Below, piece after piece: positions 1-64,000 of a stretch of 64,000 nt of DNA. A model generated the notes under the pieces. It was not told the DNA's origin and made no database searches. It saw only the letters and a program-made list of their open reading frames with translations. This DNA comes from Paralichthys olivaceus (Eukaryota; Chordata; Actinopteri; Pleuronectiformes; Paralichthyidae), in assembly GCF_024713975.1 (NCBI RefSeq), contig NC_091113.1, positions 14,830,501 through 14,894,500 on the forward strand, read 5' to 3'. How positions within the stretch are numbered: the stretch's first letter is position 1; every line of letters starts with the position of its first letter. Position numbers and translations under genes: made by a program.

Positions 1-2340
1 TCCTCCATGTCTCCAGTGCAGTGGTTTACGCCTATGTGACTGCTTATAATGGAAGAAACCTCCCATGGTTTCATTAAATAGAGATTAGTGCCGACAGCAG
101 GGTCTGACTCCTCACTTGAGGACAATGATACTTAATTGACGACTTATTTGGCACAAGCCAAACAAAGCAAAACAAATCCTGCATGGTTTGATTCACTTAA
201 AGTGATAGTTCACTCAAAAATGAACATTCACTCATTATGTACTCATCACTATGCTGATGAAGGGGTGGGTGAAGAGATTGATTAGAGTTTCAGGGGAAAA
301 TAGTGTTGCAGCCAAATCCAATACGATTGAAGTGCATGGTGACCGATTCTTAAAACGTAAAGAAAACAAGAAAAAAACCCATTAAATGCCTCCATACTGC
401 CCCTGTGGTGTTCGGCAAGAGGGTCAGGGATTAGCAAAGAGTCAATAGCTTTCCACTTCCATTAAATTTAAATCGTCTTTGTGAGATTGATTTTAGTGTC
501 GCAGTATGTGTCTGGGATTATGAGACAGTTTTGTTCAGTTGACGGCTAGTAAGCAGCTTTTAAAAGACTGCGGCAAAACATGTCTTTTACTGTTTGGACC
601 TTAAAGAATCCACTTACCATGTTGATCAATATGTGACACGAGCCATACAAAGTGACTGTGCGCTTCTTTACAGCGAACAGAGAATTGACATTGACGATTA
701 AAGATTAGTGGCTCCTTAAATTGGAGCACTACCCCCCATCATGTTTCTGCTCATCATCCCAGAAATGATGCACTGCTGTAGGCATGTCTTGCCAGTACCT
801 TTGCAGTGGATGTGATGTAACTCCCATATGAGACAGCACTTAAAACATCAAGCCAAAACCTCAATGTGATCATTGACCTTTGGAACCACATCGTCCAACA
901 TGGAGACTATGTCATGGATAGTTTCTATCTAGCTTTATATGAATGTAATTTTTTTGTACATTTTGTCATTTGTTTGCTATTAATTGCTGCACTGTAGTGC
1001 ATTCTCTTTTAAAATGTTCCTGCATTGGGACCGGCAATGCAAATTTGCTGATTTGGTAATGGCAAACTGGTTCAATGGTGTTGTTGTTCATGGCCCCTGT
1101 TGAATAAATGAATAAAGTATAAGCAATATTAGGATTAATTGAGATCGAATTGTAATGCCAAAGGGATTATAGGGACGGACCCTCAGAAACCTTAAGACCC
1201 TTGGAGGTATCGTCCAGCACCACATTTCCCTTCAGCGCCACAAGGTCTTAGCATCTTTCAGCTAACTTGGGGGGGTTTACATCTCACAACTTATCTGTTT
1301 TTGTTCATCCTTTCACTGTTCTTATTGATGCCGAAGAACCTACCTCAGCAGCAAACACAATTACTTGTCGTGAGCATGTATCATTTAATAATGGATATCC
1401 TTCTTGAGGTAACCAAAAATGTGACTTTAATGTCTGCTGGAGTTCTCCAACATTAACTTTGATATGTCACTGGGACATGAAGAAAGAAACTTTTGTGACA
1501 CGGGTATAGTCGGGGGCTATCGCCACTGTCTATAATAGCAGGGGTTGCAGCTGCCCACAGATCTGCGTGCTCAATCTACTCGTGATTTGGCTTTGTCCTG
1601 GATAGTTTCAGGTTGTTTCTGCTGAAGAGATGAGTGTCTGTCAGCTGGGCAACACCTCACACTTCTTCCTGTGGGTTCAGTCCCAAATTGTCATTCGTCA
1701 GTGACCAGTCTTTGAGGCAAGCTTCCCTGTGGTGCAGGAGTCTCTGTGTCCTATCATGAGATTCTGAATCGAATGATGGAAGAGAACTCTAGGTAAAGAA
1801 AATATCCTTGGTTCTCTGAAATATAAGTGAAGTACAGTATCTCACTGGACCAACCACCTTGCCTGGAGCAAGGAATGTGTACTTACTTAAGATGAAGAGA
1901 TCGTGTCATGCTCTTATAGCAAAAGGAAGCCCTTCCTCTAGGGAGCTGACATCTCATTGGCCTGCCAATCAAGACTGGCAAAGTATAAAATAGCTTCTGG
2001 GAGAAACTGCAGGAAGCGTGTCCACAGAGATATCTGCTGCTATTTTAAACCAGTACCCATGATGGAGCTTCCTACATTTTAACCATCGTAAGATTCAAAT
2101 CACAGAAAGTATGAGGCAGTAATGAGAATGGAGAAGGTGCTTTGTTATGTGAAGATGTGTGGAAGATAAGAAAGCACAATGATTTCTTGAGCAGGTGACA
2201 GGTTTGATAAATTTTGCAGTTCCTCAACTGTCTGGCTCACAAAAGAAACATGTCGATGAGACAGTGGCAATCAATATGGATTTATTAATTAGATTTAAAT
2301 ATTGAAATGCTGAAAGTGCAGAGACAATATTTCAATATTG
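1..2340. other. intergenic flank, no gene recognised
   Basis: I see no exon with a recognisable protein and no long open frame here. The stretch around 1780-1960 (a 'ccttggttctctgaaatataagtgaagta' type motif in broken form) resembles a dispersed fish repeat but I cannot define its ends. The rest is unremarkable AT-rich DNA. A distal 3' UTR of a neighbouring gene cannot be excluded. Confidence 0.4.
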
Positions 2341-2378
2341 AGACCTAATTAAATGAACCCATATAAACTATGGATCTT

Positions 2379-2460
2379 GACTCTGGAGGGACTTGAACCC
2401 ACAACCTTTGAATTACCCATATTATTTCTAGAAGTCCAATGCACGGTCCATGCATGTCTG
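2379..2460 (-). pseudogene. decayed tRNA-Arg(UCU)-like copy 1, with intron remnant
   Basis: Read on the minus strand, the segment holds the anticodon-arm sequence GGACTTCTAG with anticodon TCT. An intron-like stretch of about 15 bases follows, then ATTCAAAGGTTGTGGGTTC as variable region and T arm, and a 3' acceptor half ending CCAGAGTC. This is the layout of vertebrate tRNA-Arg-TCT, which carries an intron just after the anticodon. The D arm and 5' acceptor half are badly eroded, so this is most likely a tRNA pseudogene or tRNA-derived repeat, not an active gene. Confidence 0.6.
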
Positions 2461-2593
2461 TGTACTGATGACTGACGGATTGGTCATCCTGGCATTTTTC
2501 ATGTAATGTTTGAGTTGAATGAGGGGATAAATTGATTAGATTCTGAAAACCACAGAAAGTGTGAAATTTGAGAGTGAACTGATCTATAATATT

Positions 2594-2645
2594 GACTCTG
2601 GTGGGACTTCAACCCACAACCTTAAAGGCTATTGTGTAGATCTTC
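2594..2645 (-). pseudogene. decayed tRNA-Arg(UCU)-like copy 2, 3' half only
   Basis: On the minus strand a T arm (GGTTGTGGGTTGAAGTCCC) and an acceptor half ending CCAGAGTC are seen, preceded by a degraded anticodon region. It lines up with the copies at 2379-2460 and 2741-2816 but lacks the 5' half. It is non-functional as a tRNA. Confidence 0.5.
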
Positions 2646-2740
2646 ACATATTACTCCAATGAGTATACTGTGTACACAGTGAAGACCATGTACACAATGA
2701 ATCTTGTCAGTTTCCATTCACAATTGAATATATAAAGCAC

Positions 2741-2816
2741 GACTGTTGTGGGACTCAAACCCACAACCTTTGAGTTATTTGTCTTATTGTGTAGAAGTCC
2801 AATGTGCCACACAGTC
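2741..2816 (-). pseudogene. tRNA-Arg(UCU)-like copy 3, the most complete
   Basis: On the minus strand this copy starts GACTGTG and ends AACAGTC, giving six of seven acceptor pairs. It includes TTGGACTTCTA (anticodon TCT), an intron-like segment, and a T arm of GGTTGTGGGTTTGAGTCCC. Relative to tRNA-Arg-TCT it lacks roughly a dozen bases of the D loop and arm, so normal folding is doubtful. The flanking sequence around 2851-2940 resembles that at 2221-2345, so copies and flanks appear to have been duplicated together. Confidence 0.6.
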
Positions 2817-2993
2817 TCACTTCTATCTTCATCTTTGTCCTGACAGTTTTTCATTCACACAGTTCAACTGTCTGGCTCACAACAGAAAGGTTTATAAAAC
2901 AGTAGCAATCAATACGGATTATATGGGTTAATTTAATTAGATCTCAACATGATGAAATCGAAGAGACATGGGCGTTTCAAGTTCTGACAGTAT

Positions 2994-2999
2994 TTTATT
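2994..2999 (-). terminator. candidate polyadenylation signal of OGFOD3
   Basis: AATAAA on the minus strand lies about 725 bases beyond the OGFOD3 stop. It is the most obvious signal downstream of the last exon and would give a 3' UTR of about 0.7 kb. No transcript data are available to confirm it. Confidence 0.4.
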
Positions 3000-3722
3000 T
3001 CAAACCGTTCTCACCAACCACATTGAAGTAAATAGTAACATAGAAGCAGCAATCACTGTTGTAGAAGGAGCGGGTTCTTCTTAGAAGAAAACACCTCCTG
3101 TGTCTCGGGTGGAGGCGAGCTGGGATTTTGAGATGAAAGGTTGATTTGACAGGAGAGTCACCAGATCTATATCTCTTCTTCACAGAATTGACAGCTCGCC
3201 TCAAAATGAGAAACACGTGGAGACAGAGAGAAAACACACAATCCCTCTTTAGCCTCTTGGAGACTGTTGTCAGTTGAGAAGCAATTTCTGCTCAATCCGT
3301 CCCTCAAAATTATCATGAAGAGCAGATTGTGGAAACCTGCAGGGAACATAAACACGCCTAATACTAGCAATCAAGATTGTGAGATAAAAAATAAAAAAAT
3401 ATGCTTGCTGTAGAAAGTTGAGTAAAAAGACAAGGGTCGGGAGCAAATAACAAAACACCTCTTCAGAAGAAAGGGTGAGCATGTGGCTTGTTTTTCTGTA
3501 GCACAATCCTGAAGAGACACACAGTCCATATCTTAAAACAAAAGAAGATTACAGATGTTGACTGTGTTACTACAGTTAATCAAGTTTAGCAGTGAAATCT
3601 CGATAAACATTTTTTTTCTTTCCCCTCCTTCCTCATCTCTCCACTTGTCCTTCCACCCTGTTCCCCCTCTTCGTTACAGGGTTTGTCCCAGCCAGTGGGC
3701 AATGCCGTCACCCATGGGTGCC

Positions 3723-5899
3723 TCAGGGCAGGGCCGGATCAGAGATGGCGTGTGCAGGGTCGCAGGTGAAGGACACCGTGATGGCGTAGCGCGTCCCCCA
3801 TGTTACCTTCTCCACGCGGTGGAGGTTCTCTGAGCCGGAGGAGAAGAAAGAGACTCGTCCTGAGCAATGAGAGAATGAGAGGCACTTTTTAGGCAAGAGG
3901 AGACTAAATATGCTTTAAAGGAAGAGTTCAACATTTTTGGGATATACAGTGTTGTTTCTTTCTAAGACTAAGATGACATGGGTATTATCATCATGATTGT
4001 GTTCCAATCAGAGCTGGGGTCAGGACACACTTAACATAGCTTAGGACAGGAGGCCAAGACAATAACTTTATTCAAAAATAAATTTGAGAACAAAAATCAA
4101 TCACATGAAGCCTAATAACTTAGACAATGTACTTGTTTGTAAAAAAAATGTTTGATATTTTATTTGCAAAAGTGAGTTGAGAACAGTGACCTCACTCCCA
4201 TGTCTGTGTTTGAGCCAGGACAGCCTGTCTTAGCGTGGAAACAGAAGGAAGCGGTCTCTTGCTACATCTACATTAACTAGTTTTAGTTCATTTACACCAC
4301 ACTACTCTGGGGGGTTTCCAACCTGTGAAAACAGAGACACCACTGGCTCTGTTTTAGTTTGAAAACTCAAGGGCGGCAATGACAAAGACACCTAAGTTTA
4401 CTTTCTGATTAGGTCAGGACTTGACCACCGGTGGTGAATGTGAACAGCACTGCTAACTTACGGTGTTTGCACGCCAAGTCCATATTTTTCGTATACACGT
4501 GAGGCTGATGTGTTTTGTTATTTAATTCATTCCAGAATTAAATTTGCAGTAGAAGATCCAGAAAAGACGTCAGGAACAAGGAGAATTTCATCTTCTGACT
4601 CTATCCAAGTCTATTTCAGGATGTCGGTTGCTACCAGCACTGAGACTGAATATTAAAAGAAGAAAACTAATTAATCCTGAACAGCTCAAACAACTATCTT
4701 GGGCGCCTTTGTCTGAAACAAACCCGTTCTGAAAAAATGTTGGAAAAGAAAGTTTCAGAGTTGGCGTGTAAATGTAATTGACAGAGTGTGAGGTCGTTTA
4801 TATTTTTAAACATGCGTCAATTTTGGATGAAAAGAAAAAACAGTTCCACCTGATCGTTGGTCAAATTAAATAAATCCCTGTTGAATTTAAATTTGAATCT
4901 TGTTTGTAGTATTTTCAAATCAACAAATTGCAGAGGAAAAAATCTGCTTCCTGCTCACGGCAGCATGTGCATGCCCAGTGAACCTGGATGGTCATGTGAT
5001 ATGTGTTTCAGATGTAGTTGTATGGACTGAGATTATTATTAGTAAGGCTGTAGCCTGTGTCTGAAGTGAAGCGCTATCAACAGCTCACAAATGAATATGT
5101 TGTTTCTACATTGTTTCACCCCAAAAATGTTAATTTAAGTTGGGTTTGACAAACAAGTCACATTTACACTTTCAGCTAAGGTCAAACAGACAAGATGTAG
5201 TGTGTTTACTAGAGGAATTGAAAGTGTTGCTAGGAGTATTTTGAGCGTACTCAGATCCAAACTAGTTGCTTTCCTTTCCCTTCTTCTTTACGCTAAGCTA
5301 GGCGAGCCACATCCTGACTCCAGCTCTGTACTTAATGCAGACAAGACAGGGTAATAATATTCTCGTCACAATCTTGGAAAGACAGAAAAATAAGCTTATC
5401 CCTCGGAAACACTGAAGGCTTCATTCAATATCTACATATTATGCAGCCTCGCTTGTGGGACTGATGGAAATTCGAAACACAAAAAGAAAGAAACCGGAAC
5501 CACGGAAAGATAAAGTGGCCCCATGGACACACTCGACTTATTCCAGGAAGGTATTTTAGCAAATGCTGAAATTCAAACAGTGCGAGTTTGATGCGGTCGC
5601 CTCAGGGTAAATTATCTTCACTTATCGGAGGCTTTGCTTCACCGGGCCAGCTAATGAGCTATGGCACAACCTGCTCAGTCACAGATAGACATTTGCATTA
5701 ATGTTTACATAGCTAGTCTGCTGATGTATCCCATAATTAAAAGATTTACATTTATAACATTTTCCCACACACTTGTTGCATAACTTCCAGTTTCTGCTTC
5801 TCTTGAATGATTTGTGTCATTATGTCGATGTGAATAAAAAGCTGGAATCACTGTGCCACAATTTGTTTGCTTCATTTTACCACCAAAGAATGCTGATGA

Positions 5900-5968
<69 letters not shown>

Positions 5969-8900
5969 CCCCTTGGTGGGGCATCTGCTGAGGACGTCAG
6001 GGGAAATCAGTGCTCACAGTTAAACAATGGAATTTACACTGAAATCCCAAAGAATGGAGAAAAAGAAAATTACTGCACAAACAAAACAGTGTGAGTGGCA
6101 AGACAATAAGTGCTGGTCCACATGTTTTATGTCATTGTAAACGGAGGGCATTTTCAAGGGCTTGAATTATCCACACAGCTTTAGATAACAGCACAATGAA
6201 GTAATCTTTGAAAATAATCCCTCGGAGTTGCCAATATATATGTTTGCGGTGTTCAGAGTGGAGGCGCGAGCAGATTCAGAACAGTCAGCAGAGCAGATTA
6301 GCAGTTACACAATGGAGGAATATTCACGTGAGACTTCACCAAGGTTTTACCCTCTTTAGAAAAGTCACATTTCAGGTTTAGAAAAGAACTTATAGAAAAC
6401 CTAAAGATGCTTTGAGTGCAAGTCTCAGTGAAGTGAGGAACACACACTGCAGACATACATGTACATGCTTAAATATGAGCCGTCGCTTTTTTCAGCTCGC
6501 AAACTTTGTTAAAATCATGAATATTTTTAATACGTGCATCTTTAATCTGTAATATGCAAATTGCAAACAAAGTATGTGAAAAATATGTGATTAAAGCAAT
6601 GAGCATAAAAAGTTAAGCATACATAATTAGTAATTGTACCAAAGCCAATACACACAAACTACTGTATTATACTGGTACTATTTTGTATCTCCTCAAAGCC
6701 ACAACAGTCTGTAATACATCAGTCTAATAGGAGGACGTATATGAAACATTTTTCTAGAGCCAGAGGGTCAGTGATTTATCCTCTGATCTGCTGTGCACTG
6801 ATGTTGTGTCTCTTTTGAGCTTTCTTGATGAAATGAGTTGAGAGGAGACTGAAAACATATGTTCAAAAAAAACTCAAACACCAGCAGTACTGGATTTCTG
6901 AAGCCAATTTCAATCGATTCAATAAAAAACTATGTGGGTGGGATTGATTGGTTGCGGTCTTTCATTACAAGCTAGATCTTTTGCTACAGATATCATGGAT
7001 GATCGAGGAGCGAGTGTGGTTCAGTTTCAGGGTACATTTATTCCAAACTGAAACTGATAATTCTTTCAGTGTTCAAATGCAACAGTAGTTTGTTGTTTTC
7101 CTACACGTCCTCATGACAAAAATGCTCATTTATTTCCAAAAAGTACTTGATTGTGGTAAAATGTGGTAAATGTCTATGCCTATGTTACCTATATCACATG
7201 ATCTAATCTTATCAACAGGAAGTTGATCAAAATACACCTGAAGATTTGAAACACTGATTGACAGACACTACAGCATCTGCTTGAGCACGTAACCAAAAGT
7301 GTTCAATCACTTCTGAGTTTGTTTGCTAATTTCAATCATTGAGAAACTACGTGTCATCAGTTTAACATTCTCTTTAAGGGCACTCCTCTGGTCGATTTAT
7401 ATGTTTATGTTGTTTAGAGTGTGCTAACAGCCACATGTCACCGACTTGGACTTAACGAGGTCTTTATCATCACTGACCCCATCAGGATGAGTGTGCAATG
7501 CTAACAATGTGTTAAACGATGTGTGACACCAGTTTGCTGCTGGCAATCTGCCAATAAAGAACACAAGGTGCACAGCAAATCAACGGACTGTCAGATCGAT
7601 ATAGTGGACTCATTATTAGTTAGTGGAGGATGAATCCCGCAGGGGGTTTGATTGCTCCAGAGGGGCCAGGATGATTAAAGGCAGATAAGCTGGCGTTAAG
7701 GGCCTTTCTCAAAATGGTGTTGATGAAGTAAGGGCTTTTTCCCTTTTCTCAAGGTTTAATGAGGTGAGGAATGCTGGTCTGGGGACTGAACAGGAGAAAG
7801 TCTGCTAACAAGCAGTCCCTCAACTTGTGTAGAAGGTCAATAATGAAGTGCTAAGGCACCAGGGCACTACCGACACCTGGTGCAAAGCAGGGCCAAGCGC
7901 AATACAAATGTCTGTAGTTTCAGACCATTGCAGTAGTCATCTTCCCTTCCAGCTCCTGTGTGGTTTAAATAGAAAATGCACTTGTGCTGATCTTAACACT
8001 GATGATTCGTGTTAGGCACATTGTTGGCACACTTGAGGCAGTGAAGAGCAATTACACTTTGACCAAAACAAGAGAGCACATAACTCTGGTTTCTGCATGT
8101 TACGCCCCAAAACTCACTTGTGCTATGTGCTTTGAACCATGTGTTTGGATTAAATAGAGCCCTGAGAATCTCCAGCGATGCAATAGGCCCTGTGAGACTG
8201 TAGTTACACAAGGTTGTTCTCACACATGCAAATGCAGGTGACATGATAAACGCTCCTTCCAATGGTTTTACACCAGAAAAGGTCATGATGAAGAGGACTG
8301 TTAGATGCAGGAGATTAAAAATGGCCTTTGCAAATTCATTTGTTTGACCAAAAATTTATTTTGGTGAGTTATTGTCAGCATGACAACAGAAATGCTTGAC
8401 ATTTACTAGCTACGGTAAGAATTTGCCATTGTTCTCTGCTTATAGTTAATTGTTTATAGAAAATCTTTGATTTTTGACTGTTGGTTGGACAAAACCAACA
8501 ATTTCAAGACATCACTGTATGTTCTGGAAACTGTGATGAGCTTTTTTCATTCATCCTTGAGAAAAAGTCACTGATTGTGTGGAGTTCATCTCAGCTTTTG
8601 AAAACAGTTGTATAATGTCTGTTGTGGTTATGGAGGAAGTTTGTCAATTGGAGAAATTAACCCCCGATGATGTTGTCTTTGGCGTGAGCTGGGAGAATCC
8701 ATGTATCAATTTTCTGCTGCTTTTCCGAGGTCCGGTCACCGTGGCAGTGAGAAACTAATTTCAGCCATCTTGTATCAGCGTTCTCTACAGTCATTACCCA
8801 AAGCTCACTATGACAGGTGAGGGTCTGAACGAAGATCGACTGGTAAACCCAGAGTATTGCTTTCCAGTTTAGCTTTATCTTCACCGCAATAGTCCATAGC

Positions 8901-11900
8901 AGTACCTGTTTTACTGCAGACACTTCCCCAACCCCCCTGTGGGCCTCCAGCTCCATTCTGCCCTTACTCGAGAACAAGACGACCCTGTTCAGACCTGGTG
9001 TTAACATCATTCCTGAGATATTTAATCACAAGTGGTCATTTCAAATGGGCCCTCAATGTGATATGAGGTCATATCAATCAAAATTCATTCAGAGGTAGTC
9101 TAGGATGCATGTGACCACATTGTTTTCACAGTTTGAACTTGAATGTGTCCAGGGCCACGTATGAAGGAGATATGAAGTGTGCTTGTGGGAAGCGTTGGAT
9201 CTCGTGTCTTCGAGCTACTATGAACTTTAAGTTTTGACCATTTGCAGGCATCAGCTGTGATGTATCTAGTGGTCCAGACAGATTTTCCTTGTATTCAGTG
9301 TACGTTTGCAGGCGTGTGGCCACCAAGGTCAAGCTATGGTTTTATTAGCCCAGCTGAGGTTATCTAATTCCCCTGTGGTTGTCTAAGCCGGCAGGTTCAC
9401 CCCCGATTGGCTCCTCTGACTGGTAGAAGAGTTTTTTTCGCCCTCTCTCCTTCTATTGCTCTGTTTATATCTGCCAAACACTTTATCTCTTTATCGCATA
9501 TCTACACTTTATCTATCTCCCAGCTATTTGTCTGTCCGTGCCCACCCTTCACCCTGCCTCTTTTCTGTGCCCTTTAGGGGACGCTCTAACATTCAACAAA
9601 TCCCACGGTCATCCCTCTCACTCTCTTCGTATCACCCAACTCCCTTTCTTCTTCCTTATTTTCTCTGCAAAAAAACACTCCAGCCTCCGTATTCCTGGTG
9701 CTCAATGTCTTTTCATTCTTGACTTTTGCTCTCTCCGACAGCCAAGCCCCGACTGTCTTCCTGGTGTCATAATTACACCATATTCATCGCTGTCACCTCT
9801 CAGCAAACTAGTCATCCATCAAGATATTAGAATCTGATTCTCACAAAGTCAAAACCTGTCAGTCAACTGCCCAGCATGCTACTCAACCTAGCTTTTGATG
9901 CATTATGCATGAATTTTCGCAGTGTATCCCACTTGGTGCACTTCTCTAAATAAAACCCACAGTGACAGGTCTGTCATATTTAGATTCAAGAGAATGCTCC
10001 AAACCTCACTGTGAATTCTAAACCTATCAAGAAGGACCTTAAAGAGACTGCACTTGTCCTACCTCGTATCCCCTTTTTTCCTTCACCCAGCAGGTTGCAT
10101 TTGGCTGGAGATAACACTGTCATTATTCTCCTTGTTCTCTGGAGGCTGTTCAGAGGCGGAGCTGAATGCCGCAGTCCCTCTGTATGTCCTCCAGTCAGCG
10201 TCCTGCACCGCTCCATCACAGGACAACAGCCAGGGATGCTTCACTGACCTGGTATAAACTTCAGTCCTGACCGTTTATGAGCGTATCACTCAGGATGAAT
10301 GTTAATACCAGGTCTGATCATGTTCTCTGGTGCTTGCTAAATTGGCAAGGGTCTAGTGTCATACTGGCAAATTGGGATTTTGATGGATAGGAGTCCAGAT
10401 GATATAGTGGCGGAGGCAAAAAGAAAAAAAAGCTATCAGAGAGGAAATGCTGCATCTCTGGACAGCTTCAAAAAACTCCTCAAACACAACCTGCTCACTT
10501 TGGTCTCTGGCCTCAGTTAACACTCCACACCGCCATCAGTGCTCAGTCTATTTCTGTCCTGTTTTGTGTGAATGAGTTTCTTTTCTTTTTTTATCCCTAC
10601 TGACACATGTAAAGCAAACATGGGTCTCTTCAAAGGCGCATTTTAAATTCAAGTTATTATTATTATTTAATAATAGATGAAGAAAAAAAAAACGGAAGCT
10701 GCTTGAGGGATCGCTTGTAGTCTTTGTCTCCAATGATATAATGCTTTAACAATGAGGATGTTCATTTTTCTGGTAGTAATACCATAATGATATTACAGTG
10801 GTAACGGAATTAACAGGTCAATTTAATTCCTCCATCCATGTGAAAAAAGACACATTTATTTATATGCACTTTCTTCAAATAAATTAGCAAAAACAATAGT
10901 CAAATTATAGCCCCAAGTAGGTGATGAAGACAGGACACGGACACAAAGCCATCAATCCACTTCCTAAAAGGCAATGTGAAACCAAACCTAACTGTATCAA
11001 ATGTAAAAACAATGTGACAAAGTCATAACTCTGGTTCAGACCACTGTCCAGACTGTCAGGTGAGAAAACACTCTAAGTTGCAACAAACTTTACCAGACGG
11101 AACATATGCAATATTTCTAACCTATGCAACATCAACGTTTACACATTTCCCCTCTACAGCAGATTTGCCCTTGCACGTTGTGGAGGTCTGTTCCATTTAG
11201 TTGAGCTTTGGCTGCAACATCTGTTACAAATTCAGGGTTAAGTGCACATCCACTGAGCCATTTCTGGTGAAACAGGTCATGAATAGAGTTTGCTGTATGT
11301 TGTACAGTATAAAGCCCTGAGAGAAATTACTTATTTTTATTTATTTTAGGTCTACAGTATGTAATTATTATTATTATCACTTTCATTATAGCAACCAGTC
11401 TGACAGAGCTCATACATGATGGTGAACTGGCCTCTCCCTCTTAAGTTTTACTCAATAAGTAGTGTCTTTTAATGACTTACAAAGCTGCATGTTTTGTACT
11501 TCACCTTGCTCCAAATCTTACTTCTGGGATACCAGAATTGAAAAGTTTAAAAGGTTACGATGGAGCACATTGTCAAAATGGAAGTGCAAATCTAGAGCAA
11601 GGGAGTGGAAAACACACCATCCAATTTAACAAGGTCTCAGACATGATGGCAAACTCATTCCCCTGTTCCCCAGAGAACTAATCCAATTTCCCCTCACATT
11701 TGCCTCAAGTTGTCTAGATGCCTCCAGAATTTCTTTTTGCACAGGTAACTTCAATATACCCATTTACTTGGATACTTGTTATTTTTGGTCAATGCACAAA
11801 GAGAATAAATTAACACATAAAAGCCACCTGAGATCAAGATACACCATAAGAATGGTAAAGCCTAGTCCCCTAAGCCTGCGCTGTGCATCAGTCTGAACTG

Positions 11901-12463
11901 CTGATTCCCCACTTACAGAGGATTATGACCTCTTTGCTACACATGTTTGAGTACTACCACCTCCAGTTATCCTTTTCAGCTGAGTACAGCAATTATAATC
12001 TAATTCTAATTTATAATCCGCTGTGATAAGGACATCCTCTATTTATTCATCACTTAACAGGCTTTAAGAGCTGGAGCCAGGTGTTACTACTGGTAATCTA
12101 GTTTTTACAGTATCTTTCCTTACAGAAGGTCATACATCACAGTCTTTGAAGGCTGAATAGCAAAAAAAAGCACCGTGTGATACTGCGTTGGGCAGTTTTT
12201 GTAGTATCGTTACCTGCCCGTGGTTCCACTGTCCGGTTTCCATTTTGGTCCATGAAAATAAATCGTCCTCCACTGAAGTCAGAGCCGTAGTCAGACAGGT
12301 ACAGAAGAGAGGTGTAGTCAAAAGAGCCATAAGTTACCTGTGAGAGAGGACAACAGTATTTGCATTGAGATAATTAGAACTACAGAGTAATGTTTTCCAT
12401 GTAGTACTGCCATGCTGGCTGCTTTCTTATCTGAACACAGAGGTGTAGTGAGATAAACACTCA

Positions 12464-12505
<42 letters not shown>

Positions 12506-15500
12506 ATATTTTCACCAAACGTGAGAATATTATTATTGTATCTCCAGAACATTTACTTTTGGCGCTGATCGCGCACAGTAGTCTACGCTCTTATGCACAC
12601 CTGGTGCACAGAGCAAGGCTGGTCTCAAGCCAGATTGTCTAAGTTTCTGTTGTGTACATATGCTCTTGCATTCTTCCTAGCGTGGCCTTCTTGTGTATGG
12701 ACTCTAGTTTGATTACAAGGTTTATGGCATTATTTCCTGCACCTTGGCCAGTTCCCTGCATGATCTCTCATATATGAACGTTTGGTGGCCCAGTAAAGTT
12801 ACTACTCTTTCTTACCTACAGCTGACATCCCAAGTATTATCTGCATCTGAGTCATAACAATAATAATATAATAGTGTCACAATAAACATCTGTTTCAAAT
12901 TTCTTGATAATACATTTCACATTTCAGTCTCAGTTTAAGCAGTAAACCAACCCATCAACTGAACCATTGACCATAAAAATTTTCATGGGGAGTACTATCC
13001 AGCCGATGAAAATAGCTAACACAAAAAAACATGTTTGGAGGTTTCATTCTAAAAAGTAACCACAATGACATTATCAGGGTATCTCAGGGTTGGGCTGGGA
13101 CAATGACAGTTTTTCAAAGAAAGCTACAAACAAGCAGACACAAGGACAGATGCTGTGGAGCACAGAGAAACTGAGGCTTGACATTTACCAGGGACTAAAA
13201 GTCAGGGTATCTCATTCTCAGCTGCACTGCTTTTTGCTGGATCTCATCCAGCTACAAAAAGCTTTTGCAGGGCTGCATCGTGACCACTTTGTACAACATG
13301 TGAAGATTGTGCTCCTCATATTATATGGGTGCTTTATGTGTTCATGCTGCACTAACTGTTTGACCACAAAAAGAACAGAGCACAGTTTATCATAAGCTGC
13401 TTCCAGACATGCACTGTGCACCAGAGATCCTCCGAGTTTCTCCAGAGGAGGTGTATGTGTGAACTCAAATGTTCTACTGAGAGCCTCCAGATTTTCTGCG
13501 GACTTTTCGCAGAATCTGATATGAGTGAATAGCAGGTGATCCCCCGCTGGATTCATGTGGGCGAGTGGGGGAGTTAATGAGGCATCGTACAGGTGATAGA
13601 TGCAAAAATGCAAAAAAGACCATACACGTAGAAGACACCAAAGGAGATGTCAACAAAGTTTTTGGTGAAAGGAGCCGATGCCTGTATTGATGTGCTATTA
13701 ACAAAAACATGTGATCTCTGCAATTGGTTGCTGTTGTGAACGTGTCTGTTTGTTTATTTGTCATCACATTGACAAACGTGAAATGGATCTATTGGCAGAA
13801 ACACTTCTGCATTTCATTTAAGTTGTACGAATTGTTTTATTTACCCTACAATCATCCCTTTATATCAAAATACTTTCTATTTACATCGGGAGCGGGTTTT
13901 CTCTACAGAGTCCACCACTGCACTAGTATTAATAAAGAAGAAACAGTGTATGACGTGAACCATTTACATAAGAGAATAGAGGCATGAGCCATAGGACTTT
14001 AAGAAGCTGCCTTGAAGGGCAATAACACTTATTGCAGAAGCTCAGTATTTGAAGTGAAGTTAAAATTAAAGTGAGAGCCAGAAGGGATTTTCTGGTCTCA
14101 AGGGGGTTATATGTATACTATCAGTGAAAGTATCTGTGACTTTAAATCTCTAAATTAATAATAATTCTTCCAGACATCAGTATTTCAGGAAATTATCAGA
14201 AAATCTATTTTAAGATAAAACTTTGAAGAAAATCAAAAGGCACAAGTGTTAATAGCAGTTTGGGTTCTGACATATCGCCTGTCGCTGCAAAGTTCTCTGG
14301 CTTTTCTTGTGTTACTATGCAACTTTTTATTTGAAATTCAAAGAAAAGAAAAGTTCTAATTTGACCTCTAATGACCTGTTCAAATCTGATATACAGTCTA
14401 GAAGCGCATTGGAACCACCATGCATTGGTTTGAGGGCAATAGGTCAAGCTGATAGTAACTGCCTAACATGGTCTGATGCTCTTCTAAACTGTAAATTTGG
14501 AATTAGAACAGATAAGTCCAACACAAACTTCTTCCCACATGTTCGAATTGGTAATATAAAAAGGGACAGCCCTACCCAGCTTGTAAGGTCGGTTCTTCTC
14601 TAGAAGTTTTACTAAAGGAATAACGAGTCACTGATTTGTTTTTGTGATTTACCTTATCTATATGTGGGTGCCAGTACTCGTCGTGTTGGGTCTTGGCTAC
14701 CGTGCTGTTGATTCTGGAAAAGAAGGTGGGCTTGGTGAGGTACATCAGAGTTGGGTCCAAACCAAACGTCTCAGCGATAACTGTCTGGATTCGCCCACGT
14801 ACGTTTCTGATGATGAAAATCACACAAAACATGTCAGGATCACTTCAAAACCACCATGTGGGCTCTCATCATGTTTTTTGCTATTTCCAACACCCACAAG
14901 ATGCTTCCACAATATATGATGAGCATAATCAATTAACAGATGCAAGGCAAATTCGCAGTGGTTTATGGGATGTGCAAATTATGTTCTATCTTTACCCTTT
15001 TTTCCATTTTCCAATATTTTTTGCTCTGAATCATTCTCATAGCAGGAGATTTACTTCCTGAACCAGAGCCATTCGAAAAGCAATCTGTGGTCTCACCTGT
15101 TATCCACCAAAGTGAGTGAACTGAGGAGGCACCAAAGCGGAGCAACGTCAAGTGTTCACTTGATTTTTGATTTTTAGAAAACGTGAGAGCCCTGGTAATG
15201 AGTTAGGTTTGCTATAATGTTGCAAAAAGTGTCATCTCTTGACTGCACTGTATGTCGCTAGTTCCAAAAAATGTCAGGTATCTCATTTTGAACCAAAACT
15301 CAAAATATAATAAATGCATGATTTATAAGTCACCTGTAAAGCTGGAAATCCTCTTGTGTGAACACGTCCCCGATGAGATCCCCAAAGTACCTGCGGGCAC
15401 ATCACAAAGCCACAGATCGTTCCATGTGCAGACACAGCCAATCAGAGACACATGAGCAGACAGACACAGCGGGGGGGGGGGACGAGATCCTATCTGGCAT

Positions 15501-18500
15501 AAATTAACGATTCACAGCACAGCTTACAGTGTGTCGTTACTAGGGCTCAGCCATCCGAACACAGCAGATACTAAACGTCTGACTGCCTCACATGAAGAGG
15601 TCCCAAGTGGGGCATGAAGGGTGGGAAGAGAGGTGGGTGCTCTATAATCATTGCTGCCTGATTAAAAGCCTGATGGTCCCTGAGGGTTTGATGTCAGCAG
15701 GCTGCCCAATGGGACAGGAGAAAGAAATGGGACGAAACTGAGGGAGAAATTAAGGGAGGGAGAAAGATCATGAGACCAAAATAAAACCGGCTCCTGCTGG
15801 CAATGATGAATGAGGTTGGTATGGATCACTAGACCTGGAGAATACAGGTCATAAGGACCAACATCAGTGAGACTGTTACCATAGTTTATCAAGTTTATTT
15901 ATTGCTTAAGAGAAATTGAATAAAGAGTTGAGGAGTTCCCACCTGTAGATGTTGACAAACTGTTTTCCCATCGATAGTGCTCCAGAGTGCAGGTCCAGTA
16001 TGGAAGCCTGCAGGGGTTATGGTCAAAACAGAAATTAGTGCAAATGATAAATCAGTCTTGGAAAAATAAATAACAGGCCGTTGATGAACACATGCATGAC
16101 ACATTAACCGTTTCAAGGTTCAGCTCTGTTCCCTCTGTGGCTTTCTTGGTTGTCAACTCCTTGGGGACCCTGCTCTGTTTTTTCTCAGGCCAGAAAAGTC
16201 CCCCCTGCTGTTCCCACTCCCTTCACTTAAGTATCTTAACACTCCATAAATAGGTTCTGTATTGGCTGGGGACCAGGCCTGTGGTGGATGGAGAGCAAGG
16301 GGCTAGGGCATGCCAGCGATAGGACTCCACATTTCATCTGCCAGAGCAGCTCATTGTACCAGTCAGCCCTCTAGTGCCAAGAGAGCCCCATCACAGCAGG
16401 GAGTCTGAATAATCTGTCTAAAATATGGGTTTTCTGGGCTGTTTGGTTTAAGCTGATTAACAAATCTGTTCAAATGATCAAATGATCATTTTACCATCAC
16501 CATCAGTGTGTTCAATAAGATTGAGTTGATTCAAGGTAGGGTAAGGGTTACTACAGCTAGTGGTGTCTTTTAAAACACTAGAACTACACCTCTGTCAGCC
16601 AGTTAAATTGTCGGAAATATGAACACTCTGCCCTTCTGTTTCTGTGTTATGGTGTCACAACTGTGATCTTGCAACAAAGCGGACATTTTGGATATAAAGT
16701 TGACAAGGTGTTTATGAATACAACACAGTTTACAATACAATAATGTTATGATGACCTCAAAAACAAAGATTAATGGGCAGTTACCTCTGCCAAGCAGGCC
16801 GTGTTGGTTGGTTTTCTCTGTTTGTTTGTTTGATATGTAGCAGGATTACACAAAAACTACAGAAAGGATTACCACGAAACTTGGTGGAAGGATTTGGTAT
16901 AGACCAGGAAGAACCCACTGAATTTTGGTCAGGGGGCAGATCCAGGATTTGTTTTGTTTTTTTACATTCTTTAAAATGTTGGCATCAACATTTTCCTTGA
17001 ATTCTCAGATAATGATTCATGGTGATGACAAGAAGCATCTTTAGAGGACTGATATTTATGGGTGTGTGAAGTTTGGGGCAGATCCAAATAAGGACAGTTG
17101 GGCCTTGGCAGAGGTGTGCTCTCGACTAAGAGACAATCTAGTTGTTTCCTGTAATGTATTACCTTCCTAGTTTTTTCTTCATTTAGCTGCCTGATATGTC
17201 ATACTTATGTTTATGTCATGCTTTAATAAATGGTCAGCAAAGATTTTGGAAAGAACATGCAAAACCCCCAAACTGGCCTCATATAAAGGAACATGGAGAA
17301 AGGACACATCCAGACAATCAACACAAAGTTCCAAAGTGTTTATCACTGCTTCATCATTATATTTTTCCAATCATTTAATTTATGATGTACTTACTCCTCC
17401 CTCTGAACCAGCCAGTGCTAGCCCCCTCTCAGCCAGCCTGTGTGTCAGAGACAGAAAGCATAAAAATATTCACCTGCACAACACAGACAGGGGACAATGA
17501 CTGGAAAAACAAAGAGGGAGAGACAGAGAGGAGTCACCCTGCACTCTTACCTCCTGAGGATCTGAGCCTCCTCCCTCGTTACCACGCTGTCTGTAACTGC
17601 ACGGCCACACGTCTGAGGGGTGCATCCTGGGAGAGACATGAGCAAGAGACGGTTTGAAAAACAATAGCACAGTGTCTTCATGCACTTTCCTCGGTTTTTG
17701 GATGCTCTGGGCCCAAGAAAGAGAGAAGGTGGTTAGCTGAAGAAGAAAATGCAAGGTAAGGAATTCATCAGAGTTCTGTTCATTAACGCCACATTCAGCT
17801 CTTCTCTGCAACAACTGTAATATATTGCTCGAAGCTGGAGCCTCCTGCTGTGTTTTATTTGGACACTGGATATGCACAGTTTGTATTCTGAGCAGCCCAC
17901 ATATTTAACAAGACAAATTTCCAATTTGTCCTCTTCTTTTTGCTTCAAAACCGCCTCTTATTTCACAGGCGCTTAGGCAGACAGCTTAATCCAGTAGATT
18001 TGGACGTATCTGCATAATAACTGATGCATTTTTTGAGTTTTAGAGAAACAAGTAAGTTTGAAGTAAGATAAGAAAGGAAAAATAGGAAGCAGTGGGAAAT
18101 GTTTGTCATTAAGTAGAATATTCCATCATTTATTTACTGATTCTCCTACTTAAGACCATTTGGAATGAGTAGCCAATGTCATTGTTCAAATGGAAAGATG
18201 AGTCGTTCATCCATCACCTATCTGACCATGGCCCTCCTGCTCACTGCCACTCAAACACAGAGCTGAGTTAGTCGATCAAAAGAAAACGATTCACCAACTA
18301 TTTTGATAATCAATAAATTCTAAGGTGTGAAGTTCCCAAAACCCCAGTTTTACATGTGTGAGTTTTTTAAAATCTGCCCTTTGGAAAGCATGATTTAATG
18401 ATTTAAAATCCTGTTTGCATGTGGAAAAGGGGCTTGAACACAGAGGAAAGCATTTGTTTTGCAAAATATGAGTTAGTGTGGTCAGGGCATTAGTTTTAAC

Positions 18501-21500
18501 ATGGTTTCCCTCCCTGTGCCATTGGAGAGTTTAAAGTAAGTGTTATAAGCTGACATCTTAAATGAGTGTCTTCTGGAGCATTTAAAACCATCATTTTATA
18601 TCAGTGTCATTGAGGCAGATTTATTAACGGGCTCAGTAAAAGTTAGTTTTGTGACAGAAATGTTACTTGCTCAGACCTGTAACATTTCTTCAACCTATCC
18701 ATGCAGGTCTTGAACTTAATGCTGTTGAATTCTTGCAGCACAAGGTTTATTACACAGAGAGAACGAACACACCAGCTCATTGGAAACCATTTCTGTTTGG
18801 TAGACATCATTTTACGTCAGAGAATCTTTTCTTGTCAGAACCAGCTGTGAAAATAAATGTCCCTTCTTATGCTGTAGGTAAAGAAAGACGTATAGCCAAC
18901 AGCACTTATCACACCTTATATTTTCAGCTTTCATCCTCGCCAACTGCAATGATGAATGAATGAATAAATAAATGGGAGCAAATAAGGAATGCAATTTGAG
19001 TCCCAGCTGAAGCTCCAGTCAGATGTTATAAAACAGGGAGAACAGCGAAACTGATGACGAATTTATCACTAGAAGCGTGGTGTCAGCATCCTTCACGCTA
19101 ATAATGATCTTTAGTGGCGTAAACAGACACACACACCTGTGAGAGAAGAGAGAGCCTTCTTCCTTCATATCATTAAATAATTTCCAGCAGTGACACCTAG
19201 CAGCATCAAGCATTTTACGTAAATGTCCTTTCTTGTTGAAAATGGCAGTGACGATCTTTGGATACCAATGTGTGCGTGACTGACCCATTTATTAGGAGCT
19301 TTCTGAAGCCAGCAGTGTTGAATATTTCATGTCTGAAAAGGGGCGTCTGAGTCTGGATTCTTTTTCAATGCTCCTTTCCTTTGCCATGATTGTAACGTAC
19401 TCGACTCCAGTTGCTTTTAATGTGCTATATAAATATATCTGACTTGACTTGGCAAAAGTCCCACAGGTCATGCACGTATATATAATGCAACACCATTTTT
19501 TATGAATCATAAAATAGCCTCTTTAAAACCAGTTTTGTGAAACACTAACTTGGAATAGAGAGAATGTTTCCTCCTTCATTCCCACTCCTCACCTCTGTTC
19601 TTGTACTTTGGTGAGTGGGTACAATCTCCTGTGAGAAGTGTGTAAGTGACTGACAGTCGCAATTTAATGAGTCAGAGACAGGACCAGCAGGTTTTAGAGA
19701 AATGCTGAACTGTAGATCGGTTGAAAAGAGTAATTAAAAACCAGCTTTTATCTCCCATATTCAGTGAGGAAACTTTTAAGTTTGGTGCATTGGCTACAGC
19801 TGGGGATCATGGGTAATATACACCTTTCAGCTGTTTCAGTTCAGTGAGTGTGAGTACGCAATCAGAGCTCCAGTTAACACATTGATCATCTACATGAACA
19901 TGAACACAGAGCCCAACAGAATCAATCACCACGTGTGGCTGCAGAGGGCGCTGTTGCTCAGTAAAAGTTACATAGTGCTGCTTTAAAGGAGTTTTTATTT
20001 TACACCCTTATTTCCGTTTAGTTTTAACTTTGTTTGAACTGAAGCCACACCCATATTTAAAAGAGGAATCTCCACTTCATAGTCAAACATGCTTAACATC
20101 AGCAAATGTCAGCAGTGCCTGAGACTATTTGAACTCAGCTTACTGCTCTGGTGTGTTTGAGATGTTTTACCTTAGATTTCAAGTGTATGAGCTGGTCCCT
20201 ATTTGCTTCCACACAACTACTGTGTAGGTTTCAAGCATTAATTCAGTGGACCCCGTCCCCCTTGGTCAAAACTTCACTTCTACTAATATTATGATCACAT
20301 AGGCTTGTGCTATGTTGCCATCTAGTGGGTTCTACGCCGATTCACAGAGAAATCGGGAGAACTTGTTTGACTGTTAATGATTTTAAAACATTATGCAAAG
20401 TGCCACTGGTTTAACAAGTTTTTTTTTCATAAAATAGTTTTGGCCTCATCCCATCCCACTTATGTCTACACAGCAGATGGTTGCCAGCTAACTCCCAGAA
20501 ACACTGTTGTGCAAGGACCGGAGCCTCACCTGGATAGCGTTTGTAGTTCTCATAGTCTTCAGAGCACTCGACTGTAAAGACTCTGGGTTGAGGAGAGACC
20601 AGCTCACCCTGTCTGACCAGTGTTTCTGTAACATCACGGTCCAGAGAGCTCATGTACCACCACGTAGAAGCCCCGCACGCAGACAGCACCAACAGTAGCA
20701 AGGCCATGAGTCCTCGGTACCCCCTCCATGCAGATCCCTGCCTCAAAGCATTACCTCTGACGGGACAAAAAAAAAGATCAGGTCTCCTTCATTAGGCTGA
20801 TTGTAGCAGTGTTGTCAATTTTACATTCGAAATGAAGAACTGGTGCAGAAAGTGCTTTTATCCTTAATTTAATTTCTCACACAGTCTAGATCAGGGATTC
20901 TGAACGAGCGGTTATACTACTTCAATATGAGCCAGCATTTAGGCTTTCTGATATGTAGCAATACAGAATAAACAATACAGAAAAGATGTATGTATGCATA
21001 CATACAGACATACATATATACTGGTCAACATCATATCAGTATTCAAGAGTTGTTACTGCTTATTAGTCTTATTACTTATTTATAGTCTATTTGAGAATGA
21101 TGGAAACATTTCCTATTTATTTGTTACTGATCTTATGTATTTCGTATTCTATGTCAGCATGAATTTATATCAATACAAGTATAAATTCATTGATTTGTTT
21201 ATTTAAGCAGATATTCATACTTTCATTAAACTGTTTGTTAAAGAGCTTTTTTTCCAGATTTTAATGAAGTCTACAGTGTCAGTGTGATATGTGGCACTAG
21301 CCCAGATAATAACAGCTGTAAGTCACATTCATGCACAGCAAAGACAAATCAGGCGTTATCACGTTGTTCTTCTGTCTGTCTCTGTAGTGTCAGTAGCAGC
21401 TTGTCAGTAGCAGCTTGTCAGTGCTGGGTGCAGGAGAAAGTGTCACCTCCCTGTGCATGATGGCAGGAACCTGACAGAAGCTCACACAGCAAACTACCAT

Positions 21501-21584
21501 CGTTCCTTTCACCTACCTTTTAATTTTCTTTTCTATCTCTGTGGCATTGGCGCCCTTCGGGTTCCTCATACGCACAAGCGCCAT
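3723..21584 (-). CDS. ogfod3: OGFOD3, 2-oxoglutarate and iron-dependent oxygenase domain protein 3
   Basis: Nine coding exons on the minus strand: 21517-21584, 20530-20756, 17551-17626, 17395-17437, 15943-16007, 15334-15390, 14653-14806, 12214-12337 and 3723-3859. Phases agree throughout and give 316 residues; human OGFOD3 has 319. A type II membrane anchor lies at about residues 38-57, followed by the conserved CSEDY segment and then the oxygenase domain. The iron ligands are visible: H227 and D229 in WHPHID, and distal H285 in SENLHRVEKV. R295 is placed to bind 2-oxoglutarate. The family is predicted to be a single-pass membrane dioxygenase; its substrate is not established. The last intron, 3860-12213, is filled with repeats. 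It is head-to-head with HEXD, and its start codon context is AAAATGGCG. Confidence 0.95.
3913..4045 (-). repeat. dispersed teleost repeat, minus copy
   Basis: The segment begins with the 'TTTAAAGGAAGAGTTCAACA' type end that recurs at the edges of repeats in many fish genomes, and reaches the 'agctggggtcagga...cttaacatagcttag' part. A similar sequence in the opposite orientation lies at 5280-5420. It is inside the last OGFOD3 intron. Confidence 0.45.
5280..5420 (+). repeat. dispersed teleost repeat, plus copy
   Basis: The segment reads 'cgctaagctaggcgagcca', then 'ctgactccagctctgtactt', and runs on to 'aaaataagcttatccctcgg'. It matches in inverted orientation the copy at 3913-4045. The two could be independent insertions or the two ends of one element about 1.5 kb long. 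Confidence 0.45.
5903..5964 (+). repeat. (GT)31 microsatellite
   Basis: A perfect run of 31 GT units inside the last OGFOD3 intron. It is long enough to be highly polymorphic. Confidence 0.98.
8640..8985. repeat. diverged dispersed repeat fragment
   Basis: Phrases such as 'caggtgagggtctgaacgaa' and 'gatcgactggtaaaccc' are diverged forms of a high-copy teleost sequence. Its parent element is uncertain, possibly a LINE. No intact frame is present. It abuts the terminal inverted repeat that starts at 8990. Confidence 0.4.
8990..10316. mobile_element. non-autonomous DNA-transposon-like element with inverted ends
   Basis: The left end reads CAGACCTGGTGTTAACAT and the right end, on the other strand, CAGACCTGGTATTAACAT. 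The similarity continues for roughly 30 bases (ATCCTGAG... on both sides). The 1.3 kb interior has a pyrimidine-rich block at 9420-9760 and no transposase frame. The inverted ends point to a MITE-like element or two nearby solo copies. It sits in the last OGFOD3 intron. Confidence 0.5.
10420..10520 (+). repeat. possible LINE ORF2 tail fragment
   Basis: The translation around 'NAASLDSFKKLL' resembles the C-terminal tail of fish L2/CR1-type reverse transcriptase frames (SxDSFKxxLKTxL). Only a short piece is seen, so the assignment is weak. Confidence 0.3.
12467..12503 (+). repeat. (TG)18 microsatellite
   Basis: A perfect TG run lying about 130 bases upstream, in the OGFOD3 sense, of the exon at 12214-12337. 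It therefore sits in the intron upstream of that exon. Confidence 0.95.
13390..13650. repeat. dispersed repeat, 'cttccagacatgcactg' family
   Basis: The 'cttccagacatgcactg...ctccgagtttctccagagga' text recurs in related forms at 37360-37460 and 51690-52130. These look like members of one non-autonomous fish element. Ends are not resolved. Confidence 0.4.
16784..17114 (+). mobile_element. MITE-like element, family A copy 1
   Basis: It begins CCTCTGCCAAG and ends CTTGGCAGAGG, which are inverted repeats. The interior has the family hallmarks: a gtttgtttgtttg run, 'cacgaaacttggtggaagga', 'gcagatccaggat' and 'gggccttggcagagg'. There is no open frame. Related copies lie at 23285-23443, 30148-30382, 55446-56478 and 60252-60584 (the last inverted). 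Confidence 0.65.
19381..19455 (+). repeat. L2-like LINE or SINE 3' tail
   Basis: The text 'taatgtgctatataaatata' followed by 'ctgacttgacttgg' matches the usual 3' end of fish L2-type elements and the SINEs that borrow it. Only the tail is present. Confidence 0.45.
21392..21424 (+). repeat. 15-base tandem duplication
   Basis: The word 'tcagtagcagcttg' occurs twice in direct succession with a third partial copy, in OGFOD3 intron 1. It is a small slippage event. Confidence 0.7.
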
Positions 21585-22500
21585 TTTGACTCAGGACTCC
21601 TGCTACGTAGCATTTAGAAGATGTTTGAATGTTGTTATCTGTCTGTCTTCACTAAACACACACAGGACCGAGCCCACAGCATGTCCCTGACTCGCTACAC
21701 TTCCGGGTGGAAGTCAAGCGGCCCGCTCATTGGCTCTCTCTGGAAAAGACCGTTCAAACACAACTGCCAGCTGTAAACCCCCTGACTGCACTCGCAGCTC
21801 CTCGCTCATATATCATCTTTATACACAGTCTATGTTTATAATCTTTATATACAGTCTATGTGTATAAAATACAGGATTAGCTTCTCTGGGCTAAACTCTA
21901 ACATCATGTAGCAGCCGCTCTGCGATCCACTGCTCTGCCCGCTCAGACTGAAGTAATCGACCACCTACACCGCTCATTTGCATCGAGACAACAACGAGCA
22001 CGACGATAAAAAACGGCCTGAAATTAATAATTAAATTATATTAAATGGCCGATTCCAACCAAAATGAAAGAAAAGCAGTTTAGAATGATACAAAAAGGAA
22101 AATGTTCGGTTTTGGTGTGGATCCATGTGGTTTTTGTTTGGATGAGCCTGAATCTATCGAACACACAGTTAAACACTGGCAGAGATAATCTATCGTTTAA
22201 TGCTTTTCAAATTTTGATTCTTAGGGATGTTCTCCCAAGAAGGTGTCGAACATGATCAACAGTATTATCACGTACATAAAAGTAAATGGAAGAACAGTAA
22301 ACCCTCCCTAATATGTTTTAAAAATAAATGCAAACATTACTTATTATCTATAAAGACAATATCGGAGAATAGCATGTTCTACAATGTCTAAGTCTCTTAA
22401 ATGTTAAGTTTTAAAAGACCGGACTTCGCTGAAGAATATAGTTTACTCGTGTGATTCACAATGTTTTCCAGGAGGGGGCGGTATTTCACCCTTTCTTTGT
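21585..22500. promoter_or_regulatory. shared OGFOD3/HEXD promoter interval
   Basis: The two genes are transcribed away from this interval. Close to the OGFOD3 start are an ETS-type CTTCCGG at about 21699-21706 and an inverted CCAAT box (ATTGG) at 21729-21733. Near the HEXD side is a GC box (GGGGGCGG) at 22474-22481. No TATA box is obvious for either gene. The middle, 21820-22440, is AT-rich and contains a short duplicated 'ttatatacagtctatg' word; I see nothing else in it. Confidence 0.5.
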
Positions 22501-22713
22501 TTACCAGCCATGTAACGTAAGGAGAAGAAGGAAGTGATCGTGCAGGATCAGTCAGGTGATCTAACTCAACAACATCCTCCTCAGAGTCATGGCTCTGTGA
22601 TCCGATCCAGTGTCCAGTGTCTCAACCTCCACAGTCCTGGTGAGTCACACTCTTTGTGTCAAAGAAGAAAAACACAGCAGAAACCTCAGGCTGCGTTTAT
22701 TTCCTGCAGCAGC

Positions 22714-25700
22714 ATGAAGAGTCCACCGTGGCCAGGAGGGAAGAAACTGGTTCACCTGGATCTGAAAGGTGCCCCTCCCAGATCAGAGTACCTCCATGAA
22801 GTAAGAGCACGCACGCACACACGCACGTCTTTCTATAGTTGTGAGGACACTCATTCACATAATGCATTCCCTAACCATAACCATCACAACTTAATGCCTA
22901 ACCCTGACCTAAACCTAATTCTAACCCTAAAACCAAGTCTCAACCCTCAAACAGCCCATTGACTTTGTGAGGACCAGCCAAAATGTCCTCACAATGATGG
23001 TATCGAACTAAAATTGGCCCTCCATAACTATAGTCACACATACACACACACACTGTCTCTGTCTGTCTGTCTCTGTAAACCTCCACCTTCCCTCTCCTCA
23101 GCTGATCTCGCTGTTCTCTCAGCTGGGAGTGGATGGCCTGCTGGTGGAGTATGAGGACACGTTTCCATATGAGGGGGAGCTGAAGCTGCTGCAGGCCACA
23201 GCACAGCCTGCCTACAGGTGCAGTGTTCCACATGTGCCTTATTTATTCCTCTCTCTTATAATTATCTGCATTTTTCTTTTTTTTTACCAGAGACTAATTC
23301 TTGGATCTTGATGAACAGAATTAGCCATGTTTAGGAGACTGGTATTTATGAGTGTGTACAATTGGATGCAGATCCAAATCAAAATCCAGTTCTGTTGAAT
23401 TTAAATGTGGTTGTACAAGGGGACTGTTGGACCTAGGCGGAGGTTTTCACTCGAGTAAACAAGTGACAGGTAATAATGGACAATGAAGACAGGAATTTGT
23501 ACAACCCTGTCCAACACAAACTCTGGATGGCACCTGTGTAAGAATCTGGCCTCAGTAATGTCTCCACACAATAACACACATTCCATTACACAAAGGATCT
23601 GTGAAGTGATTGTTCATATGAGGATCTTTCCTGTGCAGCTTTTATAGGACATTCATTAGAATATTCACAATGAATCCGAGAGAAGCTGAATGTCAGGTAT
23701 TTTGTAATCAGACACTGGAGAGGAAAGGACATAATGTTGTGGTAATGTAACCGCATTAACCCTGTGGCATGAAATTTTCCATTCAGCACTGCTATTTTCA
23801 TTACTATTGATTGTTATGTATTATTAGAGCTATAGATAAAATCCTCATCGTGTAGTGAGAACCTGTTATACAGTTATGATCCTTCCTGTGTGGGATGGAA
23901 GTAATATTTCATGTGCAAGTCTGATGTGCCGTAACAAGCTTTGATTCATGAAGTTCGGTAAGTGAGTCTGTTCACCGTGTGCTGTGTTTCCAGTCGAGAG
24001 GAGGTTCTATCCATGCAGGTGTTTGCCAGGTCGAAGGGCATGGACGTCATCCCGCTGGTGCAGACGTTTGGCCACATGGAGGTGAGGCAGACATATAGAA
24101 CTTTATTGTCATTGGATGAACAGCTCTTGTTTTCGATGGGGTCTCCAAACACGTACAAATAAGAAAAAGTACAAGTGACAATAATATGAAACGCAACAGT
24201 TGCAGAACAAACAAGAGAACAGAGTAAGGAGGGAAAGGACAAAAGATACGGCCTTGGACTAAAAATCCATGATTTCCTAAAAAAAACTGCGACATCATTG
24301 CTGAAAAAGTAAGCAATTTCCTATAAAATGAGAAAATATTTTTGAATGAGCTCAATGAGGACAGAGAACAGATATTTAAAGTCAACTTATCCTGCTCTCT
24401 CAGTTACAACTGTTCACGACGTGGCTACAGCTGCTCAGATTTGGAGTTCACCACCAGGCACTGTTTGTGGCTTCTCTGTCATAGTTTGTGCTGAAGCATC
24501 GGCCCATGTGGGGCCTCAGAGAGGTGCCGCACTGCGTGGGCACCCTGAATCCACACGCAGAGGACGGGGTGAGGATAGTGATGGAGATGCTGAGGCAGGT
24601 GGTGGAGCTGCATCCTGGTCTCAACACGCTGCACATCGGAGCAGACGAGGTGAGGACTTTTTTTATTTCTACCAGCTGTGTAGTCATCACTGGGCTACCA
24701 CCATCACTCATGTGCTTGCCCTCTAGGTGTACATGCTTGGTGAAGGGGAGCAGTCAAAGGAGTGGTTGGCCTCCTCCCCAGAATGTACAGTGCAGCAACT
24801 TTTCCTGAATCACGTGACCAAGATCGCCAAGGCCATCAAGGAGGCGTGGCCGGACATGAGCATCATAATGTGGGATGATATGATGAGGAGTATGAGCCAG
24901 GACACGCTCAAGGGTGAGGAAGAACCGCTGGTTCTCACTAAAGCAGAGCTATTGTTGCAGTTTAAGGATTTCACGTTTAAAGTAACTGTGCCCAAGGAAC
25001 TAGTAAATATAAAGAACACAGTCAGCTATAGCAAAAGAAGCCCCATGGAATAGAGGCAAAACAGCCCTGAGAAAGAGTCAACAGAAGAGAAATAAATGAA
25101 GAAGATGTACAGCGAATAAAACGCACTTCTGTGAAAGAATAGATTATTTAAGTGAGTAAAATTAAATACATTAAAAAATGTATTTAAAGGAATAAAATCT
25201 GAAGATAATAAAGTTAATAAATCAAGTGAATTAAAAAAATATACCGAATGATAAAACAGGCTTAAAATAGATAAATGGTCAAATAAATAAATAAAATTCA
25301 TTTGAAAGCCTGACTTAAAGGTAGATCTTGAGTTTGCTTTTAAAAATATCAACACTGTGCTGCCCTCAGGTTTTCAAGAAGGCTGTTTCAGAGGCATGGT
25401 CCATAGTAATAAAATAAATAAATAAAAATAAATATCATTGTAAAATTGCCCTCATTGTGTTGAAGGCCTGCTTGGTCTTCCATTTGAAGGACCATTGCTG
25501 TTTTTTGGTATCATTGCATCCAAATGTCTCTTAATTTGAACGTTTCTATTCATTCTTTAGCAGTTTCAAACTTATTTTCTTTTTTTAAACAGCCAGTGGT
25601 CTCGTAGGACTTGTCCAGCCTATGTTGTGGGACTACACCCCTGACCTGGATGTGGACAGAACTGGTAGGGACTGTTAACCATCAGAATTGGTGATACATT

Positions 25701-27669
25701 ATCAAAAAGCATACGTTAATAGTGATGTGCGCCCTCTAACTGTGTCTGCCAGTGTCTCTGCTGGAGAAGTACTGCTGTGCCGGCATGTCGGAGCTGTGGG
25801 CAGCCAGCTCCTTTAAAGGCTCGACCACCGTTTACACCTGTGTGCCCAGCACGCAGAGACATGTGGAAAACCATCTGCAGTGGCTGCAGGTGGCTGCTGC
25901 TTTACCTGCTGCCATACACCTGAAGGGAATCGCCCTCACAGGCTGGCAAAGGTAGGAAATATGTTGTGTATATAAATGTATTGAAACTTTTGATGGACAC
26001 TTTGGACTTGATGACTCAGAAATGTGATGGTCCATCAGAAACCTCAGTTTTCTAAAATGTCCAGTAATTAGCACAGACATTTTAACAGGGTCCCTTTCTC
26101 CCTATGTCAGGTATGACCACCTGTCAGTGCTGTGTGAGCTGATGCCTGTGGCTCTTCCGTCACTAGCAGCCTGTCTGCAGACTCTCCTCCATGGTCAGCT
26201 CAGCGCTGAGGCTCTAAGCAAAGTGACTGAGAAGCTGGGTATTTCCTCAGTGGAGGTGGACGTCATGGAGAGGTGAGGTCTGGCACTGTTTTAAGAACAA
26301 CGGTCTCTCCATAGTGTTGGGGTATCTTCTGACTTTTTTTCTCTTAGGAGATCTACAGTCGACTCACTGTTCCCAGGAAGGAGGCTGGCTGAGTTAATTG
26401 TGGAGCTCGATGCACTGATGAACTCGGAGGACATACGATTTTTTCAGAACAGCATGTGAGTCATGTGCAGCGATCACACATTTGCATATGTTTGCTTTGA
26501 AATTTCCAGAAATGTTCCTGCTGTATTCTCACAAGGGGTTAATCAGAAATTCAACTGAGATTTTACTCTGGGGGGGGGGGGGTGATGGGAAAGGTTGCAG
26601 AAAATGTCTGAAGCAACTTATTGGGACATTTGTGTCGTCACACAGTCCCTCTGTAAAAAAACAAAGTCAGGACTTCAGTACATGCACATAACCAGCACAT
26701 AGTTCCCAAAACTGTTTTTGTACACATTGAACAAAGTGAGCTGCAGAGATGCTGGTTGAAATTGGGCCAGCAAGAACCAGGCTAGCTATGTCCTTTTCCA
26801 GTTTGCATGCTAACTAACTAACTAACCAGCTGCTTGCTGCAAAAATGGACATAATGTTGACTTCTGTTCATCGGTTGTGAAGAGCAGATATGTTTGAATA
26901 GCTCTGTATGCTCATACTGCAGGCTTGTTAGAGGATGGTTCAGCCCCTACCAACAACAGAGGAAGATGGTCTCCCCACTCATCACCATGGAGATTCATAA
27001 CCAAGCATCAACGTGAGCACAAGTTTCTTATATTACAGCAAAACTTTGTGATTCAGTAAAGTCTTAGAGACACTTTTGGGTGATAAATGGACCAAACTAA
27101 AAAGTCAAAGTACGCAACAAATATATTTTTCTTAAAGATGGTTTCTATCATTTTAGATCACGTGTATGATACGAATGTATGTTCAAGTTTCGGTGCCTTC
27201 TGCTAGTTAATTTGATGCTAAAAACCATTGGTGAAACATCATGACTGACAACTAAGACTGACTCATGACTGGTCGAGCATGTGTATTGGTGGGAACACAC
27301 TACCATGGCTCCATCCTCTGATCGTCCATCTTTATACAGCTTATTGTGCCTCTCTACAGCCTCAGAGTGCAGCAAGAAGGGCTGGAGGCCTTTAGCTTTG
27401 TTGTCTGTTAGTCTTTGTCGAACATAACAATGTCATACTGCGTTCAGAACTCTGTTTTGTCTTATAACTGAATCTCCACCTGGTCTCATCTCGTCAGATT
27501 CTTGACCACACTGCAACAGAAGGCAGAGACAGTAAGAGAGGAGATGGTGCATCTTTACCCAGAGTCAACAGCCCAAGAGTGGATGGAGGAGCATGTTAGC
27601 CCTGTGATGGCTCCTTTACAGAGGATAGCAGAGGATATCGTAGCGTGTGTGAAGGAGATGGTGCCGTAG
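22714..27669 (+). CDS. hexd: HEXD, hexosaminidase D (glycoside hydrolase family 20)
   Basis: Eleven coding exons: 22714-22800, 23102-23217, 23994-24081, 24485-24649, 24727-24913, 25593-25664, 25753-25951, 26111-26272, 26348-26455, 26923-27012 and 27498-27669. They give 481 residues, close to the human 486. The protein is a GH20 TIM barrel that removes terminal beta-linked N-acetylhexosamine, preferring galactosaminides. The catalytic Asp-Glu pair is in HIGADE at residues 147-152. VHLDLKG near the N terminus and MWDD are also typical. There is no signal peptide, which fits the nucleocytoplasmic location of this branch, unlike lysosomal HEXA/HEXB. A noncoding first exon probably ends at 22639 (donor GTGAGT), with a 70-base intron ending at 22709. 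It is head-to-head with OGFOD3 and tail-to-tail with CYBC1. Confidence 0.95.
22828..23035 (+). repeat. telomere-like dispersed repeat in HEXD intron 1
   Basis: The segment contains degenerate CTAACC/CCTAAC hexamers, framed by 'gttgtgaggacactcattca' and 'tttgtgaggaccagcc...aatgtcctcacaatg'. The outer parts are near-inverted ('gtgaggac' against 'gtcctcac'). The same framed hexamer block is scattered in many teleost genomes, so it is an interspersed element and not an internal telomere. Confidence 0.6.
23285..23443 (+). mobile_element. MITE-like element, family A copy 2 (3' part)
   Basis: The 'gactggtatttatgagtgtg', 'gcagatccaaatcaaaatcc' and closing 'acctaggcggagg' portions match the 3' half of the copy at 16784-17114. 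The 5' end is missing or too diverged. It is in HEXD intron 2. Confidence 0.55.
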
Positions 27670-27899
27670 AAGAGCACTGGCAGCTCAAAATCAAACTGCT
27701 GTTCAGACCAATTCAGATATTGGTCTCCATTTTGTTTTGGCAAGCTATATGTGAATTAATTAAGCTATTGTATGTTTAATTTTACCCAAGAAAAGACTGA
27801 TGATTGTAAACTGCAATAATGTTCAAAAAGAAATGAAAGAATAGCGCATGCAGACTTGGGGTTTGTATTAAAACATTTTTATATAATTTCTGCAAAAGA

Positions 27900-27905
27900 A
27901 ATAAA
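27900..27905 (+). terminator. HEXD polyadenylation signal
   Basis: AATAAA lies about 230 bases after the HEXD stop and is the first canonical signal. It implies a short 3' UTR ending about 0.7 kb before the CYBC1 stop. Confidence 0.55.
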
Positions 27906-28635
27906 GTTAACAAAGACAATAAAAATCTACCAACAGTTAACCCAAAATCCTCGGGTTTTTCTCCCAAGCAGCACAAACATTCACTGTTTGACATTAGACA
28001 CAGCCCTGATTCAATACACAAAGAAAAGTTCACAGGAAGAAAACACTTTAAATCACCAAGGTGTTGCCTGAAATTCAGTCTTTGGTTCACAAAAAGTATA
28101 AAACAATGTTACACACCAGAACAGCAGCAGCCCAATAATTTCACATAGATTACTCTTGACTGAGCCATGAAAATCTGTTAAACCTGGTTACAGTTTGCTC
28201 ATGCTTATTCAGATTACAGCTATAAACTGGCAAAAAGGTGATTATCAGCTGGGTGGGCCAAACTGTGGGAAAGGCACTTTCCATTGACTTTTACACATAA
28301 ACACCTATTAGAGTACAAGAGGAAGGCACAGTAAGTCTGTAATCTGGAGTGTATTCTTATAGTAATTACAGCAGAAATGCTGAGACACAATATTAATTTA
28401 CAGAAAGCTGCATTTACAGTAGAATAAAAGGAAATGTCTTTCCCCACAATTCTAAAAAATATTTGGAAAATGTTGATTAAACTTGATATGTCCCTGACAA
28501 AACATTGTACGCTCCCTCAGCTGCAGTAACCTTACCTCACATGCACACATGAAAAAATGTAGAAAAGGCTCACCCCTCCTTAATGCCCCTAATTTAATCC
28601 ACCCAGATTTACAGGGAAGCTGCGAGTCACAGTGA
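27906..28635 (-). other. tail-to-tail interval; probable CYBC1 3' UTR
   Basis: The sequence between the HEXD polyadenylation signal and the CYBC1 stop is AT-rich and has no coding signal. Part of it is presumably the CYBC1 3' UTR, whose end I cannot fix. I see no repeat of note. Confidence 0.4.
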
Positions 28636-30536
28636 TCAGAGTTCACTAGCTTCATCATCTGAATCACTGCTGTCGTCCGCAAAATCGTCGTCCTCTCCGA
28701 CATCTGCCTCTTCTTCCTGCTGCCTGCGCTGCTGCAGCTCATCCAGCCCCACAAAGCGCTTCAGCAACGCAGCCACTGCCTCCACATCACTGACAGGTCA
28801 CAGACGGAAGAGACAAAAGCAGAAAATATATCACCTTCCATTTGATACCTTAGTATAATAGTAGTATCCACCCAGGGTTGGATTCCTATTCTACGTTCTG
28901 CTTCACCCCCATAAATCCAAATGACCTCACTAAGGGGTTTAAACACCAGAAGACAACATATACCATCACTTTCTTTGTTGTGCATGTCAATCAAATATTT
29001 GTTCAGCTGTCAATTCAAAGTCTCTCCTGGTTGACACAGAAAAACCATTCACACATTTAGAACCGATATAAGTTCACTGTGTATATGACAGAATAAAAAC
29101 ATTAAGAGTTAAAAACTATGAATTCATGGGGACATACCATTAAATGAGTATTATTAGTCATGCTTAAAATCATCATACTGATCATCATCATCATAGAGTA
29201 ACATTCATTCTAAAGCTTGGTGTGCACATGCTGTACCATGTTGGTGCATATATCTGAGTGCATGGACTTTCATTTTGGAGTTCTCCGAGAATTATTTGAA
29301 ATGTTCAACTATCAACTGGACAATATGAACTAAATGAGTAATGCCACATTTTCTGTTTTATTACATGTGAGTTTTGATGCGTGCACACATTTAGCTAGGT
29401 TGTCAAAAGCACTTGAAGGCCATCCATGTTTTCAGTTTCCTGTTCTCACTCATTACACGGTCTGCTTTATGTGTTGGAACTGTCAGCAGCAGATATATAC
29501 CTGTGTCCCCCCAGTGTGGCATTCTGTGTGAGGGGGTAGGAGAAGCCAGCAGCCAGCCGCAGCATCAGCAGATACCCCTTCCCCAGATAGCGTACCCTCT
29601 CCTCTTGGACGCAAATATCACAGAGCTGTTTTAGATCCAACACAACTGAGAGACAGAGAGAAAGAGAGATGGGGAAAGGTAATTAAGTTCTAAAATCTCC
29701 AACCAAACTTGTACTGACTAACAAACTCTGTGGCTCCACTGACCTTTCTCTTGGCCCTTCTTCCACAATGTCAGGACTGACGCGTACAAGCTGATGGTCT
29801 TGAGCTCGATCAGATTCTTGGTTTTGTCAAACACGGCCTCCTCCCACTCTTCCATGTTCTGCATGGCCACAAACAGACAGCCGGTCACATAGAAAAGCTT
29901 CCACAGGATGCTGTCTGCGTGACGTACACAACACATTTAACAAGAAGAGCAGAGAGCAGCATGAGATGGGAATCATGAACTTGATGTTGATGAAAAGATC
30001 TGGTGAACACATAATGTAAATTCAGTGTTTGTACCTGAGCTGTAGTATGCAGCTGCCAACCCAACAGATGTTATACCTGAAATTTAAAATGAAGGGTTTG
30101 TTATTTTTGAGCCAGTACAGGGACGGATGCTTTGTGAAAATGTATTACCTCCACCAAGGAACTTAAGTTTTCTCCCTTGTCTGTTTATTTGTTTGTTTGT
30201 TTATCAGTAGGGTGAAAACTGATTTCCATGAAACTTGGTGGGAGGATGGGACAAGAAACAATCATTTTAGGGTTTTTTATATAAAAAAAACATTTTTATA
30301 AAATCAGGAACACTCAGGGGAAGTGTGTGCAATTTGTTGCAGCTTGTTTGAATTGAAGTGGACTGTTGTTCCTTGGCGGAGGTATGTGCTGTACTGAGTG
30401 TAATTCTAGTGTCATATCTGAAAATATCATGTCAAAATACACACTTACCAACAAGAAGAGACCACGAACGAATGCCCGGCGACCTCTTCAGGTGGAGCAA
30501 AGTGGAGCTGTGCTCCTCTACTGTCATGTATCCCAT
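28636..30536 (-). CDS. cybc1: CYBC1 / EROS, cytochrome b-245 chaperone 1
   Basis: Five coding exons on the minus strand: 30449-30536, 30035-30076, 29744-29914, 29501-29645 and 28636-28789. They give 199 residues (human 187). The N-terminal LHLKRSPGIRSWSLL and the segments LWKLFYVTGCLF and RYLGKGYLLMLRLA match the family closely. Two hydrophobic stretches (residues about 25-42 and 48-62) form the membrane hairpin. In mammals the protein sits in the endoplasmic reticulum and stabilises the gp91phox-p22phox heterodimer needed for the phagocyte oxidative burst. The last exon ends in an acidic Asp/Glu/Ser-rich tail of about 25 residues, longer than the human one. It is head-to-head with NARF. Confidence 0.93.
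30148..30382 (+). mobile_element. MITE-like element, family A copy 3
   Basis: It starts CCTCCACCAAGGA and ends TCCTTGGCGGAGG, an inverted pair. The interior has a gtttgtttgtttg run and 'catgaaacttggtgggagga'. It lies in CYBC1 intron 1, between the exons at 30035-30076 and 30449-30536. Confidence 0.65.
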
Positions 30537-31379
30537 CTGAGCAGAATCAAGCATGTCATGTATTTACCAAAAGCCAATTTTACCTGGGTCTTAAAAGGCA
30601 GTTCACCCCAAATTATAAAAAAATGTATGATCTGACAATAGCCTAGGTTGTTTTTTTTACAGATCTAATACAGGAAATGATTTAAATAATTTACAGTAAC
30701 ATGCCTTTTCTAATTTCTATTTTTTTATACTTTATGTTTTTTATAGTTTTGATTTTATATCTTTACAACTTGTTTAGTGTCTGATCTGCATGCCTGCCAG
30801 GGCTTAAATCATTTCCTTTTCACGCATTGGGACATTTTTTTTGTCTGTATTTTTTGTATTAAACACTCAAACAATTAATTCACAACACATAATTGAAGCA
30901 CCAATGTTTCTATTGACACAAACAATCATTTAATCCCCATTTACTCATCAATAATTTGATTTGTTAAGACCAATGCTTTTCCTGATGTGACAGGTCAAAG
31001 CTTCTCTTGTAGGTTAGTCCAGCAGAGATCCTCAGAGATGCTGGTGTCAAACCTTTCAACTGTGAGAAACAGTCTCAAACAGGTTCTTTGAGTTAGCCAG
31101 ACTAACCAGGACATTGTAACCGGAGAGATCAGACACAACCATTTGAAATGTTTTAAGTCCATTGAGCAACACCAATCCATCCACCTCCTCTCAGAGGTGG
31201 AGGAAGCACACATCACCACTGTCTGTTTCTACCACTGACCTTTCACTGTCGGTTCTTTCAGCAAACCTCCGCCTGGAAGATTGAATAAAAAGTGGTTTGA
31301 GTGAAGAAGCGCGAGTATTGAATTATAAGGAAGTTGAGATCATTTCACTCCACAAAACAACTGCAGCAACTGTCTTTAG

Positions 31380-31940
31380 TGTGTAACACTTCCTTCCGGG
31401 ATCCCTCAGCTCTGATTGGACGGCTCCACATCCACTCTGACTTCAAAATAAAAGCTTATCTGCATTGTTTCAATGGATTGTGTGTTTTCAGCCACGTGGT
31501 TTCTTTACCGCACACGTTTTCAAACTTTGTGAATTATACTGGTGATTTACAAACAATACAATCATTTCGTTCCGTGCAAACCTGGACTTCATCGGTGCAT
31601 TATTTTAACAGGTTGGCGCATGCGCAGAGGCCGCACCGGGGGGGCACAGCGGAGTCAGGCGAGCAGAGGAGTCACCGGTTTGAATCTCCGAAGCTCCGAC
31701 GCTTCTGGACGCGCCGTAGTTTCGTTCGTGTGTCGGGAAATGGCCGCGGAGCTGTGAGCAGGAGGAGGCACCGTCCACAGAGGAGCCGAGGCCGAGGATG
31801 AGACAGTGCTGAGCGGCCGCTGAAGAGTTTACCTGCCCGGCTGAGCGGTGTCGGTGCTGCCCCGCTCTCCTCCCCGGAGCTCGTCCTCTGCGGCTCCTCT
31901 GTCTTTGTGTGGAAGGGCAGTGGAATAGAAAGCGTCCGGT
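31380..31940. promoter_or_regulatory. bidirectional CpG-rich promoter of CYBC1 and NARF
   Basis: This GC-rich patch stands out from AT-rich surroundings. It has an ETS-type CTTCCGG at 31393-31399, a palindromic NRF-1 site GCGCATGCGC at 31616-31625 and an AAATGGCCGCGG (YY1-like) at about 31737. A good donor (GTGAGC) at 31939 suggests that a noncoding first exon of NARF ends at 31938; the first coding exon would then be spliced at the acceptor before 33741. The upstream stretch 30540-31380 shows no gene. Confidence 0.55.
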
Positions 31941-32199
31941 GAGCGAACCGTCCAGTACAATGTGGTTTGAACACAGACCCGGCTCACTGTCGGAACACGG
32001 TTAGAAATACATGCGGTTTGTGCACCGATTACATTCACCTACCGTCAGATATACAGGCCCTGAACGCACCATGCAGCATAAGAACTTGCGTAACTGAACA
32101 ACGAGGCACATATTGATGATTTAACATATTTATGGATTTAATGACTCTGTATTCACAGTTCTGCAGAGTTACAATGCAGCTATATTATTATATTAATAT

Positions 32200-32945
32200 T
32201 CACCAGGGCTGGACGACAACAATGATATTAAGGAAGCAGCTGCTAATCGATAATTATCACGATACATTTCACATTATTCTTTCTTCTTTATTTTTAAGAC
32301 TGATGAGGATTTTTGCTCCTGAGTGAGGGTTGTGGGTTTAAACCCTAAACTGCTGTTTCAACACTGTATTCATACAGTGCAGTGTACAAGAGGTGCAGTA
32401 CTGCAGAGTACATCAGGGGATGATTACAATATAATATATATGATATATTATAAGTGCAAGAATAGAAAAACACATTAACTTAATCTAAACATAATTAACC
32501 CCCCTAATAACTATGATAGAATAACAATAAATGATTACATCAATAATAATAAATCAAATAAATTAAAATATACACATGGCCAATTTACAACATTGCACAT
32601 ATTGATGTTTTTAGATTGTTATGGCTGTAATTTTCAGCAGAATTATTAATATTATTCACAAGGGCCGGACAATATGGCCAAAAATAATATCAAAGCAACA
32701 GTCGATATTGATGATTATCATGATCATTTTCACATTATTATTTCTCGTTACATTTAAAGACTGATATTTGCTCCAGAGTGAGCGTTGTGATTTTAAACGA
32801 ATGACACTTTACAAACAGATCAGTGTGTTAAACCTCCTAACTGCGTTTAAACAATGCATAAACATTACAATGATATATATTAGACTCTTTCTATATTGCT
32901 GTTTCAACACTTAATTGATGCAAGGCCAGTGTACAAGGGGAATCT
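32200..32945 (+). repeat. two diverged copies of a 'gggctggacgatat' class repeat
   Basis: The block at about 32205-32395 ('cagggctggacgacaac' through 'agtgcagtgtacaag') is repeated with changes at about 32655-32940 ('aagggccggacaatatggcc' through 'ggccagtgtacaag'). Further pieces appear at 33175-33270. All are in the 5' intron of NARF. No open frame is present. Confidence 0.5.
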
Positions 32946-33755
32946 CAAGTATTATTAGAGAGAGATAATAATCGATTAAACAAAATAAAAACAATTTTCT
33001 CACCACAATGTATAAAAATCTGAAAGAAATGCCAAACATCTGGACAAACCAGACTTAAAGCAGTGGAGGTTAGGATTACAGACAAGTTAAGGAAATATGA
33101 CAGGAACATCTTGTAAAAAGAAATGTGAACTTTACCTTCTCCAGATGAGTGTCACTGACCCAGTAGCAAGAAACTGGAGCTCTAGGCAGACCTTTTACAT
33201 ATTGCTATTGATAATAATGGTATTGCAATCAAATATTGATATTGTTTCATTGTTCATCTCTAAATATAAATATATGATTATTTGATAGTCAACATTTTGG
33301 GTCTTTTTCACCATCAGAGACTGAAATTGTATCCATACATAATTGTGATCTCTTGCGATGGGAGCTTCCAGCCCATACTTGTCTTTTTTCTTCTGTAATG
33401 GGCTGTTTTCTGTTGGCTCTGTGTGTATAATTAACTCCAACCATTAAGATTTTAATGACAGGATACTAGTTTGTGTTCATTGTAGGTTTCCCATCATTAT
33501 GAGGCTGTTGTCTTTCTGATAAGTGCGTTGGTTGTGATAGGACATTGGGGGAGGCAGGGTCAGTGGAGGTTGGGGTTGACAAAACAACACCCTGCAGCAG
33601 CAGACTGCAGCCACACTCCTCATGACACTGCTTCAGAGAGAACATGCTGAGAGGAGATGATCAACACTGGCAAGACAATTCTGCTGTGTGTGTACGTACG
33701 TACATATGAGCGTTTGTTTCTGTCGCCCTCAATTTACAGATAACCAACGTGGAAA

Positions 33756-36700
33756 ATGTCAGAGGTCAGCATCGCAAAGCGCAAGGAGAAGTGTGAGAAC
33801 TGCACCAAACAGGTGAGTGTCTGGATCAGCGTCGCAACTGTCTCAAGAATCAGTCGTTTCTCCTCTAAACTCTGGATCAGAGAAGCTGTCTTGTTCATTT
33901 TTTTAAATGTTACCCATCTACTCGCAGTGCAACAAGAAACAGAGTGATGAAGGTGCCAAGGCGCAGCAGGAGAGGAGCGAGGAAGTCAACGGACAGGTAA
34001 TGTGTGTTCAATTATTAGTGGTAAAGAAAATCAGTCCATGTTCTTTTTTCTTCATTAAAGGGCTGCTACCCTAGCACATACTTTGCTCCATCAGATAAAT
34101 AGTAATTCCTTAACCGTACATGGATTAGAAGAGACCTATAGGCCATCATTACCACCACTATCTGTATATATCAGGGATGATGCAGCTTCTTCCACACAAG
34201 ATTCAGGAAGTTCACATCTAACTCATTAGATGACGCCATTTAAAAGCCTTCACCGCTCTTCTCGTTCTCCCTCAGGTGAATGAAGGCTCCCAGGTGCTGC
34301 TGAGTGCCTGTCTTTCCTGTGACGGCTGCGTCTCAGAGGAGGAGACCCTCAAGATCTCCCAGCAGAGCCTGGAGGAACTGGAGCGTGCTCTCGCACTAAA
34401 TAAGGTACAACACACAGTCAGCAGCCCTCTGAAATCTCAGAGAGTCAGGAAGTTTGTACAGTGTATTATCTTCTATTGTTTCCCTGTCCCTTTCAGAAGT
34501 GTGACGCGTCGAAGCACAAGGTGGTGGCTGCCTCGGTTTGTCCGCAGTCCCTGCCTTTCTTCGCGGCCAAGTTTGGTGTGGACATCAATGAAGCCGCCCA
34601 CAAACTCTGTGGCTTCCTCAAGAGCCTGGGTGAGCTGGATTTGAATCACACATCAGTGTTGAGCTTCTAAGGCTTTAGAAAGAATTTTGGTTTTGGCTTT
34701 AATACAAAGGGGGATCATGCTTTTATGGTTTTAGCTCCTACACTGTGGAACGAACTCTCCCTCAACAGCAGATCAGAAGAATCAGTGCGTCAGTTTAAAG
34801 ACAGTTAAAAACTCACCTATATTGACCTGCATTGTTGAAGTTCTTTTTACTCAACTCAACTCAACTAAAACTGTATTTGTTTCTGAAGGGAAATTGACAT
34901 GGAAAATAAAAACAAGGGAAAACATAAAGTTTATAAAAGGGAAGGGAAGACACAGAATGTCACAGATTTGGGAGAACAATAGTTGTCCCAGGTTGACCTA
35001 GCAATTGTTGAATAACTCTGTCACTGGCTTTATTTAATCAGAAATGGGCTAAGTTTGCCTGCTTCGCCTCATTCATCGGTGCTCTTTAAAAACATTTGCA
35101 CTTTTATCAGTGTGGAGAACGTGCCACCTACTCACTGGTATCTGTCATGGAGGCTTGACATTCTCCCCCAGTTCAGTGTCACTCACTGTCTCTGTTCTCT
35201 GCTCTGTGGATGTTGCACACAGGAGTAAAGTACGTGTTTGACACCACTCTGGCGGCAGGCTTCAGCATCTTAGAGAGCCAGAAGGAGTTCATTCAGAGGT
35301 ATCGCAGGAGGCACCACGACGCCCATGCCTTGCCCATGTTCACCTCCTCCTGCCCAGGTAAAACTCCCCTTTCTGAGTTGAGTTGCATGCTTTGTGCTGA
35401 ACAGGGTGAAAAGAGCTGATTTTAGAAGCAAAAAATAGCAAGAGAGCTGGTGGGGAAAGATAGGAAGCCTTTCTTTCACCACTCCCTTCATGAGAGATAG
35501 TCTGCGTTCTGTGTCTGCATTCAGTTCGCAGGGTTGAGACTGGTCAAGGAGGGTAGCAACAACCTTATTTCACTGAAAGTAAAACTTTAAGTATGACATG
35601 TTTTTTTTCATTCCACTGCAACATTCTTGGATATTTCTGGTCATGCTCAGAATAAGCAGTAGTCGATTTCAGATATGTTGAGAAAACACTTAAAATGTAC
35701 GTAAAACTATTTCATGGTGGGATTTTTTTTAAACTTGTGGAATAACATCGAAGATAATGGCGTAATGTATGTAAATGATGGGAGCCACAAAATGCTCTCT
35801 AACATGTGAACGGGGCTATATCTTTGAATCTTTCATAATTTGCCTTTATTTTGCAACCTCATCATATCACTGGCCACGTTTCACATCCTTGATGCAAAGT
35901 GCTAAAAACGACATCTTCTGTCTTTGTTTTTAAAAGAGCGGTAAACGCTGTCATCGATTGCTAGGAAAATTGATGTCATGTAAACATAGTCACAACTAGT
36001 CACAACTAAAACTTGCGTAACTGAACAACGAGGCACATATTGTGCTCCATCACCCTTTTATGAATCAGAGTCATTGCTCAATGTATGGGACTGTCAGTGT
36101 GTGACCTTATTTGATGGAGCACAGGAGTACAAGGGTTACTTTACTAACAGCAGAGTCTGTGTTTGTGACTGAATAGGGTGGATCCGTTATTCAGAGTGTG
36201 TCCTGGGAAGTTTGGTCACCCCTCATATCTGCACAGCCAGGTCTCCTCAGCAGATCATGGGCTGTCTGGTCAAAGACTATTTCTCCAAGCAGCAGGTGAG
36301 CAGGAATATTAAACTGTGTTGGTGCCATTAAGCATTCCTTTTAAATAGATGTTGGCCCAGATTCAGTATCAGTAAGGGCTTCCTGTTATAGATTAACAGA
36401 AAATAACACACTGTGTAGGTTGTCTGTGTAGACATACAAGGTAATACATCATGAATTGACATCTGCGAAAGACAGACCTCAGCTTTTCCCCCTCACTGTT
36501 GTTGCAGTTGAAGTTTGGCTTTATTCATGCTCTATTTGACAGAGCATTCAGGTTCAGGTTAGAACACAGCTGCATTTTCAACCCCAGCAAAGATCCATTT
36601 TTAGAAATCTAAGGGGAAATACCCGTGCAGTCTAATACGGTTCCTGTTTGAAATATTAATAGTATTCTGATGTTCAGTAACGTAAAGTTAGATATTTTGT

Positions 36701-39250
36701 CTGTCACAGGTGGTGATACATTTGCACACCACTGTGTAATGAACAGTGCTAACACTAGATTCTGTTTTGTCATTCAAATCTTTATTGAAAAGAAATATCA
36801 AAGCATTGAAGCCAGTGTGTTAAATACTTTATGCATTAGAACATGAAATATTTTGTCTTTTTAAGTTTTTCGCTTTTTCTTTTCTGCCTTATCTCCCAGC
36901 AGAAGCTGAGTCCAGAGAAGGTCTACCACGTTGTGGTAGCTCCCTGCTTCGATAAGAAGCTGGAGGCCGTCAGAGAGGAGTTCTATAACAGCCTGCTGGA
37001 GACCAGGGATGTGGACTGTGTCCTCACCTCAGGTTCAGGCGTCTTTGTCTTATTCACTGCTGCTTCGGAATAACAAGGATTTGATTCATATTATTTATGT
37101 TTGTTTTAACCGCTTAGTTATGTTGAGTACAACTTGTACTGTCCGGAGGTGACATGTTGGACCCCTGTAGTGCTGGAGGATCAGGATGATCTAAGGGAGA
37201 TTCAGATTTTGTCTCTGTAATATAATATTCTATACTGGATATAGTGGACATAGTGGATCTCAGCCAATTTAAAAAAACATAATGGAGACCCGTTTCATTA
37301 TATTATATATGTATATATTAATCTGCCCTGCTCAGACGTGTTTGTGATTAGATGTGTTGAGCTACTTTCAGACTCGCACTGAACTCCAGATATTCTCCTG
37401 AAATTATCCAGAGGGGCTGTAAGTGAGAATGCAAATGTCTGTCAGTCGCTGCAACAAAGTTTCTCCTACATTAAACATTCAAAATAAAAAAACAGAAGCG
37501 TGGTTTCAATACGTTAGGTCCTAGGTTTTGAAACCCTGCTACGCCACCCCTTTCCTGAACGTTAGTCCTCCTCAGCATGTCCCTTTTTCTTCTATTAAAA
37601 AATCAAGTTGTCGATAAAATAGAAATGTTAAATTGACAGAGATGTTTGATGTTGCAGGAGAGATCTATTACCTGATGGAGAAGAAGAAGGTTTCAGTGGA
37701 TGAGCTGGACTCCGTTCCACTGGACCAAGTGTGAGTAGTAATAGTCATCTTCCTGTGTTTGTCACCTCACATAAGAAAAAGAAGAAACATATTCATATAT
37801 TCAAATTTTACTGCTTCCTAACTGTTCAACAACTGAAAAGACAATGGAAAGTGAAGATCTGGAGGGACATGGGACCATGTTTTAAGGTTAAACATGGTTA
37901 TTTGACAGCTCATTCACTAATATTTTTAACTTCAAATTGATCCTCAATTGTGACCTATTTTGCCCTGATGGTGGCACTAGAGGAAAAGTCAAGGATTTGA
38001 ATTCTTACCATTCATCCTGTGGGGGACATGAATGTGTGTAGCCAGTTTTCGTGACAATCTATCAAGCAGTTGTCAGGACATTTGACTAATAAACTAAACG
38101 TCAAGAGGTGAAGTCTTTGTGAACCATATAATATATATATATATATATAATATAAATCTTCTGTAGTGACTGTGTCATTACACACTATACTCACTATAGA
38201 GCTGTTTAGGAAAGGATGCAGTTGATTGCATTTTGAATAATAATAATTTGACATGGTAGATTTTATCGTGCCTTCAGGCTGGGAGATGCAGGAGAGGGGG
38301 CGCTGGTGAGGCACGAGGGCCGAGGCTCTGAAGGTTTCCTGGAGCATGTGTTCAAGCATGCTGCCAAAGAGCTCTTTGGTCTGGACGTCCATGAGATCAC
38401 GTACAAGACCCTCAGGTGAGAAACACTGGGACCCTGATACTTAGTGTCATGGAATATACTGTGGCTTTCTCTGACGCCCATTAGAGGTGTAACCACTCTC
38501 AAAGCGAGAGTGACTCCGAGACACAGACATCCACATTCATAATACAGAACTACAGCAACACCACAACCTGCTCCCTCTGCTGCAAGTGCCCCCAGTTGAA
38601 CTCTTACTTTAACAATATTTAATAAATAAATATTTTTTCTTTTAGAATTAAGACCATAATACATGTAAATCATGAAATCAGTATGCGATTTAATGTCCAG
38701 ACAAGCTGCATCATTTGTAAATAGCACAAACTTGGTTGGTTGCTTGAGCGATTACACCTTAACTTATCTAACCAAGGTTACCAAGTGCTTTGCAAAAAAC
38801 ATAAAGTAAAACAACACAGAACCAAACAAGAGAAAACTAAAATAAGATAGATGACATAAAGAAAATATTACACCCCTCACCTCACCCTCTCCTTCCAAAC
38901 ATGACAAAGAACCTGTTGTAGCCTTCAGTTGTCATAAAAACTCAAAAGGTGTTTGGTTTGTCCAGTCTGGGCTACCATAAAAAGAATGGTGGCTTCTATA
39001 TCAAGGACCCGCTCCCGATGTAGATATAAGTAAGTATTTAAATATAAAGGGCTCATTACACTTTAGGGAAAACATCATTAGGAGTATTTTATATTAAATT
39101 TCTGCCAATAGTCGTAAATCTTACACAATGGACCTTTAAGGATAATGATTTAAAAACAGGTCAAATGCGGCCAAGTCTAATCTTCTCAGGCAATGAATTC
39201 CAGAGCCTTGGTGCCCTGATTGCAAAAGCCTGGTCTCCCTTAGTGACCAG

Positions 39251-39310
<60 letters not shown>

Positions 39311-40260
39311 AACTCAGAAGAAACGCGGAAACTGTGGTTGTTAAGAATAATTACGCCATTCATGTTCAATCATTGACAGATTAACTCCTTAGTTCTTAAG
39401 CCTCTACTGGTCCCATGTCATTTTGCCCTTGTGTGGTAACTAATTTCAACAATGTCATATCCTAATGTATGTTAATGTGGACATCAAATATGATTTCTGT
39501 TTCTGAAAACTCTCCATGCTGTAGGAACCGGGACTTTCAAGAAGTGACCCTGGAGCGAGACGGAGAAATTCTGCTGCAGTTTGCTGCCATCTATGGTTTC
39601 AGGAACATCCAGACCCTGGTTCACCGCATGAAGAAGGGACATGTGCCGTACCACTTGGTGGAGGTGCTGTCCTGTCCGGGAGGTAACACTGCAACTATCA
39701 ACTCAATTTCAAACATATTTAGAGTAGCGCCAACCAGTTTAACAGTTGGTCTCATATGTATCAGTATCAGAGTTAATGTTGGCGCACGTGCACCAGTAAT
39801 GAAAACTTTTATTATACAGAATAAAGAAAGCAAAATTAGTTTGTATTAATTTTTTTTATATGGTATTTGGTTTAACTGGAAAACAAACACACCCACACCT
39901 TCTATATTCATATCAGTCAGATTCTAATCCATGCTCATTAGTCTCCTGTTTTCCTGCAAATGTTATCTACCATTCAGCTCTAATCTGTAAACTCTTCCTG
40001 TTTCTCACTCAGGGTGCTTGAGTGGCCGCGGTCAAGCGGAGAGCGATTCAGGGGGACATGTGGACAAAGCCCTAGTCCAGCAGATGGAGGACACCTACAG
40101 CAGCTTGCCGGTGCGTCTCCCCGAGGTCAACCCCACCCTGTACACCCTCTATCAAGAATGGCTGCAGGGCCAGGACTCCTCACAGGCCAACACGCTGCTA
40201 CACACCCAGTACCGAAACCACACTCAGACGCACGCACAACCACCACACATGCAGTGGTGA
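33756..40260 (+). CDS. narf: NARF, nuclear prelamin A recognition factor
   Basis: Eleven coding exons: 33756-33812, 33928-33996, 34276-34404, 34497-34629, 35223-35357, 36177-36295, 36903-37032, 37658-37730, 38278-38415, 39525-39682 and 40013-40260. They give 462 residues (human 456). The protein is an iron-only-hydrogenase-like member that, in mammals, binds farnesylated prelamin A in the nucleus. The N-terminal KCENC and C20, the ferredoxin-like CLSCDGC, and the hydrogenase-domain cysteines in SVCPQS, SSCPGW, APCFDKK and [12 protein letters not shown] are all present. The N terminus and the KCDASKHK segment favour NARF over its paralogue CIAO3, as does the neighbour CYBC1. It ends in Trp, as both paralogues do. 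The exon 7 acceptor is a tandem CAGCAG. Confidence 0.94.
34700..34995 (+). repeat. L2-like LINE tail plus second repeat in NARF intron 4
   Basis: The frame around '[18 protein letters not shown]' followed by 'FKDS*KLTYI' is the C-terminal end of an L2-type reverse transcriptase. It is followed at 34870 by 'ttctgaagggaaattgacat', part of another common teleost repeat. Both are fragments. Confidence 0.55.
37360..37460. repeat. dispersed repeat, same family as 13390 and 51690
   Basis: The text 'tttcagactcgcactgaact' followed by 'attctcctgaaattatccag' matches the family seen in OGFOD3 and FDXR introns. It lies in NARF intron 7. Confidence 0.4.
39254..39308 (+). repeat. (CA)27 microsatellite
   Basis: A perfect CA run in NARF intron 9, 216 bases before the exon at 39525. 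Confidence 0.97.
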
Positions 40261-41100
40261 GAACGACGGACGTGATTTATGAAGGAGGTCAAATGAGGAC
40301 CGCCTCCGCCGGGTTCCGATTCTGCTTGGACCATTTCAACGCCGAGGACAGCACTCTACTATGGACCAGTGAGGGAGAGGAAGTCTCTGTGGGTGTACTT
40401 CTTCCATTGGCCACAAGGCTGCGATGGTGGATCCTCTGTATTAAGCTTCAGCCTGTGGAGAAATCAAGGTCCAGAGTCCAGGAAAACCCAAACATTCATT
40501 TAATGTACACTGTAGCAGTTATCTCAATACGCTGCTAAGATAATGGCTGATAACAAGAAATATTGCGTAAGCAGTTACCTGGTGCAAGGGGTGAACTATT
40601 TATTCAAATATACAAAGCAATAAGCTACTGTGTGTGAAAAACATGAAAGAAGCTTTTGGCACAACTGGAGCCCATGACCTGAACTTGTGGATAGTGAATG
40701 TGCATTTGAAGAGTCTAATGATCCAAATCCTAAACGTCCAACATGAAACAATGTTTTACTTTGTGTTACAGTCGTCGCCACTGTCCCTCACTGAAACACA
40801 ACACAGCGTGTTCTCAGACACCTTGATGGCTATGCAACAGTGTGATCGTCTCATGCCAACACAGTATCTGCTGTGTACCAGTGAAGAGAGAATTATTTTT
40901 AATGGTACAAGAAAATTTCATTTGTATTGTCAATTTGTTCCCATTCCACTAACTAGTATTTTTACTCTCTGTTCTTTCAAACTGTCGGGTCATACCGGTG
41001 AAGAACTAAAAGATAAAAACAAACAAAAAGTGTCGTGTCATTTTTATTTATGTGATGAAGCCTCTGCTTTTTCTGGATTTTATGTCTGAATGTGAAAACA
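40261..41100 (+). other. probable NARF 3' UTR
   Basis: The sequence follows the NARF stop without a clear early AATAAA, so I cannot mark its end. I see no gene here, and the short open frames lack splice or homology support. Confidence 0.35.
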
Positions 41101-41539
41101 TTCGAGGTCCAACCCAAGTGAATGATTATGTGCAAAGGAAAGAATTATAACTTTTTCAATCATTCACCTCAGTCATTCACAACAAGTGTAAGTCTGATCT
41201 ATTCAGTGTGTTTTATTCCCTGAGCACCAGCATAGTAGGGTATCTGTTTCACCTGTGTGTGTGTGGGCGTGCGTGTGCTTACATAAACTCAGCAATGCAT
41301 GGATGGATTTTTATTTAACTCCATCCTTCCCCCGCAGATCCTCTCATCTCAACAGGATGTTTCTTTAGTGTCGCGGAAAAGAAACACTCAACATTTACAA
41401 TTGATCACATTGAATCAATTCAATCACTCGTCTAGACATTCTGGATAAGTCACATCCTGGTCTCGTCCAAAATGTATTTTGCCAGATTATATTAGAAAAA
41501 CTTAATCCATCCAGTATCCGTACTGCATATCCTTTGAGG

Positions 41540-41830
41540 GTCACAGAGGAAGCTGGCATTGGTAAGAGGCGGAGGTACAACCTGGACAGGTCTCCGGCAC
41601 ATCACAGGACCGACATTGAGACACACAACCATTCACACTCATATTTACACCTAAGGTCAATTTATAGTCTTCAGTTAACCTGACCTGCATGTACTTGGTA
41701 CTGGGGTATGCAGAGTAAACCCTTGCAGACACAGGTAGAACGTGCAAAATAAAAAAAGGGTCCTGCCTGAAACGCGATTCAAACCAAGAACATTCTTTGA
41801 CTGTGCTACCCGCTGCACCACCTTGCCCTC
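41540..41830 (-). repeat. high-copy teleost interspersed repeat
   Basis: The string of phrases 'ggcacatcacaggacc', 'acaaccattcacactcat', 'acacctaaggtcaattta' and 'gcagacacaggtagaac' is the diverged form of a sequence present thousands of times in fish genomes. The open frame on the minus strand here is a by-product of it. Its class is uncertain. Confidence 0.6.
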
Positions 41831-43860
41831 ATCAGCCACTCATACTGTATGTAACTTGGGTCAGATGCCGAGATCCTGCCCTCTTAGGGAGCCCCCGAGA
41901 CACAAACAGCAAAAAAAATGAAGCATCTCTAGCACAGCAAAGTATCAACTTTATCATTATACAGTGTTAATTATACTTGCAAGGGATTTTAAACATCTTT
42001 TAAATGTTGTGTGTTATTTTATTATTTTTTTATTACTCATGTGTTCATTCATAATAAATTATAAGGTGTTCTTGGGTGTTTGGAAAGTCCCAGTGAAATA
42101 AAATTATAATTATTATTATTAGTATTATTGTTGTTGTTCTTGTAGTTGTTTTAAGGGGTGGTGCTGTTTAGCTGTACTGAATTACATGGATGTTTCTGCT
42201 ATAAAGCTAACCCTCATTTGTATAAATGGGATGGGCAAAGTGACAGAAACACCATAACATATAAATAAAATCTACAATTTAACAGCACTACAACCTATGT
42301 AAAATGTAAAATGTTCCCTTGTTTATAGATATATAGATAGATAGATATACTTTATTCATCCCCAAGGGGAAATTCAAGCAGTACAGACATGTGTCATAAG
42401 TACAAGTACTTTTTGACATAGAAAGAGCATGCATGTAGGATGGTAGTTGAGTTATTCAGGCAGAGCTAAGTTGAGGCAAAGTTAAAACAGAGGAGACTGG
42501 GTTGAATGTTTCAGTGATCTAAGAAGCATAAAAACATAAGACAGTACAAGGAGTAGAAGTGGCCCAGTGATAAAGTTATAAAACAGTGCAATTAATAAGT
42601 GATACAGTGATGTGAAAATGAGACTAGCTGTATGTGATCTGCAACGATAAAAGTTACTGATAAAGAATACCAGTCATCATAACCTTACACCTTTGGAGTT
42701 GTTGAACTGAAGCTTCTTGTACACAGCAGTTGTATTCTACTTCTGGTTAATGCAGTCTGTTGATGATCTCATATCTCTCACTCCTTCACCTTACTCCTCC
42801 TACCTGTATAAAACTTTATCTTGTTTACTCTCTCCCTCCACACCACTCAGATGTATCGTGTGTGTGGGCGCTCTACTTGCAGGAAATTGTCAGAGCTCAG
42901 GGATTTCAGTTTTCCCTGGGAATGGCTCCCTGATGCATAGGAAATAAGTGCTCCTCGAGGTAAGCCCCTCTTTTTCAGTACATTCATGTAAAGAGTGAGC
43001 AAAGGTGTGATCATATTGGATTTTTCACGGAAACCCATTACCTATGTTTTATGATTTTTTATGAATTTACTGTATCTTTTTTTTTAATCTTCATATTCAA
43101 GCCAGATACATTACATACAACTGTCAGTTGTTATACACCGGCTTGCAAAACTAGTTTTCTTGTTCATCCAGAACATGACAACTTGTGGCTTCAAATGGTT
43201 CATGGTCATTTGAAGGAGAGTTCCATGTGTCTGTGCTTTCATAACTGCAAAATATCACACAGATGGTTAAAGTACAATATTAAACTTCTACCCTAGGAAT
43301 TAGAGGTAAGAGGCTTAAGTTACAAAAAAAACAGCATGCACCTAAAATGTGAGACCTGACTCTCTAACACTACAGTTTAGATTAAGACGTAAAGTTAATC
43401 ATTAGCACAATGCCTACAGAACTATCATGCTGTTTTGGCCACTTATAATGTCAGTCACTCTTTATATTTGTATGATGTGTATTGTGTTGGTCTTGTCTTC
43501 TTGCTGAACTTGAAAATATAAAATGCAGGTATTGAATTTACGCAAAAAAAACACCCTTCTGGAAAGACTTTGACCGCCTGACACTTTAGAGGTCAGAGTA
43601 CTGGTCACTGATTCCTGTTTGCTGGACGGATTCAGATGTTCGGCTTTGGCATCAGCCTCACAGTATGCTGGTTGTGTAGTTTGTCTCTGTCGACACTGCT
43701 CACCGGTTGAAAATACAAATTTGTTCCCAGCTCACTTCGTTGACATTTACATAGAAAACCATTTGATTGAGCAATTGCAACACTTGCAATTAGTTATTAT
43801 ATTCACCCTGAGGCACAGGGGCCCCTCATGTCTCAACAACTTTTCTTCTTTCTTTCAGAT
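41831..43860. repeat. repeat-rich intergenic stretch
   Basis: At 42327-42390 there is a tagata run followed by 'ctttattcatccccaagggg', the end of a common teleost repeat that continues to about 42610. I see no gene in the remainder. A noncoding 5' exon of the gene at 43885 may lie here. Confidence 0.45.
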
Positions 43861-43884
43861 TCTAAAGACAGAGGCGCGTCCAGC

Positions 43885-44729
43885 ATGTCCCGTGTGTGGA
43901 TATGTTTGAGTCTGCTCTGCGCTGCCACCCACTCTCTACAAACCAGTGCTCCGCCAGGTATTTTTATGTTGCTAATACCATAAGTAAATACACTGGGTAC
44001 TGATTTTTTAAATACGTATGAGAACATAAATCATTTCTTGCCCCTTTTCTGTGTTGTCCAGCAGTGAATATGAGGTGCAACGAAACAGTGGAAGTGGAAG
44101 CTGGAAAATCTTTGACAGTATACTGTACTGTAAATTATATTGACCAGTCAGGCTGTAGAATTACAGGTGCACAGCTGAACACAAATAGCAACGTAACACA
44201 TGACTATGAAATTAAAAGTAACACTTCTGTGTTGCTGAATGTCTCAAATGTCACGAAAGACAATAACTGGACTGTGGAGGTAGAAACAGACTGTGGTTCT
44301 ACCAACTTAATCCCTATCAAAGTAACAGTCAACCTCCGCAATGCTCCGGCTGGTGAGTATCTTTCAGTGTCTTAAATACAATTATTTTTGTTTTGTTAAA
44401 TTGATATAGCACTGCTTAAACCACACATACAAGATACTTTACATGTTAAAACTGAAGGAAAACAATTAGAAGCAGTATGAAGATCACACAGCAATGGAGC
44501 ACAGATGCATATGTAAAAAGTGTTACAGATAAGAAAAGAGTAAACAAAAGAGTATGGAGAGAATAAAACATTGTAAATTATTCAAATAGTTGTAACAGAA
44601 CTAGGAGAGAGCACATCTATAAAATGTGTCTAAGAGAGATTTGAAAGAGGATCAGAACATTTGTGTGAGTGTATATGTATGTATGTGTGACTGTGAGTGT
44701 ACGTGTGTATGTATGTATGTGTGCATGTA

Positions 44730-44760
<31 letters not shown>

Positions 44761-45050
44761 GTGTGTGTGTTGTGTTTGTGTATGTATGTATGTTTGTGTG
44801 TATGCATGTGAATTGTATTTAATCCAGAGGTACATGTTTTGTCTTTCCAGAGCCAAAAAAGTCAGTGCAGCCTTCTGACTGGCACACCACAGCTCCCATC
44901 ATATTTTGTGTTTGTCTCTTCCTCACTGCTGGCATTTTGTACTTCCTGTTTGGAACTGACAGAGGCAGAAAAATCATCAAAAGAGAAAAGATACAGGGAC
45001 AAACCCAGACTCACCATTGTCGCCTGGCAAATGCTGAAATGTACATATGA
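43885..45050 (+). CDS. unrecognised small glycosylated single-pass membrane protein, possibly Ig-like
   Basis: Three coding exons at 43885-43957, 44065-44352 and 44851-45050 join in phase to give 186 residues. Residues 1 to about 20 are a signal peptide (WICLSLLCAATHS). The ectodomain, residues 25-134, has four cysteines (29, 45, 55, 101) and six N-glycosylation sequons at N30, N67, N77, N83, N86 and N92. It has beta-rich alternation: AGKSLTVYC looks like an Ig B-strand and WTVEVETDC a late strand, but the usual Ig Trp after the first Cys and the DxGxYxC motif are absent. A membrane segment covers about 135-155 and is followed by a basic tail ending in MYI. I do not recognise the family. The human block carries the small Ig-type genes CD7 and SECTM1 nearby, so a fast-evolving immune receptor is possible. 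The acceptor of exon 2 is a tandem site (44062 or 44065). Confidence 0.7.
44664..44812 (+). repeat. GT/GTAT-rich microsatellite
   Basis: A compound run of GT and GTAT units lies just before the last exon of the small membrane-protein gene, ending about 40 bases upstream of its acceptor. The open frames overlapping it on both strands are artefacts of the repeat. Confidence 0.85.
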
Positions 45051-45287
45051 TATCTGTTATGGAATTTTCATAGACACTGTCTCTTGTCCTCTCTGGGGCG
45101 GAGTGCAACAGGCAAGTGCGAGAGCTTGGCTGTTATGTAAAAAGTATTGTTACATATCGTATTTTATTTACCTGTTTTTATATTTATCAGTTACATCAGT
45201 AATCTTTGAGGTCTTTATACAGGTGGATCCATGTGAAAATATGTTTGGGTGTTGTGCAGATTAGTTTGATTTTCTTTGTTCTCTTTG

Positions 45288-45293
45288 ATTAAA
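45288..45293 (+). terminator. candidate polyadenylation signal (ATTAAA)
   Basis: ATTAAA lies 238 bases after the stop of the small membrane-protein gene. It is the first plausible signal. Confidence 0.4.
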
Positions 45294-47160
45294 ATACAAT
45301 GTGATTTATATATTAGCCTTTTGTTGTAGCTGGTCAAGGTGAAGCTACACTCTTTTTTTATAAAAGGTTCTCTAGAAGCCAAGCCCTTCAAGGAGACCTA
45401 TTATGCTCGTTTTGGGGGTTGCTAACTTTAATTTGGGGCATTACTTGAAAAGTTTTTACTTTTTGGAAATCCCATTCTGCTGTGACTGGCCAGCTGGTGA
45501 TCAGTCAGGACGAGAGGAAGCTGTGAACAGACAACGCTGCAATTAAACACAACACTAACAGTTATTTTTAATCATACAGGTATAATTTTAAAGATGTAAA
45601 AGATAACAGTTACGAGGAAAAAAGATTTTGGTACAGACTAAAGGGACAAATGCAAGTGTTTATTTAGAACATAAGCACTGACTTTAGTTTTCAGATAATA
45701 AATAGAATGACAAAGGTGACGGAGAATTTGAAACCTTTTTTTTAATCATCCCTAAAAATGTGCTTTTATTTGATATATATATAATCTTATTTTGCAAAAG
45801 ACACTTGTGTTTCTTTTATCTTTTTCTTTAGCCCTTACTTGTAACTGTATTATTTTATCAGTTGTCTTATATTTCTTGTATGATTTAATTAGCTTTTTAA
45901 AATTTTAAATGAAATTGAATTAATTTGCTTCTTGTCTTTGATGTTTTGTATTCTGGTTTTCACTTGTCCTGTGAAGCACTTTGTAACAGCTGTTGTGAAA
46001 GGTGCTATGTAATTAAAGTTATTATTATTATTATTATTATTATAGTTATTATTAATTGTATAACATAGGACAAGATGGAGAATATCCTATTCAGTAGTAG
46101 TGGTAAAAGTATAAAATAGCATAAAATAATGATACTTTAAAGTACCTGAAAACTGTACTTCAGTACAATATTTGACAAGATGTACTTTACTTTGCATAAC
46201 TGTCTCACAGTTAATTTCCGCCCCTTTTTAATCCATTAAACATTGGTGATAGAGTCATTCGTTTTATTTCCTTTTGGACAAATAAGTTTTGTTTGGCAGA
46301 AAAGTGAGTGAGCTGCCACTTAATGTGTGGTGTAGAGAAGTGACGCATGTGAATCGTGGTGTAAAAGACTGCAGAGCGAGCTTTCTTTTCAGTTTCAAAT
46401 ATGTTTGCTTGACTTTTTGAGTTTTACTAAATGCAGGTATTTGTTTCCCTTGTGTCCAATAAATATATTTTGAACAATCAAACAAATGTGTAATACAGTT
46501 TTCTGTCTGACTTGAATGAAAATGTTGCGCTTGTAAAATCCATCTTTCAGTTGATGCATTAAAATGACATATTTACCACTTGACAGCTGCAAAACCGTAT
46601 GTATCTCATATGCAAACAAATAATCATTTGTGTTGGAATAAAATAATTTAGAATCTGAGAGAATATAAATTATTATGAAGGGCCGTCAGGGACATTATTC
46701 AGAATTACCTCTCACACACATGTGAAATGCTCTTACATACACTACTGAAACTCTCTCACATAAACAACTGAAAAATTATTTGCTCACATATACAAGTCAA
46801 ATGCTCTCATACATACAACTGAATTGCTCTCATATAATATATAATAAATATATAGATTAAATCCTCTCATTATTTACCCATCATTATTCTGATGGAGGGG
46901 TGGGTGAAGTGTTTGAGTCCACAAAACACTTTTGTTGCAGTGTTGCAGCCAAATCCAATATAATTGCAAAGTGAAACAAATGTATGGCCTCCCAGAGAAA
47001 GTGTTTAAAAACTAATGTTAAGGTTTTTTCCCTTCTACTCACTGATTCTGGCCTGAAACAATGAGTAATCCTCTTTTTCTACTTTGCTCCAATCGTAATT
47101 TGTATTTATAATATTCATATTAAAAATCACTTAGGTACATTTCCTGTGGAACTGAAGTGC
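45294..47160. repeat. intergenic repeats including an L2-like LINE tail at 45780-46050
   Basis: The interval 45973-46043 reads 'gtgaagcactttgtaaca', 'aaaggtgctatgtaattaaa' and an (ATT)n run, the standard L2-type 3' end on the plus strand. At 46080-46200 is a fragment of the 'aagtacttcagtacaatatt' repeat family. At 45393-45540 is a probable further dispersed repeat. No gene is seen. Confidence 0.5.
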
Positions 47161-47486
47161 TCCACTGCCGGTTTCCCCCGGCCTGTAGCGGGTGTAACAC
47201 ACGGCGCAGCCTTGAAAACAGTCCTGACAATGATGATAACTTAATATTTGTTTATTACAATAATCGCAGTCGGGGGCGCGTAGCGGCGGTTAGTGGTTAG
47301 CATTGGATGGCTAGCTGGGGGAGCTCGAACACACGGGACAGACGGACTGACTGACCGAAGCTCACAGCACCGACGAGAGCAGCTGCAGGGGAAACAGCAG
47401 GTAAACACCGACACCCCGGGGGCTGACTATTTACTGGTCTCAAGCCGAACTGCTCGTCTGGAGCCAGGGAGGGAAAAGAAGTGAAG
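47161..47486 (+). promoter_or_regulatory. FDXR promoter and 5' UTR, GC-rich
   Basis: GC and CpG content rises sharply from about 47160 ('gccggtttcccccggcc', 'ggcgcgtagcggcggtt') up to the FDXR start codon. No TATA box is clear. The transcription start cannot be fixed from sequence alone. Confidence 0.45.
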
Positions 47487-50400
47487 ATGAGCGGCCACAA
47501 GTTTCTGTTGTCCAGGCTGAAGCTGTGGACGCCGGGGAGGAGCAGGTGGTTGAGTCCGCTTCATGGTGGTGAGTGAACAGATGTTTCATGTTCAACCTGA
47601 AGCTCCATCAGTTCAGTGCTGCCCATACTGTGCGGACGGAGCACGCACCAAACCCAATGCAAAGTTCAGTCAATTATGATTCGTTTAAGTTGCTTATTGT
47701 CAGAACCTAATACCTCTTCTCGAAGATGATGCGTAACCTTTAACTACGGACTTCACTCGGTAATTCAGTTTACACCAAATGTTCCAAGATGTATGAACTG
47801 TGAGGCAACAACTTAATGCCCGATTCGTCATTCAAACACATTGAACACTACAGAGACCTCATTCAGTATCTATTTATTTAGATGTGGAGGAAGTACTCAA
47901 ACAAGAAGTACAAGTACAAATATGTAGATAATATGTACTCAAGTAACGGTCCATTACATCATTGACTGTGCTTACTGCACTCATTATGGTTGTTATTATT
48001 ATTAGTGATGCTAACGACTATAATTGTTCTATTCACTTTTACTAGAAATAATTGCTGTAAAATAGTTATTATAGATATGTGCAATGTTGTAACAGTATTG
48101 CACATAATGTGATATTGAAATTGCATGGATAGAAATGGTCATTGCACAGTTAAGTAAGATATATATAGATATATATATATATATCTATTTTAAGCGGGGC
48201 TTGACAAGATTTTCATAAACAACGGCCGCAGAAAGAAAAAAAAACCATCTCTTCCGTTGTGGTTGTGTTTCCATTATGTGGCTTTTGTAGATGTGTAGTG
48301 GTCTGCATTTGTGTTCTTGTGTGAGACGTCTTTGTCACCGTTAGAAAGTAATATATTTGTTGATATATGTTGTGGAATAAAAGCACCCAAAAAAAAAAAA
48401 AAAAATAGTAACAGTACAGATACATGGAACATGTACTAAAGTACAGTAACAAAGTAAACATACTTTGTTACATCCTCCACTCATAATAGGCAACTGGACT
48501 TTTTTTTTCTACACATGAAGACATCATGTGGTGTATGACTGAGAAGTTTCACTGATATTAAGAACTTTGTATTAACGTTGGTATCCCAGGTTGAACTGCT
48601 CATGAACTTGCCTAATGACTTATCTTACACTCAAAGAAGACATTTCACTTGCATGTTCAGGCCGTTCAGGATTTCTTTATAATCTACTGCAGGATTTGCT
48701 GTTTGTTTTCATCTGTTTTCTCTCTGTTGATTGTGCAGTTGTAACTAGGGGTGGAACAGCCTCTCTTTACTCCAGCAGCCCAAAGGTGTGTATCGTAGGA
48801 AGTGGTCCAGCAGGTTTCTACACAGCACAGCACTTGATCAAGGTAGGTCCATATTGGGTCATATTGATGCAACCTTTTTATTGCAGTGTAAATCATTAGA
48901 TAGTCATGTACAGTGCATCACTTTCATGTTCATGTTCAGCAGTCTGATTCTGTTGATGTGATTTTTCATAATTCGTTTTTTAAGAAACTGTTCCAATAAG
49001 AAGACTAACTAACACTAACGTAGGACAAACTGTAAAATCAGTAGGTAGCAGATCAAATCTGAACCCACACAAAATAGCTTATTCAAATAAAAGCACTTCC
49101 AACAGTAACTATCATTCAGTCCCATGTTTTACGGTTTAACTGCTCTTTAATACCGTGACTATACCTCCAGCATAGTGTGGCTTTGAGCTAAATTCTAATG
49201 TGAGCATGCTAACATGATCATATTAGCATGTATGTGTGCATGGCAGGTATGATGTTGAAAGTGATACTGCTGATATGTTTACTGAGCTGTAAAATAATTA
49301 TATGACTTTAGTGAAATACACCAGTGCAGGTTTTAAAATTACATTCTTAAAATATTTATTAAAAAAATCAAAACATGGCATTTAACGCCACAGAGTATTT
49401 CAAAACATCTCTGTGGGCATTTAGTTGTGATCCTTAGGGTTTGGAAAAGGGTCTGGCAAATGCATTATGCCAATGAGTGTCCTCATTAAGATAGAAGTAC
49501 AAGAATGTGTTGGTGTTATCTTGTCATGGATCATGGTCCCATCAGAAGTCTTCTTTAATATTTGCAACAACTATCATAAAGATATTTTACATTTGTGTCT
49601 GTTTTTCTCTTGTTTGTCTCCTCAGGCTCGTCAAGATGTTGAGGTGGACATTTATGAGCGTCTGCCCGTCCCCTTCGGCCTGGTCCGGTTCGGAGTGGCC
49701 CCAGATCATCCTGAAGTCAAGGTCTCTATCTCTAATGAGAAGTGATGGATCACAGTCAATTGCCCAATACAGGACTCTGTTTCCACCCAGCTAGATTTCA
49801 GTTATGTGCTGTTTTGTGTGATGCTTTGATAATTACAATATAATCTGTTTGTCTTCTCTGATCGCGAGCTGTGTCTTCCACCTTGTCGGAAAAATTCCTT
49901 CACATGAATAATGCGAAAGCACCAGTGACTCAATCAGGAGAACGTTACCATGGAATGTAGACTTACTGAATGAGACTATGAGATCGCATTTTGGCAGAGT
50001 GTGAGATCACCTGAGGTGATGTGATGTGTGTAATACAATAACTGAAACTGTGGAAATCTTGGCTCGGTAGCTCGGGAAATTCCCACATAAATTTCCGTTA
50101 GACAGGGAGGTGAAAAGAAATGAAAAGTGAACAGGGTGAGGACAGAACAAACACGGAACAAACCGAAAGTTGCTTGACGTTGTAATTAGCCCAACAAAAC
50201 CTTTAATGGCTTTGGTCAGGGTAAAGAGGGAAGTCAAAAAGGTGACTGTTACAAAGGAGACAGATCTTTACATCCAAATCATTCCACACACATGTGTTTG
50301 AAGAAACTATCTTCAAACAAGTAGTAATATTTTTCAAGTGCTAACACTGGTCAACTATTTATTTTACTAAAACCTTTTCTTAAACTCTAACCAAGTATTT

Positions 50401-53400
50401 TTTTTTATGTGACAGTTTAATGGTTTATCATTAAGGGGATACTTAAAATTTAAGGGAGCCCATCAGATCTTGATGAACCAATTATTTCAGTTGAAAATCT
50501 TTACTGATGTACATTGCATGATTTGCTGAGAGCAAAATGATGTAACAACTGTCAATGGAAACCAAAATCAACCCATTGAGGGCCTGATTCAAAGCCATAC
50601 AGAAAATATTAAGTAACAAATTTAAATCACAGGCTAAACAACTTGCATGAATTTCAGAACAGCAACTCATAATTTGACTCGGTAATGTGCATGGCCTCTG
50701 CATGCCTGTATGCACTCCAGACAACGTCTAGGCATGCTCCTGATGATTTGACGATTGTATTCCTGGGAGATCTCCTCCCAGACCTGGATCAGATAACATT
50801 ACGGTTAGTGGCATCAATACCTTTATCATCCAGGAACTGCCGACACACTTTACCCAACAGCAGTCAGGGTACCATTGGCTATGACATGGAGGTCTGTGCG
50901 ACCCTCAAAGGATATGCCTCCCCTGTAATGAAATACCTCTAGTCATCGTTGAACTGAATGAATCGCTGATTCAGTCTTGTTGTTCTACAGGAGCGATAAA
51001 TCCATTTTTAGTCTATTTATTTTAACACATCCGATCTTTATACATCCTCAGAACGTCATCAACACATTCACGCAGACGGCCAATCATTCACGATGTAGCT
51101 TCTATGGTAATGTCAATGTGGGGAAGGATGTGAGTGTGAAGGAGCTGCAGGAAGCCTACCATGCAGTCGTACTGGTAAGAACACAACTATCTGCGCTGTA
51201 ACTCACCTTTAAATAAAATTCATGAGAATCTTTATGCATTGTGTCTGTGTTATTGCAGAGTTATGGGGCAGAGGGGAACAGGAGAATAGGAGTCCCAGGA
51301 GAGGACTTGGCTGGCGTGCACTCTGCCAAAGACTTTGTGGGCTGGTACAACGGGTTGCCTATCTGTCAAGAGGTAGGCATTACAGTGATTGTTTCCCATA
51401 AACCATGTGGATTGTTATAAGACCTTTCAGGGTTTTTTCCTCCTGCGTTTCTTTCCCATCACTCACATCTTTCACTTTCTGTTCAGCTGAGTCCAGACCT
51501 GAGCTGTGAAACAGCTGTCGTTCTGGGTCAAGGTAACGTGGCTCTGGATGTGGCGAGGGTCCTGCTCTCGCCCATTGACATTTTAAAGGTGAGTATAGCA
51601 ATGGATAAAAGCAAAGTAACCACAAAGCATGATCATCAATTTGAAAGACTCATGAAGGATTAATGAAGACAAAAAAGATGGTTTTAATATAGCCATTTTC
51701 AGACATAAGAGAATGTCTGCAGAATTGGGTCCGGACTTACTCCGCAGTTTGCCTTCCACTGTTGAGCAATCAGGTGACAGGTTGTGCAGCCGCAGGATGT
51801 AAAATTTTCGTTGTGATAACGTGTTTTCTTAACAGCAGCCACCCACATCGGCCCTTATCACCAAATCTTTCTTGACATCTTCATGTGTCTTTAACGTTTT
51901 TGACTAGTCTTATTCATCCTGAGATATTTGTTTTTTTTGTGTGTGTTTGTTAAAAATGTAATCAACACTCGCTGACGACCCTCCAGGGGATCCTCTGCTG
52001 TGTTCTCACACCGGCTCGTTCAAGCTTTATACAGCGTTTTTACTAGGGGCTGGTCGAAGAAACTCTGGAGAAAGTCAGGAGACTCTCACTCGGACATTTG
52101 CGCTCACAAACCACCCCTTGTACACACATACCACAGAATGATTCTCTGCAGCTCAGCACATGTCTGATTCGGATTTTTAAGATTTCTGAGAGGGATAAAA
52201 AGCTAAATTCAGGATGAGAGGAAACAGACCAGGTTACAGTAGCATATCACCCACTTTCTTGATGCGTTGATCTTAATCTAAATGCCAGCTGCACAACATG
52301 GGATTGAGATAAAAACCAGGTGGGCATATGAAGGAATACAGAAAAATAAAATTTGGCAGTCACATGATTTAGGATCCAATCCAATAGCTCTGTTTTGTGC
52401 TAGACTTCATTATATTATGAGCTGTTTTGAAACATCTCTCAACAGTTCAGTCACCATTCACTATGACCTCAGTGCTAAAACATAAATCATAAATCAATTA
52501 AAGACCATATTCACATGGCGGACATTTTCCTCTGATAAATGTTTTACTGCAGTGATCCAGGTTAATAAGTCATCTCAGAAATGATTGGAGTTTCTGAGGG
52601 CGTGTTATTGAAAAGACTGATGGAAAATGTCTATTTATTCTTTATTGCAGAAGACTGACATCACCCAGCCTGCTCTGGAGGCTCTGGCAGAGAGCTACAT
52701 CCGCAGGGTGCTGATAATTGGCAGAAGAGGGCCAGTACAAGTCGCTTGCACAATCAAGGTGTGTGAGAAAAAGTGGAGTAAATACCTTTGACCTGTATAG
52801 AGAAGAAAAACAACTCCAACTGCCATTAACCAGCACTTTGTTTTAGAAATGCAACATGCCTTTCACAGTAACCAGAATGAGATCAGTGCCAAGTCACATG
52901 TATGACAGTCACATCTCCCAGAACTCTGCTTAAGTAGTTTTTGCTTAATCCTGCTCACAATCAGACAGAGGTGGAAACATAACCCCCTTTGCAGTGGTAA
53001 AAAGCCAGAACAGTCCTTTAAACAACACTGTGACATTTTCTAACCCTACCTTCAATGTTTTATTTTCTTCATCTTGTTATGTTCTCCTGGTCCGCAGGAG
53101 TTTAGAGAAATGGTGAACCTGCCAGGCACCAGACCTGAGATGGTGGTGGCTGATTTCGAGGGCGTCCCAGAGGCTCTTAAAGGTCTGAAATAATATTTTA
53201 TCATAATACTTTTCCTCTTCAGGTGGTGGTTGCCTCATCCACCTGGTCCTAACAAAGCCTAAGAATTTGAGTATATCACATTTTAAGTCAATTTCATTCT
53301 TTTTCCTTTTTTTTTTTCTTACCCCACAAGCAGTAAAAACACATGAAATTACTACATGTGCTGAAAGTAGGTGTTCACAAGACATTAGTGTTCAAGACTG

Positions 53401-56400
53401 TCCAATGTGGTTAACAGACTGTTGAATGTTCTCTTGTTGAAAATGTTTCCTGTTGGAGTAAGATGCTGCAGCTCTGTCCTCGTGCCCTTTTTGTTTTTTC
53501 CTCATCCTTATCGGAGAAACGACATTGAGCTGAGTGATGTTTACAGCGATAACATCCTCCTCGTCTCTGTTCATGGTTAAATGAGAACCTTGATCTACAG
53601 TGAGTTAAGGACGATGTTAGAAACTGGTGGTTTGTGTCTTTTATTTTGTTTCCAGATGTTACACACATGAGTGGACGTTTCTAAACACCAGTGAGTCCAA
53701 ACAATTTTCCAAAAAGAAAACAAATCGGCTGATTTTAAAATTAAAAAAATACATTTTACATTAAAAAAAGTTATACAAATTTGGATATATTTGTATTTTG
53801 TTTTTATTTATAGTTATTTATAATAAAGTTTATGGTTAAATAGTAAAATATCACTGCAAAGTTTTTGGAAAATGTATATAGGTCGATATATCAGTATCAG
53901 TAATGTTTTACTTTATTGGCATCAGCCTCCAAAGATCCATACTGATCGGGCTCTAAAACAAACTGGAGTTTTTACAGCAGAGGTGTGGATTCATAGATCT
54001 TGTTTTTCTTGATTGGTAGAATGTCAAAAACAATTCTGGTGCTCTTCAGTCTGAGGATCCAATAGGTTCACGTTCCACCTTGTCAATACTGATCATCTGA
54101 CCACTTGGTGTAAAACAGCTCAAAGACGGCCATTTATACTTTATATAAGAGCGTATACACTGAAACACACAGGCATGTTTTTACTGTTGCTGTGATGTGA
54201 TTTAATAGCCATGAGATATAAAAAGCTTGATAACTTACCACCTTCTTCAGTGCCTCATATTCCTTCAACTTGATGAACAAATAAAATAAGTTTCCCCTGG
54301 GTTTTAGTCAAGACAACTTTGGAGCATTTTATATAATATGTACATATGTAATATGACCCAATAACAGGTCAAATTGGTTCTAAAGCAGCCACTTTGTTTT
54401 TAATAAAATGTTTCTGGTATTTAAATAATAAGTCTAAAAATCAAACAGTGTCTGATTAAGGAAACTTTTCTGTGCAGTCAGACGAAGTACTTTTCTGTCT
54501 AGCAGTAAAAAGATTAAACACACGCCATATTCATGCATTAAAAGCACTTCTGAAGGAATAGGTTCTGAGTATTCAATAATTGAGTCGGATAATCTCTGCT
54601 GCGTCAGATTTGCCGAGGCCCAGGAAGCGTCTGACGGAGCTGATGTTGAAGACGGCCCTGGAGACCCCCGGGGAGAAGGAGCAGGAGAGACGAAGCAAGG
54701 CCTCCCGCACGTGGGGATTTCGATTCTTCCGGAGCCCCGTCGAGGTCCTGGCCGACCCCGAGCACAACAGAACAGCTGGCATCCGACTGGCGGTCAACAG
54801 GCTGGAGGTAAACGGATTCTCTGTGTAGACGTGCATGTGTAGCTGCTACATAAGCTTGGTTCAAGTTGGTTCCCTCTCTGCGACCAGGGTTCAGGTGAAG
54901 GGGCCCGTGCAGTGCTCACTGGAGAAGTGGAGGATGTCAGCTGTGGTCTGGTCATCAGCAGCATCGGCTACAAAAGCCTTCCCATCGATCCATCGGTGCC
55001 GTTTGACTCCCACAAAGCCATCGTCCCGAACACCATGGGCCGCGTTCAACAAACTACAGGTACTGTATTCAATATGTGTATGAACGTGTGTATGTGCACA
55101 TGCGTATCAAACAAGATGAATAGTGAATCCATGTTTCTTTTAGGTTTATATTGTAGTGGCTGGCTGAAAACCGGCCCCACTGGTGTGATAGGCACGACTA
55201 TGAACAACAGTTTTGACACAGCTCGATCGTTACTGGAGGACATGGAGTCAGGAACGCTGGATGTGTCTGCTGCCAAGTCTGGTTCACAAACCATCAGTGC
55301 TCTGCTGGAAGACAGAGGTAATCCACTCGGCACTCACATGTTTGCTGTGCTCTATTATCTGACCTGGGAGTTCAAAGGACGTGGTCACTTCTCTGAGATA
55401 GTTTGAATCACACTGTGTCTTGTCAAACTGCACAATATTTTGTTGTCTCCACCAAGGAGGTTTTGTTTTCTCCCCTGTTTGTTGGTTTGCTGGACTCATG
55501 CCACTCATACCACACACCTGGACACAGCACTGGTCACTGAAGGAACTCTTCCTCACTGCCCTCATCCACAACATCACTAGCCACGCCTATAGGTGCAGTC
55601 TACCCCCAGTGCTGCTTCACATATTCTGGTGATCATAATGCACAGATTCAATGTGCCCCAGGGGTCGGCTTTAGATCCAATTTTGTTATATCTCTTATAC
55701 ATTCTGCCCCTCGGTCACATCATAAACAAGCATGGTGTTTCATTTCATTTTTACGCTGATGATGCGCAGTTGTACCTGCCTGTTAGACCCACAGAGCCTG
55801 GTATACTGAGTTCTTTAAACAACTCTCTTCCTGAGACTTAGAACTGGATGTCCAGGATCTTTCCACAGCTGAACCCAGACAAAACTGAGATCATTTGAAT
55901 TGGAGCTGAGCACATGTCAAAACAAACACTGCCATCTGCAGGTCTGTTAGTGGACCACATCAAATCTGCTGCGAAGAACCTTGGTCTGGTCTGAGTCAGC
56001 GATCTCTTAATTCTATTTTTAAAAATTAATTTATAAAAATATTGTCTTTTAATATTTGCGATTCCTTCATTTTTTATGTGCTCATGATTTAACTTGTTTT
56101 ATTTTGCTGCCCTTGTAAAGCACTTTTTAACTGTAAATGCTCTATAAATAAAGTCATTAGTTATTGTTTGAGCAAGAATGTGGAAAAAACAGATTATCAC
56201 GAAACTAAATGGAAGGATGTGGTATGAGTCAGGGAAGAACATAATATTTTGGTGCAGATCCAGATCAGGGACTTTTTTTAACATTAGGATTGCGAGATAG
56301 CATAGCGTATTACAACATGTGAGATTGGGAATGTTTCCCAGGAAATATTTTATAGATTCAGGGGACTGATATTAATGCGAGCACAATTTAGTGCAGATCT

Positions 56401-57070
56401 ACATAAAAATGCACATCTTGTTAACGTAAATATGTTTTTATAGGGGAACTGTTGGGCCTCATGCAGGCTACTGAGTGCCATTCTAATATCTGATATCTCT
56501 ACACACAGTTGGCAGTTTATTAGGTACACCTAAATAAAACTAATGTAGTCTAACCCTTGGAACTCTGTAATTTATCTGACAGTCTGAAAGCACACACACA
56601 CACAAATTCTCACTTGGTCCTGGAATTTCACGAGATAGCTTATATGGTTTTTTTTAAACAGGGTATATTTGCAAGTCACACTGTCTCCAAAAATAGTTGC
56701 AGCCAAGAGCCCTGTCAAGGTAAATGTGACCTCACAAAACCCTTTTTGGACTTGAATGTATTTTCTTGAGATCATCTAGAGCGAATCCTTAAAAATGTGG
56801 CACAACTGCTCATTTAGACTAATGGATAATTAGATTTACCACAGCAACCATGCAATTACCAAATTGTAGTTTGTCTGATGACTAAAAAAAATACAATCAA
56901 GCCAGATCCTAATGTGATTTTATCTCCTCTTGTTCACAGGAGTGAAACCAGTGACTTTCTCAGCCTGGGAGAAGATCAACAGTGTGGAGAAGAGGAGAGG
57001 TGACGCTGTGGGAAAACCCAGAGAGAAACTACTGACTGTGGAGGAAATGCTGGAGGTGGCTCGAGCATAA
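47487..57070 (+). CDS. fdxr: FDXR, mitochondrial NADPH:adrenodoxin (ferredoxin) reductase
   Basis: Twelve coding exons: 47487-47568, 48739-48842, 49626-49721, 51052-51174, 51259-51372, 51487-51588, 52651-52758, 53098-53182, 54608-54807, 54888-55059, 55144-55317 and 56940-57070. They give 496 residues (human 491). The flavoprotein passes electrons from NADPH to ferredoxins FDX1 and FDX2 for steroid hydroxylation and iron-sulfur cluster synthesis in the mitochondrial matrix. The N terminus is basic and lacks acidic residues, as expected of a presequence. FAD-binding VGSGPAG is at residues 47-53, then [22 protein letters not shown]-binding [11 protein letters not shown] starts near residue 187, followed by GRRGP, and near the C terminus by [12 protein letters not shown]. 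The intron 8 donor (GTCTGA) is weak. Confidence 0.95.
47884..48480. mobile_element. MITE-like element in FDXR intron 1
   Basis: The left end GTGGAGGAAGTA and the right end (other strand) GTGGAGGATGTA form inverted repeats 597 bases apart. Near both ends are 'aagtacaagtac'/'gtactaaagtac' words typical of a widespread fish element. The interior is AT-rich with a poly-A run and no transposase frame. Confidence 0.55.
51690..52130. repeat. dispersed repeat in FDXR intron 6
   Basis: The left part ('tttcagacataagagaatgt', 'ccggacttactccgcagttt') and the right part ('actctggagaaagtcaggag') belong to the family also seen at 13390 and 37360. It may be a near-complete copy, but the boundaries are not certain. 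Confidence 0.4.
52925..52995 (-). repeat. family A MITE fragment
   Basis: 'agtttttgcttaatcctgct' and 'acagaggtggaaacataa' match the inverted copy at 60252-60584. Only about 70 bases remain, in FDXR intron 7. Confidence 0.4.
53876..53955. repeat. 'gatatatcagtatcagtaa' repeat fragment
   Basis: The text around 'ggtcgatatatcagtatcag' resembles the 'atatcggccgatat' element at 60075-60140. It lies in FDXR intron 8. Confidence 0.35.
55446..56478 (+). mobile_element. MITE-like element, family A copy 4, split by a LINE
   Basis: The family start 'ctccaccaaggaggttttgt' is at 55448. It breaks off after the gtttg region near 55497 and resumes near 56163 with 'tgagcaagaatgtgg', continuing through 'cacgaaactaaatggaagga' to the worn end near 56478. 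The interruption holds an L2-type LINE fragment. It is in FDXR intron 11. Confidence 0.55.
55620..56160 (+). mobile_element. L2-type LINE fragment, reverse transcriptase part
   Basis: The translation contains [16 protein letters not shown], then [12 protein letters not shown] with the catalytic YADD box, and after a stop [17 protein letters not shown]. This is the palm region of an L2/CR1-like reverse transcriptase, 5'-truncated. It ends in a typical tail ('aaagcactttttaactgtaa', 'gctctataaataaag'). In-frame stops show it is inactive. Confidence 0.75.
56512..56565 (+). repeat. 'cagtttattaggtacaccta' repeat fragment
   Basis: This phrase, followed by 'aaactaatgtagtctaac', is a frequent piece of a fish DNA-type repeat. 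Only about 50 bases are present. Confidence 0.45.
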
Positions 57071-57392
57071 CAAAGTGTGTCCAGGTAAACACTGGACATA
57101 ACAGCAGGGGACCTTAGTGGGCACAGAAGACAATCAGCATTATGAAGTACTCAACGTGGAATTCATTATGTACAGATGGCACACAATGAAAACAAGCTGG
57201 TACTGTTTTTACCTCGTATTTCATTTTTTTCCTCAAGTCAACTTAAACACTGAAAGACTTCAATTACAATGTACATTGAATGATAATAATTAACTTTTGT
57301 ACTGAGATTTACTGCATGATTAAGAGTGATATCTATGTAGTAGCCAAAAAAACCTTTGCACTTAATCATTGTCATGATTAACTTTTATAGAA

Positions 57393-57398
57393 AATAAA
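57393..57398 (+). terminator. FDXR polyadenylation signal
   Basis: AATAAA lies about 320 bases after the FDXR stop. The convergent neighbour has its own signal at 57802-57807, so the two transcripts need not overlap. Confidence 0.55.
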
Positions 57399-57801
57399 TG
57401 ATATTTTTATTCCCATCTTTGAGTGTCATTGCTCGCTGACTTCCTAAGAAAGTTTGTTGACCGAGGGTTCATTGTAAAGCGATGGTGGTTGAAGAATAGA
57501 AACTAAAATACAATGAATGTCACCAGCAATACACTTAAGAGCAGAATGGTGACATCAGGGTTTAAGAATGGAGGCATAGACTAGAAAGTCCAAAGGGAAA
57601 CTTCCATAGTGTCAGTTGCATTTCTTTAAAAGAAATCAAATACAAACAGATCAAACGTGATGTCCAGACAAATTGGAATGGATTTTTGAATGTGTTTGCC
57701 ATTTCAAGTAATTTTCCCCCAAGTAAGCATCTTTGTCACTTAACCTGTTGATTTATGAAGCTGCTCAGTGAAAGAAATATGAAACAAACAGTTTTAAGGG
57801 T

Positions 57802-57807
57802 TTTATT
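57802..57807 (-). terminator. polyadenylation signal of the VNTR gene
   Basis: AATAAA on the minus strand lies about 130 bases after the stop at 57936. The 400 bases between this and the FDXR signal show nothing else. Confidence 0.6.
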
Positions 57808-57935
57808 CAAAGTGGAGACAGAAACATCTTATTCCACTCTTCTGCCACCATCAGCAGAAAAGGGCCATCAGATACACAATGAGCTTTTGCATTGTTACTA
57901 AAACCAGTTCTCCGCTTTTAATAATTAACTCTTCG

Positions 57936-59516
57936 CTAGCGTGAGGGAACCTGATAATGCGTCCGAAACCTAAAATTGTCCTCACTTCCTCCTCTGACTG
58001 CAGATTGTCTTTCTATGACTTCAACAGGTTCCTTACTGCGTTTTATGCGCATGTTGCCACCTGCTGCTGACGAGCCGTCCAGCGTCACGTTTCCCTGCAC
58101 TGCCCCGTCCAGCGTCACGTTTGCTGCTGACGAGCCGTCCAGCGTCACGTTGCCCTGCACTGCCCCGTCCAGCGTCACGTTGCCCTGCACTGCCCCGTCC
58201 AGCGTCACGTTGCCCTGCACTGCCCCGTCCAGCGTCACGTTGCCCTGCACTGCCCCGTCCAGCGTCACGTTGACCCCTGCCGAGCCATCCAGCGTCACGT
58301 TGACCCCTGCCGAGCCATCCAGCGTCACGTTGCCCTGCACTGCCCCGTCCAGCGTCACGTTGACCCCTGCCGAGCCATCCAGTGTCACGTTGCCCGGTGC
58401 CGAGCCGTCCAGCGTCACGTTGACCCCTGCCGAGCCGTCCAGTGTCACGTTGCCTGGCACTGCCCCGTCCAGCGTCACGTTGCCCCCTGCCGAGCCGTCC
58501 AGTGTCACGTTGCCTGGCACTGCCCCGTCCAGCGTCACGTTGCCCCCTGCCGAGCCGTCCAGCGTCACGTTGCCCCCTGCCGAGCCGTCCAGCGTCACGT
58601 TGCCCCCTGCCGAGCCGTCCAGCGTCACGTTGCCCCCTGCCGAGCCGTCCAGCGTCACGTTGCCCCCTGCCGAGCCGTCCAGCGTCACGTTGCCCCCTGC
58701 CGAGCCGTCCAGCGTCACGTTGCCCCTTGCCGAGCCGTCCAGCGTCACGTTGCCTGGCACTGCCCCGTCCAGCGTCACGTCGACCCCTACTGCGCAAGGG
58801 GGGCACCGATTCTCCTCAGGTTTCAGTCCGACCAATACCTCAGCTTCCACTTCGTTGGTTTCCAGGAGAACTTGAAGAAAGACATCGGATTAGATTGGCA
58901 TTTAAAGCAGAAAATTGCGATTTTAACTACCTTGTCACTTTGTCGTGCAGTTAATCTGACCTGCAGTCCAGTAAAGGCCCATCATGATTAATTCACACGA
59001 TGAGGCTCAACCACAAACATTTTGCTCATTGTAGTGTTTCAGAGAAGCTGCTCACCTTCTTTAACATGTTCCTTCAACACACTCTCCACTGAATGGATGA
59101 GTCCCAGGGCTTTCTTTAAGGCAAAGTCATCGGGAAACAACTCTAAACCAGAAGAAATGAAACGAGTGTCAGAGAGTAGCTCAAAAGAAAAGATCATTTG
59201 TAATTTTCTTTCCTTACCGCCCATCTTTCTGTTCAGTACATTACCTTCAATTTCATTTTTGCTGCCATATGGCAAACAAAAGCCTGTGCAGAGAAAGTAC
59301 ACGAGTTGTTAATTTTTTTTTAGCTGATTGACATTTCAGGAATACAAGCCACTAATCAAAAGACTTAAATAAGACTGAAATAATTGAACCTTAAATTTTA
59401 CATTTGCTATACTCCAGTTCTAATGTTTTAAGCCTCTAACAAAAGGGACATAACAAACCTTTGGTAAGCCAGGAAGTCAGCACACAAATAAGCAAGGCCT
59501 CAACAGCTCCCATCAT
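57936..59516 (-). CDS. unrecognised secreted protein with a glycosylated 10-residue VNTR
   Basis: Four coding exons on the minus strand: 59459-59516, 59245-59283, 59056-59142 and 57936-58870. All junctions are in phase and give 372 residues. Exon 1 is almost wholly a signal peptide (VEALLICVLTSWL). Residues about 21-82 are non-repetitive: FCLPYG, an acidic segment, then a probable amphipathic helix (ALGLIHSVESVLKEHVKE). CPPC at 84-87 precedes the repeat array at about 93-332. The array has 24 units of the form N-V-T-L-D-G plus four variable residues (SAGG, SAGV, AVQG, AVPG, SSAA and variants). Twenty-three units keep the NVT sequon; the first reads DVT. A 40-residue tail with KRSK and FRFRTHY follows. 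No membrane segment is seen. I do not recognise the family; a mucin-like or structural secreted glycoprotein is an inference only. Confidence 0.75.
58067..58786 (-). repeat. 24-copy, 30-base coding minisatellite
   Basis: The word 'agcgtcacgt' (sometimes 'agtgtcacgt') starts every 30 bases from 58081 to 58771 without a single change of spacing. Because the unit is a multiple of three and contains no stop in several frames, long open frames exist on both strands; only the minus frame joined to the upstream exons is taken as coding. GC content is far above the surroundings. Confidence 0.97.
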
Positions 59517-59559
59517 TTCAGTCAGGAAGAGAAGCGTGTCCTGCGTCTCACGAGCTTTT

Positions 59560-60250
59560 TAAGACATCGTGCAGGAGTCAGCTGTTCCCACTCCCAGCTA
59601 ATTGTCTTTCTCTCCTTCCCTCTGCTCAGTCTCTCCTCCAAGAGATTCAGCACTTCCTGTCCCAAGCATGGGGCACAATCAGTCAGTGTGTAAAGTTCTA
59701 CAAATGTAGTATTTGTTTATTTATATCATAGTACATGTTGAGCACCACTATACTATAAAGAACTTTAAGTGGTCATCAAGACTATGTAAATACAGACCAC
59801 TCACAGTATTTTTATGAGAGTCTTTACCTGTGATGGTCGATGGAAAAGAAAAAAATGTTTGTGTTAAACCAAAGTTTTTCATCCAGTTTTTATCAATGGT
59901 AAAACTTTGGATCGATCTATAAATACCCTTAAAAGTGATCATCTGTACAAGGAATTGCAAAGACTCAAAGCACCTCACCTTCTCTGTGAAATAATTTTTT
60001 CACTGTCAACCTCTGCCTCTAAGCAAAAACAGACACTTAAATTACAGCAGAACAAATATGGATTTTGGGGGGCTGATACCGATACCTATATCAGGGAGTA
60101 AAACATTTCTGATGCCAATATATCGGCCGATATATATTTAAAACATTTTTAATGATTCCTAAGAGGTACAAACCCTTATGACAAATAATTGAGGGTTAAT
60201 ATTTTACATAGTTTGATCATTAATTTTAATTACAAACTAGAATGGCTAGA
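59560..60250. repeat. upstream flank of the VNTR gene with a palindromic repeat
   Basis: Around 60075-60140 lies 'gctgataccgatacctatat' followed by the perfect 18-base palindrome ATATATCGGCCGATATAT at 60118-60135, part of a fish repeat. The promoter of the VNTR gene should be near 59560-59700, but I see no clear TATA box or GC box. Confidence 0.4.
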
Positions 60251-60251
60251 G

Positions 60252-60584
60252 CGCATTACTCCACCGTGGACCCACATTCCCTGTAAATTAAAAAAAGCTG
60301 CAACAAATTACACTAACTCATAGATATCAGTCCCCTAAACGTGCCAGTTGTTTTTCATCGCGATCCATGGATTATTCCCTGGGAAATTCTTGAAAATGTT
60401 AAACAAGACATCATTGCAAAATGTGAAAAAGACAATGAAACAAAATTCCTGGATCCACATCAAAATTGAACAGGTTATTTTCTGTCCTGCACTGCTTCAT
60501 TCCACCAAGGTTCATGGTAGTTTTTGCTTCATCCTGCTAACTAACAGACAAACAAAGCAAACAAAAACATTGCCTTGGCAGAGG
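60252..60584 (-). mobile_element. MITE-like element, family A copy 5 (inverted)
   Basis: Read on the minus strand it begins CCTCTGCCAAGG and carries the gtttgtttg run, 'gcaggatgaagcaaaaacta', 'gtggatccaggaat' and 'gggactgatatctatgagtt', ending at a worn copy of the inverted end near 60252. No open frame. Confidence 0.6.
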
Positions 60585-60914
60585 GAAAACCTTTGGCAAA
60601 AAAAAAATCATTTTATGACATTATACAAACAAAGAAATGTAGATGTGGCTTGATATCTTACCAACTAGGAATAGAAGGAAAACACTGCCAAATAAATAGA
60701 GAGTAAATTGTGATTGTGTTTGTTTCCACAAAATGTATTCAGAATTATTTTCCTTAGTGTTTATCCTGTAAAATAAAAGTTTTATATCTTCTTCGTAATG
60801 TTAAACATTTGTATGTCAATAAAATTGTTGTGCACAATATTCTGCTGTCATGCACGTGAGTGTGAGACATTGTTCGGGTTAGGATTGTTTTTGTGTGAGT
60901 CTGAATCTAAAACC

Positions 60915-61006
60915 TGCTCCAATGACGTCACGTAGGTCACAGGCAGGTCACAGGGAGAAGTAATCGAACCGCGATTCCTCCAAACGCGCATGCGCCAAAG
61001 CCAAAG
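60915..61006 (+). promoter_or_regulatory. promoter of the zinc-finger gene: CRE, NRF-1 and YY1-type sites
   Basis: A perfect cAMP-response element TGACGTCA is at 60923-60930. A palindromic NRF-1 site GCGCATGCGC is at 60986-60995. The start codon itself lies in AAAGATGGCCGAC, the YY1-type context common at TATA-less vertebrate promoters. Function is inferred from the motifs only. Confidence 0.6.
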
Positions 61007-63595
61007 ATGGCCGACAGCGGTGGGCCGAGTGGAGCTGCTCGCTCAGGTGAAGCGTCACAGGTAAAGTGAACAACGTGTAGATTCAATATTTACTTCATAG
61101 AATTGTACTGTTTTAAATAATATACACTTCATGCACTCACAGACTTACTGCTTTAGCTTGCAAGATAGCAAGCTAACGACGTGCCGGGGACGCTAAGTTA
61201 GTGCTAGCATTACTAGCATGAGAAGTTGGCTTGAGCTAGTTAATTAGCACTGACCTGCAAATTATGAAATAATTAATTTGACACATAATGTTGATCGAAA
61301 TACAACTTGTGTGGATTTATAAATGGTGTCATTCGGCGTATAAATCTATCCATCGTATAAGTCCGGTCTCTTTTCTCCTTTGCTAATCCTCCTCTCGGCC
61401 ATGTGCATTTGTTTTCAACGGAGGGAAATCAATCAGTGGATGATGGATTATCATACACACATTATGACGTGTATGTTTGTGTAGTCTTATCTGTCATAAA
61501 CAAAAGGTTACGGGGCGTGTTTGTGTCGCAGAGACGAGAGCTGGGACACCGGGTCGGAGTCTCCATTCTCCATGTAACACGTTACAAGTGGTTTATTTAA
61601 GCAGCACTATTACTCTGAAACTGTTTGAATCAAGGTCAGAATGAACCATAAGGCAAATATCCCGTCCTCCTCTGATCAGAGCAACATCCCTTGAAAATGC
61701 AGCGATTGGCAACATTCAATGGAGCCCTAGAATAATTATTATTATTATTAGCTTACAGTCAGTTGCTTGAGATCAGGCACATAAGTGTGGTTTGCATGGG
61801 TTCAGACTGGCGTGCAGTTTGGTGTGGATGCTGACCCAAGCTCAGACTTTAAGAAGATGTTAGTTTGCAGGCATTCTGTACAAGCGTGAAAAATACCCAT
61901 GTCTGTAATATTTGCTATTCAATTTTGTCTTTTTTCTCACTCAGGTGTGAGAAAAATCTGGTGTTGATGTTAAGGAACAGGGGTGAATTATTTAATATTT
62001 TGAATATTCTGAATGTCAGGCCAGTCAGACAGGAGAAGCTGCTGTCGGACAGGGAGGGCAGTCAGTTCCAGCAGTGAGGCCTCAGCGGGCAGTGCAACAA
62101 CTTATAAGATCTCAGAACAATGGCCATGGACTGTCAGTGAAACAAGAAATGGCGCGGTAGGCTTCATGGGTCATGTGTTGCGCTCCCAGTGCAGGCACAT
62201 TTGGACAAACTAAGTCCATGATTCTGATTTAAGCTGAAGGCAGAGAAACATCTGCAGATGTTTTAAATTCTATTATCTACCTTAGAATATTTTCAGGAGC
62301 TTCAGACCATCCCCATGTAAACTATTGCGTAAAACAAATTCAACAAATGTACACAAGCTTCTGAGGAACTGTCACTCATGCTGGCTGGCCTTGGAAAACA
62401 TTCACTAACCATATCTGAAAATATGACACATTCAGAGGTATGCTACCATTCATTTGCTGCCTTGTGTCAAGTCATGTCTCAAGAGAAAAACACCCATCTT
62501 AGAATTCATCTTGATGCATGATTGTATTAATATTTGCATGAAGCTTTAACTATGCTTTTTTCTCTTAAGTTTTCAGAGTTGCTTGTGAGTGCATATCCAA
62601 GATTGGCAAATATCAGTGATGGCTGGATGCTGCACAAGTCCACAGGTCTGTAGGCGTATACACTGGATTAATGTTGTTTCAAAATACTCTATATGAGTAG
62701 TTAGTGTATATTCAGGTTTGTTTAGTATCTATAATTTTTCAATTTTAGGTGGGGGTGGGCGGCGGAGCTTGGTTGTAATCCCTCCAGATCTATATGGATA
62801 CACTGGCCAGCAGCTAAAAGCAGTGAGCAGGAATGGAAAATACACATTGTACATTTCTCCTTTACAAGAAGAACTTGATACAATTCCATTACCACCCAAA
62901 GCAAAGGAGTTTGAGAACATGCCCAAAGCCCAGTGTACAACCTGCAAGAAAATGGTTCCACTTCAGATTCTTCCAGTACACATCACGGAATGCAAGAAAG
63001 AACTTGTAGACTTGTCCTATTCTGCTGAAGAGGTATGTCAAACTTTTAGTCTTTATTTCACAGCTGTTTATATTGAAAAATAAGATGTTATTCTGTATTA
63101 TGCTCTAAACACTTACGTTTCATTATTGTTTTTCTCCCCCAGGAAAGCTGCAACGAAGAACATGAAGATGAATTCCCAGATTCCATTTGCAGCCAGACAG
63201 ACAAGGTGAAATGTTTGTGCCTTCCTGGTAAGTTAAGATATTAATCTTTGGAATAATGTAAAATTTTATTCACATGCCTTGTGAATTATTTTTTAAGACA
63301 GCAGAGTGTCCTGTGTGCAACAATGCATTTCAAGTTGACATAATTGAGATCCATGCAGCCACATGTGGATTACGGTAATATTAATGATTTTAGTGTAACT
63401 TTTTGAATGTATACCTACGTTTATTTGACAAATTACATATAAGGAGATTGCCTTGCAAAATGTTATATGTATGCAAGTGTTTATGTCAAGATAAGTTAGG
63501 ACGAGCTGTTTTCTTTATGTGTGCAGACCTTCAGATAATAACGGCCATGAGTCAAGTGGATCAGTACCAGTCAGTCAAATCAGCACCTTTCAAAG
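61007..63595 (+). CDS. 5' part of a C2HC zinc-finger gene (fish G2/M E3 ligase-like family), runs off the window
   Basis: Exons seen: 61007-61060 (MADSGGPSGAARSG), 62020 to 62136 or 62156, 62570-62645, 62749-63032, 63143-63205, 63298-63374 and 63527-63595. Phases agree from 62570 onward. The join from exon 2 is unresolved: a donor at 62136 keeps frame with 62570, while the stronger-looking one at 62156 does not. The protein has SELLVSAYPRL, a Gly/Arg patch, VVIPPDLYGYTGQQLK, and two Cys-X2-Cys...His-X3-Cys fingers (CTTCKKM...HITEC and CPVCNNAF...HAATC) like UBZ4 ubiquitin-binding fingers. This layout recalls fish proteins annotated as G2/M-phase-specific E3 ubiquitin-protein ligase-like, which often continue into a HECT domain. 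No HECT domain is inside the window, so a downstream continuation is expected. Confidence 0.6.
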
Positions 63596-64000
63596 GTAAT
63601 ATTGTATATTAGGTAATTATGGTGGCAAATTATGTCATCTGGATAATATACACTTTAAAGAGATACTGCAGTATCAATCATCTTTTTCCTGTTGAAAAGT
63701 TTATAATATGTGTGGAGTGTGATCACAGAGAAATGTGGTAATCCAAAAACAAAGTATGTTTGTGAGATCTTTTGCTCTCACCCATTAGAATTTCACTAGT
63801 ATAGGAGGCGTGGCAATTGTTGTACCATGCCACACCCCTAACAACCACCCAGAATAATTGTAGCAAACAGCTATGAAATTATACAGACAGTACAACCAGG
63901 TCTAGTTTTTTATTCAAATGCTCAGTGTTGAACAAGAAATAAATAAGTAAATAAAGCATTCAGAAAAGACATGTTGGTGTCTATTTTAATGTTCATTTTT
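63596..64000. other. right edge, no exon recognised
   Basis: AT-rich sequence, probably intron of the zinc-finger gene. I see no splice-bounded exon, repeat family or RNA gene in it. Confidence 0.35.

Follow-up and report, generated by a model that had tools for sequence, protein, structure and literature searches.

Analysis of a 64,000-nt window of the Paralichthys olivaceus genome (contig C21, 14830501-14894500; all positions below are those of the window) revealed a gene on the minus strand, running from 59516 to 57936, whose four spliced exons encode a predicted protein of 372 amino acids. It lies tail to tail with fdxr, encoding ferredoxin/adrenodoxin reductase, which has several exons at 48606-55406 on the plus strand and whose exon open reading frames at 49431-49745 and 54843-55406 match adrenodoxin reductase. 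The protein of the minus-strand gene begins like a signal peptide and continues with a unique region of about 71 residues that includes a CPPC motif, then 24 tandem decapeptides and a basic tail after a furin-type RIKR site. The coding part of exon 1 (59459..59516) supplies the signal-peptide-like sequence MMGAVEALLICVLTSWLTK, and exons 2 (59245..59283, 39 nt) and 3 (59056..59142, 87 nt, helical by eye), both delimited by the spliced model and splice scores, are each flanked by phase-1 introns on both sides. The coding part of exon 4 (57936..58870), an open frame, carries the end of the unique region with CPPC, the entire array, the basic tail and the stop. The unique region has a pI of 4.65 and ends in CPPCAVGV, and the part preceding the array comprises 91 residues with the signal peptide counted in.

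The three introns (59459/59283, 59245/59142 and 59056/58870) are all GT-AG and all in phase 1, reproducing exactly the junctions that the original prediction had proposed. An upstream exon is required, since the open frame of exon 4 contains no methionine before the array. Secretion of the precursor, also part of that prediction, follows from the hydrophobic, signal-peptide-like start: the top six of 80 eleven-residue stretches all begin at residues 2-8, with a best Kyte-Doolittle mean of 2.41. The splice sites are of uneven quality, with two of the six mediocre, namely the donor AAG|GTTTGT (95th percentile of GTs) and the acceptor TTCAAG|T (89th percentile of AGs). Alternative exon combinations are also open, and exons 2 and 3 could be skipped in frame.

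The array occupies 720 nt (58062..58781, minus strand) as 24 units of 30 nt, with all 23 steps between units measuring exactly 10 codons. Each unit reads NVTLDG plus four residues, which fall into seven versions: SAGG (7 units), AVQG (6), SAGV (4), AVPG (3, the first unit counted), SSAA (2), SARG (1) and SAPG (1). VTLDG is present in all 24 units and N-V-T in 23, unit 1 being DVTLDG, so that the 24 decapeptides, 23 sequons and 30-base spacing claimed at the outset were found again in the spliced translation. The density of N-linked sites that had been emphasized is likewise borne out, the array ranking first in sequon density among the 292 stretches of the window that run 60 or more amino acids without a stop. 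Within the 22.0-kDa array, whose pI is 4.05, codons 2-6 (VTLDG) show silent variation only, three of the five codons varying and none altering the residue; the N codon changes once, in the first unit, and codons 7-10 do alter the residue. Because unit spacing is exactly 30 nt, copy number is free to vary in frame, as had been anticipated. Mean unit-unit identity over lags 1-11 peaks at lag 2 (0.889, versus 0.835 at lag 1), in agreement with a higher-order period of 60 nt, and this pattern suggests that the array grew by stepwise duplication with the sequon block kept.

Codon constraint within the array is weak evidence for coding, because the units appear to have been homogenised and the antisense frame does almost equally well (5 invariant plus 2 synonymous-only codon columns, versus 5 plus 3 in the sense frame). 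Since the antisense array frame is also open and nearly as constrained, the choice of strand rests on the splice sites, the hydrophobic start and the AATAAA polyadenylation signal at 57802..57807 (minus strand), which begins 129 nt past the stop where 0.16 such signals would be expected in 150 nt. These features bear on the explanation that the locus is a GC-rich minisatellite without coding function whose array frame is open by accident. In its favour, a period of 30 nt leaves several frames open on each strand, and the antisense frame scores nearly as high on codon columns; phased introns, a hydrophobic start, exactly 24 units of 30 nt and a well-placed AATAAA argue against it.

A shuffle test addressed the same question, with the array held fixed, the 835 nt upstream dinucleotide-shuffled 1000 times and exon chains leading into the array frame counted when their splice scores were at least the lowest of the real gene and their start hydrophobicity was at least 2.3 or at least 1.8 (real value, 2.41). 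With thresholds taken from the real sites and hand-entered splice matrices, a design that favours the model somewhat, a chain meeting the splice minimum with a start of at least 2.3 appeared in 1 of 1000 shuffles. An earlier run of 200 shuffles at that threshold gave none. Lowering the start threshold to 1.8 gave 16 of 1000, and 1 of 1000 when the array also had to be preceded by 91 residues or more; some open chain, its start disregarded, was present in 291 of 1000. The real upstream sequence yields 54 chains, 39 of them with a start of at least 1.8. With a comparable model this rare among shuffles, we consider a minisatellite origin very unlikely and conclude that the minus-strand gene model is a real gene and not a chance open frame.

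After the array, the protein ends in 41 residues with a pI of 10.8 that consist of GGNM, then RIKR, then a basic end. The RIKR site (residues 336-339; 58038..58049, minus strand) is preceded by the acidic array and followed by 33 residues, and is predicted from its furin-type motif to be cleaved. The opposite charges of array and tail invite the speculation that the tail might help packing and be removed later. Upstream, a TATA-like TTAAAAA (59556..59562, minus strand), picked out by eye about 40 nt before the ATG, is a weak candidate element, as is an E-box, CAGCTG, at 59579..59584 on the minus strand (37 in the window, about 0.06 expected per 100 bp). We take this E-box to be of the type bound by the oocyte factor FIGLA.

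Structure prediction was consistent with a regular fold but proved uninformative. AlphaFold2 run without an alignment gave ten-residue periodic strands (mean pLDDT 64.9), with nine successive array blocks at 81-87, and the top Foldseek match of this model was a bacterial beta-helical antifreeze protein (E 0.042, TM 0.41), none of the 99 matches falling below 0.001. Taken by themselves, these results could point to a regular beta-solenoid, for example an ice-binding one whose threonines line up along a single face. As a control, the antisense translation of the array (238 amino acids, no product of the repeat gene) was modelled and gave the same kind of model, with ten-residue periodic strands, a mean pLDDT of 67.9 and its first five blocks at 81-85. 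Because the antisense translation folds alike, repetition alone is enough to produce the solenoid prediction. A glycan on each unit would moreover cover a face of such a solenoid, and a search of PDB sequences returned no antifreeze protein. Given the match at E 0.042 and the equally periodic control, we do not assign the protein to the beta-helical antifreeze proteins, and we hold a regular solenoid to be very unlikely.

Database searches with exon 4 and the array gave only matches that we read as repeat composition: DUF6263 (0.0064), Gasdermin (0.3) and DUF1842 (0.49) in Pfam, all below the cut-off, and the Natrinema pilin PilA2 (0.019) in the PDB sequence search. The array pattern was absent from viral contigs, and an Rfam search of the window returned no match. 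The unique N-terminal region had no match in Pfam or PDB, and none of the 11 and 94 pattern stretches found in the viral and prokaryote collections, respectively, was confirmed as a relative.

The arrangement nevertheless corresponds to a known kind of egg protein. The original prediction knew of no family for it; short tandem peptides bearing one N-glycan each, such as the medaka nonapeptide and cod ASNGTQAP, are the mark of N-linked hyosophorins as these have been described (PMC3528131, PMC9630641, PMC6983019). The definition of hyosophorin given in one of these accounts includes a short peptide repeated identically in tandem (PMC3528131), and another distinguishes two groups, one with O-linked polysialic acid, exemplified by the salmonid polysialoglycoprotein (PSGP), and one with bulky multiantennary N-glycans (PMC9630641). 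The flounder protein has the tandem short peptides (24 units of 10 residues) and one N-glycosylation site per unit in 23 of the 24. To reach the carbohydrate content of 80-90% by weight that characterises N-linked hyosophorins, the 22.0-kDa array with its 23 sites would need 3.8-8.6 kDa per glycan, which we judge to be within reach of bulky multiantennary chains. To our knowledge, a signal peptide followed by a short unique region and 24 N-x-T decapeptides fits no group except the N-linked hyosophorins. We therefore propose, with a probability of roughly 80%, that the product of the gene is the L-form, or precursor, of an N-linked-type hyosophorin, a cortical-alveolar glycopolyprotein of teleost eggs, by analogy with the studied members. 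It is probably a known kind of protein with an apparently new ten-residue unit; the letters NVTLDG had no match in the open literature searched.

Comparison with individual glycoproteins supports this placement while setting the decapeptide apart. Like medaka (Oryzias latipes) hyosophorin, the array repeats a short unit in tandem in a fish, with one N-linked site per copy; the medaka unit, which carries one large N-glycan, is a nonapeptide of other sequence. Cod ASNGTQAP, described by its peptide sequence and glycan composition, is likewise short, rich in small residues and N-glycosylated once, at an N-x-T sequon; the decapeptide differs from that small polar unit in having two hydrophobic residues (V and L). 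A hyosophorin with a penta-antennary N-glycan is described for flounder (Paralichthys olivaceus) itself and, judged by this description, is also a glycopeptide repeated in tandem that bears an N-linked chain. Salmonid PSGP is a tandem peptide polymer of cortical alveoli as well, but its unit has 13 residues and three O-linked polysialic chains (PMC3528131), in contrast to a 10-residue unit with one N-x-T, present as N-V-T in 23 of 24 copies, so that we do not place the protein in the O-linked group. An N-linked hyosophorin cannot be assumed in every fish, because in tuna eggs the principal sialoglycopeptide on record has its glycans O-linked, to a different peptide (PMC10672638). One variant of the proposal, which we regard as doubtful though conceivable, is that the gene encodes a lineage-specific N-glycosylated decapeptide polymer with a new unit and an unrelated N-terminus, which arose independently of the hyosophorins in medaka, cod and salmonids, so that the egg function was re-invented from another repeat at a new locus, the one convergent with fdxr.

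Such a secreted repeat protein with N-glycans could also serve elsewhere than in cortical alveoli, as a component of the mucus of skin or gills, of the ovarian fluid or of the egg coat. The sequence itself speaks only to secretion and dense sequons, and the N-terminal region belongs to no family in Pfam or PDB, both of which leave room for such a role. We know, however, of no protein other than those of fish eggs in which each exact short repeat bears one N-glycan, and when the literature was searched for N-glycosylation together with decapeptide repeats, no title among the matches listed pointed to one. Mucins and antifreeze glycoproteins resemble the array in high glycan density on tandem repeats and differ in being O-linked with other repeat compositions, mucins carrying O-glycans on S/T/P-rich repeats. 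A function of this other kind seems rather unlikely to us.

For an N-linked hyosophorin, expression in oocytes, attachment of glycans, storage, the two cleavages and an osmotic function would follow by transfer from the hyosophorins that have been studied. The precursor would be made in growing oocytes and directed into the secretory pathway by its signal peptide, and one large N-glycan would be added on nearly every decapeptide. The basic tail would be lost at RIKR and the product stored in cortical alveoli. At fertilization, discharge into the perivitelline space and cutting between repeats would release glycopeptides that the chorion retains because of their size and that draw water inward. 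Later, acid peptide:N-glycanase could free the glycans, each event converting N to D. Hyosophorins are described as acting in colloid-osmotic swelling of the perivitelline space and cushioning of the embryo (PMC3528131). The sticky or protective role first suggested for the protein comes near to this, the osmotic swelling and cushioning treated in reviews being assigned here by analogy.

A DNA search of the 588-Mb genome (25 contigs), which scores the best candidates only and skips very common words so that a diverged copy could escape, placed the array at one location only. Searched exon by exon, the N-terminal region had one strong location and one weak match, on contig C24. The latter (locus C24:5292106-5295228, match at 1501-1623) reached E 0.52 with 39% identity over 42 query residues and was treated as chance; its short open stretch shares VEAE...KP...RCPP with the unique region, has no tandem repeats and showed, by eye, no nearby upstream exons comparable to those of the repeat gene. 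It could be the remnant of a relative, chance being the likelier explanation.

The genome also contains a candidate for the later de-N-glycosylation step, an activity that is associated with hyosophorins without defining them. A gene on contig C13 has two exon matches over the cut-off to PF09113, a PNGase F-type domain found in none of 14 control genomes, and for one of these exons the only PDB match listed was zebrafish Si:dkey-256h2.1 (9lwg, 3.2e-19). We infer that this zebrafish protein is the Ngly2 of PMC12753239 and that the flounder genome thus has a relative of this acid peptide:N-glycanase. There, Ngly2 is reported to be confined almost entirely to the ovary, knockout strongly lowers the free glycans of the egg, and hyosophorin is proposed as a substrate (PMC12753239). 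Because all fish may carry Ngly2, its relative indicates capacity and not function.

Judged by reference lists, the primary hyosophorin literature is glycan and protein chemistry of 1978-1999, and the open-literature passages on hyosophorin that were consulted give no genomic locus for it. A gene with exact boundaries, together with an Ngly2 relative in a chromosome-scale genome, allows one to ask where other fish hyosophorin genes sit, whether the units of hyosophorins have a common origin or arose more than once, and what function the protein serves. With a copy number free to vary, the array is also a test case for the fast evolution of a fertilization protein.

Several other open stretches occur in the window, all on the plus strand. 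One near the repeat gene (62697-63083) has a Cys-X2-Cys...His-X3-Cys pattern with a sub-threshold match to the XAF1 zinc finger (0.23) and no PDB match. Another (44022-44375, 117 amino acids) contains six sequons, the second highest density of the 292 stretches, and resembles an immunoglobulin-like exon by eye, with nothing firm in Pfam or PDB. A third (24485-24808) shows a weak likeness, below the cut-off, to glycosyl hydrolase family 20 (E 0.0039) and is perhaps hexosaminidase D. Finally, 39466-39849 is an exon of an iron-hydrogenase-like protein (Pfam PF02906, 2.5e-08, with weak PDB matches), presumably narfl/ciao3.
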